This document shows, in pieces, positions 1-64,000 of a DNA stretch of 64,000 nucleotides. Source of the DNA: Thermoplasmata archaeon (GTDB taxonomy: Archaea > Thermoplasmatota > Thermoplasmata > UBA10834); NCBI GenBank assembly GCA_029864565.1, contig JAOTTD010000007.1, forward strand, positions 1 through 64,000, given 5' to 3'. The first letter of the stretch is position 1. Each line of letters opens with the position of its first letter. A model generated the notes under the pieces. The model searched no databases, had not been told where the DNA came from, and saw only the letters and a program-made list of their open reading frames with translations. The translations under genes and the position numbers were made by a program.

Positions 1-111
1 ATGACACTCGAGGTCCAATCAGCCCTTTGGATCCGAGATGCCATGAGACTCCATTCGAAAGCGTCAGATACATAGGCTAGTTATTCGTTCGGGGTCATAG
101 GGTGCAGCGCC

Positions 112-1578
112 TTGCAGGCAAATGAGGCAGTCGGCAGACAATTCGAGGTTTTATCAAGAGATGACCTTGACAAGATTCATGGCGCGACGATGGAGGTCTT
201 CAGACGATTGGGTATAAAGGTAATGGAGCCGGATGCGTTGGAGCTCTTCGACCACGCAGGGGCGGATGTTGACTGGAAAACAAGGATGGTTAGAATCCCT
301 GAAAGCCTCGTCGAGGAGACTCTTCGGAAAGCACCTTCCGAGTTCAAGATGTACGGAAGGGACCCGAAGTACGAACTCGACTACAGCGACAACAAAGTGT
401 ACTTCGGAATCGCTGGGTGTGCGGTGAGAGTTCATGACTTGGACGGGGAAGTCAGACCAGGAACGGTGGCTGACGTTGAGAACCTCGCTAGGATTGCGGA
501 CTACCTCGAGAACATACATCACATCCTGTTGATGATCACTCCATTCGATGTGCCCGATGAGGTCTATCATCTACATTGCATAAACGCGGACTGGAAGAAC
601 TCCGTAAAGACGACCGATGGATTTACGTGGACCGCGAGAAAGGCCCAGGAGACAATCGACATGGCGGCCATCATGAGAGGCAGCTACGAGGAGGTAATGA
701 AGAGACCGCCGCTCCTGGGATTCATGAATCCTGTCAGCCCGATGCAACTCTCCAAGGAGCTGACCGAGGGCGCGCTCGTGTATGCGAAATACAGACAACC
801 GATAGTCTTTGCTCCCGAAGCGATGGCAGGTGCTACCGCTCCTTCCACTTTGGCTGGTCTGATAACCCAGCAGAACGCAGAGGTGCTCGCAGGAATCATG
901 GTCTCTCAGCTCGCCAACCCTGGAACACCGGTGCTCTACGGCACGGCCTCCACCGTCATGGACATGAAGACTGGAACGGCGGCAATGGGAGGGCCCGAGG
1001 TTGGCTTGATCAACATGGCAACCGGTCAGCTCGGAAGATATTATAATCTGCCCAGAAGAGGGACTGGAGGGGTCACTGATTCCAAGCTCGTGGATGCCCA
1101 GGCTGGTGCAGAGACTGCGATGTCGTTGCTGATGGCAGCAATGTCTGGCATGAATTTCGTGTACGAAGCGTGCGGCGGACTCGATGGCACGCTCACCTTC
1201 TCCTATGAGAAACTGGTCATAGACAACGAAATCGCTGGCATGGTCTCGAGGATACTCAAAGGAATAGAAGTCAACGAAGAGACATTGGCAGTTGACGAGA
1301 TATGCAAATACGGATCCACGAACTATCTTGGATCGCCTAACACTGGGAAGATGTTTAGGAAGGAACACTACCTGCCGACGTTGTTTGACCGCAGGAACTG
1401 GGAGGCTTGGCTGAGGGCCGGCGGCAGAGATATTTCTCAGGAAGCCCGGCGGAAGGCCAAGTGGATCCTGAAGGAGCACATGGTGGAGCCGATTGAGAAA
1501 GGCATCCAGGCTGAGATTGACGGATTCATCAAGAAGACCACGAGGAAATGGATGTCCAGTGCGCCTATCTCTTCCTAA
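112..1578 (+). CDS. MttB/COG5598-family (trimethylamine methyltransferase-like) protein, non-pyrrolysine
   Basis: 488-aa ORF (TTG start) with MttB-like motifs (LSRDDLDKIHGA, NPVSPMQ, TGQLGRYYNLPRRGTGG, SYEKLVIDNEIAGMV); no internal TAG. Confidence 0.85.
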   Translation: MQANEAVGRQFEVLSRDDLDKIHGATMEVFRRLGIKVMEPDALELFDHAGADVDWKTRMVRIPESLVEETLRKAPSEFKMYGRDPKYELDYSDNKVYFGIAGCAVRVHDLDGEVRPGTVADVENLARIADYLENIHHILLMITPFDVPDEVYHLHCINADWKNSVKTTDGFTWTARKAQETIDMAAIMRGSYEEVMKRPPLLGFMNPVSPMQLSKELTEGALVYAKYRQPIVFAPEAMAGATAPSTLAGLITQQNAEVLAGIMVSQLANPGTPVLYGTASTVMDMKTGTAAMGGPEVGLINMATGQLGRYYNLPRRGTGGVTDSKLVDAQAGAETAMSLLMAAMSGMNFVYEACGGLDGTLTFSYEKLVIDNEIAGMVSRILKGIEVNEETLAVDEICKYGSTNYLGSPNTGKMFRKEHYLPTLFDRRNWEAWLRAGGRDISQEARRKAKWILKEHMVEPIEKGIQAEIDGFIKKTTRKWMSSAPISS

Positions 1579-2518
1579 GTCTCGGGTTGAAGATCTCGTC
1601 GAGCGCATAACCGATGAAAGTGAAACCCATTACCAGAAAGACTATGCAGAGCCCCGGCATGATCACCCATAGATAGAAGCCGTTGTACATTGCATCAGCA
1701 TTCAGCGCATCCTCAAGCATGTTGCCCCACGTGACGTCTACCGTCGCGGGGGCTCCCATCCCGAGGAAGCTGAGGGCGCTTTCGGAAAGGATCGCCAGCG
1801 CTACCGTGAGGATTGCATTCGCGAATATCAACGGAAACACATTCGGAAATATGTGCTTTCTGATGATGTGGAATTCCCCTGCCCCAACGGATTTCGCCCT
1901 CTCGACGAATGCCCTCTTCTTGACGGATAGAACCTGAGTTCGCACTATCCTCGCAGTGCCAGCCCAACCAGTTATGCCTATCACGATAACGATCTTGATT
2001 ACGCTGGGTCCTCCGGGAAGGACCGCCACAAACACAATCATCAGCACCAACCAAGGCAGCACCAGGAAGACATCGGTGACCCTCATCAAGACCTCGTCTC
2101 TCCAACCGCCCCAGAATCCGCTAAGAAGGCCGACTATCGAACCCAACGCCATGGAAACGGCGGCGGCTAGGGTGCCAATCATCAGGGAAATTCTAGCTCC
2201 ATATATCAACCTGGCGAGAACGTCATTTCCTCGAGAATCCGTTCCCAACCAATTTTCCCATGACGGATCGGTGCCAGTCCCGTATGAGGCCACCTCATCA
2301 TGCGGACCATAGGGGTAGTCCCAACCTCCAATCGTCGAAAAGACCCACATGATCTGCGCTGGGAACGCCGCCATCGCGGCGAATACGATGAGTATCGCGA
2401 GTCCAAGCATGCCCATCCTGTTTCTCCTGAACACTCGTCCTGTCTCTGCAACCTTCTTGCGGATGAGCCTCATCCTTTCTGCGAATGGTCCGGACAACGT
2501 GAAATTCGTCTCAATCAC
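1565..2518 (-). CDS. Dipeptide/oligopeptide-type ABC transporter permease (DppC-like)
   Basis: Multi-TM protein with N-terminal RNRMGMLGLAIL and ENWLGTDSRGNDVLARLIYGARISL motifs of DppC/OppC. Confidence 0.88.
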   Translation of the reverse strand: MIETNFTLSGPFAERMRLIRKKVAETGRVFRRNRMGMLGLAILIVFAAMAAFPAQIMWVFSTIGGWDYPYGPHDEVASYGTGTDPSWENWLGTDSRGNDVLARLIYGARISLMIGTLAAAVSMALGSIVGLLSGFWGGWRDEVLMRVTDVFLVLPWLVLMIVFVAVLPGGPSVIKIVIVIGITGWAGTARIVRTQVLSVKKRAFVERAKSVGAGEFHIIRKHIFPNVFPLIFANAILTVALAILSESALSFLGMGAPATVDVTWGNMLEDALNADAMYNGFYLWVIMPGLCIVFLVMGFTFIGYALDEIFNPRLRKR

Positions 2519-2529
2519 CGTCCATCAAT

Positions 2530-3510
2530 TCAACTCAACTCCACACGAGGGTCCAAATACAGCATTACAATATCCGAGACGAAGTTGGCGATTATCACAG
2601 CGACCGCTATCAGGAAGAACGCAGCCTGGAGTACTGGCCAATCCTCTTCATTGACCGCGACTATCGTCGCCCATCCCACTCCAGGGTACTCAAAAACATA
2701 TTCCACCATGAACGCTCCGCCAACGATGTACGCAACGGTTAGTGCAATCAGTATGAGCATCGGCAATATTGCGTTTGGCACAGCATGATCCTTCAATACC
2801 GCCTTTTCAGACAGACCTTTTGCTCTTGCAGTGGTTATATAGTCCTCCGTCATCACATCAGATAGAGAGCCACGCATCACGAGAGAGAACGTCGCAATGT
2901 ACACGAGCACTAGACAGGTCACGGGCAAAACCAAGTGGTGCAAGAGGTCCTTGACTGATGCAAGGGTGAGCTCGAATTGTGTCCCAATATCCAGCGCTCT
3001 GGAAGGCGGGAAGATATTCCACGTTATGGCAAACGCCATTACCATTATCATAGCGAGCCAGAAAGTGGGCATTGCATAGAAGAAGAGCGAGAATGCAAGA
3101 GATCCAGAGTCGAACAAACCACCTCGCTTCCATGCTGCAATAATCCCTATGAGCATGCCAATCACAATCATGAAGAACGAGGCAATGCCAACAAGGAGCA
3201 GAGTCCACGGAATGTACTCTAAGAGGTAATCCATCGCCGGAACCTTGTGAATGAACGACTCGCCGAAATCAAGAGTGAAGATACCCTTGATGTATATGAT
3301 GAACTGCTCGGACATAGAGTCATCCAGGTGGTATCTTTCGATCAGCATCTTCTTGTACTCATCGGGAATCTTGGGGTCAGACGGAACCATGAACTGCAAC
3401 GGGTCGCCAGGCATCATCCGAAAGAGTAAGAAGTTGATGCATATCACTAGGAGAAACGTGACGAACAGGCTTATGACTCTCCTTAGTATTATTCGCCTGA
3501 AGTCTCTCAT
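2530..3510 (-). CDS. Dipeptide/oligopeptide-type ABC transporter permease (DppB-like)
   Basis: Motifs FRMMPGDP, VMRGSLSDVMTEDYITTARAKGLSEKAVLKDHAVPNA, VEYVFEYPGVGW typical of DppB. Confidence 0.88.
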   Translation of the reverse strand: MRDFRRIILRRVISLFVTFLLVICINFLLFRMMPGDPLQFMVPSDPKIPDEYKKMLIERYHLDDSMSEQFIIYIKGIFTLDFGESFIHKVPAMDYLLEYIPWTLLLVGIASFFMIVIGMLIGIIAAWKRGGLFDSGSLAFSLFFYAMPTFWLAMIMVMAFAITWNIFPPSRALDIGTQFELTLASVKDLLHHLVLPVTCLVLVYIATFSLVMRGSLSDVMTEDYITTARAKGLSEKAVLKDHAVPNAILPMLILIALTVAYIVGGAFMVEYVFEYPGVGWATIVAVNEEDWPVLQAAFFLIAVAVIIANFVSDIVMLYLDPRVELS

Positions 3511-3608
3511 GCGTTGGCTCCACTCGTCAAATTCGTGTCTTAGTCTGCGATATTGTCATCTCGCGGAAATGGTCGATTGAAAGGGTTTGAGGGTGTTGTG
3601 CGACCTGT

Positions 3609-6600
3609 CTAAGCCTCAGGAGGTTCCGGTGGTGGCGGTTCAGCCATCTGCTCGGGAGATGATTCGTCCTCCGGGAGCTCCGGTTCTGAACCTTTCTTCC
3701 GCTTCAAGAGAAGAACGGCGACCGCCACCGCTGCAATGATCGCGAGTAATCCTATCGCGGCAATCGCAACAACGGTGCTCAATCCTCCGTCATCATCCTC
3801 ATCGTCCTGAATGGGGTCGATGGTCAGCGTCAAGGTCCTTTCGCTCCATGCCGGATCTTCATGGTCCTTATCGTCCTCCACCCAGATCTTTACATCGAAC
3901 TTTCCACTGGTGGTGTACGTATGGGTCAGCGTTACCGTGAAGTTCTCGCTGCTGCCCATATTGTTGACCGTTTCCTCAGTCACGTTCTGCGAGTCTCCGA
4001 AGATGATCTTCACGACCATCGGGTCGCCCTCGGGATCGCTCACGTTCACGGTGAAAGTTATCTCGACACCTACCGTGGTGTTCTCGGTTGGGCTGTATTT
4101 CGGCAGTTCGTTGATCTTCGGTTTGAGGTTGCTGCCAACGGTCACTTGAGCGGTCGCGGACACATTGTGGTCCGGCTCCGGGATGCCGTCATCCACATAC
4201 GCCTTCAGCGTGAAGATAGCTACCTCATGGTACTCATGCGAAGCCGCGTAGTCGATGTCTCCCTCAGTCATTGGGGAGCCATCTCCCCAGTCGTACCAGA
4301 CCGTGAGGTCGTCGCCATCAGCATCCGAGATCACCATCGGCGTGATGGTGAAGGTTTCGTTGTACATCGCGGAGTAGCTCCCTGCGAGCTGAATGCTCGG
4401 CGGCGAGTTCTCCGGCGGCTCCCCGACCAACAGCTCACGGGTCTTGCTGACATTGAACGTTCCGTCGTCCACATGCGCCGTCACAGTATAGGTGTCCACA
4501 TCGACGTAGGTGTGTACCGCAAGGATGGACTGAGGCCCCGTCGTACCGCCAACGGTGGAGTCCGTGTAGTTCTCACCGTCTCCGAACTCCACGGTGATTG
4601 TCAGGGCGTCTCCGTTGCCATCGGCTGCCCTCACGATTATCTCGACCGGTTGTCCCTGAATGGCTGGGTCCGGATCCGCAATCAGCTGAATGCTGCTCGG
4701 CGGGAGGTCCCCATCCAGCGATACGACAACTTCGATCGTAGAGGAGATGTTGTGCCCTGGCTCACCCGTGAGGTCATCGACCCATACCGTTACCGAGTAC
4801 GTGTCGGGCATATCCCACATGTGCCAAACGTCGTCAATGACGACGGCATTCTGGTTCGACGAAGTGTCGTACTCCGTCACATTGAACGTACCATCGTCCC
4901 ACTCCCATGTGAACTGCAGCGTGTCCGGGTCGGCGTCCCTGGCCGTCGCGCTCAATGAGGTCCATATGTCCACATTGGTGGCGGTGTCAGCGACTGTCAA
5001 CGCATAAGGAGGCGAGTTCCCAACCACAGAGTAAGTCGCGAACGTGAACGAATTGTTGTGGCCTGGTGCGTCGTAGCCGTCATTCACCCACACTGTGACG
5101 TCGTAGTCTCCAGGATTATCGAACACGTGCGTCAGCTCAATCTGTATGGGTTCCCCGGGCGCGCTTGCTGTTTCGGTTGTGGTTGTGAACGACCCATCGT
5201 CCCAGTCCCAAGTCACCGTAAGCTCGGTCTCCTCGGCATCGCTCGCAGTGATCGACCATGTCGTCGTCTCTCCTGTATACGCTTCAGGTGGCGAGCATGA
5301 CGGGTCACTCATAGTCGGAACGGAATTGGCTAGCGTAACGACATCTACCGATGCTGTGTTGTTCCTGACGTACGTGCCGTCCGTCACTGATACTGTCAGT
5401 ACTAGATCGTTCGCTAAGGTGTCGTAGCTGTGAGTGACGCTTGCCTCGAAAGATGTGTCAGTCCCTGTCGTGAAAGTCTGGGGGACCTCGTCACTGCCAT
5501 CACCGAAGGTCCATGTGACTTCGAGTGGGTCTCCATCCGAGTCGTGTATCATCACGGAGAAGGGGGTTTCCTGATCCCGTTGCACCTCGTATGAGGGGGC
5601 GAGCCCTATGTCAAACGCCGGCACTCCCTTTGGCTCGATCTCGAAATAGTACCAGAACGAACTAGGAGTTATTCCGGAGCTGATTTCCATGTCGGGGACG
5701 TTCTCCCAGTTGTCAGTCCGGTAGGCAATCAGGCCGGCCGGATACACAAGGCAGATGTACGGGCAGTCCCGATACACGATTTGCTGCATCTCGTGGACTA
5801 TCGCCTGTCGCTCGAAGATATCCATCGTCTGTTGCTGTTCCAACCACAGCTGGTCGTAATAAGGGTTCGTGTAGAAAGCATCGGACCATTTGGTGTTGTC
5901 GCTATTGTCCAAGGGTATCTCACCCGTGGTCAACACGGACAGGAACCATGTTGGGTCGACGTCGGGCCACCAGCTCCAGATGAACATGTCGTACTCCATT
6001 TCGAACTCTAAGTTGTATAAGATTCCCTCGGCGGCAGCGTGTAGGTTGACTTTGACGCCAATATCCTCCCACCATTCCTGCATCTTCTGGGCAGTCAGTT
6101 CGTCCATGAGGTTCGAGCGGATGTAATAGAATTCGAACTCCAGCCTAGCATCGTTAGTCTCGTTCATCCTGACGCCATTGTCAAATTTACCGTATCCCGA
6201 TTCGTCGAGGAGGGCGTTCGCACCTTCGATGCCGTAATTATGCCACTTATCCTCCTCAGGTACCGCGTAATGCCAGAAAGGCGTCGCCGGCGGTATTATT
6301 GCATAGGCTTCCTGAGCCCTGCCTAGATGGATCTCATCTGCGATGTACGGTATGTCAGTGGCCATCGTCATCGCCTGCCTGACCTTCACGTTGCAGGTTT
6401 CGTAATTGGTCGAAGCATCAGGGAAGTTGCGTTCTCCTGTTGTCTCATTGACGGACTCCCTAATCTCCGGGGGCGCGCAGTTGAATCCGAATTCTTCAAG
6501 GATGTGTGTCGCAGGCGTCTGCCCTTCAATATCTGGGTTCTCCATGAGGGTATCCCATGAGAGCGATGGTACTCCGCCGACTGCGTCGATATTCCCTATC

Positions 6601-7472
6601 TCGAGATCAGTAACCATCGCATTGGCGTTCTTATATATGATGAAAAGCAGTTCGTCGATATTGACCGAGTCGACTTCGATACCTGGAAGGCGGTGGTACG
6701 GTTTTTGAGCGAGAAGACTGATGTAGCCCTGGGCCTGGGAGTATTCGTTCAGAATGAACGGACCAGAGCCGACGGGACCTTCCGGAAAGTATTCCTGATC
6801 AAACATATCTACCCGATTGATCCCGACATCACCATCTCTTACTTTAGTCCAGAGGTGCTCCGGGAGGATCGGGATTATCAGGCCCAGCATGTTAGCCTTT
6901 GGCGCCTCCAATTCTATCCGAACCGTATATTCGTCCGTCGCGGTAACTTCAGTGACACTGATGAGATAATCAGCCATAAGTGAGCATTCTCGTGGATAAT
7001 CCAAGATCATGTTAAAAGTGAACTCGACGTCGTGAGCCGTTACAGGATATCCGTCGTGCCAGTACGAATTCTCAACGAGATGGAATGTCCAAGTCAGATA
7101 GTCCTCGCTATATTCATGCGACGCTGCAAGTTGCGGATATGGGTCCATCTTCGGGCCAACGGCATAGAGGAACTCATACATCATGTGCGCGACAGACCAT
7201 GACGTGCCAGACATCATGTCGAACGGGTTGAAGGAGTCTGGGGCTTCCGTCACCCCTATACGGTATACAAGAACTGGTTCTTCGGCTTCAACCGACGGAG
7301 CTGTCACAACAAGCGTTGCCAGCACTGGGAGCATCATGCACATGGCAATCGCGATGGACACGAAGCCATGCAATCTGCCTCTATCAGACAAACCTGAAGA
7401 AACGCTCGGTCCCTTACTTACAGTGTGCGTAGGCGCCTTTGATGCGTACATCTTGTTCCCCCTTTCTGTCAT
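3609..7472 (-). CDS. Solute-binding protein family 5 fused to about six PKD-like domains and a C-terminal TM anchor
   Basis: N-terminal SBP_bac_5-like region (DYLTWTFHLVENSYWHDGYPVTAHDVEFTFN), repeated DGDxLTxxWxWGDGS PKD signatures, terminal hydrophobic helix followed by KRKK. Confidence 0.85.
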   Translation of the reverse strand: MTERGNKMYASKAPTHTVSKGPSVSSGLSDRGRLHGFVSIAIAMCMMLPVLATLVVTAPSVEAEEPVLVYRIGVTEAPDSFNPFDMMSGTSWSVAHMMYEFLYAVGPKMDPYPQLAASHEYSEDYLTWTFHLVENSYWHDGYPVTAHDVEFTFNMILDYPRECSLMADYLISVTEVTATDEYTVRIELEAPKANMLGLIIPILPEHLWTKVRDGDVGINRVDMFDQEYFPEGPVGSGPFILNEYSQAQGYISLLAQKPYHRLPGIEVDSVNIDELLFIIYKNANAMVTDLEIGNIDAVGGVPSLSWDTLMENPDIEGQTPATHILEEFGFNCAPPEIRESVNETTGERNFPDASTNYETCNVKVRQAMTMATDIPYIADEIHLGRAQEAYAIIPPATPFWHYAVPEEDKWHNYGIEGANALLDESGYGKFDNGVRMNETNDARLEFEFYYIRSNLMDELTAQKMQEWWEDIGVKVNLHAAAEGILYNLEFEMEYDMFIWSWWPDVDPTWFLSVLTTGEIPLDNSDNTKWSDAFYTNPYYDQLWLEQQQTMDIFERQAIVHEMQQIVYRDCPYICLVYPAGLIAYRTDNWENVPDMEISSGITPSSFWYYFEIEPKGVPAFDIGLAPSYEVQRDQETPFSVMIHDSDGDPLEVTWTFGDGSDEVPQTFTTGTDTSFEASVTHSYDTLANDLVLTVSVTDGTYVRNNTASVDVVTLANSVPTMSDPSCSPPEAYTGETTTWSITASDAEETELTVTWDWDDGSFTTTTETASAPGEPIQIELTHVFDNPGDYDVTVWVNDGYDAPGHNNSFTFATYSVVGNSPPYALTVADTATNVDIWTSLSATARDADPDTLQFTWEWDDGTFNVTEYDTSSNQNAVVIDDVWHMWDMPDTYSVTVWVDDLTGEPGHNISSTIEVVVSLDGDLPPSSIQLIADPDPAIQGQPVEIIVRAADGNGDALTITVEFGDGENYTDSTVGGTTGPQSILAVHTYVDVDTYTVTAHVDDGTFNVSKTRELLVGEPPENSPPSIQLAGSYSAMYNETFTITPMVISDADGDDLTVWYDWGDGSPMTEGDIDYAASHEYHEVAIFTLKAYVDDGIPEPDHNVSATAQVTVGSNLKPKINELPKYSPTENTTVGVEITFTVNVSDPEGDPMVVKIIFGDSQNVTEETVNNMGSSENFTVTLTHTYTTSGKFDVKIWVEDDKDHEDPAWSERTLTLTIDPIQDDEDDDGGLSTVVAIAAIGLLAIIAAVAVAVLLLKRKKGSEPELPEDESSPEQMAEPPPPEPPEA

Positions 7473-7598
7473 TCTCCCCTAGAAAACGACAGCCTAAGCG
7501 GCAAGGATGTCAGCCAATATAAGTGTTCTTCTATCGCTGTGAGAAACAATCATATATTCGAATGCGACATGCGACCTGAGCTGCGGGAGGCATGAATC

Positions 7599-9050
7599 AT
7601 GGAAATCAAGGCACCGACGGGCGGTCAGCTGGAGATTCTATCTCGTGATGACCTGGACAAAATCCATGGCGCCACGGTGGAAGTCCTTCAAAGATTGGGC
7701 GTGAAGATCTGGGAGCCAACGGCTTTGAAGCTCTTCAAGGATGCAGGAACTGAAGTCGACGAGAAGACAATGATGGTGCGCATCCCGGAGAGCCTCCTGA
7801 AGGAGACCGTTCGGAAGGCTCCTAAGGAGTTCAAGCTCTACGGAAGGGACCCGGATTACGTCCTAAACATGGCTGGGAACAAAGTCCACTTCGGGCCTTC
7901 CGGACTTGCCGTGAGGGTGCATGACCTCGAGGGCAGAATAAGGCCGGGGACGCTGAAAGATGTAGGTGACCTTGCCAAGCTCGTCGATGCTCTGGAGAAC
8001 ATCCACATGAATGTCATGAATGTCACCCCATCTGATGTTCCAGACGATCTATACCACATGCGCGTGATCCAGGAGGACTGGAAGAATTCCGTGAAGACGA
8101 CCGACGGATACAACTGGACCGCGCGAAAGGCCCAGGAAACCATCGAAATGGCATCGATTCTCAGGGGTGGTACCGAGGAGCTGATGAAGAAGCCATGTCT
8201 CCTTGGCTACACGAACCCAGTCAGCCCGATGCAACAGTCCAAAGAGCTGATCGAGGGGGCGCTAGTCTACGCGAAGTACAAGCAACCGATGATATACGCT
8301 CCCGAAGCGCTGGCTGGCGGCACTGCACCAGCGACCCTTGCAGGACTACTTGTGCAGCAGAACGCGGAGGTCCTCTCCGGAATCATGATTTCTGAACTCG
8401 CGAACCCAGGGGCCCCTGTATTCTACGGGACTGTCTCGGCGGCGCTAGATATGAAGACGGGGGCGACAGCCCTGGGGGGACCAGAAGTTGGCCTGCTAAA
8501 CATCGCAACAGGTCAGCTGGGCAGATACTATGGGCTTCCGCGCAGGGGCACGGGTGGTAATTCCGACTCCAAAACACTTGATGCCCAGGCAGGGCTGGAG
8601 ACAGCGACGAACATGCTCATGGCGGGACTCGCTGGCATGAACTTCATCTACGACGCCTGCGGCTCCCTTGAGGGCAGCATAACGACATCCTACGAGAAGC
8701 TCGTAATTGACAACGAGATTGCTGGCATGGTCTCTAGGGTTCTGGGCGGCATCGAGGTCACAGAGGAGACGCTCGCGGTCGATGAGATTTGCAGGGTTGG
8801 GCCGAACGCAAGCTTCCTCGGCACGCCCTTCACGGCGAAGCACTTCAGGAACGAACACTTCCTCCCGACGCTACTTGATCGGAGGTCAATGGAGTCATGG
8901 CTGAAAGCCGGCTCGAAAGACATCACAGCGGTCGCGAGGGAGACTGCAAAGAAGATACTGAAGGAACACGAGCCTGTGCCCATGGACAAAGGCGTCACAA
9001 CTGAGATAGAGGAGTACGTCAAGAAGGTGTCCAAGACCTACGGCTACTGA
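7599..9050 (+). CDS. MttB/COG5598-family methyltransferase-like protein, close paralog of 112-1578
   Basis: 483-aa ORF, collinear and highly similar by eye to the first MttB-like ORF; no internal TAG. Confidence 0.86.
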   Translation: MEIKAPTGGQLEILSRDDLDKIHGATVEVLQRLGVKIWEPTALKLFKDAGTEVDEKTMMVRIPESLLKETVRKAPKEFKLYGRDPDYVLNMAGNKVHFGPSGLAVRVHDLEGRIRPGTLKDVGDLAKLVDALENIHMNVMNVTPSDVPDDLYHMRVIQEDWKNSVKTTDGYNWTARKAQETIEMASILRGGTEELMKKPCLLGYTNPVSPMQQSKELIEGALVYAKYKQPMIYAPEALAGGTAPATLAGLLVQQNAEVLSGIMISELANPGAPVFYGTVSAALDMKTGATALGGPEVGLLNIATGQLGRYYGLPRRGTGGNSDSKTLDAQAGLETATNMLMAGLAGMNFIYDACGSLEGSITTSYEKLVIDNEIAGMVSRVLGGIEVTEETLAVDEICRVGPNASFLGTPFTAKHFRNEHFLPTLLDRRSMESWLKAGSKDITAVARETAKKILKEHEPVPMDKGVTTEIEEYVKKVSKTYGY

Positions 9051-9338
9051 GACGAGTGTAGATAGCTGTCTTCTTCTCAGCTTGGTGATTTAGCACCTCT
9101 TGTAGAGCGTACCCTGTCCTACGCAGAATCCTATAGTAAGAATCCATCCTCGCCGCCAATCTCACAATTGCCACAAGCATCGTGAGATTTCTTATAGTCT
9201 GGCCATCGCCACAATGCTGACATCAGCCGTATGAGAAGACGGCACTCGAGCTGCGCGGGATGGGACAAGGGTTTATCTCTGTTCTTTCCATCCAGCCCTC
9301 AGGAGGGGCCTTTAGTGAAAGGGATTACCTGCAGGCAA

Positions 9339-10766
9339 ATGGTCAAGGTTCTAACCGACGAACAGGTAGAGATGATCCATGAGGCATCGCTCACGGTGCT
9401 TGAGAGGACGGGCATAAGGTTCGACAGCACGGATGCGAGGCAGCGTCTGGTAAGGGCAGGCGCTATAAGCCACCCCGTCAAGAAGGACGTAGTCACCTTC
9501 CCACGGAGTGTGGTAGAAGCGACCATCAAGGGGATTCCGCGAGAGGTGACCTACTTCGCCAGAGACTCCGACTGGGACGTCAAGTACGACGGTGAACACG
9601 CATTTCCATATTCTGGTGGTGGGGACCCGAAAATGATGGATATCAATACTGGAACCGTGAGGCCTTCGACATACGCTGATGTCGAGGACGCGGCGAGGCT
9701 CGGGGATGCCCTTGAGAACAACCACATTGCATCTCACTTGGTCATTGCGAACGATGTCCCTCCAGAGATGATCGAGCTAAGGACCATGGAAGCGGCGATG
9801 AAGAACTCGGCGAAGGTCATGTCTCATCATGCGACCAGCGCCGAGACCGTCGAGAATATGGTGAAGATGTGGTCGTGCGTGGCTGGTGGAGAGGAGGAGT
9901 TCAGGAAGAGGCCCCTATTCAGTCTCGCGAGCTCCCCCAGCAGTCCCTTGACCTACACGAATCATGTATCCGAGGTCCTGATCAGGAGCGCTGAGCTCGG
10001 AGTTCCATTCTCGGTCATTCCGTGCCCCATCTCAGGCGGGACCGGCCCAGTTACGCTCGGAGGGTCCTTGGCGCTCCAGAACGCTGAGGCCTTGGCTGGT
10101 TTGGTGCTGATTCAGACCGTGGCCCCTTCGCTTCCGAGCGTATACTGCGGAAGGGTCTGCTTCATGGACCCGAGGACCGGCAGGGATTTGTGGGGGGTGC
10201 CTGAGGAGGGGCTGGTGTCAGCAGCCATTGTCCAGCTCGCCAAGAGGTACAATATGATCGCCGACACCTGCGGTATGTCCTCAGACATAACGAGATGGGA
10301 CCTTCAGATAGGATTCGAGCGTATGATGACCGCTCTTGTGCCTATGATGGCGGGAGCCGAGAGCATATCTGGCATCGGGGGCGGATGGGAGGGAGCTTCC
10401 AGCCTTGAGATGATGGTCATAGACAACGAGGTCTATGATGACATCGCCAGAATCATGAAAGGCATCACGATTGACGACGACAGATTGGGATTGGATCTTA
10501 TCGATGAGGTGGGGCACATGGGCAACTTCCTTGCACAGCACCACACAATTGACCACCTGCGGAAGGGCGAACTCAGGCTCTCCCAGCTCTGGGACAAGCG
10601 ACCTTCTGGGATGGCTTCGAGAGAAGGGTTCAAGCCGCTGGTGGAGGCTGCAAGAGATAGGGTGAAGAAGATACTCAGTGAGCACTCGCCAATGCCTCTG
10701 GACAAGGATGTCGAGAAGGACATCGGGCGAATCTTGAAAGAGGCTCAGAAAGCCCTCGTTAGATAG
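9339..10766 (+). CDS. MttB/COG5598-family methyltransferase-like protein, divergent paralog
   Basis: ORF opens at 9231; homology starts near MVKVLTDEQVEMIHEASLTVLERTGIRF; conserved MttB-like pattern to MMVIDNEVYDDIARIMKGI. Confidence 0.82.
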   Translation: MVKVLTDEQVEMIHEASLTVLERTGIRFDSTDARQRLVRAGAISHPVKKDVVTFPRSVVEATIKGIPREVTYFARDSDWDVKYDGEHAFPYSGGGDPKMMDINTGTVRPSTYADVEDAARLGDALENNHIASHLVIANDVPPEMIELRTMEAAMKNSAKVMSHHATSAETVENMVKMWSCVAGGEEEFRKRPLFSLASSPSSPLTYTNHVSEVLIRSAELGVPFSVIPCPISGGTGPVTLGGSLALQNAEALAGLVLIQTVAPSLPSVYCGRVCFMDPRTGRDLWGVPEEGLVSAAIVQLAKRYNMIADTCGMSSDITRWDLQIGFERMMTALVPMMAGAESISGIGGGWEGASSLEMMVIDNEVYDDIARIMKGITIDDDRLGLDLIDEVGHMGNFLAQHHTIDHLRKGELRLSQLWDKRPSGMASREGFKPLVEAARDRVKKILSEHSPMPLDKDVEKDIGRILKEAQKALVR

Positions 10767-10772
10767 CCCGTG

Positions 10773-10916
10773 TCAGAAGGCGTAGTTGTTCGTCAACTCA
10801 TTGAATCTATCAAGCGCGGCGGCTAGTCGATGCTCGGGATGTGCAGCTAGCCTCGTCGCAATCGACAGCCCTGCTGCTCCAACTTTTTCCAGCTCGAGTG
10901 CTATCGTTCGAATCAC
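10773..10916 (-). CDS. Possible small protein (~47 aa) or gene remnant
   Basis: GTG-start reading frame preceded by AAGGAG; peptide VIRTIALELEKVGAAGLSIATRLAAHPEHRLAAALDRFNELTNNYAF has protein-like helical composition. Confidence 0.3.
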   Translation of the reverse strand: MIRTIALELEKVGAAGLSIATRLAAHPEHRLAAALDRFNELTNNYAF

Positions 10917-11024
10917 CCGCTCCTTGAATCTTCAAGCATTCTCCCTCTTGTCTGTCTGAGGTAAGTGTGCTCGAAAAATTCCTAAGGTAGGGGAGCATAC
11001 GGTCCGTCGGAGTGGAAGGTCACC

Positions 11025-12167
11025 GTGACAGGGCCGAGTTCACCAGAGTGCGAATCACCTGGACGACAGAAGCTCTCATTACTAGACGAGTTCCTAACCT
11101 TGTGGATATTCCTAGCGATGGGGCTGGGCGTAGGCCTCGGCTATGCGTTTCCGGAGATCGCTGAATCCCTCGACTCGGTGAAGATTTTCGACGTGTCGCT
11201 TCCCATTGCGGTCGGACTTCTTGTGATGATGTATCCCCCTTTAGCCAAGGTCCGCTACGATGAGCTCGGCAAGCTCCGGGGGGCGAAGAAGATGCTGAGC
11301 ACTTCATTAGTCCTCAATTGGGCGATAGGCCCAGTGGTCATGTTCTCCGTGGCATGGCTCTTCTTTCCGAACCCGGAAGACTCGGCGTTCAGGAACGGAC
11401 TCATACTCGTCGGCCTCGCGAGATGCATCGCAATGGTCCTCGTATGGAACATGCTCGCGAAGGGCGACTGTGAGTATTGCGCTGTATTGGTGGCTCTGAA
11501 CTCTGTGTTTCAGATTGTGATGTATTCAATCCTCGCGTACGTGTTCATAACCGTTATGACCCCAGTTGTTTCTCCGTCGTCTCAGGCGATAGTCGTAGAT
11601 ATAACCATGGCCGAGATAGCGAGGAACGTGTTGATCTTCTTGGGCATACCGTTCGCTGCAGGCGTTGCGACTTGGTTCTTCCTCGCACGCAGGAAAGGCA
11701 GGGTGTGGTTTGACGCAGTCTTCGCTCCGAAGATCAGCCCTTTGGCCCTAATAGGACTGTTGTTCACGATTGTCGTGATGTTCTCGCTGCAGGGGGAGAA
11801 GATTGTAGACCAACCCTTCGACGTGCTTAGGGTGGCACTTCCCTTGCTCGTGTACTTCCTCCTGATGTTCTTCCTTAGCTTCGGCCTGTCCTTCAAGCTT
11901 GGGTTCAACTATGGCCAAGCAGCAACACAGTCTTTCACAGCGGCGAGTAACAACTTCGAACTCGCGATCGCCGTGGCCGTCGCGACCTTCGGGATAGCCT
12001 CGACTGAGGCGTTCACAGCAGTTATAGGGCCGCTGATGGAGGTTCCAGTTCTGATTAGCCTTGTGAGCGTATCCCTGTGGATTAAGCGGAGATACTACGG
12101 ACCGGACGGTTTGCCAGGGAAGCATCGAGGCTGCCAACAAGACGAGCGGCCTGACATGCGAACATAG
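11025..12167 (+). CDS. ACR3-family (arsenite efflux-like) transporter
   Basis: Ten-TM-like protein; GLGVGLGYAFPEI, LLVMMYPPLAKVRY, GLARCIAMVLVWN, FTAASNNFELAIAVAVATFG are ACR3 hallmarks. Confidence 0.85.
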   Translation: MTGPSSPECESPGRQKLSLLDEFLTLWIFLAMGLGVGLGYAFPEIAESLDSVKIFDVSLPIAVGLLVMMYPPLAKVRYDELGKLRGAKKMLSTSLVLNWAIGPVVMFSVAWLFFPNPEDSAFRNGLILVGLARCIAMVLVWNMLAKGDCEYCAVLVALNSVFQIVMYSILAYVFITVMTPVVSPSSQAIVVDITMAEIARNVLIFLGIPFAAGVATWFFLARRKGRVWFDAVFAPKISPLALIGLLFTIVVMFSLQGEKIVDQPFDVLRVALPLLVYFLLMFFLSFGLSFKLGFNYGQAATQSFTAASNNFELAIAVAVATFGIASTEAFTAVIGPLMEVPVLISLVSVSLWIKRRYYGPDGLPGKHRGCQQDERPDMRT

Positions 12168-12370
12168 CTAGAGTTATCCGTCAGCATGTAATTCATTCAC
12201 AAGGCCTTGTTTCCGGCTTAGAAAGTCATAGCTCGGAATTGAAAATATGGACAGACTCCGAGTCAATATCCGGGCCCTTGCTATTTTAATTCTAACAACG
12301 CCATTTATATCGTGCCGCAGCTCGAACCAACATCGCGCCTCTATCATTCGATGTCCTTCCTATTGCGCTG

Positions 12371-12469
12371 ATGCCATGCATAGACTGCACAAATGCCGGA
12401 GGATGCCGTTCCTTCTACGGCCATAGAAGGGGGCGATGCACGGAGTGCCAGCTATGGTCATTAGGCTAG
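12371..12469 (+). CDS. Putative 32-aa Cys-rich (zinc-ribbon-like) microprotein
   Basis: MPCIDCTNAGGCRSFYGHRRGRCTECQLWSLG, with two CxxC pairs plus one Cys; TATA-like atttatatcg ~65 nt upstream; below the size cutoff of the ORF track. Confidence 0.4.
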   Translation: MPCIDCTNAGGCRSFYGHRRGRCTECQLWSLG

Positions 12470-13483
12470 GTCGGCCATCAAGTGAGTGTGTGCTCTGCCT
12501 GTGAGGACTGCGACAAAGATGTGGTCTCTGGACTCGAGTCGGCTTATAGCCGCGACGGCCCCCGCCGAGGCAGGGAGCACGTTTAGACCTTCCTCATCTG
12601 ACAACAGCTTGGAGGCCTTGATGAGTTCTTGGTCGTCTATCTCGAAGGCGGTACCGTTCGATTCGAGAACCGCATCCATGCCATCTCTCGCATCCAGCAG
12701 GAAGTTTCCTGACAATGGTTCGTTTATCTCAGTGATAGAAAGATTCGGCACTGCGATTGGATCCCTGGATTTGCTGACCAGGCCTCTTACGGCGGAATTG
12801 TTATTTGAATAAGCCAGCATGCGGGGCTTCATGCTCAACGCGCGAAAGCCCTGCCATATACCTGCGAGTGCGGTCCCGTTGCCGAACGGGACAGATACCC
12901 AGTCAGGCTGTCTGTCCAGGTCCTGCCCTGTTTCTCTGGCTATGAGTGAGTATGAATAGAACGAGAGATCCTTGTTCGTGCCTCCTGGGTTAGCATCGTA
13001 CCACGAATTCGCGCAAATGTCCTTCACGCAGGCCTTAAGAGCTGCTTCGTAGTCACCCTCTGCAATAACGATGTTCCCGCCCATGTTCCTGATGTCTTCA
13101 TTTCTCATTGCAGCGAACTCTGACGGAATGTAGATCTGGCAATTCATGTCGAGTTTTGCGCAGACGTACGCGAGAGCCGCTCCGTAGTTGCCGCATGTAA
13201 CAGCTGCTAGGGTGTCCTTGCCCTTCATCCTCGCGTCCAGAGCCAGGAGGAGCGCCATTCTGTCCTTGTGGGTGCCTGAAGGGTTCTCTCCCTCTAACTT
13301 GAGATGGAGCCGTCTTATGCCGAGATGATTCTCCAGCTTCCGCGCTCTCTTCAGAGGTGTATGCCCCACCCCAAACTCCTTCATCTCACCTTCGAATTCA
13401 CGCACGAGTTCCAACGACATCAATTCGCGTTCCCTCTGCAAGGATGGCATATGCGGGCGGATAACTCCTCCGCGCCTGTCCAC
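12461..13483 (-). CDS. Threonine synthase-like PLP-dependent enzyme (fold type II)
   Basis: VGHTPLKRARKL, LEGENPSGTHKDRMA (PLP lysine motif), TCGNYGAALAYVCAKL, PFGNGTALAGIWQGF. Confidence 0.75.
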   Translation of the reverse strand: MDRRGGVIRPHMPSLQRERELMSLELVREFEGEMKEFGVGHTPLKRARKLENHLGIRRLHLKLEGENPSGTHKDRMALLLALDARMKGKDTLAAVTCGNYGAALAYVCAKLDMNCQIYIPSEFAAMRNEDIRNMGGNIVIAEGDYEAALKACVKDICANSWYDANPGGTNKDLSFYSYSLIARETGQDLDRQPDWVSVPFGNGTALAGIWQGFRALSMKPRMLAYSNNNSAVRGLVSKSRDPIAVPNLSITEINEPLSGNFLLDARDGMDAVLESNGTAFEIDDQELIKASKLLSDEEGLNVLPASAGAVAAISRLESRDHIFVAVLTGRAHTHLMADLA

Positions 13484-13748
13484 AGAACCACTTATCAGGC
13501 AATAGATTTTGTTGAGCCACTCAGTCAGAGCTCAGGAAGGTCATTCTACAAAGACCTCCAGAAGCTGGCACCTGCATCTGGTCCGATGTATACTCTAACC
13601 GTTGCTACCCCGATACCTGATGAGCCAATATGGAGACATCTAACAGACAATGCACTCGAGGAGTCGAGCGCAATCGTCGTTGGCCAAACTGACATGAAGT
13701 ATGGTCAAGACCGGATTGCCAGGATTGCATTGTGGAGAAGGATAAGCT

Positions 13749-13778
13749 GAAGGGATTTAGCCCCAGTCAAATCCCTTC
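13749..13778. repeat. Perfect 10-bp inverted repeat with 10-nt loop
   Basis: GAAGGGATTT-AGCCCCAGTC-AAATCCCTTC. Confidence 0.7.
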
Positions 13779-14022
13779 TTGATTGAAATCAGAAGAGGGG
13801 AGCCTGGCTCAACTTCAACCAGACGGCTATTGCACCGGGATATTGACTCTTTCATCCCCTTTCCTTGCGATGAGTGAGATTCAAAGGGGAAAGGTAGCAG
13901 TCCCGCTGCTAAGGCCCATCTTCAGTTGGAGGAGACAGAGCACTGAGCTTGAATCGAGGTGCTGGAGATGCCCGCGTTTTCATCGCGACGGTCTCCATTC
14001 TCTCCGTCTTCACCGGAGCATC

Positions 14023-15258
14023 TCAGATTAGGGTTACTCCCCAGTACGCTTCCAGGAACTGCAGCCAGCCGTTGTCCGGGAAATCGAAGGTCTTGTAGTT
14101 CTCGAACATGCCAGCGCTGGCTATCGTGAGGAAGCTGGCTGACTGGGGGAAGAGTATACCCAATCCCCTGTAGTCGAAGTTCGCACTGTTCTTGGTGCCT
14201 CCCATTTCAGGTACGGTCTTATTGTAGGCGGTCAGGAAATCGAGCGCCTCCAGCTTCACATCCGAATCGGAAGGGGCCTTGTTGGCAATCGTCTGCACGA
14301 ATGTGGGCAGGTCGATCCTGCCGGAGCTTTCGGAGCCCCAGGGCAGAATCGCGCTCGCCCTTGCTGATTTCACTATGCTCCTGTACGACTTGAGGTCGTC
14401 CTTGAGCGCTTCCAGGAGGGCACCGAATTCGAATGATAGCGCCTCGACTTCGCGGAGGTCGATCACTGACTGCGTCGTGAGAATCTCCACCTGGTACGGC
14501 GTCTGCATGAAAAGCTCCTCGAACTCTCGGACGCAGACGAGCGATAGGTCCAGAGGGGACATATCTGGGTCTTTCATCAGCTCATCAAGGATGTGGTCGT
14601 ACGGGAATCCTCTGTAGCCTATGTAGCTCTCGCTCGCAACGAGGTATTGGGTGTCGGGGAGGTTCTTGGCGTATTCGTAAGCCACTTCTATCTGGCCTAT
14701 CGAACATTCGTCCATCGCAAGCACATCGACAGGGTGGTCCTCCAAAACTCCTATCAGCTCTTGATGGGTAAGCCAATCGCTGGGGCCTCCTCCATCGGGC
14801 AATGTGTTGTCATCCACTCCAACGCCCGCGGTTGGACCGCCGTGATCCCAGAAGAATATGAGCGTGTGGTCCGCAGAATAATTCTCCTCCGCGTAGGCCA
14901 CAAATTCCCTGAACACATCGGGGTCACCAGTGTTGACCTCCGTGCCGTTGAGATCGTATGGCAGGTCAATCATCTTGCCTGGTTCCATCTTGTATAGATA
15001 GGCCTTCTCATCGAGCTTGTCCATGAATACAAGAACATTCACCTTGTCGCTGTTGGCGCTGGGACCCCAGGCCATGAGCTCGTCGAGATCCGTCTGCGTC
15101 AGGTCGTTGAGGTTATTGTCCGCCTGCAGATAGACAAGGATGTTCCAATAATAGTCATTTTCCTGGTCGTTCTCGGCAAGGGTCGCATGTCCGACGGCTG
15201 AGAATGCGAACACCAATGTGAGAATTGCGCACATCGATTTCTTAGTCCTTTGAATCAA
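14023..15258 (-). CDS. Secreted clostripain-like cysteine peptidase (C11 family)
   Basis: Signal peptide; YWNILVYLQADNNLN, HTLIFFWDHGG (His), VLAMDECSIGQIEVAYE (Cys). Confidence 0.85.
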   Translation of the reverse strand: MIQRTKKSMCAILTLVFAFSAVGHATLAENDQENDYYWNILVYLQADNNLNDLTQTDLDELMAWGPSANSDKVNVLVFMDKLDEKAYLYKMEPGKMIDLPYDLNGTEVNTGDPDVFREFVAYAEENYSADHTLIFFWDHGGPTAGVGVDDNTLPDGGGPSDWLTHQELIGVLEDHPVDVLAMDECSIGQIEVAYEYAKNLPDTQYLVASESYIGYRGFPYDHILDELMKDPDMSPLDLSLVCVREFEELFMQTPYQVEILTTQSVIDLREVEALSFEFGALLEALKDDLKSYRSIVKSARASAILPWGSESSGRIDLPTFVQTIANKAPSDSDVKLEALDFLTAYNKTVPEMGGTKNSANFDYRGLGILFPQSASFLTIASAGMFENYKTFDFPDNGWLQFLEAYWGVTLI

Positions 15259-15550
15259 TCTAGTCCCCCCATAGCGTAGGCTTCCTGGGGGAATGAAAGC
15301 TCTAGCTCTTAGAGTTTGCCCACATTGGCTGCCTGGTCAGGTACAATCTTCAATCAATTACATCATCCTGGCCGGCAAAGGTAATGTGGCTGATTTCCTC
15401 CGGACGACAGCAAACTGAGGTCGTGGCCCTATGTGGTCGTAATCGGGCTCATTCCTCACTGCCGACATCTCGGAGGGGCCGTGCCTCTATGCCCCTGAAC
15501 AGGCGCTCGACTCGACAACTCGCAGATTTCTTAATATATGTGTGGGGTGA

Positions 15551-16060
15551 ATGATATCGACAGATTGTGATCGTTTGACGGCAATCATACTCGGTGATGA
15601 GCTCGCCGGCTTCTTGCACAAGGCGTTGGAGATTGAAAGGGCCTTCGAGACAGTTGCTGAATGGGAAGGCTATGTCAGCGTGGAGAAGAAGGAGTTCAAA
15701 AATGTCTTGTTCCAGCTCGTTTCAGACTCGAACGGACACGGCAGGACCGTGGAATCGCTACTGAAGATGGTGCACACCGGCAACGATTACGGGGAGCTTC
15801 CCCTTCAGCCCAGGGTGTTCAATTTCGGAGGGAAGAACGAGTTGGAGGTAATGAGCGAGATATCCAGAATCGAGAACATCATGTTTGACCTGTATTCGAA
15901 CATCCGAGAGGCGCTTCAGGATTCTGACTTCCATAAGCTCCTCATTGACAAGGACAACGCTGCACCCTTCATGACAGCGCTTGACGGCCTGATCGACGAC
16001 GAGACTAGGCATTTGAGCCTCATCTCGAAATATGTCAGAAAACTGGATCGACTCCGCTGA
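15551..16060 (+). CDS. Ferritin-like (rubrerythrin-type) helical protein
   Basis: Helical protein with paired E/H residues (ALEIERAFETVAEWE, DDETRHLSLISKYV). Confidence 0.5.
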   Translation: MISTDCDRLTAIILGDELAGFLHKALEIERAFETVAEWEGYVSVEKKEFKNVLFQLVSDSNGHGRTVESLLKMVHTGNDYGELPLQPRVFNFGGKNELEVMSEISRIENIMFDLYSNIREALQDSDFHKLLIDKDNAAPFMTALDGLIDDETRHLSLISKYVRKLDRLR

Positions 16061-16420
16061 CTGCTCGAATCGACTGTTACAATTACTGGGGAGAGGCGAC
16101 AAGCTGAAAGATCAAAGAGGCGAAAGGTCGTCGAGGTTAGCTGAGGAAAGTGGTGAAGAAGGGGCTGGCTGAACGACAATCCGAACTCGCGTCCACTCAA
16201 GCGGAGATGTTACGGCCCTGACTGTCTGCCGAGAAAGTCGACCAAGATGCCCACGAAATGAGTATGGTCACAATCAATCCCGACTCGTGTTCAAATCGCG
16301 ACAAGAGGGGGCATCGAGAACACCCTCGCGGATATTCTGGCTCTCCAGGCGTAGGTTGCGGGTTGCGATTCTTACTCTCCGAACACCACTGTTAGCCGCT
16401 TAGTATTGAGTATATATAGT

Positions 16421-16448
16421 CACGCGCGCGCGTGCGCGCGCGCGCGCA
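16421..16448. repeat. Alternating purine-pyrimidine (CG)n tract with Z-DNA potential
   Basis: CACGCGCGCGCGTGCGCGCGCGCGCGCA directly after tatatatagt. Confidence 0.85.
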
Positions 16449-16649
16449 GTCCGCTTTGAGTGTTTTGAGAATGCGCAAACCCCTTTCGTTATCCCGTCCT
16501 ATGGCCTTTTCTCTGGGCGGAAGTCCTGTCATCTTTCTGGCATAGTCGGATTGTTGGCGGCCTACTGCTCATGGACTCCCTCCGTAGGATTGTTATATTC
16601 TAACGGTAATATTCATCTGGGTCGGCAATGGTTCATGGGGGAGACGAGA

Positions 16650-18188
16650 ATGAGTGAAACATCGATAGGCTCTCTATACACCATGATTATCGTATGTTTC
16701 TCTTTAACAAGCCTTGGGTCCATAACTAGCTTAGAGGATTCTGTGAATTCTGGTTGGGGAACAGCCGCGCCCATCGGAAGTGATGACTCGGGAAGCGCTC
16801 TATATCCTCAGGTTGCTGTCGACGACTCGGGCAACGCCATGGTTGTATGGCAGCAATATGATGGTGTTCGCAATAACATCTGGTCGAACCGATTCACCGT
16901 CGAAGCGGGATGGGGGGAGGCGGCCCTTCTCGAAACCAATAACTCGGGAGACGCTGTCAAGCCTCAAATCGCCGTCGACAACTCCGGCAATGCGACAGCT
17001 GTGTGGCAACAAGACAACGGCACTCGATACTGCATCTACTCGAACCGATATGTTGTCGGAACCGGTTGGGGAAGCGCGAAGCTCATCGAGTCCAATGACT
17101 CGGAGGGTGCTTTCAATCCACAGATTGCCGTCGACGACTCGGGCAATGCGACAGTCGTATGGGAGCAAGACGATGGCATCTATGACGACAGCATCCATTC
17201 AAACCGATATACTGTTGGGACGGGCTGGGGAAGCGCTACGCTCATTGGTGGAACTGCTAACTACTATTGGGACGAGCATGCTGTCGATCCCAAGGTAGCC
17301 GTTGACGGTTCGGGCAACGCGATGGCCGTGTGGATGCAATACGGTTTCAATTGGGGCAGCGTCTGGTCGAACCGGTATGAAGCCGGGACTGGCTGGGGGA
17401 CAGCGTCGCTAATCGAAACCGGCACTTGTGTGCTTCTTGCTGCCGAGCCGGAAGTCGCTGTAGATGATTCAGGTAATGCGATCTCCGTGTGGAGTGGGGC
17501 TGACAACTTCCGCCATTGCATTTTGTCAAGCCGATATGTTGTTGGAATGGGCTGGGGAGACCCGACGCTCGTTGAAGTCGCCGATACAGGAGACAACTTC
17601 TTTCCTCATATTGCAGCCGATGCTTCTGGCAATGCAATGGTCGTGTGGCAGCAAAGAGAGGAACCTTTTCCCGGTATTGCTGAAAGCGGAGTCATGGCAA
17701 ATCGGTATGTCGCAGGAACTGGCTGGCAAACAGCCACAATCGTAGAAGAATGCAGTTCAGGAATGATTGGGCATCCCGGGGTTGCCGTCAATGAATGGGG
17801 CAATGCGATGGCTGTGTGGGAGCGTATTGATGGTAATCGCACTAGCATCTGCTCAAGCAGGTATGGTTTTGAGACTGGCTGGGGACCAAGCGTATCCATC
17901 GGAACTAGCGCCCCTCTAAATGCCGGTAACCCTCAGGTTGCCATCGACGACTCGGGCAATGCGATGGTTGTGTGGTGGCAGTATGACGGCACTAGCTTTG
18001 ACATATGGTCGAATCGGTATGTCGAGCCAGAGACCTCCCTGTCATCATCGCACACTTCGATCGTTACTGTATTCGCTATCCTTGCCGTAGGAGTCTCTAT
18101 TGCTGCCATTTCCTTTTACTGGATTCGCAAGAAGAAGGGAGATAGAAGCGGCGAGTTGACTGAAGAAAAACCACCCCCGAGAAGCTGA
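16650..18188 (+). CDS. Surface protein with ~60-aa tandem repeats (propeller-like) and C-terminal TM anchor
   Basis: Repeated PQVAVDDSGNAMVVWQQYDG...IWSNRY..GTGWG units; C-terminal hydrophobic helix plus RKKKG; start chosen at MSETSIGS (ORF opens at 16551). Confidence 0.8.
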   Translation: MSETSIGSLYTMIIVCFSLTSLGSITSLEDSVNSGWGTAAPIGSDDSGSALYPQVAVDDSGNAMVVWQQYDGVRNNIWSNRFTVEAGWGEAALLETNNSGDAVKPQIAVDNSGNATAVWQQDNGTRYCIYSNRYVVGTGWGSAKLIESNDSEGAFNPQIAVDDSGNATVVWEQDDGIYDDSIHSNRYTVGTGWGSATLIGGTANYYWDEHAVDPKVAVDGSGNAMAVWMQYGFNWGSVWSNRYEAGTGWGTASLIETGTCVLLAAEPEVAVDDSGNAISVWSGADNFRHCILSSRYVVGMGWGDPTLVEVADTGDNFFPHIAADASGNAMVVWQQREEPFPGIAESGVMANRYVAGTGWQTATIVEECSSGMIGHPGVAVNEWGNAMAVWERIDGNRTSICSSRYGFETGWGPSVSIGTSAPLNAGNPQVAIDDSGNAMVVWWQYDGTSFDIWSNRYVEPETSLSSSHTSIVTVFAILAVGVSIAAISFYWIRKKKGDRSGELTEEKPPPRS

Positions 18189-18301
18189 TCGCAGGTACCT
18201 ATATCCGGAGTCTCGTCCGCCCCTATGGCCTTTTCTAAAGAAGGAAGACAAAGGGATTTGAGCCGCATCATCTAAGGGGGCCAATTCGAATTCTCTTGAC
18301 T

Positions 18302-18610
18302 CTACCGCTTGAGCATAGCTAGAGTTTCAGCAGCAGAGAATACAGGTATATGCACGCACTTGTTGAAGGCCAAGGGCGCCATGCACTCAGGTTCCATCTG
18401 AAAGTGCATGTAGGCATCCATGTCGGGGGCCTCATAGATCGCGTACACCGCGTGGCCCGAATGATCGTTCCAGATTCCAAGCACCTTCACTTTGTGCTTT
18501 GCGGCCTGTTCTTCGACCTTCTCGTACCATTTCACGGCCATAGATTTGTACTTGTGTTCGTACATTGGACAACTCTCGGCGCTATGCTTCGCTATCTGCA
18601 GGACAAACAT
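18302..18610 (-). CDS. Small DUF3303-like protein
   Basis: 102 aa MFVLQIAKHSAESCPMYEHKYKSM...GHAVYAIYEAPDMDAYMHF; dimeric alpha-beta-barrel-like composition. Confidence 0.55.
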   Translation of the reverse strand: MFVLQIAKHSAESCPMYEHKYKSMAVKWYEKVEEQAAKHKVKVLGIWNDHSGHAVYAIYEAPDMDAYMHFQMEPECMAPLAFNKCVHIPVFSAAETLAMLKR

Positions 18611-18689
18611 GCATTTCCTCCACTCCCCAAATCTCTCTTAGGAGGCTTAAATCCTTCTCTTCCGCCCCCATGGCCTTTTCTCTGGAAGT

Positions 18690-18714
18690 GGTGGACCGAA
18701 GGGGATTTGAACCC
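18690..18714 (-). repeat. 25-nt exact copy of tRNA-Ala 3' end (T-arm/acceptor fragment)
   Basis: ggtggaccgaaggggatttgaaccc identical to 22159-22183. Confidence 0.85.
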
Positions 18715-18817
18715 ACCAAAATGACTGGCTCGGCTGAAAAAGGTACATGAACCTTCCAGAATGGCATCTCGGGAAGGGTAACGAAAAGGAGGGGTTAATT
18801 GCCCCTCACCAAACCCC

Positions 18818-19033
18818 TTACTTCTCTTTGGACTGGTCTCGTCTTCTTTGAGTAGGGTAGTTTATTCTGGATATCATCTCAGGTTCAACCCAATTCGCCT
18901 TCTCCTTCAGGTCAATATTCCATAGCTTTGCCATCTGTTCCCGCATGTTCCTGTATATTCCGAATTCGTTCTCATAGAACTCCCACTTATCGTCATCGTC
19001 CTTCTTCATTGCTCTAAGGGAGAGGATCAGCAT
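18818..19033 (-). CDS. Hypothetical 71-aa charged protein
   Basis: MLILSLRAMKKDDDDKWEFYENEFGIYRNMREQMAKLWNIDLKEKANWVEPEMISRINY...; plausible composition only. Confidence 0.45.
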   Translation of the reverse strand: MLILSLRAMKKDDDDKWEFYENEFGIYRNMREQMAKLWNIDLKEKANWVEPEMISRINYPTQRRRDQSKEK

Positions 19034-19053
19034 AACTGAGGCCTTTTCTAGGG

Positions 19054-19157
19054 CCCGGATTATGACCCGGAATCTACCGGTGATTAAAGCTGGATGCTAT
19101 AATTACCGGTACAAAATGTTCGGATCTCATCTTCCATTTTCTTACGGGTAGAAAGTC
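19054..19157 (-). repeat. tRNA-like/structured repeat, copy 1
   Basis: About 79% identical (ungapped, first ~62 nt, by hand) to 20474-20582; T-arm-like CCGGGTCATAATCCGGG on minus strand. Confidence 0.65.
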
Positions 19158-19390
19158 AAGTGCCTTCCCTCACGTATGTCATCTTCTCAAGCCGAAGAGA
19201 ATTTAGGCCCCTGAGGAGCCAGTAGGTGGCAACTCGAATCCTATCAGCAGGGATTGGGGCCAGATCTAGACCCCTTTCCAGGACGAGCCGTTTCCTCAAT
19301 CTGCCTCGGACCTAGCACGAGCCGGCCATTCCTTCTGTCTCGGTAAGGAGCTGACGCAAACGAGGTCCGTCAGTATTAGCATCGGTCCTT

Positions 19391-20110
19391 CTATTTCGAG
19401 CGACTTGTCCTGTGAGGCCCTCTCCTCTTGGCATCAATCCCAACAGGGCAGACGCGTATGCAGACACCGCAGACCTGTTCCCAGCCCGATAGATCGAGCT
19501 TCTTTCCTATTCTGAGGTGCTGATTGTCACAAGCTTTCTTGTCAACTCTTCGACCACCTTTGAGGGCTTTCGCCGGACATGCTCGGATGCATTTGTCACA
19601 ATCCATGCAGAAATCAGTCTCCAACCTCTTGTCAGGTGTGAGGATTGCGTCTGTTATGACAGAGACTAAGCGCATTCTAGCGCCGTATTTCGGCGAGAGG
19701 AGGAGGCCGTTCTTGCCGAACACCCCGAGCCCTGCCAGCTCTCCTGCATGCCTGTGCGAAATATCGCCTCTCATGCGCTTGAGGGCGTAGGGCGGGGATG
19801 CGGGGACCTGGACCGCGCGATGCCCATTTTCCTGGAGGAACTTCGCGAGCCTAAACGCAATCCTGTTGAGCTCATTGTTGGCCGACATGTAACTTGCCGA
19901 ATACTCGCGGCTAGGAGCGGATTCAAGGGCGGCATGGGGGAGTGCGACAGCGATTACTATGACGCTTCTCGCCGCCTTCAGGAAGTCCTGCGGGCGATGT
20001 CCTGGAGGCGCAACGGCGAACGCCTTCTCTGGAGCTATTCCAACGAGATCCGCTCCTAGTTGCATTGCGAGTTGCTTCACCTCGTTCCTGAACTTGCTTA
20101 TCATTGCCAT
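19391..20110 (-). CDS. 4Fe-4S protein related to epoxyqueuosine reductase (QueG-like)
   Basis: CMDCDKCIRACPAKAL and CGVCIRVCPVGID motifs; ADLVGIAPEKAF; start at MAMISKFR (ORF opens at 20233). Confidence 0.65.
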   Translation of the reverse strand: MAMISKFRNEVKQLAMQLGADLVGIAPEKAFAVAPPGHRPQDFLKAARSVIVIAVALPHAALESAPSREYSASYMSANNELNRIAFRLAKFLQENGHRAVQVPASPPYALKRMRGDISHRHAGELAGLGVFGKNGLLLSPKYGARMRLVSVITDAILTPDKRLETDFCMDCDKCIRACPAKALKGGRRVDKKACDNQHLRIGKKLDLSGWEQVCGVCIRVCPVGIDAKRRGPHRTSRSK

Positions 20111-20473
20111 GATACCCCGATGCCCATGCCCCCTTGAGAATGTTCCTGACGTCGTCTGGGTGCGAAGCATGGAAGGACACTGGTCTTCACGGTTCCCGTA
20201 CGGTCCAAGTGATTCCCAATTATTGGGAGGCATCTCGATTGCTTGCTCCTAGGAGCCTGGTCGAACAATCTCGTTGGGAGAGGAGATTCTCCCCTTCACA
20301 AGCTAGTATGTTGTGATTTGGCTTCAAACCTGAGCAGGTCAAGGTTGGTCTTCGACGGATAGTGAAAGCCCCAAATCTACTCTTCAAAATGCGCCGGCTC
20401 TGGAAGCGTCAGAACCCGTTGTTCTCGTCTGTTCCCTCAAACTCTTTCCTTTCTTCTCTTCAAGGTGCTACCG

Positions 20474-20582
20474 CCGGGATTGTGACCCGGAACCTACCAG
20501 TGATTGGGGATGGAGGCTATGCTTACCAGTACAGACTGAATGGAATCTCCACTCCCATTGTTTGCCAGTAGAGAAGAAAGTC
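20474..20582 (-). repeat. tRNA-like/structured repeat, copy 2
   Basis: Paralog of 19054-19157; minus-strand CCGGG-TCACAAT-CCCGG hairpin plus conserved ACTGGT...ACTGGT pairing. Confidence 0.65.
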
Positions 20583-20815
20583 GCCGATCATTCCCCATTG
20601 GCTTCTCCCTTGATGAGCCGTGGCCCGAGTTGGACCTCGAGTTCTTCGTGAACTGTTTGTTTGCTACACCAATGTCAGTCCTCGTCTCACAGTACGTTCG
20701 CTCGTTTGCCGCTGGGTGGTTTTCGGGAGGGGATTGCAGCAATGAACGTCGTCGTTCTTGTTCTGCAACTAGGCAAATCGACGAACATCCTGTGTTATCC
20801 GAACGGGAGCTAGAA

Positions 20816-21835
20816 TCACGTTGACGAGGCCACGTCGTAAAGGTCGGCTATTGCCTTCCTGGCCTCCTGGACAAGAAGGGAGGAGCCATCCTCGCGAATG
20901 CTGATTCCAGTTCTGTAGAGAACGTCCCGCCCAAACGTGAGCAGTTCCCTCACGGCTTCTGTGTTCTCATCTCGTTCCCTGTGAGCCTCAGCCCGCTTGA
21001 GGCTCGACAAGAGCTTTGCTGGCTCGTGCTCATTCGAGATCCATCCAAAGAGATGGGATTTCTCGGTCAATGCCAAGAGAAGCTCGATTGAATTCTTCGA
21101 AGTGATACCAGACAAGAGATTCTCAAGCAGGACAGTTCGTGCTTCCTCATCCCTTTTCAGTGTTGTAGAGATCAGTTTCCCGAGTTTTCTGGCGTCCTCG
21201 ATGACTCCATCCTGATTCATCACACCTGGAGGGACGATGTCAGGGGTTATCCGAAATTCGTCCGCTGATGGCAGACGATCTGCATAAGGATATCTCCAAG
21301 GTCGGTACCCACTCCTCACCATCGGATATGGCGTCCCCTGGACGCATTCATCTCCCAAGCCACATGACCAGCACGGATCAATCCCGGAGGCCACGATCTT
21401 TCCCATAGGCCTTATCCCCTCCCCTTTGAAGTACTCGGCGATGTCATCCGCGACAGGATCGGGGTTGACTGTTCCTGTTACGATTGCAGCACCAACCTTG
21501 CCACCATTGAGCAGTATCGAGTGTCTGAGAGAGAACGTTCTCTCCAGGAACGCTTTTGTGCGCGAGTCAAGTATGCCGAAGGGCATCCATCCTCCTATGA
21601 CAAGGGCCTTGGCCTCAACAACCTTGGGTGCTAGCACACGCCAATCATCCTCAATTCCGGTGCAGATGTTTGTCTTCGCGCAGGCGAGGCAAGCCCTGCA
21701 AGGTCGGATCTCAAGTTGAGAAAGCTTCACAAACTCGGATTTCTGACCTGCGTTCTCGAGCACGCACTTCACGAGCCTGTCTGTGTTACTGTTGGGAACT
21801 GGGCTGCCGCTTACTCCTAGAATCAGGGAATTCAT
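20816..21835 (-). CDS. NADPH-dependent FMN reductase/flavodoxin-fold iron-sulfur flavoprotein
   Basis: MNSLILGVSGSPVPNSNTDRLV and RPCRACLACAKTNICTGIEDDW motifs; start internal to the ORF opening at 21937. Confidence 0.7.
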   Translation of the reverse strand: MNSLILGVSGSPVPNSNTDRLVKCVLENAGQKSEFVKLSQLEIRPCRACLACAKTNICTGIEDDWRVLAPKVVEAKALVIGGWMPFGILDSRTKAFLERTFSLRHSILLNGGKVGAAIVTGTVNPDPVADDIAEYFKGEGIRPMGKIVASGIDPCWSCGLGDECVQGTPYPMVRSGYRPWRYPYADRLPSADEFRITPDIVPPGVMNQDGVIEDARKLGKLISTTLKRDEEARTVLLENLLSGITSKNSIELLLALTEKSHLFGWISNEHEPAKLLSSLKRAEAHRERDENTEAVRELLTFGRDVLYRTGISIREDGSSLLVQEARKAIADLYDVASST

Positions 21836-22160
21836 ATCCCCACCTCTAACATGGCTAATCTCCTTGACCACCCGCAGTATAACATTAATTACATATAAAC
21901 ATGAAATTGGCTCTGTCGCAGGGTGACTTGTCTCCAACGCCAGGCCCGGCCAATTGTGATTCCGATTCTAGAGGCGCGAGGATCGACGGCATGAACGTAG
22001 CCCTCGGTCATGGGCCACGAGTCCACCGAGATGACCCTGCGTTATATCGGGGTCAATCTGAGTGACCAAACCAAGGCCTTCGAAGCTGTGCGAAATCTGC
22101 GTGTCCAGATGCAGAAAACAGTGAAAATTGTACCTTTTGTAGCCCTGCCAGAAGTTTAGG

Positions 22161-22232
22161 TGGACCGAAGGGGATTTGAACCCCTGACCTCCTGCTTGCA
22201 AAGCAGGCGATCTTCCACTGATCTATCGGCCC
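22161..22232 (-). tRNA. tRNA-Ala (TGC)
   Basis: Cloverleaf: acceptor GGGCCGA/TCGGTCC, anticodon arm CCTGC-TTTGCAA-GCAGG, T-arm GGTTCAAATCC. Confidence 0.93.
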
Positions 22233-22443
22233 TTGGGATTGACAATGATGCCGATTGAGGATTCTCGTTAAATACGTTTCCTGATTTGAACGACTTCAGC
22301 TACCCACAAGAGGCGTCGAACATTGAGGATTTCGCGCATAGAAGTTACTGCCATAAATCCCATAACTCAAACCCTTTATAGACGGGACATGCACTATTTG
22401 GATTCAACAGCGCGGCAGCATCGAGAATGTACGAAGGAACAAC

Positions 22444-22755
22444 TCAGGACCGCAGGACGATCTCGATGTTCACGCCATCGGGCACCTGTATGCGCATGAG
22501 CTGTCGCAGCGCGCGCTCGTCCGCGTCGAGATCTATCAGGCGTTTGTGGACGCGCATCTCCCAGCGGTCCCAGGTCTCGGACCCTTCGCCGTCCGGACTC
22601 TTTCTGCAGGGGACAATCAGGCGCTTCGTCGGCAGAGGTATAGGCCCAGATATCGCCACGCCGGTCTTCTCACTGATCATCTTTATCTGCTTGCAGACAC
22701 CGTCGACCTTCTTCGGGTCGGTCCCGCTAAGTGAGATTCTAGCTCGTTGCGACAT
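22444..22755 (-). CDS. rps10: 30S ribosomal protein uS10
   Basis: [21 protein letters not shown]...[40 protein letters not shown]. Confidence 0.95.
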
Positions 22756-22818
22756 CGTCTCATTACCTCTTGCAACAACACATAATGAAAATGAAAGGGG
22801 ATTTTAGGGGTTTGTGCA

Positions 22819-24090
22819 TCACATTTCCTTCTTCTCGATGCTCATCACGGAGCCGGCAGCGACAGTCTGGCCCATGTCCCTTACCGCGAACCGCCCTAGC
22901 TGCGGGAAGTCCTTCGCAGTCTCTATCGCCAGGGGCTTAGTCGGCGTGATCTTAACGACCGCGATGTCGCCCGTCTTCAGAAACTGCGGGTTCTCCTCCT
23001 TGACGGCGCCGGTCTTCGGGTCAATCTTCTTCTGCAGCTCGGTGAACGTGCACGCCACCTGCGCCGTGTGGCAGTGGAACACTGGGGTGTATCCAACCGT
23101 CAGCACGCTCGGGTGGTTGAGCACGGCTATTTGCGCTGTGAACGACTTCGCGACCGTCGGCGGGTTGTCGACAGGTCCGCCAACATCACCTCTCCTGATG
23201 TCGTTCTTCGCAATGCCCCTGACATTGAAGCCGACGTTGTCGCCAGGCGTCGCCTGGGGCAGCACCTCGTGGTGCATCTCGATCGACTTGACCTCACCGG
23301 TCTTGTTCGAGGGCATGAATGTCACCTTCATGTCCGGCTTGAGCACGCCAGTCTCGACCCTTCCGACAGGAACCGTGCCGACACCAGTGATGGTGTAGAC
23401 ATCCTGGACGGGTAGCCTGAGCGGCTTGTCCGTCATCTTCTCAGGCGGGCTTAGCGAGTCAAGCGCCTGGAGTATCGTCGGGCCCTTGTACCAAGGCATG
23501 TTCTCCGATGCCTTCGCAACGTTGTCGCCCTTGAAACCAGATGCTGGGATGAACGGTATGTCGTCGGGCTTGTATCCGACAGTCTTCAGCAGCTCGGAGA
23601 CCGCCTTCTTGGTCTCCTCATACTTCGACTGCTCGTACTTGACCGCGTCCATCTTGTTCACATCGATGATGATCTGCTTCACGCCTAGGGTCCTTGCGAG
23701 GAATATGTGCTCTTTCGTCTGTGCCTGGGGGCCCTCGATGGCGGAGACGACTATGACGGCCGCGTCAGCCTGGCTCGTTCCCGTGATCATGTTCTTCACG
23801 AAGTCTCTGTGGCCAGGAGCGTCGATGATCGTGAAGTAGTACTTCTGAGAGTTGAACCTCTTGTGAGCGACGTCGATGGTGAGACCTCTCTCCCTCTCCT
23901 CCTTGAGCCCATCCATGACCCATGCGAACTCGAAAGTCGCCTTGCCCTTCTGGTCGGCTTCCTTCTTGTACTTCTCAATGATGTGCGCTTCGATGTGGCC
24001 TGTATCGAGAAGCAGTCGGCCGACCGAGGTCGACTTGCCGTGATCGACGTGTCCGATGAACACCAAGTTCAAGTGTGGTTTTTCTGCCAT
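22819..24090 (-). CDS. tuf: Elongation factor 1-alpha
   Basis: [35 protein letters not shown], full-length aEF1A. Confidence 0.97.
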
Positions 24091-24180
24091 ATCATGGCCT
24101 CCATTACTTACATCTCGAGCATGATGCTCTTGGTATATTAGTCTTTTTCCGTGGCAATCTGGATGTTGGCTGCGCCCTCA

Positions 24181-26379
<2,199 letters not shown>

Positions 26380-26456
26380 ACGATCACCGTTGATGCGTGT
26401 TCCGCTTCTCTCCGCTCAGACGCATGTCTGCAACAAAGGCCGGTTCGACGCCATGA

Positions 26457-27227
26457 TCATCGCGCCGAGGCGGAAACCCTCTCGATCTCTTCCTTCTTCG
26501 CGACGGAGTGACAGTTAACATCACCCTTGGAAGCGGCAATGATCTCGTCCGCGAGGCATTCACTGATGGGCTTCTTGCTCTTGTGCGACGACTCGAGAGC
26601 GCCCTGGCAGATGTATCTGAGCGCGAGATCTACTCGTCTCGCGGGTGCGACATCGACCGCTTTCGGTACTGAGATGCCTCCGTACTGCAGCCTCGTAACC
26701 TCCTCGCGAGGGGCCGCGTTCTGCAGAGCGTCGACCAGCATCTGAAGCGGATTCTGCTTGGTCTTCTCGTGAATAAGCACGAAGGCGTCCTCGACGGCCT
26801 TGTAACTCTTGATCTTCTTTCCAGTGAAGTCCTCAGTTCGCATCATGCCGTTGATGAGCCTCTCGACGACGCTCATCTTCGCCTTGCCGAAGGCCTTGCT
26901 TGAGTGCTTGCCTCCAGTATGTGGCACTGCGACGGGCGATGTGTCAACATATCTGGCGATTCCGGCGTCCATTATTACGATTTCAGAGACGTCGAACTTG
27001 CCGAACAGCAGCACATCGCTCAATGGAGAAGACACTTTCTCGGGCTTGGCGTCGGCCGGTGCCTTGGCCTTCTTGGGCGCCTCAGGCTTATCCTCTACGG
27101 CCTTCTTGGCACTGGCTTCGGGCGTATCGGCTTTGGGAGTCTCAGCGGCCGTCTCAGGCGCAACAGGCGCTGCGGATGGTTCCTGCGGTGCTTCTGGTTG
27201 CTTCTCTTCCTCGGCCATGCAGTTCAC
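26457..27227 (-). CDS. rps7: 30S ribosomal protein uS7 with Ala/Pro/Glu/Lys-rich N-terminal extension
   Basis: uS7 core [30 protein letters not shown]...[48 protein letters not shown]; start could be GTG 27227 or ATG 27218. Confidence 0.94.
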
Positions 27228-27661
27228 CTCACAGGCTTCTCCTTCCTGCCCCTCACAAGCTCGTTAAGCGACACGTTGTTGACCTTGATGACCTTGTATC
27301 TCACGCCTGGGATGTCGCCGTACGACCGGCCCATCCTGCCACCGATACCCTCTACGAGCACCTCGTCGTGTTCGTCGATGAAGTTGATTGCGCCGTCCCC
27401 CACAGCGAACGCGGTGATCTGTCTGCCGTTCTTGATGAGCTGTATCTTGACGCACTTCCTGATGGCGGAGTTCGGCTGCTTGGCCTCGATGCCCACCTTC
27501 TCGAGCACGACTCCTTTAGCCTGTGACGCTCCCTCGAGCGGGTCGGACTTCTCCTTCAGAGCGAGCTCTCGGCGCTTGTAGTAGCGGTCGCTCCACCTGG
27601 TCTTCTGTCTGTTGGTTCTGAGCTTTCTGGCAGTGTTCAAACCTCTTGGCAAACGCTTCAC
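27224..27661 (-). CDS. rps12: 30S ribosomal protein uS12
   Basis: [68 protein letters not shown]. Confidence 0.97.
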
Positions 27662-27762
27662 CTTTCACTCTGGAGTAAGCCCTACAAACTCGTCGGATTA
27701 TTAAAACTTGTGGTTGTACGGAAGCCATGGCCAGCATATCCTTCGACACATTGGCGCGAATA

Positions 27763-28341
27763 TCACGAGCGGCCCTTCGACTCCCCCTTGGCCATGGCCG
27801 CGGCTACGAGATGTGCTATTCTTATCGGCTCGGGGACCACACCCCTCACGGTCGACGCCGACACCAGCTGCTGGAACTCCCGCCATTCGAGGCCTACGCC
27901 AGCCGCGTACAATGGCTTGCTCGATGTCGACAGTTGCTTGAGTTCGAGCCTCGTGACGAGTTCGTATCTCTCGCGCCAATCATCGAAATGCTTCTTGAGC
28001 GCATCCCGCATCGCGTCGATATCAGGGAGGTCTCTAGTGATCGTCAGCACCGGCAAACCCAACGACTCGTGGACAGCGGCAATGTCGACAACATTGAATC
28101 CGGCGAGGGCGATGCCATCCAGCAAGATTGCCTTGACCTGCTCCTTGTAACGCGACCTCGAGATCATTTCGATGAGGCGCTCTGTGCTGTCTTTGCCGTC
28201 GACGGTCACCACAGTCTTCATGACCGCCTCGAGGTACGATGGAACCCTAACGAGCGCTCCGACAACGAGAGAACGGTTGTCCCCGAATCTGAAGGGCGAA
28301 TCGTCAATGCCCAATACCCTCACGTGCGGCTTCATGGTCAT
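27763..28341 (-). CDS. DUF99 family protein
   Basis: RVLGIDDSPF, VDGKDSTERLIEMI, ILLDGIALAGFNVVDI, LPVLTITRDLPD. Confidence 0.85.
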   Translation of the reverse strand: MTMKPHVRVLGIDDSPFRFGDNRSLVVGALVRVPSYLEAVMKTVVTVDGKDSTERLIEMISRSRYKEQVKAILLDGIALAGFNVVDIAAVHESLGLPVLTITRDLPDIDAMRDALKKHFDDWRERYELVTRLELKQLSTSSKPLYAAGVGLEWREFQQLVSASTVRGVVPEPIRIAHLVAAAMAKGESKGRS

Positions 28342-28342
28342 C

Positions 28343-28696
28343 TCATACTAGAGGCAGGGACCCGGTTATTGGATCCACCTTGTCCTCGGGTGCGGGGCCT
28401 ATCCCCAAACAAGTCGTCGTATTGGGTGGTAGCTCCGTCAGCCCTGCATCTGTGATCAACGCCCTTGGCAGACCTGCCCGGGCGGCCTTCGACTCCAATA
28501 TTCTCAGCTCCTCCAAGTCGGCGGCGCGCAGGACGACCTTCCTCTGGCCTTCGCGATACCAGCTGGCGAACCACGAGGAGTTCTTCGCCCTGGACTCGAG
28601 GGCGCACGAAACGGCTGCGTGGGCGACCTGTACGGCGAGCTTGCCACCGGACATCTTGAGATCCTCTCTGACGACGACCACGAGTTTGTATTCCAT
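28343..28696 (-). CDS. pth2: Peptidyl-tRNA hydrolase Pth2
   Basis: MEYKLVVVVREDLKMSGGKLAVQVAHAAVSC...ITDAGLTELPPNTTTCLGIGPAPEDKVDPITG. Confidence 0.93.
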   Translation of the reverse strand: MEYKLVVVVREDLKMSGGKLAVQVAHAAVSCALESRAKNSSWFASWYREGQRKVVLRAADLEELRILESKAARAGLPRALITDAGLTELPPNTTTCLGIGPAPEDKVDPITGSLPLV

Positions 28697-28721
28697 CGAT
28701 CGCTTCGTCCTTAGAGCCAGA

Positions 28722-29282
28722 TTACACCCTCCCCTTGGTGAGTCTGTCGAGCTCTTGATTGACGGCCTCGATGGAATTCCTCGCAACCTCGACCCGCTTG
28801 GAATAATATGCTCGCCTCGTCTCGCTTGTGCATTCGGTCCTCTCGGCGCACCTCTTGAGTTCGTTCTGCCAGCACTCTCGCTCCAACACCAGCTTGGAAA
28901 CCTGGCGCTCGTTAGAATGCCCTGGAATGGCAACGCCGCCCACAGTCCGAGGCGGCGGGTTCCTGTAAAGGGTTGGGTGGATCACACCCAGCCATGGATA
29001 GGCTCCTCGGAACCAGCCAGCGACGAAGAAGACGGCAGTCACGAACACGAGGGAAACCCAGAGTGGCCCCGCGGACACGTAGCCGTGATCCTCGGTGCTG
29101 ATTGCGTTTAGCGCGAACCCGACGACTATCGCGATTACGATGCTGAGGCCCATGCCCAGCGCGACTCTATATACGACATCGTATTCAGGGTCGAGCTCTC
29201 CCTTCCGAGGGAACATCACAGCGATGAGAGTGTACCCAGGTAGGAAGAATACGATAGTGATGCCCGCAAGGATCTGAATCAT
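28722..29282 (-). CDS. DUF1616-like membrane protein
   Basis: MIQILAGITIVFFLPGYTLIAVMFPRKGELDPEYDVVYRVALGMGLS with several TM helices. Confidence 0.65.
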   Translation of the reverse strand: MIQILAGITIVFFLPGYTLIAVMFPRKGELDPEYDVVYRVALGMGLSIVIAIVVGFALNAISTEDHGYVSAGPLWVSLVFVTAVFFVAGWFRGAYPWLGVIHPTLYRNPPPRTVGGVAIPGHSNERQVSKLVLERECWQNELKRCAERTECTSETRRAYYSKRVEVARNSIEAVNQELDRLTKGRV

Positions 29283-29458
29283 GCTGACCACTCGGCCCTG
29301 GCCACAAGCAGAAGTGAGACCGTATTTAATTGTTTTCAGAGGCCATATGATCGATTTCCGACCAGGCTGATACACGAAGTAGGGACATCGTCACGGCGAT
29401 TGATTCCCGCGTGACGCCCAATAGGCTAATTACCACCCAGTCATTACATCTCGGAAAC

Positions 29459-31408
29459 ATGTTCGAACTGAAGGAACGCGATGGACTCGCCAGAATCTGC
29501 GAGCTCAAGACCCGGCATGGGCGAGTTACGACCCCGGCACTTCTGCCAGTAGTCAACCCAAACCAGCTTACGATATCCCCGAGTGAGATGAAGGATAGTC
29601 TGGGTGTCGAGATCCTGATAACGAACTCATACATCATATGGAACGACCCGAAACTGAGGAACAGGGTCGAGGGTTCGGATCTTCATTCTCTGCTCGGTTT
29701 CGACGGCCCGATAATGACAGACAGCGGCACGTTCCAGAGCCATATGTATGGCGATGTCGAGGTCGAGCACCAGGAGATCGTGAGGTTCCAGAGGGACATC
29801 GGCTCCGACATCGGGACGATACTGGACATCTTCTCTGAGCCGCACTTCACCGAGGACGAGGCTCGGGCAGCGGTCGAAGAAACGCTCCGCAGGGCGAAGG
29901 ACTCGGTCGGGCAAAAAGGGGAGATGCTCCTCGCCGGGCCGGTGCAGGGAGGCGTCTTCCCGAACCTCAGACAGATGTGCGCCCAAGAGCTGTCTAAGAT
30001 GGATTTCGACGTGCACCCAATCGGAGGCGTCGTGCCACTGCTTCAGGACTACCGTTTCTCGGACATAGTGAACATCGTGATGGCCTCCAAGAAATCACTC
30101 GATCCTTCGCGGCCGGTCCACCTTTTCGGCGCTGGACACCCGATGATATTCCCGCTCGCGGTGCTCATGGGTTGTGACATGTTCGATTCGGCGTCCTATG
30201 CGAAGTACGCAAGGGAAGAGCGGATCATGTACCCGAACGGAACGAAGTTTCTCAACGACCTTCACGACCTGGCTTGTAGTTGTCCTGCGTGCTCCCGCAC
30301 ATCGGTGGATGAGCTCAAGGCGATGGATAAGGTTGAGCGAACGAAGATCCTCGCCGAGCACAACCTCAGGATCAGCCTGCAGGAGCTCAAGAAGGTGAAG
30401 AACGCGATTCACGAAGGCGCTCTTTGGGAGCTTGTGGAGATGCGTGCAAGGGCGCACCCTGCGATGCTGGAGGCTTTGAAGACTCTCAGCAGACACGTCG
30501 AGTTCATGGAAAGGGCGGAGCCTACCAGCCGGAGGGGTGCGTTCTTCTATTGCGGACCCGAGAGCTACGACAGGCCCGCCGTGGCACGATACAGAGACAG
30601 GTTCTTCTCGCGTTACAGGCGACCGAATACCAAGGTACTCGTCGGCTTCGAGGACGCGGACAAGCCGTACTCGAGACACTACGCGAACGAAATCCGAGCC
30701 ATCTCCAAGAAGGTGGACGCGAGCTTCATCGTCGTCTCGTTCTTCGGTCCTGCTCCCATCGAACTAGACGAGATGTACCCGATAGCCCAGTCCGTCATCC
30801 CCAGAAATCTTGACCCCGATGTCGTTCGTCGGGTAAGGAACGTCATGGAGCGCCATGCCCACAGCCACGGCTTCCCGCTCGCAGTGATGTGGGAGGGAGA
30901 GGACACTCTGAGCTTCCTGGAGGATGTCGCCCCCGGGAAAGAGCCTGTCGATGTGGATCTGTTGAGATGCAGAGCTGTTCTGGATATGCAGTTCGGGAAG
31001 GGTGCCGCCGACGTGCTCGACGGGAAGGTGGTTGAATTCGTGAAGTCGAGGAAGACCGGCAAGATACGGAACATAATCGTCGACGGACTTCACGCATTCT
31101 CGATGAGGGCGCACGACGGGAGGTTCACGCTGAAGATGGAGGGAGCAAGGATGCTGATGGACGCGCTCCCGCCTCCGAGGATGCGAGTAGTCATAGAGGA
31201 CGAACCAGCGGAATTCGCCGCGAAGGGGGCGAACGTCTTCGCCAAGTTCGTCAGGGATTGCGACGACGAAATCCGGCCCGGGGACGACGTGATCATCGTC
31301 AACACGAAAGGAGTTCTCGCGGCAGCGGGCAGAGCCCTGATGAACAGAGAGGAGATGCTGGCGTTTAACCGAGGAATCGCCGTGCGCGTCAAGCAGACGG
31401 CAGATTAG
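29459..31408 (+). CDS. tgtA: tRNA-guanine(15) transglycosylase (archaeosine biosynthesis) with C-terminal PUA
   Basis: FDGPIMTDSGTFQSHMYGDVEVEHQEIVRFQRDIGSDIGTILDIF; Zn-site CSCPACS; C-terminal PUA-like region. Confidence 0.92.
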   Translation: MFELKERDGLARICELKTRHGRVTTPALLPVVNPNQLTISPSEMKDSLGVEILITNSYIIWNDPKLRNRVEGSDLHSLLGFDGPIMTDSGTFQSHMYGDVEVEHQEIVRFQRDIGSDIGTILDIFSEPHFTEDEARAAVEETLRRAKDSVGQKGEMLLAGPVQGGVFPNLRQMCAQELSKMDFDVHPIGGVVPLLQDYRFSDIVNIVMASKKSLDPSRPVHLFGAGHPMIFPLAVLMGCDMFDSASYAKYAREERIMYPNGTKFLNDLHDLACSCPACSRTSVDELKAMDKVERTKILAEHNLRISLQELKKVKNAIHEGALWELVEMRARAHPAMLEALKTLSRHVEFMERAEPTSRRGAFFYCGPESYDRPAVARYRDRFFSRYRRPNTKVLVGFEDADKPYSRHYANEIRAISKKVDASFIVVSFFGPAPIELDEMYPIAQSVIPRNLDPDVVRRVRNVMERHAHSHGFPLAVMWEGEDTLSFLEDVAPGKEPVDVDLLRCRAVLDMQFGKGAADVLDGKVVEFVKSRKTGKIRNIIVDGLHAFSMRAHDGRFTLKMEGARMLMDALPPPRMRVVIEDEPAEFAAKGANVFAKFVRDCDDEIRPGDDVIIVNTKGVLAAAGRALMNREEMLAFNRGIAVRVKQTAD

Positions 31409-31414
31409 CCGTCG

Positions 31415-31660
31415 TCACCGCGATATTATCTTCTGAGCGACGGAAACGCACGCGAGGAAATCGTCCAGAGTGTGCAACAGGCTGTTCAACGATTCGGCCT
31501 CCACGGACGCGACGATTCTGTTGCCATCGAGCCGCGCCTCAACATAATCGTCGTTATCGGATTCGACGGTTCCGAGAACCTTCGCTGCGGCGTCGCCCGA
31601 AGGAAATTCCAGGATCATCTCACAGGTCACTCTTGGCGCATCCTCGACGGGTGTTGCCAT
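31415..31660 (-). CDS. KEOPS complex subunit Pcc1
   Basis: 81 aa; VTCEMILEFPSGDAAAKVLGTVESDN...VEAESLNSLLHTLDDFLACVSVAQKI. Confidence 0.75.
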   Translation of the reverse strand: MATPVEDAPRVTCEMILEFPSGDAAAKVLGTVESDNDDYVEARLDGNRIVASVEAESLNSLLHTLDDFLACVSVAQKIISR

Positions 31661-31724
31661 CGTTCATCCGACTGTCGACAAAATACTTAGGATTTGTCAG
31701 GGATATGGTCAAAGAGGAAGACCT

Positions 31725-32243
31725 ATGGATGTCAAGGACGCCATCGAAGGGAGGACGAGCATAAGGGTGTTCAAGGCGGACCCCGTCGACGACTCGACGA
31801 TATCAGAAGGGCTCAGACTCGCGAACCTCGCGCCGTCAGCGGGCAACCTCCAAGCCAGAGATTTTATCATCGTCCGCGACAGGGCAACGAAGAAGCTCCT
31901 GATGAAGGCCGCGTACAACCAGGACTTCGTAGAGACCGCGCCCGTAGTGGTTGTGTTCTGCGCGGACCTCGACAGGATATCGCATTACGGCGAGAGGGGG
32001 AAAGGGCTCTACTGTCTCCAAGACGTCGCCGCATCAGTCCAGAACATGATGCTGTACCTTCACAGCAAGGGCCTCGGCAGCGTTTGGGTTGGAGCGTTCG
32101 ACGAGGACAAGGCAGCATCAGCGCTATCACTGCCGCCTCATGCCCGACCCGTTGCGATTCTGCCCATCGGCCATCCTGCTGAGGAAGGCGTGCGAAGGAA
32201 GCGCCTGCCGCTCTCTGAACTCGTTCACAGAGAGAGATGGTGA
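31725..32243 (+). CDS. Nitroreductase family protein
   Basis: IEGRTSIRVFK, LAPSAGNLQARDFIIV, AASVQNMMLYLHSKGLGSVWVGAF, ILPIGHPAE. Confidence 0.9.
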   Translation: MDVKDAIEGRTSIRVFKADPVDDSTISEGLRLANLAPSAGNLQARDFIIVRDRATKKLLMKAAYNQDFVETAPVVVVFCADLDRISHYGERGKGLYCLQDVAASVQNMMLYLHSKGLGSVWVGAFDEDKAASALSLPPHARPVAILPIGHPAEEGVRRKRLPLSELVHRERW

Positions 32244-32246
32244 TCG

Positions 32247-32456
32247 ATGGCACGTTGGAAGGTCGACAGGGCGATGGCCATCTGGGGCGTGGCCTTCGGC
32301 GCGATAGCCTTGGTCACAGGCGTGTTTCTACTGGGCGCGGTTGAGGGAGGGTTCCTTGCAGAAGGATTCTTTCTGATAGTCTTATGGTGGGTCATTCTGT
32401 TCTTCTTGGTCGCGAAACTGGTGAATTGGCTTACTAAGAGAGACGAACCGCCGTAG
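32247..32456 (+). CDS. Small two-TM membrane protein
   Basis: 69 aa with two hydrophobic helices immediately downstream of the nitroreductase gene. Confidence 0.55.
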   Translation: MARWKVDRAMAIWGVAFGAIALVTGVFLLGAVEGGFLAEGFFLIVLWWVILFFLVAKLVNWLTKRDEPP

Positions 32457-32486
32457 ACGAGCCCCGTGACTATGTGATTGTGCAGG

Positions 32487-32559
32487 TAGCCCCGGGAGGA
32501 TTCGAACCTCCGACCCGGGCTCCAAAGGCCCGGATGATTGACCACTACACCACGGGGCT
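32487..32559 (-). tRNA. tRNA-Gln (TTG)
   Basis: AGCCCCGTGGTGTAGTGGTCAATCATCCGGGCCTTTGGAGCCCGGGTCGGAGGTTCGAATCCTCCCGGGGCTA cloverleaf. Confidence 0.93.
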
Positions 32560-32645
32560 GATGCGATACGCGATTGCGATGGAATACCACGCCACTGATA
32601 TTAACGATTCCCTGTTGGCCGCGCCGAGAGCATTCCCCGCCGTAG

Positions 32646-33872
32646 TCACAATAGACTTCCGACCAGGTGCGTGGGTGTCGCATCAAGGATCGAGACCTCG
32701 TAGAACTCCCTGAGGGCGACCGGCTCGGGGATGACTATCTGCCTGTAAGCACCGTTCCTGAGCAGAGTTGAGGATCCACGGCCCCTCTCTGTTGAGAGCG
32801 CTGTCATCGTTTCGCCGACAATGGCTCGGTTGTTCTCGAGGGCTGTCTCGAACCTCAACTTCGTCAGCTCCCTCGACCGCGCCTTTGCCACCCGGCCCCC
32901 GACGACGGGACCCTGCGTTGCCGCTTCTGTGCCTGGCCTCGGAGAGAAACGGGTCACGTTTACTATATCCGGCCTTAGCCTGCGTATCATCGACACGCTC
33001 GCCTCGTGGTCAGAATCCTCCTCGCCTGGATAGCCGACGATGATGTCTGTCGAGAGGGTTAGCTCAGGCACTTTCGATCGCATCCGATGTACTATCTCCT
33101 CGAATTCGGCAGACCCGTGGCCACGGCCCATCTTCGCCAGCAATCGGTCGCTTCCGCTTTGCAGCGGCAGGTGAAGGAACTTGAACACCTTGGGGTCGCG
33201 GAACACTTCTGCCAGCCTGTCAGCAATCGGCAGTGCGTTCCTTGGATTCATCATTCCGACTCTCAACCTGAAATCCGATCCTTTGCTGCATATCCTCTCC
33301 ATGAGGTTGATTAGATCGGTGCCTATGTCGAGCCCGTACACTGCGGCGTCCTGGGATGTGAGCCGAACCTCTATAGGGCCGCCCTTGGCGAGATCGGATA
33401 TCCTTTTCACAATGGTCTCGGGTGGTCTGCTTCTCACAGTCCCCCGGGCCAATCGCGTTATGCAGTAGGAGCAGTTGCCCATGCACCCGGAGGCTATTGG
33501 CACGATTGCGTAGCCACACTTCGATGCACAGTCGCGCACTCGCGGGCCAACGGAGTCGATGAGCGCGGACAGTGAATCAATGTCGCCTGGCGGTACGAAC
33601 TCAGCGTTAGGGACCTCCTCCTCAGCTGCCTCCTTTCTGGCTGTCGCGAGGCAGCCCGTGACGATGAGACGGGGGACTGACGACAGCGCCTTCGCTCGCT
33701 TGAGCATTCTCCTCTCAGTAGACTCAATGACCACACATGCCACGAGCAAGGCGAGGTCCGCGCCCTCGGGCTCCTTGGCTATTTCCCACCCACGGGACCG
33801 AAGCAGTGCTTCCATCTCGGCTGCCTCGCCGTGGTTGAGCGTACATCCGTATGATTCCACGTATGCCCGCAT
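32646..33872 (-). CDS. tRNA threonylcarbamoyladenosine (t6A37) methylthiotransferase, archaeal MtaB-type radical SAM
   Basis: MRAYVESYGCTLNHGEA, GCMGNCSYCITRLARG (radical SAM CxxxCxxC), HLPLQSGSDRLLAKMGRGH, C-terminal TRAM-like region. Confidence 0.9.
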   Translation of the reverse strand: MRAYVESYGCTLNHGEAAEMEALLRSRGWEIAKEPEGADLALLVACVVIESTERRMLKRAKALSSVPRLIVTGCLATARKEAAEEEVPNAEFVPPGDIDSLSALIDSVGPRVRDCASKCGYAIVPIASGCMGNCSYCITRLARGTVRSRPPETIVKRISDLAKGGPIEVRLTSQDAAVYGLDIGTDLINLMERICSKGSDFRLRVGMMNPRNALPIADRLAEVFRDPKVFKFLHLPLQSGSDRLLAKMGRGHGSAEFEEIVHRMRSKVPELTLSTDIIVGYPGEEDSDHEASVSMIRRLRPDIVNVTRFSPRPGTEAATQGPVVGGRVAKARSRELTKLRFETALENNRAIVGETMTALSTERGRGSSTLLRNGAYRQIVIPEPVALREFYEVSILDATPTHLVGSLL

Positions 33873-33991
33873 GCGGTTCACTATCAATACGAACACGTAT
33901 AACTGTTTTCCAGACGACCGCGGCCTGGCGTCTATGCAGCGGCAACTAGGAGAACCTTCATATTTCCGCAAGCCGGTTCTCGCATGATAGC

Positions 33992-34204
33992 ATGTCATCC
34001 ATAAAGGACGCGAAGAAGTATTCCAATCAGGCTGTTGGCTACGAGCACTCGACAAAGAAGCAGGCTAGGGCCGCCAAACTCCGCGCCAAGGCTGCCAGAC
34101 TCAGGGAGAAGGTCGCCAAACACGACGGTAAGATCAGAAAGCTCCAACGGAAGATCGCAGAGCTTGAACGTCGGGCGGGTGCGATGGTCGGCGCGAGGAA
34201 GTAG
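33992..34204 (+). CDS. Hypothetical 70-aa basic coiled-coil protein
   Basis: Lys/Arg/Ala-rich heptad-like protein KQARAAKLRAKAARLREKVAKHDGKIRKLQRKIAELERR. Confidence 0.5.
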   Translation: MSSIKDAKKYSNQAVGYEHSTKKQARAAKLRAKAARLREKVAKHDGKIRKLQRKIAELERRAGAMVGARK

Positions 34205-34251
34205 GTGTCCACCCACCTCTGGTGCGAACATATATATACATTGATACAGAT

Positions 34252-34264
34252 ATTGTCAGACAAT
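34252..34264. promoter_or_regulatory. Operator-like palindrome ATTGTCAGACAAT just downstream of a TATA-like box
   Basis: Perfect 6+1+6 palindrome ~15-25 nt after atatatata, upstream of the CDS at 34292. Confidence 0.4.
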
Positions 34265-34291
34265 CGTCATACGACGGGATGGGGTGCCAAA

Positions 34292-34612
34292 TTGAAGAGG
34301 AGATCAGCTGTTCCCCTGGCTATAGAGAGCATGAATCGCAATGTGCCGGCAAGGGGCCACAAGAAAAGGAAGCTCAGGATATCGGTGGCAGACATAGAGA
34401 CCGGCGCAATTCTAACCAGACTCGCCGAGAACCGGACGAGGATAGAGAGACTGGAGGGAGAGGTCTGGCAGTGCTCGGACGTGGAGTGCTCCGATATCGT
34501 CGACGAGATCGACCTCCTCAGAGCGAACATCGAGCTCGGCCTCGTAGAGATCGCCGGAGGACTCGAGGAGATACCTAGTTCGGAGGAGATACTCGCGGAA
34601 GCGCTTGCTTGA
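34292..34612 (+). CDS. Hypothetical protein, basic N-terminus and acidic helical C-terminus
   Basis: TTG start with upstream GGGGTG; LKRRSAVPLAIESMNRNVPARGHKKRKL... Confidence 0.5.
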   Translation: MKRRSAVPLAIESMNRNVPARGHKKRKLRISVADIETGAILTRLAENRTRIERLEGEVWQCSDVECSDIVDEIDLLRANIELGLVEIAGGLEEIPSSEEILAEALA

Positions 34613-34739
34613 GCGCCGACTCGTCGCCTTCAGGGCGGCTCGAGCCAAACCACTTATCCTGTTTATCTCCGCACGTTCTTTCATTGATGGCGTACAGCAT
34701 TAGGAATGCTATCCCGAGCGAACACTGCGAACCATTTAA

Positions 34740-35750
34740 GTGCATAATCACCGCTCACCTCTCGAAGATTCAGGGGGTCACTTATTGAACGTCATCAAAC
34801 CCGCGAAGCTAACCAAGGGAGCCACCATCGGCATAGTATCGCCATCCAGCTTTTCCGAGCCTTTTGGACTGGGACAGGGCGTAAACTATCTTCGCGAGCG
34901 CGGATACAAGGTCGTGCTGGGAGAGTGCACGAAGAACCTCACCCGCTCGGGATTCATGGCAGGGGAGGACGAGGCTAGAGCCAGAGAGCTCATGGACATG
35001 TTCGCGAACAAGGACGTCGATGCGATATTCGCCTCGCGGGGAGGGTACGGTGCCATGCGCGTTCTTCCGCATCTCGACTTCGGCGTGATCAAGGACAATC
35101 CAAAGATCTTCATGGGATACAGCGACATAACCACACTGCATGTGACGATCCATCAGAGGACAGGTCTGGTGACATTCCACGGACCCTCGATAGAGGGCTA
35201 CGCAGGGGACAACCCTGAGAAGGATCCTCCAACGGGCAAGCCGAACATAGATCGAGCGTTGGACCTTCTGCATCGAGCGGAACCGTGGGGGAAGATCGAG
35301 AATCCACCTACGGGCATGCTGCTGAGGACATTGGTCCCTGGAAGCGCGAAAGGCACTCTGTTCGGAGGGAACCTGTCGATGATCACTCACACACTTGGCA
35401 CGGATGATCCGATTCAGACCGAAGGGAGGATACTCTTCTTCGAGGACGTCTACGTCTCCGAATACGACATAGAGCGGCTGTTGACACACATGCACCTCGC
35501 ACACAAATTCGATGGCGTGGCTGGAATCGTGATCGGCCAGTTCTCCACCTTCCCGAAGCGTGACGAATCGCAGCCGACCTTAGAGGAGGTCCTTCGCGAC
35601 AGGCTCGGAGGCATGCAAGACATACCTTCGTTCACCGGCCTCTGCTGCGGGCACGGAGCGATGAAACTAGTTATGCCAGAGGGAGTGAAGGCATCTATGG
35701 ATGCATCCTCACCGACGTTGTCGGTAGACGAGAGTCCGCTCGCGGATTGA
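34740..35750 (+). CDS. S66-family LD-carboxypeptidase-like protein (MccF/LdcA fold)
   Basis: TIGIVSPSS, AIFASRGGYGAMRVLPHLDF, FMGYSDITTLH, GNLSMITHTLGT, LFFEDV; start likely internal (~34785). Confidence 0.85.
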   Translation: MHNHRSPLEDSGGHLLNVIKPAKLTKGATIGIVSPSSFSEPFGLGQGVNYLRERGYKVVLGECTKNLTRSGFMAGEDEARARELMDMFANKDVDAIFASRGGYGAMRVLPHLDFGVIKDNPKIFMGYSDITTLHVTIHQRTGLVTFHGPSIEGYAGDNPEKDPPTGKPNIDRALDLLHRAEPWGKIENPPTGMLLRTLVPGSAKGTLFGGNLSMITHTLGTDDPIQTEGRILFFEDVYVSEYDIERLLTHMHLAHKFDGVAGIVIGQFSTFPKRDESQPTLEEVLRDRLGGMQDIPSFTGLCCGHGAMKLVMPEGVKASMDASSPTLSVDESPLAD

Positions 35751-35872
35751 TTGCGCCATATGGCCCTCCACGGCGGCTTCTCGCGCATGCATGGAGGCGC
35801 GCGACGAGCCTCAGGGAAACTTATATAGGCGTATCTGAATATACATAGGGCAGCTCTTCAGAGGGATGGGAA

Positions 35873-36262
35873 TTGAGCGTATACAACGTTGGCAATGAGT
35901 CTGTGGATGCGAGTGTCGACCAAGCGGACCGCATCAAGAGAGAGAGGCTTCAGAGAGAACTGATGACTTCGTCATTCTTCAATCTCAGCGGAGGCTTTCT
36001 TAAGGAGGAGAAGCACAGCTCGTGGAGTTCGATAGACGACCTATTGTGCAAACTGATGGCGCAGTCGCCAGAAAGGCGCTTCACCAAGCATGTCGACAGG
36101 AATTTGGACTACCTGCACACCAGCCTCCAGCTGGACATGATAAGGATGGTTGCCGAGGACATCAAGCCCGAAAAGCGCGAGCATAATTTTGCCAGAGACA
36201 GAGCCGTCCAGTCGCTCCGAGGCACGGGCGAGATGCCCGAGCCGTCACCGGCAACCGACTGA
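35873..36262 (+). CDS. Hypothetical 129-aa protein
   Basis: TTG start after cttatatagg TATA-like box; coding-like composition. Confidence 0.5.
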   Translation: MSVYNVGNESVDASVDQADRIKRERLQRELMTSSFFNLSGGFLKEEKHSSWSSIDDLLCKLMAQSPERRFTKHVDRNLDYLHTSLQLDMIRMVAEDIKPEKREHNFARDRAVQSLRGTGEMPEPSPATD

Positions 36263-36324
36263 GAATAACGAAAAGCAAGAGGTTTGTGGAAAGGGTTTCT
36301 CTGCCTGGAAGCAGGCGACAGAAC

Positions 36325-39300
36325 CTATCCCTGTTCGGTCGAGCCCTCAGAAGGCGCTTCGGGTTCGCCCGCTGACATGTCATCCATGCTTGTCGGTGCC
36401 TTTCCGCCCTTTCGACCCTTCATGACGAAGAACAGGACAAGCGCGACGATGATCAGCGCGAGGATGATTGCGAGGGCGAGTCCGTAGGATTCGATGAAGC
36501 TCTTCTTGTCGTCCTCTTCTTCCTCCTCATCCTCCTCTTCCTCGACGGTTATGGTCACAGAGTCCGTGCTCGTCTCGCCTTCGGCATCCTCGACGGTCAG
36601 CGTGACTGTGTATGTTCCCGCGATGTCGAAGGTGAACGTCGGGCTGACTTCGTACAGCTCCTTTGCCTCACCGTCGTATGTGAAGGACCACGTGTAGTTC
36701 TCGATCACGCCGCTGTCGTCGCTGGAGCCGGAACCGTCGAAGGTCACCTCATCGCCTACCGTTACGGTTTGGTCTGTTCCCGCATTGGCGATAGGCGGGT
36801 CATTCGTCGGGACCGCGTCTTGCACGGTTACGGACATCCAATCCGAGTCTGTCTGCGAATCGTCGTCCATGACCGTCAGCGTGACGTTGTACACGCCTAC
36901 GATGTCGAAGGTGAACGTCGGGCTGACATCATACCGCTCCTTCTCCAGGTCGTCGTACGTGAAGGTCCAGGTGTAGTTCTCGATCAAGTCGTTGTCGTCG
37001 CTCGAGGCGGATCCGTCGAAAGTTACCTCATCACCTACAGTCACGGTCTGGTCCGCTCCCGCGTCGGCGACCGGGGGCTCGTTCACCACGACCTCGAGAA
37101 CCGTGATCGTGACCGTGTCCGTGGCGTAGTTCTCCGCGGCATCCGAAACATTGAGCGTGACCTCATACACGCCGGCGATGTCGAAGGTGAACGTCGCAAT
37201 CGCGCCATCCAGCTCCTGCGCTTCGCCATCATAATCGAACTCCCACGTATACAGCACGATGTCCACGTTGTCCTCCGATCCTATCGAATCGAACGTGACC
37301 TCGTCGCCCTCGCTGACCTCCTGGTCATCTCCTGCTTCGGCCACTGGCGGCTCGGTGTCGCGCACAACGATTGTCAAGCTGTCGTCCGAAGCGGAATTTC
37401 CGGAGGGGTCCTCAACTGTGAGGGTGACCGGATACGATCCAGCAACTTCGAATGTGTGCTCGACCGTCTCACCTGTCAGGGTCTGCAGTTCGACACCGTC
37501 GAAGAACTCCCACTCGTAGCTCGCGATCGATCCCGAGTTATCCGAGGAACCCGTCCCTATCAGGGTCACTGTATCTCCCATGTCCACTTCAAGAGGGTCT
37601 GCATCCGCAACTGCAATGGGGTCCGTTGTGTCCGTGATGGTAATCGTCGCAGTGTCGGTGTCCGTTTGACCTATCGAGTCCGTTACTGTAAGCTCCACAG
37701 TGTACACACCTGGATCCGCGAAGCTGTACTCCGTTACCTCGCCTGTGACGGTCACGTCCAGCTCGACAATATACCATTCCCATTCAGCAAGCGGCAGGAT
37801 GTCATCGGTCGAATCGCTGCCGTCGAACGTCACATCCGTGTCTTCAGCCGCAGATAGGGGGATGTCTGCCACAGCGGTCGGAGGCATGTCGTCCACGACC
37901 GTCACATCGAAGGGCTCGCTTGTGTTGAACAGGCAATCGTCAACCCACACGACGGCGTGGAATACGTTCACAGAGGCGTATGCATGAGTTACCGTCGCTG
38001 CGGCTTCGTATGCGAATTCACCATCGCCGAAATCCCAAGTAATGGTCAGCGGGTCACCGTCCGGGTCGCCGAACTTAACGATGAACGTGGCTTCCTCGTT
38101 CACAGTCACTTCCATGTCAGCAATTGGCGTTATCCATGGTGGGTCGTTGACTCCAGCGGGCTGCACCGTTACCACGCTAGTGCTGGAAACGTTGTGCGAC
38201 GACAGCGGGAATTCGTCATCCACCCATACCGTGTAATCCCAGTCACCCTCGGTCGTGAAGGAATGGACGATGTCATTGCCCACAACATACTCGTCCGTCT
38301 CCTCGAACCACCACGTGTACGTGAGCTCGTCACCATCGTCATCTGTGGCTGTCGCGGTGAAGGTCATCTCCACGCCCGAATCAATCGGGAATGGTGTGAG
38401 AGGATCCAGGACCGGTATCGAGTTGATATACGCAGTCGCTGAGTCGGTCACGTTATGACCCTTGCCGTCATCGACCCAGACCCTGTACTCATACTCTCCA
38501 GAGTCTTCATAGACATGAGATGCAAGGCCATCGTCGAGAATCGCGGTGGTCTCGCCGTCGTCCCATTCCCAGTAGTAGGTCAGCTCGTCATCATCCAAGT
38601 CGTTGGCGGCAGCCTCGAAGTCTGTAGACTCGCCAGTGTCGCCGTAGACGTCCACCAGCGGATCGAGGGTGGGTGCGAAGTTGGCTATGACCTCTATCTC
38701 AATGCCGTCCGAGATGGTGTTCGCTGTACCATCATCGACATACAGGTATGCGGTTGGATATGCGCCACTCGAGTATTCCTTATGGAAGATATAGGTCCTG
38801 ATCGTATTCGGATCGCTGGAGCTGAATGTCTGAACCTCTGAGGTCTCGTCACCGTAATCTATGGTGAATTGCAGAGCGTCGCCGTCCGCGTCCAATGCCT
38901 TGGCGGTGAACTCTATCTCCTCGCCCGTATACGGGTGCGCATTGGTTACGGTGAACTCGACGATCTCAGCAGGCACATTCTGAGCCGGGTTGTACACGTA
39001 GACCTCACAGATGTCCGACACGTTATGATTCGGCAGACCCGTCAGATCATCGACCCACACTGTCAGAGTGTAATAGCCCAGATTTGAGTAGGTATGGCTA
39101 TTGCTCGCGCTCGTGGTCACGTCTATCTCTCCGTCGCCCCAGATCCAAGTCACTCTGATGTCGTCTTCGTCATCATAGGCCGTGATGTCAAACACAGTTG
39201 CCAAGTTACGCTCCACATTCTTGTACTTCGGTGTGTCGACAACAGGCGCGTTGTTGCGCGCGACGGTAACCGACTTGGTCGTTAGTATCGGCCGGTCAAC

Positions 39301-41679
39301 AGCGCCCAAGCGCTTGTCGTCCACATAAAGAGTGGCATCGTAGTAGCCTTCAGCTCCAAACTGGTACTCTACCACTTCTCCGCTCAACACGTGGCCTCCT
39401 CCGAAGTCCCACGTGTAATACAGATCATCGCCCTCGGGGTCTGTCGCAGAACCAGTGAAGGTCACAAAGTCGCCAGCGTCGGGGTCAGCCGGCAGCCATG
39501 TAAAGTCAACATCTTCCGGCGGTCCATTCGACATATCCCTCACGGTCACCTTGAAGCGTGCGACTGTCGTGAAGTTGTCGTCGTAATCCTCTTCGCCAGA
39601 ATCCGGGTTCTGAGAGGCTCCAGTTTCCCTGACCGCAACCCACGCTGTGTAGATACCATCTTCATCATATGAGTGATAAATCTCATCGGAGGCGGTCTCG
39701 CCGGTACCACCCGGACGCCAGTCAGACTTTGTGCCGTCACCCCAGAACCATCTGAACGACAACGGAGTCGTGACGTCATCATCATCAGCTGAGGCGCTGA
39801 AGAGCCACTCCTCATCGACCTCGATTTCCACGTCGGGGACGACTGGGTCACCGACGAATTGAGGAGCGTGGTTCTGATTTGGGAATGCCCTCATCCCCAG
39901 CCACTGATAGGACACGTCTGGCAATAGCATGTAAGTACTGTTCCAGTCACCAAGGCTGCCTCGTTCCCAATTCACTATGCTGACGCCATAGTTGTCATTG
40001 GAATAGGCCACTGGCTGACAGCCCATGTTTTTGTATGCCATCAGCTGCATTTCGTCGTACAGCTCCCCCCTTTTGACGGGGTCCATCTCGATGAGTGTCA
40101 GATTGTAGAGATCATCGAAGGTCTTATTGGACCAGTACACATCACTACTCTGCCCAATTGACATGGTCGTAAGCACTTCAAGAACGCCTGAGGCTTCCTG
40201 GAGCACGCCGAAGATCCAGTCCCAGAGCCAGATGTCGTAGTCGGCAGCATACCATGCGGTATTCATCTGGCTAACGGTCTTGAGCGAAAGGTCCAGCGCG
40301 ACACCGGCCAGATCAGTCCAGCCGAGAATTTCCTTCGCTGCACTCTCCCACTCGGCCTGAGTATCCAACGTAATAAAGTCAAACCGAAGCTCATCCACCA
40401 ATACACCGTCCACCTTCCTCCAGAGCGGTGTGGCACTTGGGTTCTCCGCCCCGCTGCTATCGTAGATCCACCCGTCTTCGTTGAGTATCTTTCTTGCCGC
40501 GGCGGTATCGGGCTTTATCGGGTCAGGAATCTCGTAGAGCCAAGGACTCGATTCCGGAACAAGCGAATGAGAGACCGATCCAAGTCCCTGGCAGATTATA
40601 TCAACGAACGCCGTCTTGTTTATGCACGTGGTTATTGCGAGCTTGACGGTCTCGTTCAGAAGCAACTGGTTGTTCCTGCCTGACGTCATTGTTCCTCCGA
40701 GTTCACTCCGCTTTTCGTCCGTCATCTGATTCAGGTTGAACTCGTAGACGAAGCCGGCACTTGTAGAGAATCCAACTGTGTTCGACACGTTGGGGAGATT
40801 AACCAGGTACTTCTTCGGTGGTATTCTCACCTGACAATCAATCTCTCCAGTCCCAAGCTTTTTCATAGCTTCATCATCATTCAGTTCCTCGAGAATTATC
40901 ACATGGTCGAAGTGGATTTGCCAGCCGTAGTTCTCAGTCTGATACCAATGTGGGTTCCTTGCAAGTTTGGCTGCCGTTTCCTCGACGTATTCAACATAGA
41001 AAGGACCAGAGCCAATCACGGGGTCATTCTCGAAGTCGATGAAATCCTCGCCTTCCCAGTAATACTTAGGAAGAACGGGCGCTCCGGTCCATGAATCGAA
41101 CACTGGCGCGAACGGTGTCGTCAGGTTAATATACAGATCCGTATCAGTCGGATAGGCTATTGTCTCAATAATCGGTATCTTCTCTTCAGTGAGTTCATTG
41201 GGGAAGTAGAAGTGCAATCTGCTCTCGGGGTTATCCTGAAGGGCAAGGAAGCTCCAGGCGACGTCCTCGGCCGTCACATTATGACTCAGGTCATCGGGAT
41301 TCCTTGGGTCAACGAAATGTGCGTTGTCGACAAGCTTGAAGTACCAATCCAAGCCATCGGGAGAAACCTCCCAGTACCTTGCGAGGTCGCCGATCACTTC
41401 TGTGTTCTCGTCATACTGCAGCAATGTGCTGTATGCGGAGAAGATGACGTAGCCTTCACTAGCCATGGTATATGTGTTCGGATTCAGAGTATCGACCGTA
41501 AGCTCTGTTATGGCCAATACGAAATCACGGTCAACGTCCAAGCCCTGGGCCTCGGCATTGAACACCAATCCCGAGCCTGAATATCCCATGAAGAACGAAG
41601 GCACTCCAAGCATTAGCGCTGCGAAAAACAGCGCTGCGAAAGCAGTTTTTCTAGTCACTACCATTTCTACATACTCCAT
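36325..41679 (-). CDS. Solute-binding protein family 5 fused to about twelve PKD-like domains with C-terminal TM anchor (1784 aa)
   Basis: SBP_bac_5-like N-terminus (WEVSPDGLDWYFKLVDNAHFVDPRNPDDLSHNVTAEDVAWSF), long PKD array, terminal EEEDEEEEEDDKKSF and TM helix. Confidence 0.87.
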   Translation of the reverse strand: MEYVEMVVTRKTAFAALFFAALMLGVPSFFMGYSGSGLVFNAEAQGLDVDRDFVLAITELTVDTLNPNTYTMASEGYVIFSAYSTLLQYDENTEVIGDLARYWEVSPDGLDWYFKLVDNAHFVDPRNPDDLSHNVTAEDVAWSFLALQDNPESRLHFYFPNELTEEKIPIIETIAYPTDTDLYINLTTPFAPVFDSWTGAPVLPKYYWEGEDFIDFENDPVIGSGPFYVEYVEETAAKLARNPHWYQTENYGWQIHFDHVIILEELNDDEAMKKLGTGEIDCQVRIPPKKYLVNLPNVSNTVGFSTSAGFVYEFNLNQMTDEKRSELGGTMTSGRNNQLLLNETVKLAITTCINKTAFVDIICQGLGSVSHSLVPESSPWLYEIPDPIKPDTAAARKILNEDGWIYDSSGAENPSATPLWRKVDGVLVDELRFDFITLDTQAEWESAAKEILGWTDLAGVALDLSLKTVSQMNTAWYAADYDIWLWDWIFGVLQEASGVLEVLTTMSIGQSSDVYWSNKTFDDLYNLTLIEMDPVKRGELYDEMQLMAYKNMGCQPVAYSNDNYGVSIVNWERGSLGDWNSTYMLLPDVSYQWLGMRAFPNQNHAPQFVGDPVVPDVEIEVDEEWLFSASADDDDVTTPLSFRWFWGDGTKSDWRPGGTGETASDEIYHSYDEDGIYTAWVAVRETGASQNPDSGEEDYDDNFTTVARFKVTVRDMSNGPPEDVDFTWLPADPDAGDFVTFTGSATDPEGDDLYYTWDFGGGHVLSGEVVEYQFGAEGYYDATLYVDDKRLGAVDRPILTTKSVTVARNNAPVVDTPKYKNVERNLATVFDITAYDDEDDIRVTWIWGDGEIDVTTSASNSHTYSNLGYYTLTVWVDDLTGLPNHNVSDICEVYVYNPAQNVPAEIVEFTVTNAHPYTGEEIEFTAKALDADGDALQFTIDYGDETSEVQTFSSSDPNTIRTYIFHKEYSSGAYPTAYLYVDDGTANTISDGIEIEVIANFAPTLDPLVDVYGDTGESTDFEAAANDLDDDELTYYWEWDDGETTAILDDGLASHVYEDSGEYEYRVWVDDGKGHNVTDSATAYINSIPVLDPLTPFPIDSGVEMTFTATATDDDGDELTYTWWFEETDEYVVGNDIVHSFTTEGDWDYTVWVDDEFPLSSHNVSSTSVVTVQPAGVNDPPWITPIADMEVTVNEEATFIVKFGDPDGDPLTITWDFGDGEFAYEAAATVTHAYASVNVFHAVVWVDDCLFNTSEPFDVTVVDDMPPTAVADIPLSAAEDTDVTFDGSDSTDDILPLAEWEWYIVELDVTVTGEVTEYSFADPGVYTVELTVTDSIGQTDTDTATITITDTTDPIAVADADPLEVDMGDTVTLIGTGSSDNSGSIASYEWEFFDGVELQTLTGETVEHTFEVAGSYPVTLTVEDPSGNSASDDSLTIVVRDTEPPVAEAGDDQEVSEGDEVTFDSIGSEDNVDIVLYTWEFDYDGEAQELDGAIATFTFDIAGVYEVTLNVSDAAENYATDTVTITVLEVVVNEPPVADAGADQTVTVGDEVTFDGSASSDDNDLIENYTWTFTYDDLEKERYDVSPTFTFDIVGVYNVTLTVMDDDSQTDSDWMSVTVQDAVPTNDPPIANAGTDQTVTVGDEVTFDGSGSSDDSGVIENYTWSFTYDGEAKELYEVSPTFTFDIAGTYTVTLTVEDAEGETSTDSVTITVEEEEDEEEEEDDKKSFIESYGLALAIILALIIVALVLFFVMKGRKGGKAPTSMDDMSAGEPEAPSEGSTEQG

Positions 41680-42003
41680 ATTCCAACCCCCGAATTCAAC
41701 TGTCCGAATCTCCTGTGTATTATCACAGGCTACGATTCCTACTTCATCCGCTCCTATCCGGGAAAATGGCGGCTCAAGGCAAACGCTGAAGCCATATGTT
41801 CGTGCGCTCCTCCGACACCAGCAGCATTGCCTGTCGTTACCTCCACGCCCCCGTAGAAGAACTGATTTCGTAACCCATGAATGCTATAAACCTCTTTCGA
41901 TTCCCACCATGACTATTATGTACATTGGTGAACTCCCTCGATGCGGGCATGGCCAGCAACAAAGCAGGTGCGACTTCATCAACGGGAAGATCTTCGTTCA
42001 TGA

Positions 42004-42942
42004 TTATCTCTTCCTCAGCCTCGGGTTCAGTATCTCATCAAGCGCGAATCCCAGCAGAGTGAATCCGAGCACGAGGAAGACTATGCACAATCCGGGCATG
42101 ACAATCCAGTAATGCAGGCCGAGTTGGAAGGCGCTGTTGTCGTACGCGTAAGAGAGCATCGTGCCCCAAGTGACCGTACCATAGGGACGCATGTGTAGGA
42201 AGCTCAAGGTTGCCTCGGAGAGAATCGATATCGCCACCGTGAGTATAGTGTTGGCAAACACGAGCGGGAAGGAATTGGGCAGAATATGCGTCTTGATGAT
42301 ATGCAGGTCGCCTGAGCCTATCGCCCTCGCCCGTTCGATGTACTGCCGCTCCCTTAGGGACAGCACTTGTGCCCGCACCAGACGGGCGGTTGCTGACCAA
42401 CCCGTCAGGCCGATGATGAGTATAATCACAGTGAGGCTAATCGTGCCGATCAATCCCGCAACGAGAATCATGAGCACGAGCCATGGAATGGAGAGCATCA
42501 CATCGTTGATCCTCATCAACACCTCGTCCTTCCATCCACCTGCGTATCCGGAGTATAACCCAACCGCCGCTCCTACGACTGAGGCGATCACCGCTGCGAA
42601 CATTCCGACCAATATCGAGGTCCGAGCGCCATATAGCAGCATGCTGAATATGTCGTAGCCGAAAACATCGGTGCCCATCCAGTGTTCGCTAGACGACGGC
42701 AAGTACGGTTCGAACAGCCCCGATCTGGTCGCATCGACCTCGTAAGGAGCGAGGTACGGCCCGAACGCCGCAATCACGCTGAAGAATATCAGGATGATTG
42801 TTCCGGCCAACCCCATCGGGTTCTTCAGGAGGGCCCTTGTGACGCGCTTCGACCGGAAGATCAAGAGCCGGAGCTTCTCGCGCCTGACCTCCGCGCGGAT
42901 CCTCGAAGCCTCCTTGGCCTTCCTGTTGCTCGATTGCATCAT
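42004..42942 (-). CDS. Dipeptide-type ABC transporter permease (DppC-like), second set
   Basis: HWMGTDVFGYDIFSMLLYGARTSILVG; C-terminus FALDEILNPRLRKR nearly identical to that of 1565-2518. Confidence 0.88.
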   Translation of the reverse strand: MMQSSNRKAKEASRIRAEVRREKLRLLIFRSKRVTRALLKNPMGLAGTIILIFFSVIAAFGPYLAPYEVDATRSGLFEPYLPSSSEHWMGTDVFGYDIFSMLLYGARTSILVGMFAAVIASVVGAAVGLYSGYAGGWKDEVLMRINDVMLSIPWLVLMILVAGLIGTISLTVIILIIGLTGWSATARLVRAQVLSLRERQYIERARAIGSGDLHIIKTHILPNSFPLVFANTILTVAISILSEATLSFLHMRPYGTVTWGTMLSYAYDNSAFQLGLHYWIVMPGLCIVFLVLGFTLLGFALDEILNPRLRKR

Positions 42943-42955
42943 TCCTTCCTCTTCC

Positions 42956-43981
42956 TCAAACCAGCTTGATCCTCGGATCGATGTAAATCAATACGAGATC
43001 TGCAATGAAATTCGCAATGACGACGGCTACGCCGCCCACGACCACGACAAACTGGAGAATCGGGAAGTCCAGTTCCCATATCGCTGTGATCGTCCTGTAC
43101 CCAATTCCGGGGTAGTTGAAAACAATCTCGATCTGATAAGCGCCACCGATGATGAAGGCAACACTCATGGCTATCAACGCGACCATCGGTGGCAATCCGT
43201 TCGGAAGCGCGTGACGTCTTAGTATCATGTAGTCCGTCAGGCCTTTTGCCTTGGCTGTGAGTATGTAGTCATCGTTCATCACATCGACCAGAGAGCTCCT
43301 CATCACCAACGCCACACCAGCGAAGGATGCGATGGCCAGCGTGAGCGACGGGAGTATTAGATGCTCGAGAACGCTGAGAATGATTGGGAGTTCCCATTTG
43401 AAGACCGGGCCATACTCCACGATGTCATAATAGCTGCTGCCTGGGAGCTGCGGCCACCAGTTCATCCCGAACAACTGTGTGCTGAAGGCTTCCTGAAGGA
43501 GCATGGCGAACCAGAAGATCGGCATACCGTAGAAGAACAGGCCCGTCGCAGTCGATGTGAGATCGAATGCGCCTCCGCGTCGATAAGCCGCCATGGCTCC
43601 TACAGCCATGCCGATTATCAGCGTGAAGAATGTGGAGGTCCCAATCAACAATATGGTCCAACGCATGTCGTACGATATGATATCCCAGACGGACCGAGAG
43701 CTCATCATGTACGACGTGCCCCAGTCGAGGGTGACCGTCTTCCAGAGATACGTTACATATCTTTCGAAGAGGCCGGCGTCGAGGTTGAATTTGTCAATGA
43801 GCGATTCCTTTATCGCCGGATCCAACTTGGGATCTCTCGGAACCATGTTCAGTATCGGGTCGCCCGGCATGAAGTGGATCAGCGCGAAGTTCAGAGTCAT
43901 TATGCCGAAAATCGTAATAGCGACATTGACGGAGCGCTTCACCAGCATTCTCCTCAACGAACGCCTCCCGGCAGAGGTCAC
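42956..43981 (-). CDS. Dipeptide-type ABC transporter permease (DppB-like), second set
   Basis: IHFMPGDPILNMVPRDPK, VMRSSLVDVMNDDYILTAKAKGLTDYMILRRHALPNG, QIEIVFNYPGIGYRT. Confidence 0.88.
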   Translation of the reverse strand: MTSAGRRSLRRMLVKRSVNVAITIFGIMTLNFALIHFMPGDPILNMVPRDPKLDPAIKESLIDKFNLDAGLFERYVTYLWKTVTLDWGTSYMMSSRSVWDIISYDMRWTILLIGTSTFFTLIIGMAVGAMAAYRRGGAFDLTSTATGLFFYGMPIFWFAMLLQEAFSTQLFGMNWWPQLPGSSYYDIVEYGPVFKWELPIILSVLEHLILPSLTLAIASFAGVALVMRSSLVDVMNDDYILTAKAKGLTDYMILRRHALPNGLPPMVALIAMSVAFIIGGAYQIEIVFNYPGIGYRTITAIWELDFPILQFVVVVGGVAVVIANFIADLVLIYIDPRIKLV

Positions 43982-46029
43982 GTGCCCCCCCCTCCTGGGC
44001 CGAATTTGCCATCGCTCCTGAGATCGCCTAACTTGACCTCCTTCTTTCTAATCCTGTACTCGTCCCAGGTCAGCCCCCACTGATCGATCTTCTTGCGCCT
44101 CGCGTCGGCGAACATCACCCAAGCGACCACCGAACCGATTAGGGCGAACAGTATCCCTAGACCCACGTAATCCCAGATATTCCATTCCTCGATCTCGGCA
44201 ATTCCATAGTATCGAATGCGGACGGTGATGTTCACAGAGCCATTATGGTATTTCGTGTCGAACATGCGGTCTGTGAAAGTGACCAGCGCTTTGTACTCCC
44301 CTCTCAGTTCGTAAGTGTGGTTGACCTCGCAAATGACGACGCCCTTTTCGTCGTAATCTGTCAGATTGAGTCGCAGCACTGTCGAATTATCCCCGAAGTC
44401 CCACGTGATCTCAATGGGATCATTCTCTTCGTCGAAAAATTTGATGATGAAACCGACGATGCTTCCCGGAAGGCTGTAGCTGCCGTTCGTATGCAACACG
44501 TCGATACCAACAATCGTAGGCGCTTTGTTGTCGGATCGGATGGTAATCACTTCCCACCTGGTCACGGTGTGATTGTACCAGCCATCGGTGACCTTCAAGG
44601 TGACGTTGAAGTAACCGGCAGCACTGAATTCATGCTCCTGGGATATCCCATGGATCTTCTTCCCACCGGAAGTCGTGTTCTCTGAGGAGTCCGAACCATC
44701 ACCAAAATCCCACGTGGCAGTAAGCACATCACCGTCCCAGTCGGCCACCTCAGTATAGAGGGTTGCGGTGACCGTTGGGTTGGTTGAATTGATCTCCGGC
44801 GCCGAGAACGTCACAAGGATGGCATTCATTACGTACGGCACCACGTTGATCTCGGAGGTGATGTTGATGGGGCCGAGCGTCTGATTGTGGCGATCGACCT
44901 GGAGCTCAGGGAGAGCTGCGTCAGTGATGTAGAGGGTCACGGAGTAGTTGCCCTCCATCGAGAAGACATGGGAGACGTTCATCCACACGACCGCATTCGG
45001 TTCCGTCACATTCGTCCTGTGAACCTCGGTGTGGTATTCCTCCGCCTCCCTCTCGAAGACGAATGTCCAGGTGATAGCCTCGCCTTCACGATCGGATGCG
45101 TTCGCATAGAACCAGACCTCAACGGTGGGATCGACCCACTTCGCTGACGCAGAGAACATGCCTTCCGGGCCAAGGTTGAGGCCTATCTTGAACAGGACCT
45201 CTGACGTGCTCTCTATCACATTGCCCTGGCCATCGTTGACTGTCACATTGAGGTAGTAAAGGACTTCGTAGAATTCGGCCCCCGGCTCGATAGGGTCCCA
45301 AACATGAGTCTGATTCACAGTGACCTCGGTCCCAGCTGGGCCCGTCTCATTGTAGACAAGAGGTGTCCCGTCACCGAAGTCCCATGTGACGTTGAGCGGA
45401 TCGCCGTCTTGGTCGATGAGTTTGATTGAATACACACACTCCATAACGGTCGGTTCGTAATGAGAACCAAGAGATAGGACGAATTTCGGGGCGACGTTTT
45501 CCGGCACAACATAGACCAGCCTAGTCTGAGTCTTGGTGGTGAAGCCATCGAAAATCGTCAATGTGACTTTGAAGAACGGATCCTCAACGAGCGGATCAGT
45601 CAGATTCCCCTCATGGTCGTACGTCCAGGTAGTCACGACTTTGCCAACACTTGCGGTCACGTTGACCGATACAGGGCTGTTAGGATTCGGTGAGCCATCT
45701 GGCAGTTCGCTGTCGTACTTGATGGTGAAATTCAGCGACGACCCTACGTCGGTTGTAGCATTCGCGTAGAACTTCACGGGCTCTCCGACGTGGACCCACG
45801 AGGGGAGCACTTTGAACTCCACGCCGCTTATAGCACATGATTCCGCAGGAATCGGGTGGTCCTTTTCGTCCGCTTCGTCGGTCTGCAGAGATTGGAATAC
45901 AACAGAGGCAAACGACGACACAATTAGAATCAGGAGACAGAACAGAGGCACGGCGCGACTGCCCTGGAAGAGTCCGAGAAGGTTTTCAGGAGACCTACGT
46001 CGATGACCCCGACCGCGACGGACCTGCAC
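43978..46029 (-). CDS. Membrane-anchored multi-PKD protein without recognisable SBP domain
   Basis: N-terminal TM, repeated PKD signatures (DGDPLNVTWDFGDGTP, DWDGDVLTATWDFGDGSD), C-terminal TM and cytoplasmic tail; 4-nt overlap with dppB-like gene. Confidence 0.85.
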   Translation of the reverse strand: MQVRRGRGHRRRSPENLLGLFQGSRAVPLFCLLILIVSSFASVVFQSLQTDEADEKDHPIPAESCAISGVEFKVLPSWVHVGEPVKFYANATTDVGSSLNFTIKYDSELPDGSPNPNSPVSVNVTASVGKVVTTWTYDHEGNLTDPLVEDPFFKVTLTIFDGFTTKTQTRLVYVVPENVAPKFVLSLGSHYEPTVMECVYSIKLIDQDGDPLNVTWDFGDGTPLVYNETGPAGTEVTVNQTHVWDPIEPGAEFYEVLYYLNVTVNDGQGNVIESTSEVLFKIGLNLGPEGMFSASAKWVDPTVEVWFYANASDREGEAITWTFVFEREAEEYHTEVHRTNVTEPNAVVWMNVSHVFSMEGNYSVTLYITDAALPELQVDRHNQTLGPINITSEINVVPYVMNAILVTFSAPEINSTNPTVTATLYTEVADWDGDVLTATWDFGDGSDSSENTTSGGKKIHGISQEHEFSAAGYFNVTLKVTDGWYNHTVTRWEVITIRSDNKAPTIVGIDVLHTNGSYSLPGSIVGFIIKFFDEENDPIEITWDFGDNSTVLRLNLTDYDEKGVVICEVNHTYELRGEYKALVTFTDRMFDTKYHNGSVNITVRIRYYGIAEIEEWNIWDYVGLGILFALIGSVVAWVMFADARRKKIDQWGLTWDEYRIRKKEVKLGDLRSDGKFGPGGGGT

Positions 46030-46208
46030 TGTACTCTTCCCCCCTCAAGGAAGTGTTTTTCAACGTTCTGGCCATCGCACCCAGCATTGCCAGATGGATG
46101 CTTGCCTGCGCCAATGCTATTACTCTATAAAAAGATAACCAAACGACCTACGCCTGCATCCGGGTTTTGCAAATTCACATCACGGAAATCGAATTGTAGG
46201 GGGGGGTG

Positions 46209-46321
46209 CGCGGGGAGGGGGATTTGAACCCCCGAGCTCTTGCGAGCACTGGATGTTTGCCCCTTCTGAAGCTCGGAAGGAGATAGCAATCCAGCGCCTT
46301 GCCGGGCTGGGCCATCCCCGC
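46209..46321 (-). tRNA. tRNA-Ser (GCT) with ~29-nt intron at position 37/38 (46255-46283)
   Basis: Acceptor GCGGGGA/TCCCCGC, CTGGA/TCCAG anticodon stem interrupted after TTGCTA, long variable arm, GGTTCAAATCC T-loop. Confidence 0.88.
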
Positions 46322-46805
46322 ATCGATTGCGCATAAGGCTGAGTGCTTTCTTAAAGGTTTGTCGAGGGTCCGCCATCAGTATTCCTCGCAGTAACAACGA
46401 TGCTTGCTGACGACGTTTTGAGGGATTGGTTCGATGCGTAGATATGGGCCTTGCTAGCGGGCGCTGGCAGACTACTGCGATCAAAGAGGAAATTGAGTGG
46501 CGCGTTAACTCAACAACGCGAGAAGACGCTCCGGACACGAAACTCTCAAATACGCCGGACGCTAACGTAATAAGACGTAGTTCCGGGCTAAGCGCTCGGT
46601 TGAGCGAGAGCGGATAGAGTTCGAAACGCATATATACGGCATCGAGCTTAGCGGAACTACCCAAACCAATTTGGCTGCGACAGTCGGCGATGGTTGGGAG
46701 GGAGGCGTTAACTCGCCAGATCTGATGATCGACCTTTAATCCATCTGTCGCAGACATGATGGAGGATCAAGATCCCCGGCTGTCGTCGTGATCTCTTGAT
46801 TCTGA

Positions 46806-46819
46806 CGTTCGATGGTAGA
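46806..46819 (+). other. 5' half of putative 16S pre-rRNA processing stem
   Basis: CGTTCGATGGTAGA complementary to 48468-48481 (13 WC + 1 G-U). Confidence 0.65.
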
Positions 46820-46837
46820 AGAGTATCGTGCAAACAC

Positions 46838-46859
46838 CGCGGCATTTCCGAATGCCGCG
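46838..46859 (+). repeat. Hairpin in 16S leader
   Basis: CGCGGCATT-TCCG-AATGCCGCG perfect 9-bp stem. Confidence 0.7.
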
Positions 46860-46958
46860 AACGCAGGGAACATAATCGGTGAGATTTGGACCTGCCAGTG
46901 ACTTAAGTACACGATCAAGCGACCGCTAATAGTAATGAGATTTGAGACGACAAGATCA

Positions 46959-48427
<1,469 letters not shown>

Positions 48428-48467
48428 ACGCAAAACCGGAGGGGCACTACCCCTCCACACATTGCGA

Positions 48468-48481
48468 TCTGCCATCGAACG
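48468..48481 (+). other. 3' half of putative 16S pre-rRNA processing stem
   Basis: TCTGCCATCGAACG complementary to 46806-46819; followed by CATTTTTTATC, a likely terminator. Confidence 0.65.
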
Positions 48482-48620
48482 ACCATCATTTTTTATCGTT
48501 CCGAGTTCCAGCGTATGCGCTGCGCGGACTTGAACTCGAAACATGCAATCTTATGACCGTAGCAGAAATAATGAAACGAAAAAGGGTTTGTGTGTTTCTC
48601 GTCTCCCCGTCGGTCGTGGC

Positions 48621-48755
48621 TCACCCGAGCGGCGGCTCTGGTGGAGGCTGTGGCTCCGGCGACTTCGGCTTCCTGCCCATGACCATCATGACGACCATGA
48701 GCAGTATCACGACGATCAGCAGCCCGATTATGGCGAGGCCGATTGCGCCGTCCAT
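48621..48755 (-). CDS. 44-aa single-TM microprotein with Pro-rich tail
   Basis: MDGAIGLAIIGLLIVVILLMVVMMVMGRKPKSPEPQPPPEPPLG. Confidence 0.5.
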   Translation of the reverse strand: MDGAIGLAIIGLLIVVILLMVVMMVMGRKPKSPEPQPPPEPPLG

Positions 48756-48974
48756 CTTGTTGTCGACTGGCTCCAAATCGGCAAATCGACATGTTTGCCT
48801 ACCGGACAACGAGCGGGCCCTATGCAAACCGCCACCACTCTTTCAGTTGGTACTCCTAATCTTTTTATATCACCGCTCGATACCCACACATACGGAGCTG
48901 AAAGAAGGGTCTGGCGACATTCTGTCATGAGCCCGCAAGAGACGAGTGATGCCGGAAGGAAAGGATGAGACAAC

Positions 48975-50000
48975 ATGATGATTCTTAAGATGAAGAAGGA
49001 GGACCTCTCCGTGTTCCTTGAAACGGTCAAGGAGTGGGGTGAATTGTGGGGTCCTGCTAGAAAAGGCGAAAGGGTCGTTTTTCAGAGGGTCGATGGGCTC
49101 TCTCAGATGGACCTGAAGGCGACGAGGACAATAATCCCGCCTAAGAAGTTCCTCTATCCTCAGAGATTCACGATGTTCGATTTCGACGACAAGGGATATG
49201 TCGAGCGGACCGAACACGTTCCGAACCGGATCCTGTTCGGCATCCACCCTTGTGACATACATGGCATACAGGTCATGGACGAGTTGTTCCTAGAGGAGTA
49301 CAGGGATCCCTATTACGCCGAAAGGAGGGAGAAGACCCTGCTCCTCGGCCACAGCTGCATACCAGATGACAAGTGCATGTGCTCCGCAAGGGACACGGAG
49401 TTCATAGCCGAGGGCTTCGATCTATTCTTCACTGATCTCAAGATGTTCTACCTCGTCTGGGTGGGATCGAGCAGGGGGCATGACCTCGTGCGGATGAGGC
49501 CGGAGCTGTTCAATAGGAACATAGGAAGAGATGACATCCTAAACTACAACGAATACAGGAAGTGGAAGAAGGCCCAGGTCCAGTCCGGGGCGGACTTCAC
49601 GGGCATGCCAGACATTTTCGAGCTGGGCTACAACAGCCCCATCTGGGACGAGCTGGCCGAGAAGTGTCTCTCGTGCGGACAGTGTACGATGGTCTGCCCC
49701 ACGTGCAACTGCTTCAACGTCGTTGACGAGGTCGAGCTGGGAACCGTCGAGGGAACCAGGGACAGGTTCTGGGACAGCTGCATGTTCCGCGAGTACTCGC
49801 TGGTCGCCGGAGGCCACAACTTCAGGGACAAGCGCGTCGAAAGGCTGAAGCTGTGGTACACGCACAAGCTGCAGGCTTACATAAGCGAGTTCGGCGAGCC
49901 TTCCTGCGTGGGCTGCGGAAGATGCGTTGCAACCTGTCCCGTGGATATCAACGTCGTCACGGTCACCAAAGCGCTCAGGGAGCAGGAGGTCGGCAAATGA
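48975..50000 (+). CDS. hydB: NiFe hydrogenase/sulfhydrogenase beta subunit, 4Fe-4S (group 3b type)
   Basis: CLSCGQCTMVCPTCNCF, CVGCGRCVATCPVDIN, RILFGIHPCDIHGI; first gene of hydBGDA-order operon; TATA tttttatatc upstream. Confidence 0.88.
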   Translation: MMILKMKKEDLSVFLETVKEWGELWGPARKGERVVFQRVDGLSQMDLKATRTIIPPKKFLYPQRFTMFDFDDKGYVERTEHVPNRILFGIHPCDIHGIQVMDELFLEEYRDPYYAERREKTLLLGHSCIPDDKCMCSARDTEFIAEGFDLFFTDLKMFYLVWVGSSRGHDLVRMRPELFNRNIGRDDILNYNEYRKWKKAQVQSGADFTGMPDIFELGYNSPIWDELAEKCLSCGQCTMVCPTCNCFNVVDEVELGTVEGTRDRFWDSCMFREYSLVAGGHNFRDKRVERLKLWYTHKLQAYISEFGEPSCVGCGRCVATCPVDINVVTVTKALREQEVGK

Positions 50001-50899
50001 AGAGGCTGCACGTGATTCTGGACGACCGCGAGGTCGACGAGAACCCATACCAGCCAGACCTGTGGCGAATCGTGCGCAGGTACCCGCTCACGAGCGATGT
50101 TAACTTCTACCAGGCAAGAGCGGTCGATGTCGACAAGACGCTTACGATGGACTACTTGCCAGGACAGTTCGTGATGGGTTCGGTGCTCGGAGAAGGGGAA
50201 GCGCCGTTCTCGATCTCCTCGACCCCATCGAGGCCTGGTCTGTTGGAGCTCTGCGTACGCAAGATGGGGACACTCACAGAGACTTTGTTCTCGCTCAAAG
50301 AGAACCAGACGATCGGCATCCGAGGTCCGTACGGAAACGGTTTCCCGATAGACAAGATGGAGGGCAAGGACGTGCTGATCATCGCGGGAGGGCTCGGCGC
50401 CGCTCCCTTGAGATCCCTACTGCTGTATGTCCTCGACAACAGGGACAAGTTCGGGAAGCTCGTGTATCTCCATGGCGCAAGAACCCCTGGCGATATGCTG
50501 TTCAGAGAGGAGTTCATGCAGTTGAAGGAGCGGGAGGACCTCGAATGTCTTCTCACTGTCGACAAGGACGACACCGGAAGCTGGACCGAGAGGACTGGCG
50601 TCGTCACGAGCCTCTTCGACGAGATGGGGCCGATCGATGCCGCGAACACCTACGCTGCTGTATGCGGGCCGCCTGTCATATACAAGTTCGTTATACAGCA
50701 CCTCGTCAAACTGAACATCCCCAAGCACCAGATACTGATGACCCTCGAGCGACGGATGAAGTGTGGCATTGGCAAATGTGGTCACTGCGCCATTGAGTAC
50801 CTATACACATGCATGGACGGGCCCGTCTTCACCTACTGGGACGTGCTGCACATGAAGGAGCTCATCGGGAAGGGGGTGAGCGACAATGTCATCGCCTAG
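49997..50899 (+). CDS. hydG: NiFe hydrogenase/sulfhydrogenase gamma subunit (FAD/NAD(P)-binding)
   Basis: GEAPFSISSTPSRPG, IRGPYGNGFPID, MKCGIGKCGHCAIEYLYTCMDGPVF; start overlaps hydB stop (ATGA). Confidence 0.88.
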   Translation: MKRLHVILDDREVDENPYQPDLWRIVRRYPLTSDVNFYQARAVDVDKTLTMDYLPGQFVMGSVLGEGEAPFSISSTPSRPGLLELCVRKMGTLTETLFSLKENQTIGIRGPYGNGFPIDKMEGKDVLIIAGGLGAAPLRSLLLYVLDNRDKFGKLVYLHGARTPGDMLFREEFMQLKEREDLECLLTVDKDDTGSWTERTGVVTSLFDEMGPIDAANTYAAVCGPPVIYKFVIQHLVKLNIPKHQILMTLERRMKCGIGKCGHCAIEYLYTCMDGPVFTYWDVLHMKELIGKGVSDNVIA

Positions 50900-51674
50900 G
50901 GTGGGCATCTACGGATTCACAGGATGTGCTGGGGACCAGCTCATGATCCTTAACTGCGAGGATCGACTCATAGACCTCTTCGGTGCAGTCGACATACTTT
51001 CGTTCGCCATGGCCAAGAGCGACAACAAGGACGAGGAGCTCGATGTCGCGTTCGTCGAAGGTTCGATATCCACGGAGGAGCAGCTCGAGCATCTGAAGAA
51101 CATCCGGTCGCGTGCGAAGGTGCTCGTTGCGATAGGAACCTGTGCCTGCTGGGGAGGCCCCCAGGCGATGAAGCTCGAGGAGGGCGGCTTCGAGAAGCGG
51201 TACAAGGGCGTCTACGGCGACGCGAAGATAGCGGTGTCCAAGGCGCTCGAGGCACAGCCCGTCGATGCTTTCGTGAAGGTCGAATTGAAGATACCGGGAT
51301 GCCCGATAGACAAGACCGAGTTCCTCAGCGCCGTCTCGAAGATCGTCGCTGGGAGACACCCTTACTTCTACAAGTTCCCCGTGTGCACGGAGTGCAAGTG
51401 GAAGGAGAATCTCTGCATACTGCTGGAGGGCAAGTTCTGCGCTGGCCCGCTGACCAAGGCTGGCTGTGGCGCGGTCTGCCCGTCCCACAACATCCCATGC
51501 GTTGGCTGCTGGGGACCGACGGACGACCTGAACGTCGGTGCCGAGTACAAGTTGCTGATCGAGAAGGGGTACAGCCCTGAGGAAGTGACGCGCAAGATTA
51601 CCAAGTTCAGCGGGGCGGAGGTCGCCAAGCTGATGAAGGGCCTCGAACTCAAGGATATGGAGGCCAAGAAATGA
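50886..51674 (+). CDS. hydD: NiFe hydrogenase delta (small) subunit
   Basis: FTGCAGDQLMIL, VAIGTCACWGGPQA, IPGCPIDK, CTECKWKENLCILLEGKFCAGPLTKAGCGAVCPSHNIPCVGCWGP. Confidence 0.9.
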   Translation: MSSPRVGIYGFTGCAGDQLMILNCEDRLIDLFGAVDILSFAMAKSDNKDEELDVAFVEGSISTEEQLEHLKNIRSRAKVLVAIGTCACWGGPQAMKLEEGGFEKRYKGVYGDAKIAVSKALEAQPVDAFVKVELKIPGCPIDKTEFLSAVSKIVAGRHPYFYKFPVCTECKWKENLCILLEGKFCAGPLTKAGCGAVCPSHNIPCVGCWGPTDDLNVGAEYKLLIEKGYSPEEVTRKITKFSGAEVAKLMKGLELKDMEAKK

Positions 51675-52957
51675 AGACGCTGGAAGTAGTCCCGCTCGCC
51701 AGAGTGGAAGGGGACGGCGGCATCACGGTCACGCTCGACGGCAAGAAGGTCAAGAGCGTCACATTGGACGTACACGAGGGACCGAGGCTCATAGAGCAGC
51801 TCGTAAAGGGCATGACACCGGAGGACGACATCAACGTCGTCCCAAGGATCTGCGCGATATGCACTCTCTCGCACAAGTACGCGGCCATAAGGGGTTTGGA
51901 GAAGGCGCTCGCAATAGACCCGCCGGAGAAGGCGCAGCTGATGCGCGACCTGATGATGCTCGGCGAGAACGTGGAGAGCAACTCGCTGCACACGTTCCTG
52001 CTCGCGTTGCCCGACTTCCTCGGATACCCATCCGCGATAGCCATGCTGAACGACTACGGCGACGATGTGAAGCGCGCACTGAGGTTGAAGAAGTTCGGCA
52101 ACTACGTGATGGAGGTCACCAGCGGCAGGATTGTCCATGGAGAGAACCCAGGCCTTGGCGGCTTCGGCAAGTATCCTTCGAAGAAGCAGCTGAGCGATAT
52201 ATCGCTCCGGTCGAAGGAGCTCTTGCCAGACGCGGTCCGCGCGGTCGAGCTGTTCTCGTCGATTGAGTATTCGGAGTACTCAGAGGTCGACACGACTTTC
52301 ATGTCCGTGAACGCCCCGAATGAGCAGTTCGGACTCGCGGGCGACTCGATACTCATATCGAACGGAAATGAGACTTCCGCCGACGACTACAAGAAGCTCA
52401 CATCCGAGAGGGTCGTCCCCCACTCGTTCGCGAAGCGATCGAAATTCAATGAGAGACCTTTCACGGTAGGCGCCAACGCGAGGATGATCAACATGGGCAA
52501 GCGCCTGGACGGCCAGGCGGCCGACCTGTTCAAGGAGAACTACAGCGACCGATGGCTTAGAAACCCGCTGTTGAACAACCTCGCGCAGACCATAGAGATT
52601 GTGTGGGCTCTCGAGCACATGCCTGAGACGACGGAGAAGATAGCCGCCCTGGATGACCCGGCGAGGGCGGAGGCGACGAGGACAACAGGCTCTGGAACCG
52701 GCGCGGTCGAGGCTCCGAGAGGCATCCTGTACCACCATTACGAGGTCAAGGAAGGGCTCATCGAGGTCGCGGACATCATAACGCCGACTGCGCAGAACCT
52801 GGATGACATCGAGGTGCACTTGAAGGCGTGCGCTGAGAGAATGCTCGCGGAAGGCAAGAAGGACGAGGAGCTGCTGCTTCCGCTTGAGATGATCGCGAGG
52901 GCGTACGACCCATGCATAAGCTGTGCGACTCACCTTGTGAATCTGAAGAGAGTCTGA
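51671..52957 (+). CDS. hydA: NiFe hydrogenase alpha (large, catalytic) subunit
   Basis: L1 motif RICAICTLSH and C-terminal L2 motif DPCISCATH followed by cleavable LVNLKRV. Confidence 0.92.
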   Translation: MKTLEVVPLARVEGDGGITVTLDGKKVKSVTLDVHEGPRLIEQLVKGMTPEDDINVVPRICAICTLSHKYAAIRGLEKALAIDPPEKAQLMRDLMMLGENVESNSLHTFLLALPDFLGYPSAIAMLNDYGDDVKRALRLKKFGNYVMEVTSGRIVHGENPGLGGFGKYPSKKQLSDISLRSKELLPDAVRAVELFSSIEYSEYSEVDTTFMSVNAPNEQFGLAGDSILISNGNETSADDYKKLTSERVVPHSFAKRSKFNERPFTVGANARMINMGKRLDGQAADLFKENYSDRWLRNPLLNNLAQTIEIVWALEHMPETTEKIAALDDPARAEATRTTGSGTGAVEAPRGILYHHYEVKEGLIEVADIITPTAQNLDDIEVHLKACAERMLAEGKKDEELLLPLEMIARAYDPCISCATHLVNLKRV

Positions 52958-53427
52958 GCGCTGAGCTGGCGAGGCTCGCCGGCCACCGGAAGGTGTACGT
53001 CCTTGGGATAGGCAACAAGGACCGCGGGGACGACGGCGCGGGCATCGCAGTCGCGGAAGAGCTCCAGAAGACATTTCCATCTTATTCTCATTCGGAGCAC
53101 GACGGCCTTGAAGGCATCGTTCTCGATCTGTCGGAGAGGGACGAGGACGCCTTCGTAGTGTTCGTCGACGCCGCCGATCTAAGGGAGAAGCCCGGAACGA
53201 CTAGACTCGTCGAGATGGAGGAGATACGGGCGACTGAGATCACAACACACAGGGTGACCGTGGCACTCCTCGCTGCGCTCCTTGGTAGAAGTGGCAAGCA
53301 CTCAGCGGTATTGTGCATCCAACCCGGCAGCATCGAGTTCCAAGCGGAGATGACGGCCCCTGTAAGGACGGCGGTCGATTCCGTGGTGAAGGTCATGTCC
53401 GGCCTCATGGAACGCAGTGCACCATAG
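52912..53427 (+). CDS. Hydrogenase maturation protease
   Basis: VLGIGNKDRGDDGAGIAVAEEL, FVDAADLREKPGTT; overlaps 3' end of large-subunit gene; start may be internal. Confidence 0.88.
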   Translation: MHKLCDSPCESEESLSAELARLAGHRKVYVLGIGNKDRGDDGAGIAVAEELQKTFPSYSHSEHDGLEGIVLDLSERDEDAFVVFVDAADLREKPGTTRLVEMEEIRATEITTHRVTVALLAALLGRSGKHSAVLCIQPGSIEFQAEMTAPVRTAVDSVVKVMSGLMERSAP

Positions 53428-53512
53428 AGCGGCCGTTTCGCCAGAAGACGCCAGTCGCCCCTGCAAATCTTTATGTTCAGGTAGCACATTGTGACGCTCC
53501 CGTGAGAATAGG

Positions 53513-55123
53513 ATGAAGTTCATAGTGGTCACGGGGGGTGTTTTATCAGGCCTCGGCAAGGGGATTACTTCTTCCTCGATAGGCTGCGTCCTGAAAGCTA
53601 GGGGCTTGAAGGTCACGGCGATGAAGATTGACCCCTATCTCAACTTCGATGCGGGCACCTTGAACCCGTTCGAGCACGGAGAGGTCTTCGTCCTCGACGA
53701 CGGCAGCGAGGCGGACCTCGACCTCGGCAATTACGAGCGGTTCCTCGATGCGAGCCTTACGCGCGACCATGTGATGACCACGGGGAAGGTTTATGGGAGC
53801 GTCATAGAGAAGGAGCGTGAGGGCAACTTCCTCGGGAAGACCGTCCAGATCATCCCGCACATCACGAACGAGATCAAGTCGATGATGTCCAATGTCGGCA
53901 TGAAGTCCGGAGCGGACGTCGTAATCGTTGAGCTTGGAGGCACGGTGGGGGACATCGAATCCGCACCGTTCCTGGAGGCCATGAGACAGATGCACTCCGA
54001 GATGGGGCATGAGAACTTCATCTTCGTCCACACCACTCTTGTGCCCAGCTTGGGCACGCTTAAGGAGCAGAAGACCAAACCGACCCAGCACTCTGTGAAG
54101 GAGCTGAGGGCGATCGGCATACAGCCCGATGTCATCGTCGCCCGCTCCGAGAGGCCGCTCGACGACGGCGCCCGCAGGAAGATCGCCCTGTTCTGCGACG
54201 TTCCCCTCGAAGCAGTCGTAAGCGCCCCGGACGCGAAGTCGATATACCAGGTGCCAATATTCGTCGAGGAGCAGGGGTTGACGGACTATCTGCTCAAGAG
54301 GATGGCCCTCGAGGTGCCCGATGACGGCCTCGTCAATTGGAACAAGTTCCTGAAGAAAGTGATGGACCCGAAGAAGGAGGTCAAGATACTCCTGGTCGGG
54401 AAGTACATGGACCAATACGATTCATACATGAGCCACTACGAGGCGTTGACACACGCAGGCGCGGAGTTGAACGCCAGGGTGAAGTATCTCAGGATGGAGG
54501 CGGAGGACATAGGCAATGAGGACAGCAGGAGCCTCCTTGGCGAGGCGGACGGCATACTGATACCTGGAGGATTCGGCTCGCGCGGGACCGACGGGAAGAT
54601 GGAGGCGATAAGATACGCGCGCGAGAATGGTGTCCCGTTCCTTGGAGTCTGCCTCGGGTTCCAACTTGCCGTCGTCGAGTTCGCGAGGAACACCCTGAAC
54701 TTCCACGACGCCAACAGCACGGAGTTCGACCCGCACACATCGCACCCTGTCATAGACCTCTTGCCCGAGCAGAAGGACGTGACCAAGAAGGGCGCGACCA
54801 TGCGACTCGGAGCGCAGGAGGTACTCGTGAAGAAGGGGTCGGCCGCGCACAAGCTCTATGGCTCCACCACGATAAGCGAGAGGCATCGTCACAGGTTCGA
54901 GGTCAACCCCCATTACATCGACACTATACAGGATAAGGGGCTGAAGTTCACCGGCAGGTCCCCAGACGGCAAGAAGATGGAGATCGCTGAATTGGAGGGG
55001 CATCCGTATTTCGTCGGTTCGCAGTTCCACCCAGAGTTCAAGTCCAGACCACAGAAGCCAGCCCCGCTGCACTACGGTCTTGTGAAGGCCGCATTGGAGC
55101 GGGCAAAGAGCAAGAAGGGTTGA
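53513..55123 (+). CDS. pyrG: CTP synthase
   Basis: MKFIVVTGGVLSGLGKGITSSSIG, KIDPYLNFDAGTLNPFEHGEVFVLDDG, glutaminase FLGVCLGFQLAVVEFAR. Confidence 0.98.
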   Translation: MKFIVVTGGVLSGLGKGITSSSIGCVLKARGLKVTAMKIDPYLNFDAGTLNPFEHGEVFVLDDGSEADLDLGNYERFLDASLTRDHVMTTGKVYGSVIEKEREGNFLGKTVQIIPHITNEIKSMMSNVGMKSGADVVIVELGGTVGDIESAPFLEAMRQMHSEMGHENFIFVHTTLVPSLGTLKEQKTKPTQHSVKELRAIGIQPDVIVARSERPLDDGARRKIALFCDVPLEAVVSAPDAKSIYQVPIFVEEQGLTDYLLKRMALEVPDDGLVNWNKFLKKVMDPKKEVKILLVGKYMDQYDSYMSHYEALTHAGAELNARVKYLRMEAEDIGNEDSRSLLGEADGILIPGGFGSRGTDGKMEAIRYARENGVPFLGVCLGFQLAVVEFARNTLNFHDANSTEFDPHTSHPVIDLLPEQKDVTKKGATMRLGAQEVLVKKGSAAHKLYGSTTISERHRHRFEVNPHYIDTIQDKGLKFTGRSPDGKKMEIAELEGHPYFVGSQFHPEFKSRPQKPAPLHYGLVKAALERAKSKKG

Positions 55124-55217
55124 AGCGAAGCTTCTCGACCTTCGCGGCTGCGGCCAATAGCCGTGATCGAAACATGATGATATGAGCGCACGCAGGGGCT
55201 CATGCTTGCGCCCGTTC

Positions 55218-58200
55218 TCACTCAGGCGGCTCCACCCTTGGCAACATTATCTTGAAGACCGACCCTTTCGTGAAGTCGCCTTTCACGCGGTCCTCGACCC
55301 AAATCTTCCCGCCGAACTTGTCTACAAGGGTTCTGACAATGGATAGGCCCAGCCCGAACCCCTTTATGCCGGTCATGCCTGTCGCGAAGCGCTCGAAGAC
55401 CGTCTTCTTCCTGTCGTCGGGTATGCCTCTGCCGCGGTCTGTGACCTTCATCAGCCAATACTCGTTCTCCGATGCGCGCATGCCCGTGATCGACACTTCG
55501 ACTTTGACCCTCTTCGACGAGTCGAACTTGACCGCGTTCGAGATGATGTTCGCAAACATGTCCCTGATCGAGTCGTTTGCCATCATGAAATGCTTCCCGC
55601 TTTGGACGGAGGACTTGACGACCACATCCCTGTCGGAGTTGATTTTCGTCACGACGGAGATCGCCTCGTCAACCGCCTTGCCGATGTCCTGGTGAGTGAA
55701 GCGATTGTCCGACATCGACCTGACCTTGGCGAGCGTCCTCATGTTGTCTATGAGCCTGGCGTTGTTCCTGACCTGAACCAGCGCGCTCTCCGCGTACTTC
55801 CTCTGGTTCTCGTGAAGGCGTTTGTCCTGCAGCAAGAGCTCCAAATAGCCCATGATCCCCTGATTGAAGTTGTTGATGTCGTGTGTCATGAGGTCGTTCA
55901 GCAGAGCGATCTCGTTGACCGCTTCCACCTGATTATCATACAGCTTGGAGTTCACAATCGCGATGGATGCCATCCCCGCCAATATCTCCAGCACCTCGAG
56001 CTGATCCTTCTTGGGCACCTTGTTGTCGAAAGGCTCGTCGACGATCATGTAACCGACCAGACGGTCCGATCGGTCCCTGAGGGCGAACATGAGCAGGTCC
56101 CTTTCGTGCCACGCGTCTGGTGATTCGCGAGGGATGTTCGCCCGCTCCGGATGGGCAAGGAAGTAGAACCTTTCGACCCCGTACTTCTGCCGCTCGAACG
56201 GGAGGTAGTGTGCCGTCTTGCTGGCCCTGAACTCCTCCTCGAAGCCCTCGAGTATAAAGTCGGCTTCGAACACCATCCCCTTCTGCACCCAATGAGGGTA
56301 ACCGGTGGTCGCAAATAGCACGAACTCGCCCCTGTCCGTGTTGTCGAGCAACGAGATCGTCGCCCTCTTGAAGCCGAATGACTCCACCACAGAATCCGTC
56401 ACTCTCTGAAGGACCGCTCCCAATGCATCCATGTACATCACGGACGTGGTGACATCGAGCACCTTCGCCATCTGAGATATCTTCCTCTGAGTGTCCTCCA
56501 GCAGATGCTCTCTTGTCGCGTAGAGCTCGGAGTTCTCGACGGCGACGGCTGCCTGGTTCGCGAACAGCTGGGCGATGTCGCGCTCGACCCCCGTGAACCT
56601 CTTGCTCGCCTCGCGATACATTGTCAGAACGCCTAGGACTCGTTTCCGTCCGTTCAGCGGCACGGCCATGAGTGCCTCGTCTTCGGGATCGTTCTCGGTA
56701 CCGGCAACATACACCGCTCGTTCGTCGACCGCTGTGTTGTTGACTATCTCCGGGATGCCCGTTCGAGCCACGTGGCCGCTTACACCCTCACCCGTCGGGA
56801 ACCGCTCCTGCAACGCCTTGTCAGCGTTCCTGCCGCTTGCCACCACGGGCACCATGAGGTCGTTCTCGTGGTCCACCATGTATATCGTTATGGAATCATA
56901 ACCTACGACCTGGTCGAGCTTCTCAGCGACCAGCTGGTACATGCTGCTGGAATCGATCTCTCGCTGCAAGGACACAGCTGTGTCCAGCAGGATCAGTTGA
57001 GAATGCACCCTCCGGTTGAGGTCGAACAGCAGATCGGCGTTCTCGAGCGCGATCGCCGCATGATCCGCCAAGGACGACAACAGTATGGCGTCGCTCTTGC
57101 TGAAACGCCTGTCGTCGAGGCGGTTGTAAACGCTCACAACCCCTGTCGCGCGGCCCTCGCTTATGAGCGGCGCGGACATCATCGACTGTATGCCCATGGC
57201 GCTCGCGTCCCGCGTGACAGCGTCGGGGTCTGATGGATAATCGTTCACTATCTCGGTCGTCATCCGCTTGAGCACCCTGCCCGTCACTCCCACCTCGACC
57301 GTCTCGCGCAGCTTCTCGAGTGTTCCAATATCCACGTTGTAGAGCGAGACCCACTCCATGATCCCGTTGTCGGGGTTGATGATGCCGACGAGAGCTTTCT
57401 CGGCGTTGAGAAGAGTCGCGGCGTCCCTAGCCACTTGGTCGAGGACGACCTTGGGCTCCAAGCGCATGGATATCTGCTTGCTAATCCTGTCCAGCGCGGA
57501 GAGGGCGTTCTCCCGCTCCTTGAGCTCGCTGAAGGTTCTCGCGTTGATAAGGGCCGTCGAGAGTATGTCCCCCAGCATCTCGAGTACCGTGACATCGTTC
57601 TGGGTGAACGCGTTCCTCTTTTCGCTCTGGATATCGAGAATCCCCAGCAGCTCTCCTCGATACGTCAGCGGCACCGCGATCTCCGATTTCGTCGAGGTGA
57701 CGCTGCCCCTGATGTATCTCGGGTCAGCATCAACGTCGCCCGTAACCAGCGTCTCCAGGAAGTACGCGGAATGGCCGATTATGCCCTCCTTCAGCTTTGG
57801 CCGCAGGTCCTCGGATACGCTTCCGATATCCTTCCCGTACCCCGCCTTGAAGACGATGTCACCGTTGTCCCCGTTCCAGAGCAGAACCATGACGATTGGG
57901 TAGCTGAACCCGTCCGCAATCGCCCGGGAGAACTCCTCCATGAGGTTTTCAGGATCGAGGATCGAAGTGACCGCACGACTGATCTTGTTGATGATTGTAA
58001 GCTGGTTCACCCTGTGTGCCAGCTCGGAGGTCCTTTCCTCCATGCGTTGTTCGAGCTGGGAGCGGTGTCTCTCCATGTCCGCCTTCTCAAGCCGCTCCCG
58101 CGTGACATCCCTGAAGGTCGCCACCATGCCGAGCACCCTGCTGCCTTGGTCACGGACAGGTTTTGCATCGATGTGAACGAAGAAACGCGAGCCGTCCTTC

Positions 58201-58970
58201 CGGGGCCCGGAGACCTCCCCACACCAACCTGTATCTCTCGCAACCCTGAGCACCTCTTTCACGGGAATATCGAGGGCAGCAGAGGCCGATATCTCTTCCA
58301 GTGAGCAGCCGAACACCTCCTGGGGAGACATCCCCATGAGGGAGATGAACGCCTCGTTGGCGTAGACCGACCTGCCGTCGTTGTCGAACAATGCCACCGC
58401 CTCGCTCAGCTGGTCGATCGATGAGGCCAGCCTGCTGACCTGGACCTCGGCGTCGCTGTGTTCCGTGATGTCCCGCACGACAGAGACGAGATACGAGCTT
58501 CCGTTGTCTATCTCGTCGAACCTATTCGCAGTGATCTCAAAGACATTGCCCCGATGCGTGTTCACCATCCGCTTGTGGGGATAATCGATGTCTCCGATGT
58601 CGGATCCGAAGGGACATTCGTTGCATACGTCGGGCGAGGCGAACGGTGATTCGTAGCACTTCTTTCCAGTGACATCGCCGAACTTTTCCCTCATCCGGCG
58701 GTTCATGAAGACGATGACTCTGTCGTCCCTGACGATGCATACCTCGTCCGGCATGACGTCCAGGACTGAAAACCTCGCCTCGAGCGACCTGAACATGCTG
58801 CCGGACAGCGGCTCATCTGGGAGCGGTAGATGGCTCGTGGGTGACACCCTCTTGGGCAGAAGTCCTATACCGCCCGATTGGTGGGCGTTGGCCTTAAACG
58901 TTTCGTGCCAGGCGTTGTTGCTGGGCATAGCGCTGCGCGTGCTATGCCGACATATCCGACTAGTTCTCAC
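55218..58970 (-). CDS. Large cytoplasmic PAS/multi-GAF sensor histidine kinase
   Basis: PAS regions, several GAF repeats (MMSAPLISEGRATGVVSVYNR etc.), LMTHDINNFNQG H-box, DMFANIISNAVKFD and GRGIPDDRKKTVFERF ATPase motifs; start may be internal (~58794). Confidence 0.88.
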   Translation of the reverse strand: MRTSRICRHSTRSAMPSNNAWHETFKANAHQSGGIGLLPKRVSPTSHLPLPDEPLSGSMFRSLEARFSVLDVMPDEVCIVRDDRVIVFMNRRMREKFGDVTGKKCYESPFASPDVCNECPFGSDIGDIDYPHKRMVNTHRGNVFEITANRFDEIDNGSSYLVSVVRDITEHSDAEVQVSRLASSIDQLSEAVALFDNDGRSVYANEAFISLMGMSPQEVFGCSLEEISASAALDIPVKEVLRVARDTGWCGEVSGPRKDGSRFFVHIDAKPVRDQGSRVLGMVATFRDVTRERLEKADMERHRSQLEQRMEERTSELAHRVNQLTIINKISRAVTSILDPENLMEEFSRAIADGFSYPIVMVLLWNGDNGDIVFKAGYGKDIGSVSEDLRPKLKEGIIGHSAYFLETLVTGDVDADPRYIRGSVTSTKSEIAVPLTYRGELLGILDIQSEKRNAFTQNDVTVLEMLGDILSTALINARTFSELKERENALSALDRISKQISMRLEPKVVLDQVARDAATLLNAEKALVGIINPDNGIMEWVSLYNVDIGTLEKLRETVEVGVTGRVLKRMTTEIVNDYPSDPDAVTRDASAMGIQSMMSAPLISEGRATGVVSVYNRLDDRRFSKSDAILLSSLADHAAIALENADLLFDLNRRVHSQLILLDTAVSLQREIDSSSMYQLVAEKLDQVVGYDSITIYMVDHENDLMVPVVASGRNADKALQERFPTGEGVSGHVARTGIPEIVNNTAVDERAVYVAGTENDPEDEALMAVPLNGRKRVLGVLTMYREASKRFTGVERDIAQLFANQAAVAVENSELYATREHLLEDTQRKISQMAKVLDVTTSVMYMDALGAVLQRVTDSVVESFGFKRATISLLDNTDRGEFVLFATTGYPHWVQKGMVFEADFILEGFEEEFRASKTAHYLPFERQKYGVERFYFLAHPERANIPRESPDAWHERDLLMFALRDRSDRLVGYMIVDEPFDNKVPKKDQLEVLEILAGMASIAIVNSKLYDNQVEAVNEIALLNDLMTHDINNFNQGIMGYLELLLQDKRLHENQRKYAESALVQVRNNARLIDNMRTLAKVRSMSDNRFTHQDIGKAVDEAISVVTKINSDRDVVVKSSVQSGKHFMMANDSIRDMFANIISNAVKFDSSKRVKVEVSITGMRASENEYWLMKVTDRGRGIPDDRKKTVFERFATGMTGIKGFGLGLSIVRTLVDKFGGKIWVEDRVKGDFTKGSVFKIMLPRVEPPE

Positions 58971-59023
58971 ACGCCGTCAATCACTACAATAGTTTTAATT
59001 ACGGAATCCTTTATGGTGCCACG

Positions 59024-59650
59024 ATGGCCACGGACGAATCGCTCGATTACGAAGCGCTGCTCGATCGCGCAAAGAAGGACCTGCCTCAGACGCTTGAAGC
59101 GCATGACAGATTCCAGGTTCCAGAGCCAGACGTGATGATCGAGGGCAAGACGACCGTCATACGCAACTTCGGAGCGATTGCCGAGAGCCTCAGGCGCGAG
59201 CCCGATCACCTGTACGGATATCTCCTCAGGGAACTCGGAACGGCCGGCAACCTAGACGGACAGCGAGTCGTGTTCAAGGGCAAGGTCGCGACCGCGCAGA
59301 TCGTGGATAGGATCAAGAGTTATGTCGATGAGTATGTCCTCTGCTCCGAGTGCGACAGGCCCGACACGAAGATCGTCAAGGATGGCAGGGTGCTCATACT
59401 CACGTGCGAGACCTGCGGCGCCCATAGGCCCGTGCATGTCCGCAAGCAGGTGAAACAGGAGGAGGGCAAGGACATCGAGGCCGGGAAGACCTATGACCTC
59501 ATGATCGAGGACATAGGCAAGAAGGGTGATGGAATAGCACGCAAGGGCAAGTACATCATCTACATCCCGGGCAGCGCCAAGGGTACACAGGTAAAGGTCA
59601 AGATAGACAAGGTTTCTGGAAGCATGGCGTTCGGCACGAGGGTCGCCTGA
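59024..59650 (+). CDS. Translation initiation factor aIF2 beta with C-terminal TRAM domain
   Basis: aIF2beta core (TTVIRNFGAIAESLRREPDHLYGYLLRELGT; CSECDRPDT..CETCGAHRPV Zn ribbon) followed by TRAM (GKTYDLMIEDIGKKGDGIARKGKYIIYIPGSAKGTQVKVKI). Confidence 0.92.
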   Translation: MATDESLDYEALLDRAKKDLPQTLEAHDRFQVPEPDVMIEGKTTVIRNFGAIAESLRREPDHLYGYLLRELGTAGNLDGQRVVFKGKVATAQIVDRIKSYVDEYVLCSECDRPDTKIVKDGRVLILTCETCGAHRPVHVRKQVKQEEGKDIEAGKTYDLMIEDIGKKGDGIARKGKYIIYIPGSAKGTQVKVKIDKVSGSMAFGTRVA

Positions 59651-59656
59651 GGACTC

Positions 59657-60559
59657 CTACACGACGTAGATCTTGCCTCGAAGTGACACGCAAGCCGAGC
59701 CGCCGACATCCACTTTTCTTATCACCGAGCCACGCTTCTCAATCCTGGCCATAATCTTCGAGTGCCTGCCTACCCATGTGCCCTGCTCCACCACCATGCT
59801 CTCCGCATTCTCCCGCGACACGAACTCGTTCTCTACAAGGTACGAGCACAGAGCCCCCGCGGGCATGGCCGACGCAGGGTCCTCATGGTAATCGGGAGTC
59901 ACGGCGATGCACCTTGCATGGACAGTCGAATCGCTGTCGATGACGTTCCAGGAATAGGTGTAGATGGCATTGACCTCGAGCTCGTGCGCGAGAGCCATGA
60001 CCTCGCTCTGCCTCGGCTCCAGGTCCTCGATGGTCTGCAAAGTGCGCACGGGCACCAACAGACAGGGTATGCCCGTGGATGCTCTGCACAGAGGAAATTC
60101 CTCGTGAAACATCTTGTCGGCGCCGATGCCCAGCGCGCTCGCGACCTCCTTTACCTCGTCCACGCGTGAGAACAACGGTCTCTTCTGAGTCATCCATATG
60201 ACTCTTCGTCCATCGGGCCGCAATTCCACCTGGAACGGCAGTATGCCGAGCATGGTCTCGAGCCTGCGCCTGCCACCGGGCGAACTTCCGAAGGCTTCCT
60301 GCTCCGCCAACACCCACAACGACCCGATCGTCGAGTGGCCGCAGATAGGCTCCTCTGAGAGCGGTGTGAAGTACCTTATCTTCGCGTCCGCCTTCCTGGA
60401 CCGTATGATGAAGGCGGTGGATTTCAGGGCCATCTCCGTAGCTATCCGGTGCATCTGCATCTCGTCAAGCTGATCCGCTCCAAGGACGACCGCGGCAGGA
60501 TTGCCCGCCAACGGCTCGTCTGTGAATACGTCTACTTTCAGGGCCTCCAGCTCGAGCAC
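59657..60559 (-). CDS. PhzF family epimerase/isomerase-like protein
   Basis: VDVFTDEPLAGNPAAVVLGADQLDE, RYFTPLSEEPICGHSTIGSLWVL. Confidence 0.92.
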   Translation of the reverse strand: MLELEALKVDVFTDEPLAGNPAAVVLGADQLDEMQMHRIATEMALKSTAFIIRSRKADAKIRYFTPLSEEPICGHSTIGSLWVLAEQEAFGSSPGGRRRLETMLGILPFQVELRPDGRRVIWMTQKRPLFSRVDEVKEVASALGIGADKMFHEEFPLCRASTGIPCLLVPVRTLQTIEDLEPRQSEVMALAHELEVNAIYTYSWNVIDSDSTVHARCIAVTPDYHEDPASAMPAGALCSYLVENEFVSRENAESMVVEQGTWVGRHSKIMARIEKRGSVIRKVDVGGSACVSLRGKIYVV

Positions 60560-60653
60560 GAGACTCGGACCCAGTTATTGGTATATGGAGTTTTGTCCTT
60601 TCTGGCATTCGTTGCGCAAACTATTTCTAAAGCACTTCGGAATAGCGGGACAG

Positions 60654-61580
60654 ATGCAGCAGAGCACCAAAGCCGTCATCATGATGGCGGCACTGTTCAC
60701 GGTAGCCCAGATCGGGGCATTGGTGATGGTGGCCTCCGTACTTGGCGAGGAGTACCAGGCGTTCGAGGATCCCAACGATCCGCTGATACCCGTTTACTAC
60801 CTGATCGCGATACTGTTCTTCACGCTCCTCGTGCTGTACATCATAAAGAAGGGCAAGGAGAACATCGTCCGGATGATCTTCCTCGGGGCGGTGGCGTACA
60901 CGATGTTCATAGTGCTGTGGGCGACAACCTCATCGCTCGGACTCGGTGTGGCGTCGCTGCTTCTGTCGCTGCTTGCGACCGCGGCCCTCACCTACATGTT
61001 GGTCAAGAAGCCGGAATGGCATGTCATAGACGTCACAGGGACCATTGTGGCCATAGGGGTGATTGGCATACTCGGGATATCCCTGCAGATACTGCCGGTC
61101 CTAGTGCTGCTGGTGGCGCTCGCCGTCTACGACGCGGTGTCCGTGTACGGCACGAAGCATATGGTCGCGCTGGCGGACGGCGTGACCCAGATGAAGCTGC
61201 CGATACTGCTCGTCGTCCCCAAGAAGCTCAGCTACTCGTACCTGGACCAGAAGCCCCTCAGGAAGCAGATCGAGGAGGGAGGCGAACGCGAGGCGATGTT
61301 CATGGGACTGGGTGACGTGATAATACCCGGAGTACTGATTTCGTCCGCGTTCTACTGCCTTGCACAGGACGAGATCTTGGGCATCGGAGGGAACCTGCTG
61401 GTGTCCCTCGGAACGCTGGTCGGCGCACTCGTCGGCTTCTCCATCCTGATGACTTTCGTCCTCAAGGGCAACCCGCAGGCGGGCCTGCCGCTACTCAACG
61501 GCGGAGCCATCGCCGGGTATTTCATATCGTATCTGCTTGTGTTCGGCGACCTCTCGATGGGGATAGTCGCTCCTTGGTGA
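60654..61580 (+). CDS. Presenilin/signal-peptide-peptidase-like membrane aspartyl protease (archaeal A22 type)
   Basis: Nine-TM-like; catalytic LAVYDAVSVYGTKHM and GLGDVIIPG motifs; C-terminal GLPLLNGGA. Confidence 0.85.
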   Translation: MQQSTKAVIMMAALFTVAQIGALVMVASVLGEEYQAFEDPNDPLIPVYYLIAILFFTLLVLYIIKKGKENIVRMIFLGAVAYTMFIVLWATTSSLGLGVASLLLSLLATAALTYMLVKKPEWHVIDVTGTIVAIGVIGILGISLQILPVLVLLVALAVYDAVSVYGTKHMVALADGVTQMKLPILLVVPKKLSYSYLDQKPLRKQIEEGGEREAMFMGLGDVIIPGVLISSAFYCLAQDEILGIGGNLLVSLGTLVGALVGFSILMTFVLKGNPQAGLPLLNGGAIAGYFISYLLVFGDLSMGIVAPW

Positions 61581-62230
61581 TGAGTATGATGAACGACGTC
61601 AATCTGCTGGTGTGCTCCGATCTGCACGGCTCCAACAAGGCGAAAGAGCTCATCGGGAATGCCCTCGAGGACGACCCGTTCGATGCCGTCATCATTTGCG
61701 GCGATTTCACCACCGATGGCACGACAAAGTACGTGAGAGAGGTGTTGGAAACAGTCAGCCTTCCCCTGCTTGCCGTTCCCGGGAACTGTGACTCCGAGGC
61801 CGTCGTCTGGCTCCTCGAGGAGCATGATAGGAGCGTTCACTCAAAACGGGTCGAGCTGAAGGGCGTGAGGTTCTACGGCTTCGGCGGCGCGCCACCGTCG
61901 CCGTACAGAATGCCCTTCGAGGTCGACGAGAAGATGATCGCGGACAAGCTGCGGGCATCGGCCGTGCGGGGAGGCGTGATGGTGACCCATACACCCGCCT
62001 ACGGCTTCAACGACATGTCCTCGTCAGGACATCACATGGGTTCGTCGGCGATACTGGAGGTTGTCCAGGAGTTCCGCCCTCGCGTTGCCCTGTCCGGACA
62101 CATACACGAATCCAGAGGATCGGAGGTGTCGAAGGGGACGATGTTCGTCAACCCCGGGCCGGCGAAGGAGGGCTACTACGCCAAGGTGAGGGTAGGCAAG
62201 ACCGTCAGGGCGGTCCTATGCAGCATATGA
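61574..62230 (+). CDS. Calcineurin-like phosphoesterase (YfcE/MJ0936-like)
   Basis: LLVCSDLHGS, VIICGDFTTDG, VPGNCDSEAV, LSGHIHESRG, NPGPAKEGYYA. Confidence 0.9.
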   Translation: MVMSMMNDVNLLVCSDLHGSNKAKELIGNALEDDPFDAVIICGDFTTDGTTKYVREVLETVSLPLLAVPGNCDSEAVVWLLEEHDRSVHSKRVELKGVRFYGFGGAPPSPYRMPFEVDEKMIADKLRASAVRGGVMVTHTPAYGFNDMSSSGHHMGSSAILEVVQEFRPRVALSGHIHESRGSEVSKGTMFVNPGPAKEGYYAKVRVGKTVRAVLCSI

Positions 62231-62297
62231 ACGAGCCGCTCCCATGGGCAACAACGTTTTAATACCCCTCCCTCTTTCACATCTTCCGAGGCAGTAG

Positions 62298-62687
62298 ATG
62301 GCCATTTGGCAGGGTAGACCCAAGAGGAAGTCTTCAGGCGGAAGGTTGCGCTTGGCCAGGAAGAAGCGCAAGTTCGAGATTGGAAGGGAGAAGCAGTTCA
62401 CCCGTCTCGGAGCGCGCAAGGTCAAGATGTACAGGACGAAGGGCGCGAACAGCAAGGCCCGGCTCCTTCTCGTGGACGCCATAAACGTGGTCGACCCGAA
62501 GACGAACACTGTCAAGAGAACCAAGATCCTCACGGTGAAGACGAACCCGTCCAATCCCAACTTCGTGCAGCGCAACATAATGACGAAGGGCGCGACGGTC
62601 ATGACGGAGTTCGGCGAGGCTGTCATCACCTCGAGATGCGGCCAAGACGGCGTGGCCAACGCCCGGCTCCTGCAACCTGAACAGTAG
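62298..62687 (+). CDS. rps8e: 30S ribosomal protein eS8
   Basis: MAIWQGRPKRKSSGGRLRLARKKRKFEIGRE...GAVITSRCGQDGVANARLL pattern. Confidence 0.94.
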   Translation: MAIWQGRPKRKSSGGRLRLARKKRKFEIGREKQFTRLGARKVKMYRTKGANSKARLLLVDAINVVDPKTNTVKRTKILTVKTNPSNPNFVQRNIMTKGATVMTEFGEAVITSRCGQDGVANARLLQPEQ

Positions 62688-62752
62688 CCCGTTATCCTTC
62701 TGTATCTGTCGATGTCCGAGTGGATGCGCCCGCTTTTGCGTCAAGCGGGACA

Positions 62753-63979
62753 TCATGACGAACGCGTGACTTTCATCTTCCTCGCCCTTGCGGCCGGCAG
62801 GTGCGCCGGAGGAGCGGCTTCGTCCCACCAGTATATCTCCTCGCTCGACTTTGACATGGCGTCGATGCCTTTCCAGAACCGCATCAGGTTATCACTCACG
62901 CGCACGTTCTTGACCGCTCCTACGATCTCGCCGTTGCGTATCCTCAGAACGGCGTCGCGCGGAATGGTCGAGAAGTCTCCCGTCGAGTAATTCTGAAACC
63001 TAGTGTACCACGTGTTGTTGATGTACAGCCCGTCCCGGACATCCTCCACGAGCTCTTCGACCTTCAGGTCGCCGGCCTCGAGCACCGGATGGAACATCAT
63101 GGGCTCACTGGGCATGCTGAATTGGCTCGCCACCAACGGGCCTGTGCTGGCGGTCGATTTCGCCTTCATCCGCTTGGCGGTCGATGTGTTGTGCAGATAT
63201 GTCTTCAGCACACCGTTGCTGATGACGACGTTCCTCTTGGCTGGTTTGCCCTCGTGGTCGAACATCCTCCTCGACATCGATCTCCTCATCGGATCATCGA
63301 CCAGCGTGACTGCATCCGACGCGACGCGCTTGCCTATCCTCTTGGCGAACATAGACATGCCCAGCTCAACCGCCAGGCCGCTGGCCATACCCCCGGTCGC
63401 GCCCACGATGCCACCCAGGAAGAACGGCTCCATCACGAGGTCGAACCGACCCTCCTCGCCGGAGACTGGATTCTTCGCCGCGATGGCCAGTTCCGCCGCT
63501 CGAGCGCCGGTCTCGCGCGCTCGCATCTTGTCCAGGTTCGTGGCGACGAGCACGGCATGGCCCGACGCCTCCGGCTGGGTGAATGCTCTGACTGAAAGGT
63601 CCATCGAGGCGTTCGCGTCCTCAGCCAGCGCGCCCTTGGAGGACGCTATCCCCCACTTGGAGTCTCGGACGAAGAACGTCCCGCCGACATCGGGCGCCCC
63701 GGTCGACACGGCGCCGTCGATCGCATCGAGCACGTAATTCGCAGGGTTCCTGAGAGACAGGATGCGCTTGTCCAACTGGCTGCGCCTGTACTTGAACTTG
63801 CCAGAGGCTATCCCGCCGTAGTCCTCGTTCACGGGCGACGCGCGTGCATGCTTGACGATCAGCCTCACGGTCTCGGCTCCTTTTCGGAGGTCTCTCACAT
63901 CGGAGGCCATCGTCCGGCCTCCCACCGCGACGAGCACGTGCGCGTGGACCGCACGCGAATGGTTGGAGATGTCTACCAT
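62753..63979 (-). CDS. TldD/PmbA family metalloprotease-related protein
   Basis: MFDHEGKPAKRNVVISNGVLKTYLHNTSTAKRM; TRFQNYSTGDFSTIPRDAVLRIRNGEIVGAVKNVRVSDNL; 5' end lies at window edge and may be incomplete. Confidence 0.85.
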   Translation of the reverse strand: MVDISNHSRAVHAHVLVAVGGRTMASDVRDLRKGAETVRLIVKHARASPVNEDYGGIASGKFKYRRSQLDKRILSLRNPANYVLDAIDGAVSTGAPDVGGTFFVRDSKWGIASSKGALAEDANASMDLSVRAFTQPEASGHAVLVATNLDKMRARETGARAAELAIAAKNPVSGEEGRFDLVMEPFFLGGIVGATGGMASGLAVELGMSMFAKRIGKRVASDAVTLVDDPMRRSMSRRMFDHEGKPAKRNVVISNGVLKTYLHNTSTAKRMKAKSTASTGPLVASQFSMPSEPMMFHPVLEAGDLKVEELVEDVRDGLYINNTWYTRFQNYSTGDFSTIPRDAVLRIRNGEIVGAVKNVRVSDNLMRFWKGIDAMSKSSEEIYWWDEAAPPAHLPAARARKMKVTRSS

Positions 63980-64000
63980 GGAATTGGAGTATCGAATCTG

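Follow-up and report, generated by a model that had tools for sequence, protein, structure and literature searches.

A gene island at the 3' end of a tRNA-Ala gene

The window, by which we mean the whole stretch of 64,000 nucleotides that was analyzed, carries a variable gene island anchored at a tRNA-Ala(TGC) gene and punctuated by repeated sites of two families, termed A and B, as well as by a short motif termed C. The features are as follows.

22159..22232, minus strand: tRNA-Ala(TGC) gene, the anchor of the island
22129..22158, no strand given: B left arm present in inverted orientation, immediately downstream of tRNA-Ala and forming inverted repeat I1 with 18713-18747 (77% complementary)
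20816..21937, minus strand: cargo ORF, 373 aa, NADPH-dependent FMN reductase domain (Pfam)
20462..20585, minus strand: A-family site, copy 2 (profile match), left arm plus T-arm-like core
19391..20233, minus strand: cargo ORF, 280 aa, 4Fe-4S domains (Pfam)
19049..19160, minus strand: A-family site, copy 1 (profile E 6.4e-18; model R1 70.4 bits), left arm plus a core ending CCGGGCCCTA (truncated, tRNA-Leu-like)
18663..18806, minus strand: B-family site, left arm plus 25 nt of the tRNA-Ala 3' end, then the C motif
18661..18682, minus strand: C motif (GAGAAAAGGCCATAGGGGCGGA-like), 3' of the B-site core
18302..18610, minus strand: cargo ORF, 102 aa, DUF3303 (Pfam)
18216..18237, minus strand: C motif, adjoining a decayed T-arm-like GGCTCAAATCCC
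16492..16513, minus strand: C motif, on the far side of ORF 16551-18188
12177..12315, plus strand: third A-family site, 10 nt past an SBF-like gene (about 11025-12167, plus strand)

Synteny of the genes for EF-2, EF-1A and tRNA-Ala(TGC) extends to five relatives. Homology at the nucleotide level ends at 22157-22161, that is, at the 3' end of tRNA-Ala, where the island starts. Beyond this point every compared genome differs. In the window, the 3.4 kb between tRNA-Ala and the B site hold the FMN-reductase-domain gene, an A site, the 4Fe-4S gene and another A site. The corresponding interval measures about 2.8 kb in genome G003 and 0.4 kb in G009 and contains other genes. The SBF-like gene next to the third A site also stands before a site in two other genomes, and there the genes on the far side of the site are different.

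The first-pass annotation had described a pair of tRNA-like repeats flanking a 'QueG-like' gene. Both direct copies are real (19048-19118 and 20468-20538, 77% identity over 71 nt) and flank ORF 19391-20233, but they belong to a family far larger than two. The name QueG finds no support in the Pfam search, which matches only 4Fe-4S domains in this ORF. Its closest relative, in G008 (88% nucleotide identity over 956 bp), has no adjoining A site, and the homology stops 100-250 bp short of both window sites. Movement of the cassette with the 280-aa gene by these two sites is therefore unsupported.

Two further observations come from the start of the window. Rfam matches the pyrrolysine insertion element PYLIS_3 at 8559-8658 inside an mttB-like reading frame; as this frame has no in-frame stop, the match is probably coding sequence and not a working element. 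The segments 133-835 and 7620-8322 are 73% alike at a spacing of 7487 nt and are likely mttB-like paralogues.

Anatomy and distribution of the sites

A sites are made up of three parts: a left arm of ~80-100 nt, of which there are three sub-types, then a core resembling a T-arm, and lastly a right half. A palindromic ACCGGT-like element is found near each end of the left arm. The right halves derive from tRNA genes: across A and B sites they match the 3' ends of tRNA-Leu, tRNA-Glu, tRNA-Ala and tRNA-Val. The commonest A right half, CCGGGCCCTCGCACATTTTAAT, equals the 3' end of tRNA-Leu(CAA) plus flank. In copy 2 of the window, the right half (20463-20481) is similar to the 3' end of tRNA-Glu (CCCGGCGGTAGCACCT vs CCCGGCGGGAGCACCT), with one mismatch to the tRNA-Glu of its own genome and a match score of 13, compared with about 8 for the best shuffle. 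In the B family the left arm is a different one, and the tRNA 3' end next to it comes from tRNA-Ala or tRNA-Val; at 18690-18714 the window's B site is identical to the tRNA-Ala 3' end in 25/25 nt. A sub-group of A sites (L182, L187, L190, L201, L211) carries a common AT-rich stretch, ATTGAGAAAAAAGTTAAAGGGTTTT, in place of the tRNA end.

The C motif GAGAAAAGGCCATAGGGGCGGA recurs on the same strand just 3' of many site cores and of several real tRNA genes. It occurs 54 times in the examined loci and 0 times in a shuffle, and may be an integrase arm, a promoter or a terminator.

Site counts were obtained by genome searches with a sequence-only model of 62 members. The genome of the window has 15 A sites, and A sites occur in 19/19 genomes of its family and in one genome of a sister family of the same order. 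The same sequence-only model found none in the 180 other genomes of the class sample. Where pattern matches fall in named records, these are MAGs assigned to Thermoplasmata or Euryarchaeota, and exact-match scans of viral contigs with one A core and one B core found no virus-borne copies. All genomes compared are MAGs, and some of their contigs end in sites. The 25-bp T-arm matches of the initial DNA search turned out to be tRNA genes rather than sites.

A structured RNA is an unlikely reading of the repeats

The repeats had been suggested to be either a structured RNA or a recombination site derived from tRNA. On the first reading, each repeat would encode a structured non-coding RNA or a tRNA-like transcript. 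Indeed, the T-arm-like hairpin is present, with 5 bp in the 20474 copy and 4 bp in the 19054 copy, 89% of cells are paired over 4 bp, and the predicted fold around 19054 is more stable than that of shuffled sequence (z -2.4 on one strand, -3.8 on the other). In contrast, the 20474 copy shows no such excess over its shuffles (z 1.1 and 0.1), RNAalifold yields 0 consensus pairs for the 62 members, covariation among the 62 aligned members is at the level of shuffles and Rfam has no match to the repeats. The named structure pairs like shuffles as well (64.0% vs 63.6%, 144/500 shuffles as high), and the 4-bp hairpin shows no compensatory change among the 62 aligned members. The proposed 'second pairing', ACCGGT...ACCGGT, dissolves on inspection: ACCGGT being palindromic, it is simply a direct repeat, and at four of the six positions pairing is lost in 22-52 of the 62 aligned rows. 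Neither ARAGORN nor Rfam finds a tRNA gene within the repeats. With no Rfam match, consensus fold or covariation, we regard an RNA function as very unlikely. Descent from a tRNA T-arm accounts for the hairpin, which is most simply a relic of that arm.

Genes are exchanged at the sites

The sites sit between genes in same-strand arrays, for example nine sites at 1388.6-1404.4 kb of G006, downstream of tRNA-Val. As in an integron cassette array, two or more sites can occur within 4 kb of one another; examples are this locus (G006:C1), G003:C115 and G003:C91. Gene order was kept on both sides of a site in 0/110 inter-genome comparisons (84 sites), which are not all independent because the genomes are related; the controls were 193/397 gene boundaries (49%) and 52/96 boundaries within the same array loci. 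Among 30 site pairs with a common flank, 24 had only the upstream cassette in common, 6 only the downstream cassette and none both. In counts uncorrected for phylogeny, homology ends fell within sites in 68/634 cases compared with 11.8 expected (maximum of 31 in 200 shuffles), and upstream homology tracts stop mostly at the T-arm/acceptor core. Thus, the sites are borders of gene exchange.

Cassettes are also shared between genera. One Fic cassette of 1315 bp, flanked by a site on either side, has 93.5% nucleotide identity between two genera whose EF-2 genes are 80.6% identical, and another Fic cassette is 90% identical between families. Site-bounded cassettes adjoin different neighbours, even across genera. 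tRNA-Leu(CAA) forms the border between backbone and variable region in several genomes. Together with the right halves made of tRNA ends, these homology breaks and the exchange of cassettes strongly support the earlier suggestion of a recombination site derived from tRNA.

Of the cargo shared beside A sites, genes with a Fic domain are the most frequent, occurring there in about ten genomes (L128, L133, L189, L200, L203, L204, L208, L209, L210, L322). The variable region past tRNA-Leu(CAA) of G007 contains a threonyl-tRNA-synthetase-like gene (L138:1389-3314).

Genes upstream of a site lie on its strand in 54 cases and on the opposite strand in 27; for downstream genes the numbers are 37 and 32. 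This distribution rules out a promoter or terminator repeat tied to one gene orientation.

Might the sites be passive dispersed repeats of 65-120 nt, shuffled by ordinary homologous recombination? In favour of this explanation, the similarity among sites is about 65-85%, and most arrays have no enzyme linked to them. However, short diverged repeats are poor substrates for homologous exchange, and none of the 110 comparisons keeps both sides. Moreover, right halves derived from tRNA and variation that starts at the tRNA 3' end call for a site-specific step. We consider passive repeats improbable.

The arrays, in which each cassette holds one to a few genes and the site follows the gene, also recall true integron cassettes, whose attC sites are moved by IntI as folded single strands, and integrons have been reported in archaeal MAGs (PMC9668308). 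Nevertheless, when the 62 sites were folded as single-stranded DNA with DNA parameters to look for attC-like structure, the result was near random: z averaged -0.42 on one strand and -0.58 on the other, and fell below -2 in 4/62 and 6/62 sites. IntI was not found among the 10 integrases scanned, a part of those of the family (TIGR02249 at most 53.9 bits against a cut-off of 265). Gene orientation is mixed (54 same, 27 opposite) and the right halves are tRNA ends. We regard true integron cassettes as very unlikely.

A model for cassette insertion at tRNA 3' ends

We propose that the repeats are double-stranded att-type sites belonging to small mobile gene cassettes whose target is the 3' end of a tRNA gene, and we put the probability of this reading at roughly 0.83. 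An incoming cassette would supply a new tRNA 3' end, thereby repairing the tRNA, and the old 3' end would be displaced downstream. The resulting junction would consist of the conserved left arm of the cassette and the displaced tRNA 3' end, the latter becoming the right half of the next site. Repeated rounds would then build an array of one- to few-gene cassettes, split by sites and all on the strand of the tRNA. The steps of tRNA-end restoration and displacement are suggested by site anatomy; the order of insertion, and movement of the cassettes as circles, we infer. Several findings count against the model: no empty site or circle was seen among the MAGs compared, the A sites in the tRNA-Ala-anchored island have tRNA-Leu- and tRNA-Glu-like ends, the G008 homology described above stops short of both window sites, and integrases are scarce, as set out below.

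Crossover would occur in the T-loop/T-stem part of the core. One site of G006 and one of G000 have a rare right-half variant and the downstream cassette in common and differ in their left arms, so that the junction should lie within the core or to its left. A comparison of the sites by segment identity did not locate the exact crossover.

The cassettes are presumably moved by a tyrosine recombinase. In the genome of the window, PF00589 matches one complete gene, probably the chromosomal XerA, and one fragment; G009, with its 11 sites, gives no PF00589 match. An integrase lies beside tRNA-Leu(CAA) in only 1/19 genomes, namely G007, where a tyrosine recombinase is located 0.6 kb past the tRNA. 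Tyrosine recombinases are found at most 60 bp from nine tRNA genes (Ala, Pro, Val, Ile, Leu, His) in G004, G006, G007, G008, G010 and G012 (L191, L289, L290, L300, L302-L306). The integrase of G007 (L176:10403-11380) and the XerA of the family are candidates. As most arrays have no integrase, the enzyme would act in trans or have been lost.

Relation to known mobile systems

The closest counterparts are additive flexible genomic islands with tRNA direct repeats, described in 'Ca. Actinomarinales' (PMC7771536) and as fGI-2 of Methylophilaceae (PMC10872708). As in these islands, small cassettes are inserted at tRNA genes, a partial tRNA repeat ends each insertion, the island grows from the tRNA and its content differs among close relatives. 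The arrays studied here have the same tRNA border, tRNA 3'-end direct repeats at cassette ends and content that varies among relatives. Unlike the bacterial islands, they reside in an archaeal host and their junctions hold a conserved left arm of 80-100 nt, which recurs in cassettes of unrelated content and at more than one kind of tRNA target, in different genera and in one further family. The kind is already known from bacterial additive islands with tRNA repeats, and the conserved shared left arm and the archaeal host make the present arrays a variant of it.

Like integrons, including archaeal ones (PMC9668308), the arrays are composed of mobile cassettes ending in a common recombination site and, like CALINs, most have no integrase nearby. 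They differ from integrons in having no attC-like fold, no IntI among the scanned integrases, sites derived from tRNA 3' ends and a tRNA gene as array anchor. Tycheposons (4-200 kb; PMC10872708) are likewise tRNA-anchored and bear cargo; a tyrosine recombinase, which tycheposons carry, lies beside tRNA-Leu(CAA) in G007 alone of the 19 genomes. The present cassettes are about 1-3 kb and mostly have no recombinase. Archaeal integrative elements (reviewed in PMC8371274) also integrate at tRNA 3' ends and leave partial tRNA copies; these are usually one element with its own integrase, whereas here long integrase-less arrays have a common arm.

We tentatively speculate, at somewhat below even odds, that the arrays represent an archaeal system of cassette shuffling in its own right. 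In it, a tyrosine recombinase acting in trans would recognise the common left arm and join cassettes at double-stranded tRNA-derived sites, into several tRNA genes as well as from site to site, in an integron-like manner that involves neither attC folding nor IntI. We found no description of such a modular gene-exchange platform in the open-access literature searched.

The sites mark where genomes of this Thermoplasmata family gain, lose and swap genes. If our reading is right, these archaea have a modular gene-exchange platform, which would explain the turnover of accessory genes such as those for methyltransferase, Fic, transporter, peptidase and beta-helix proteins. It would also provide a concrete site pair and candidate enzymes for asking whether integron-like capture re-arose from tRNA integration.
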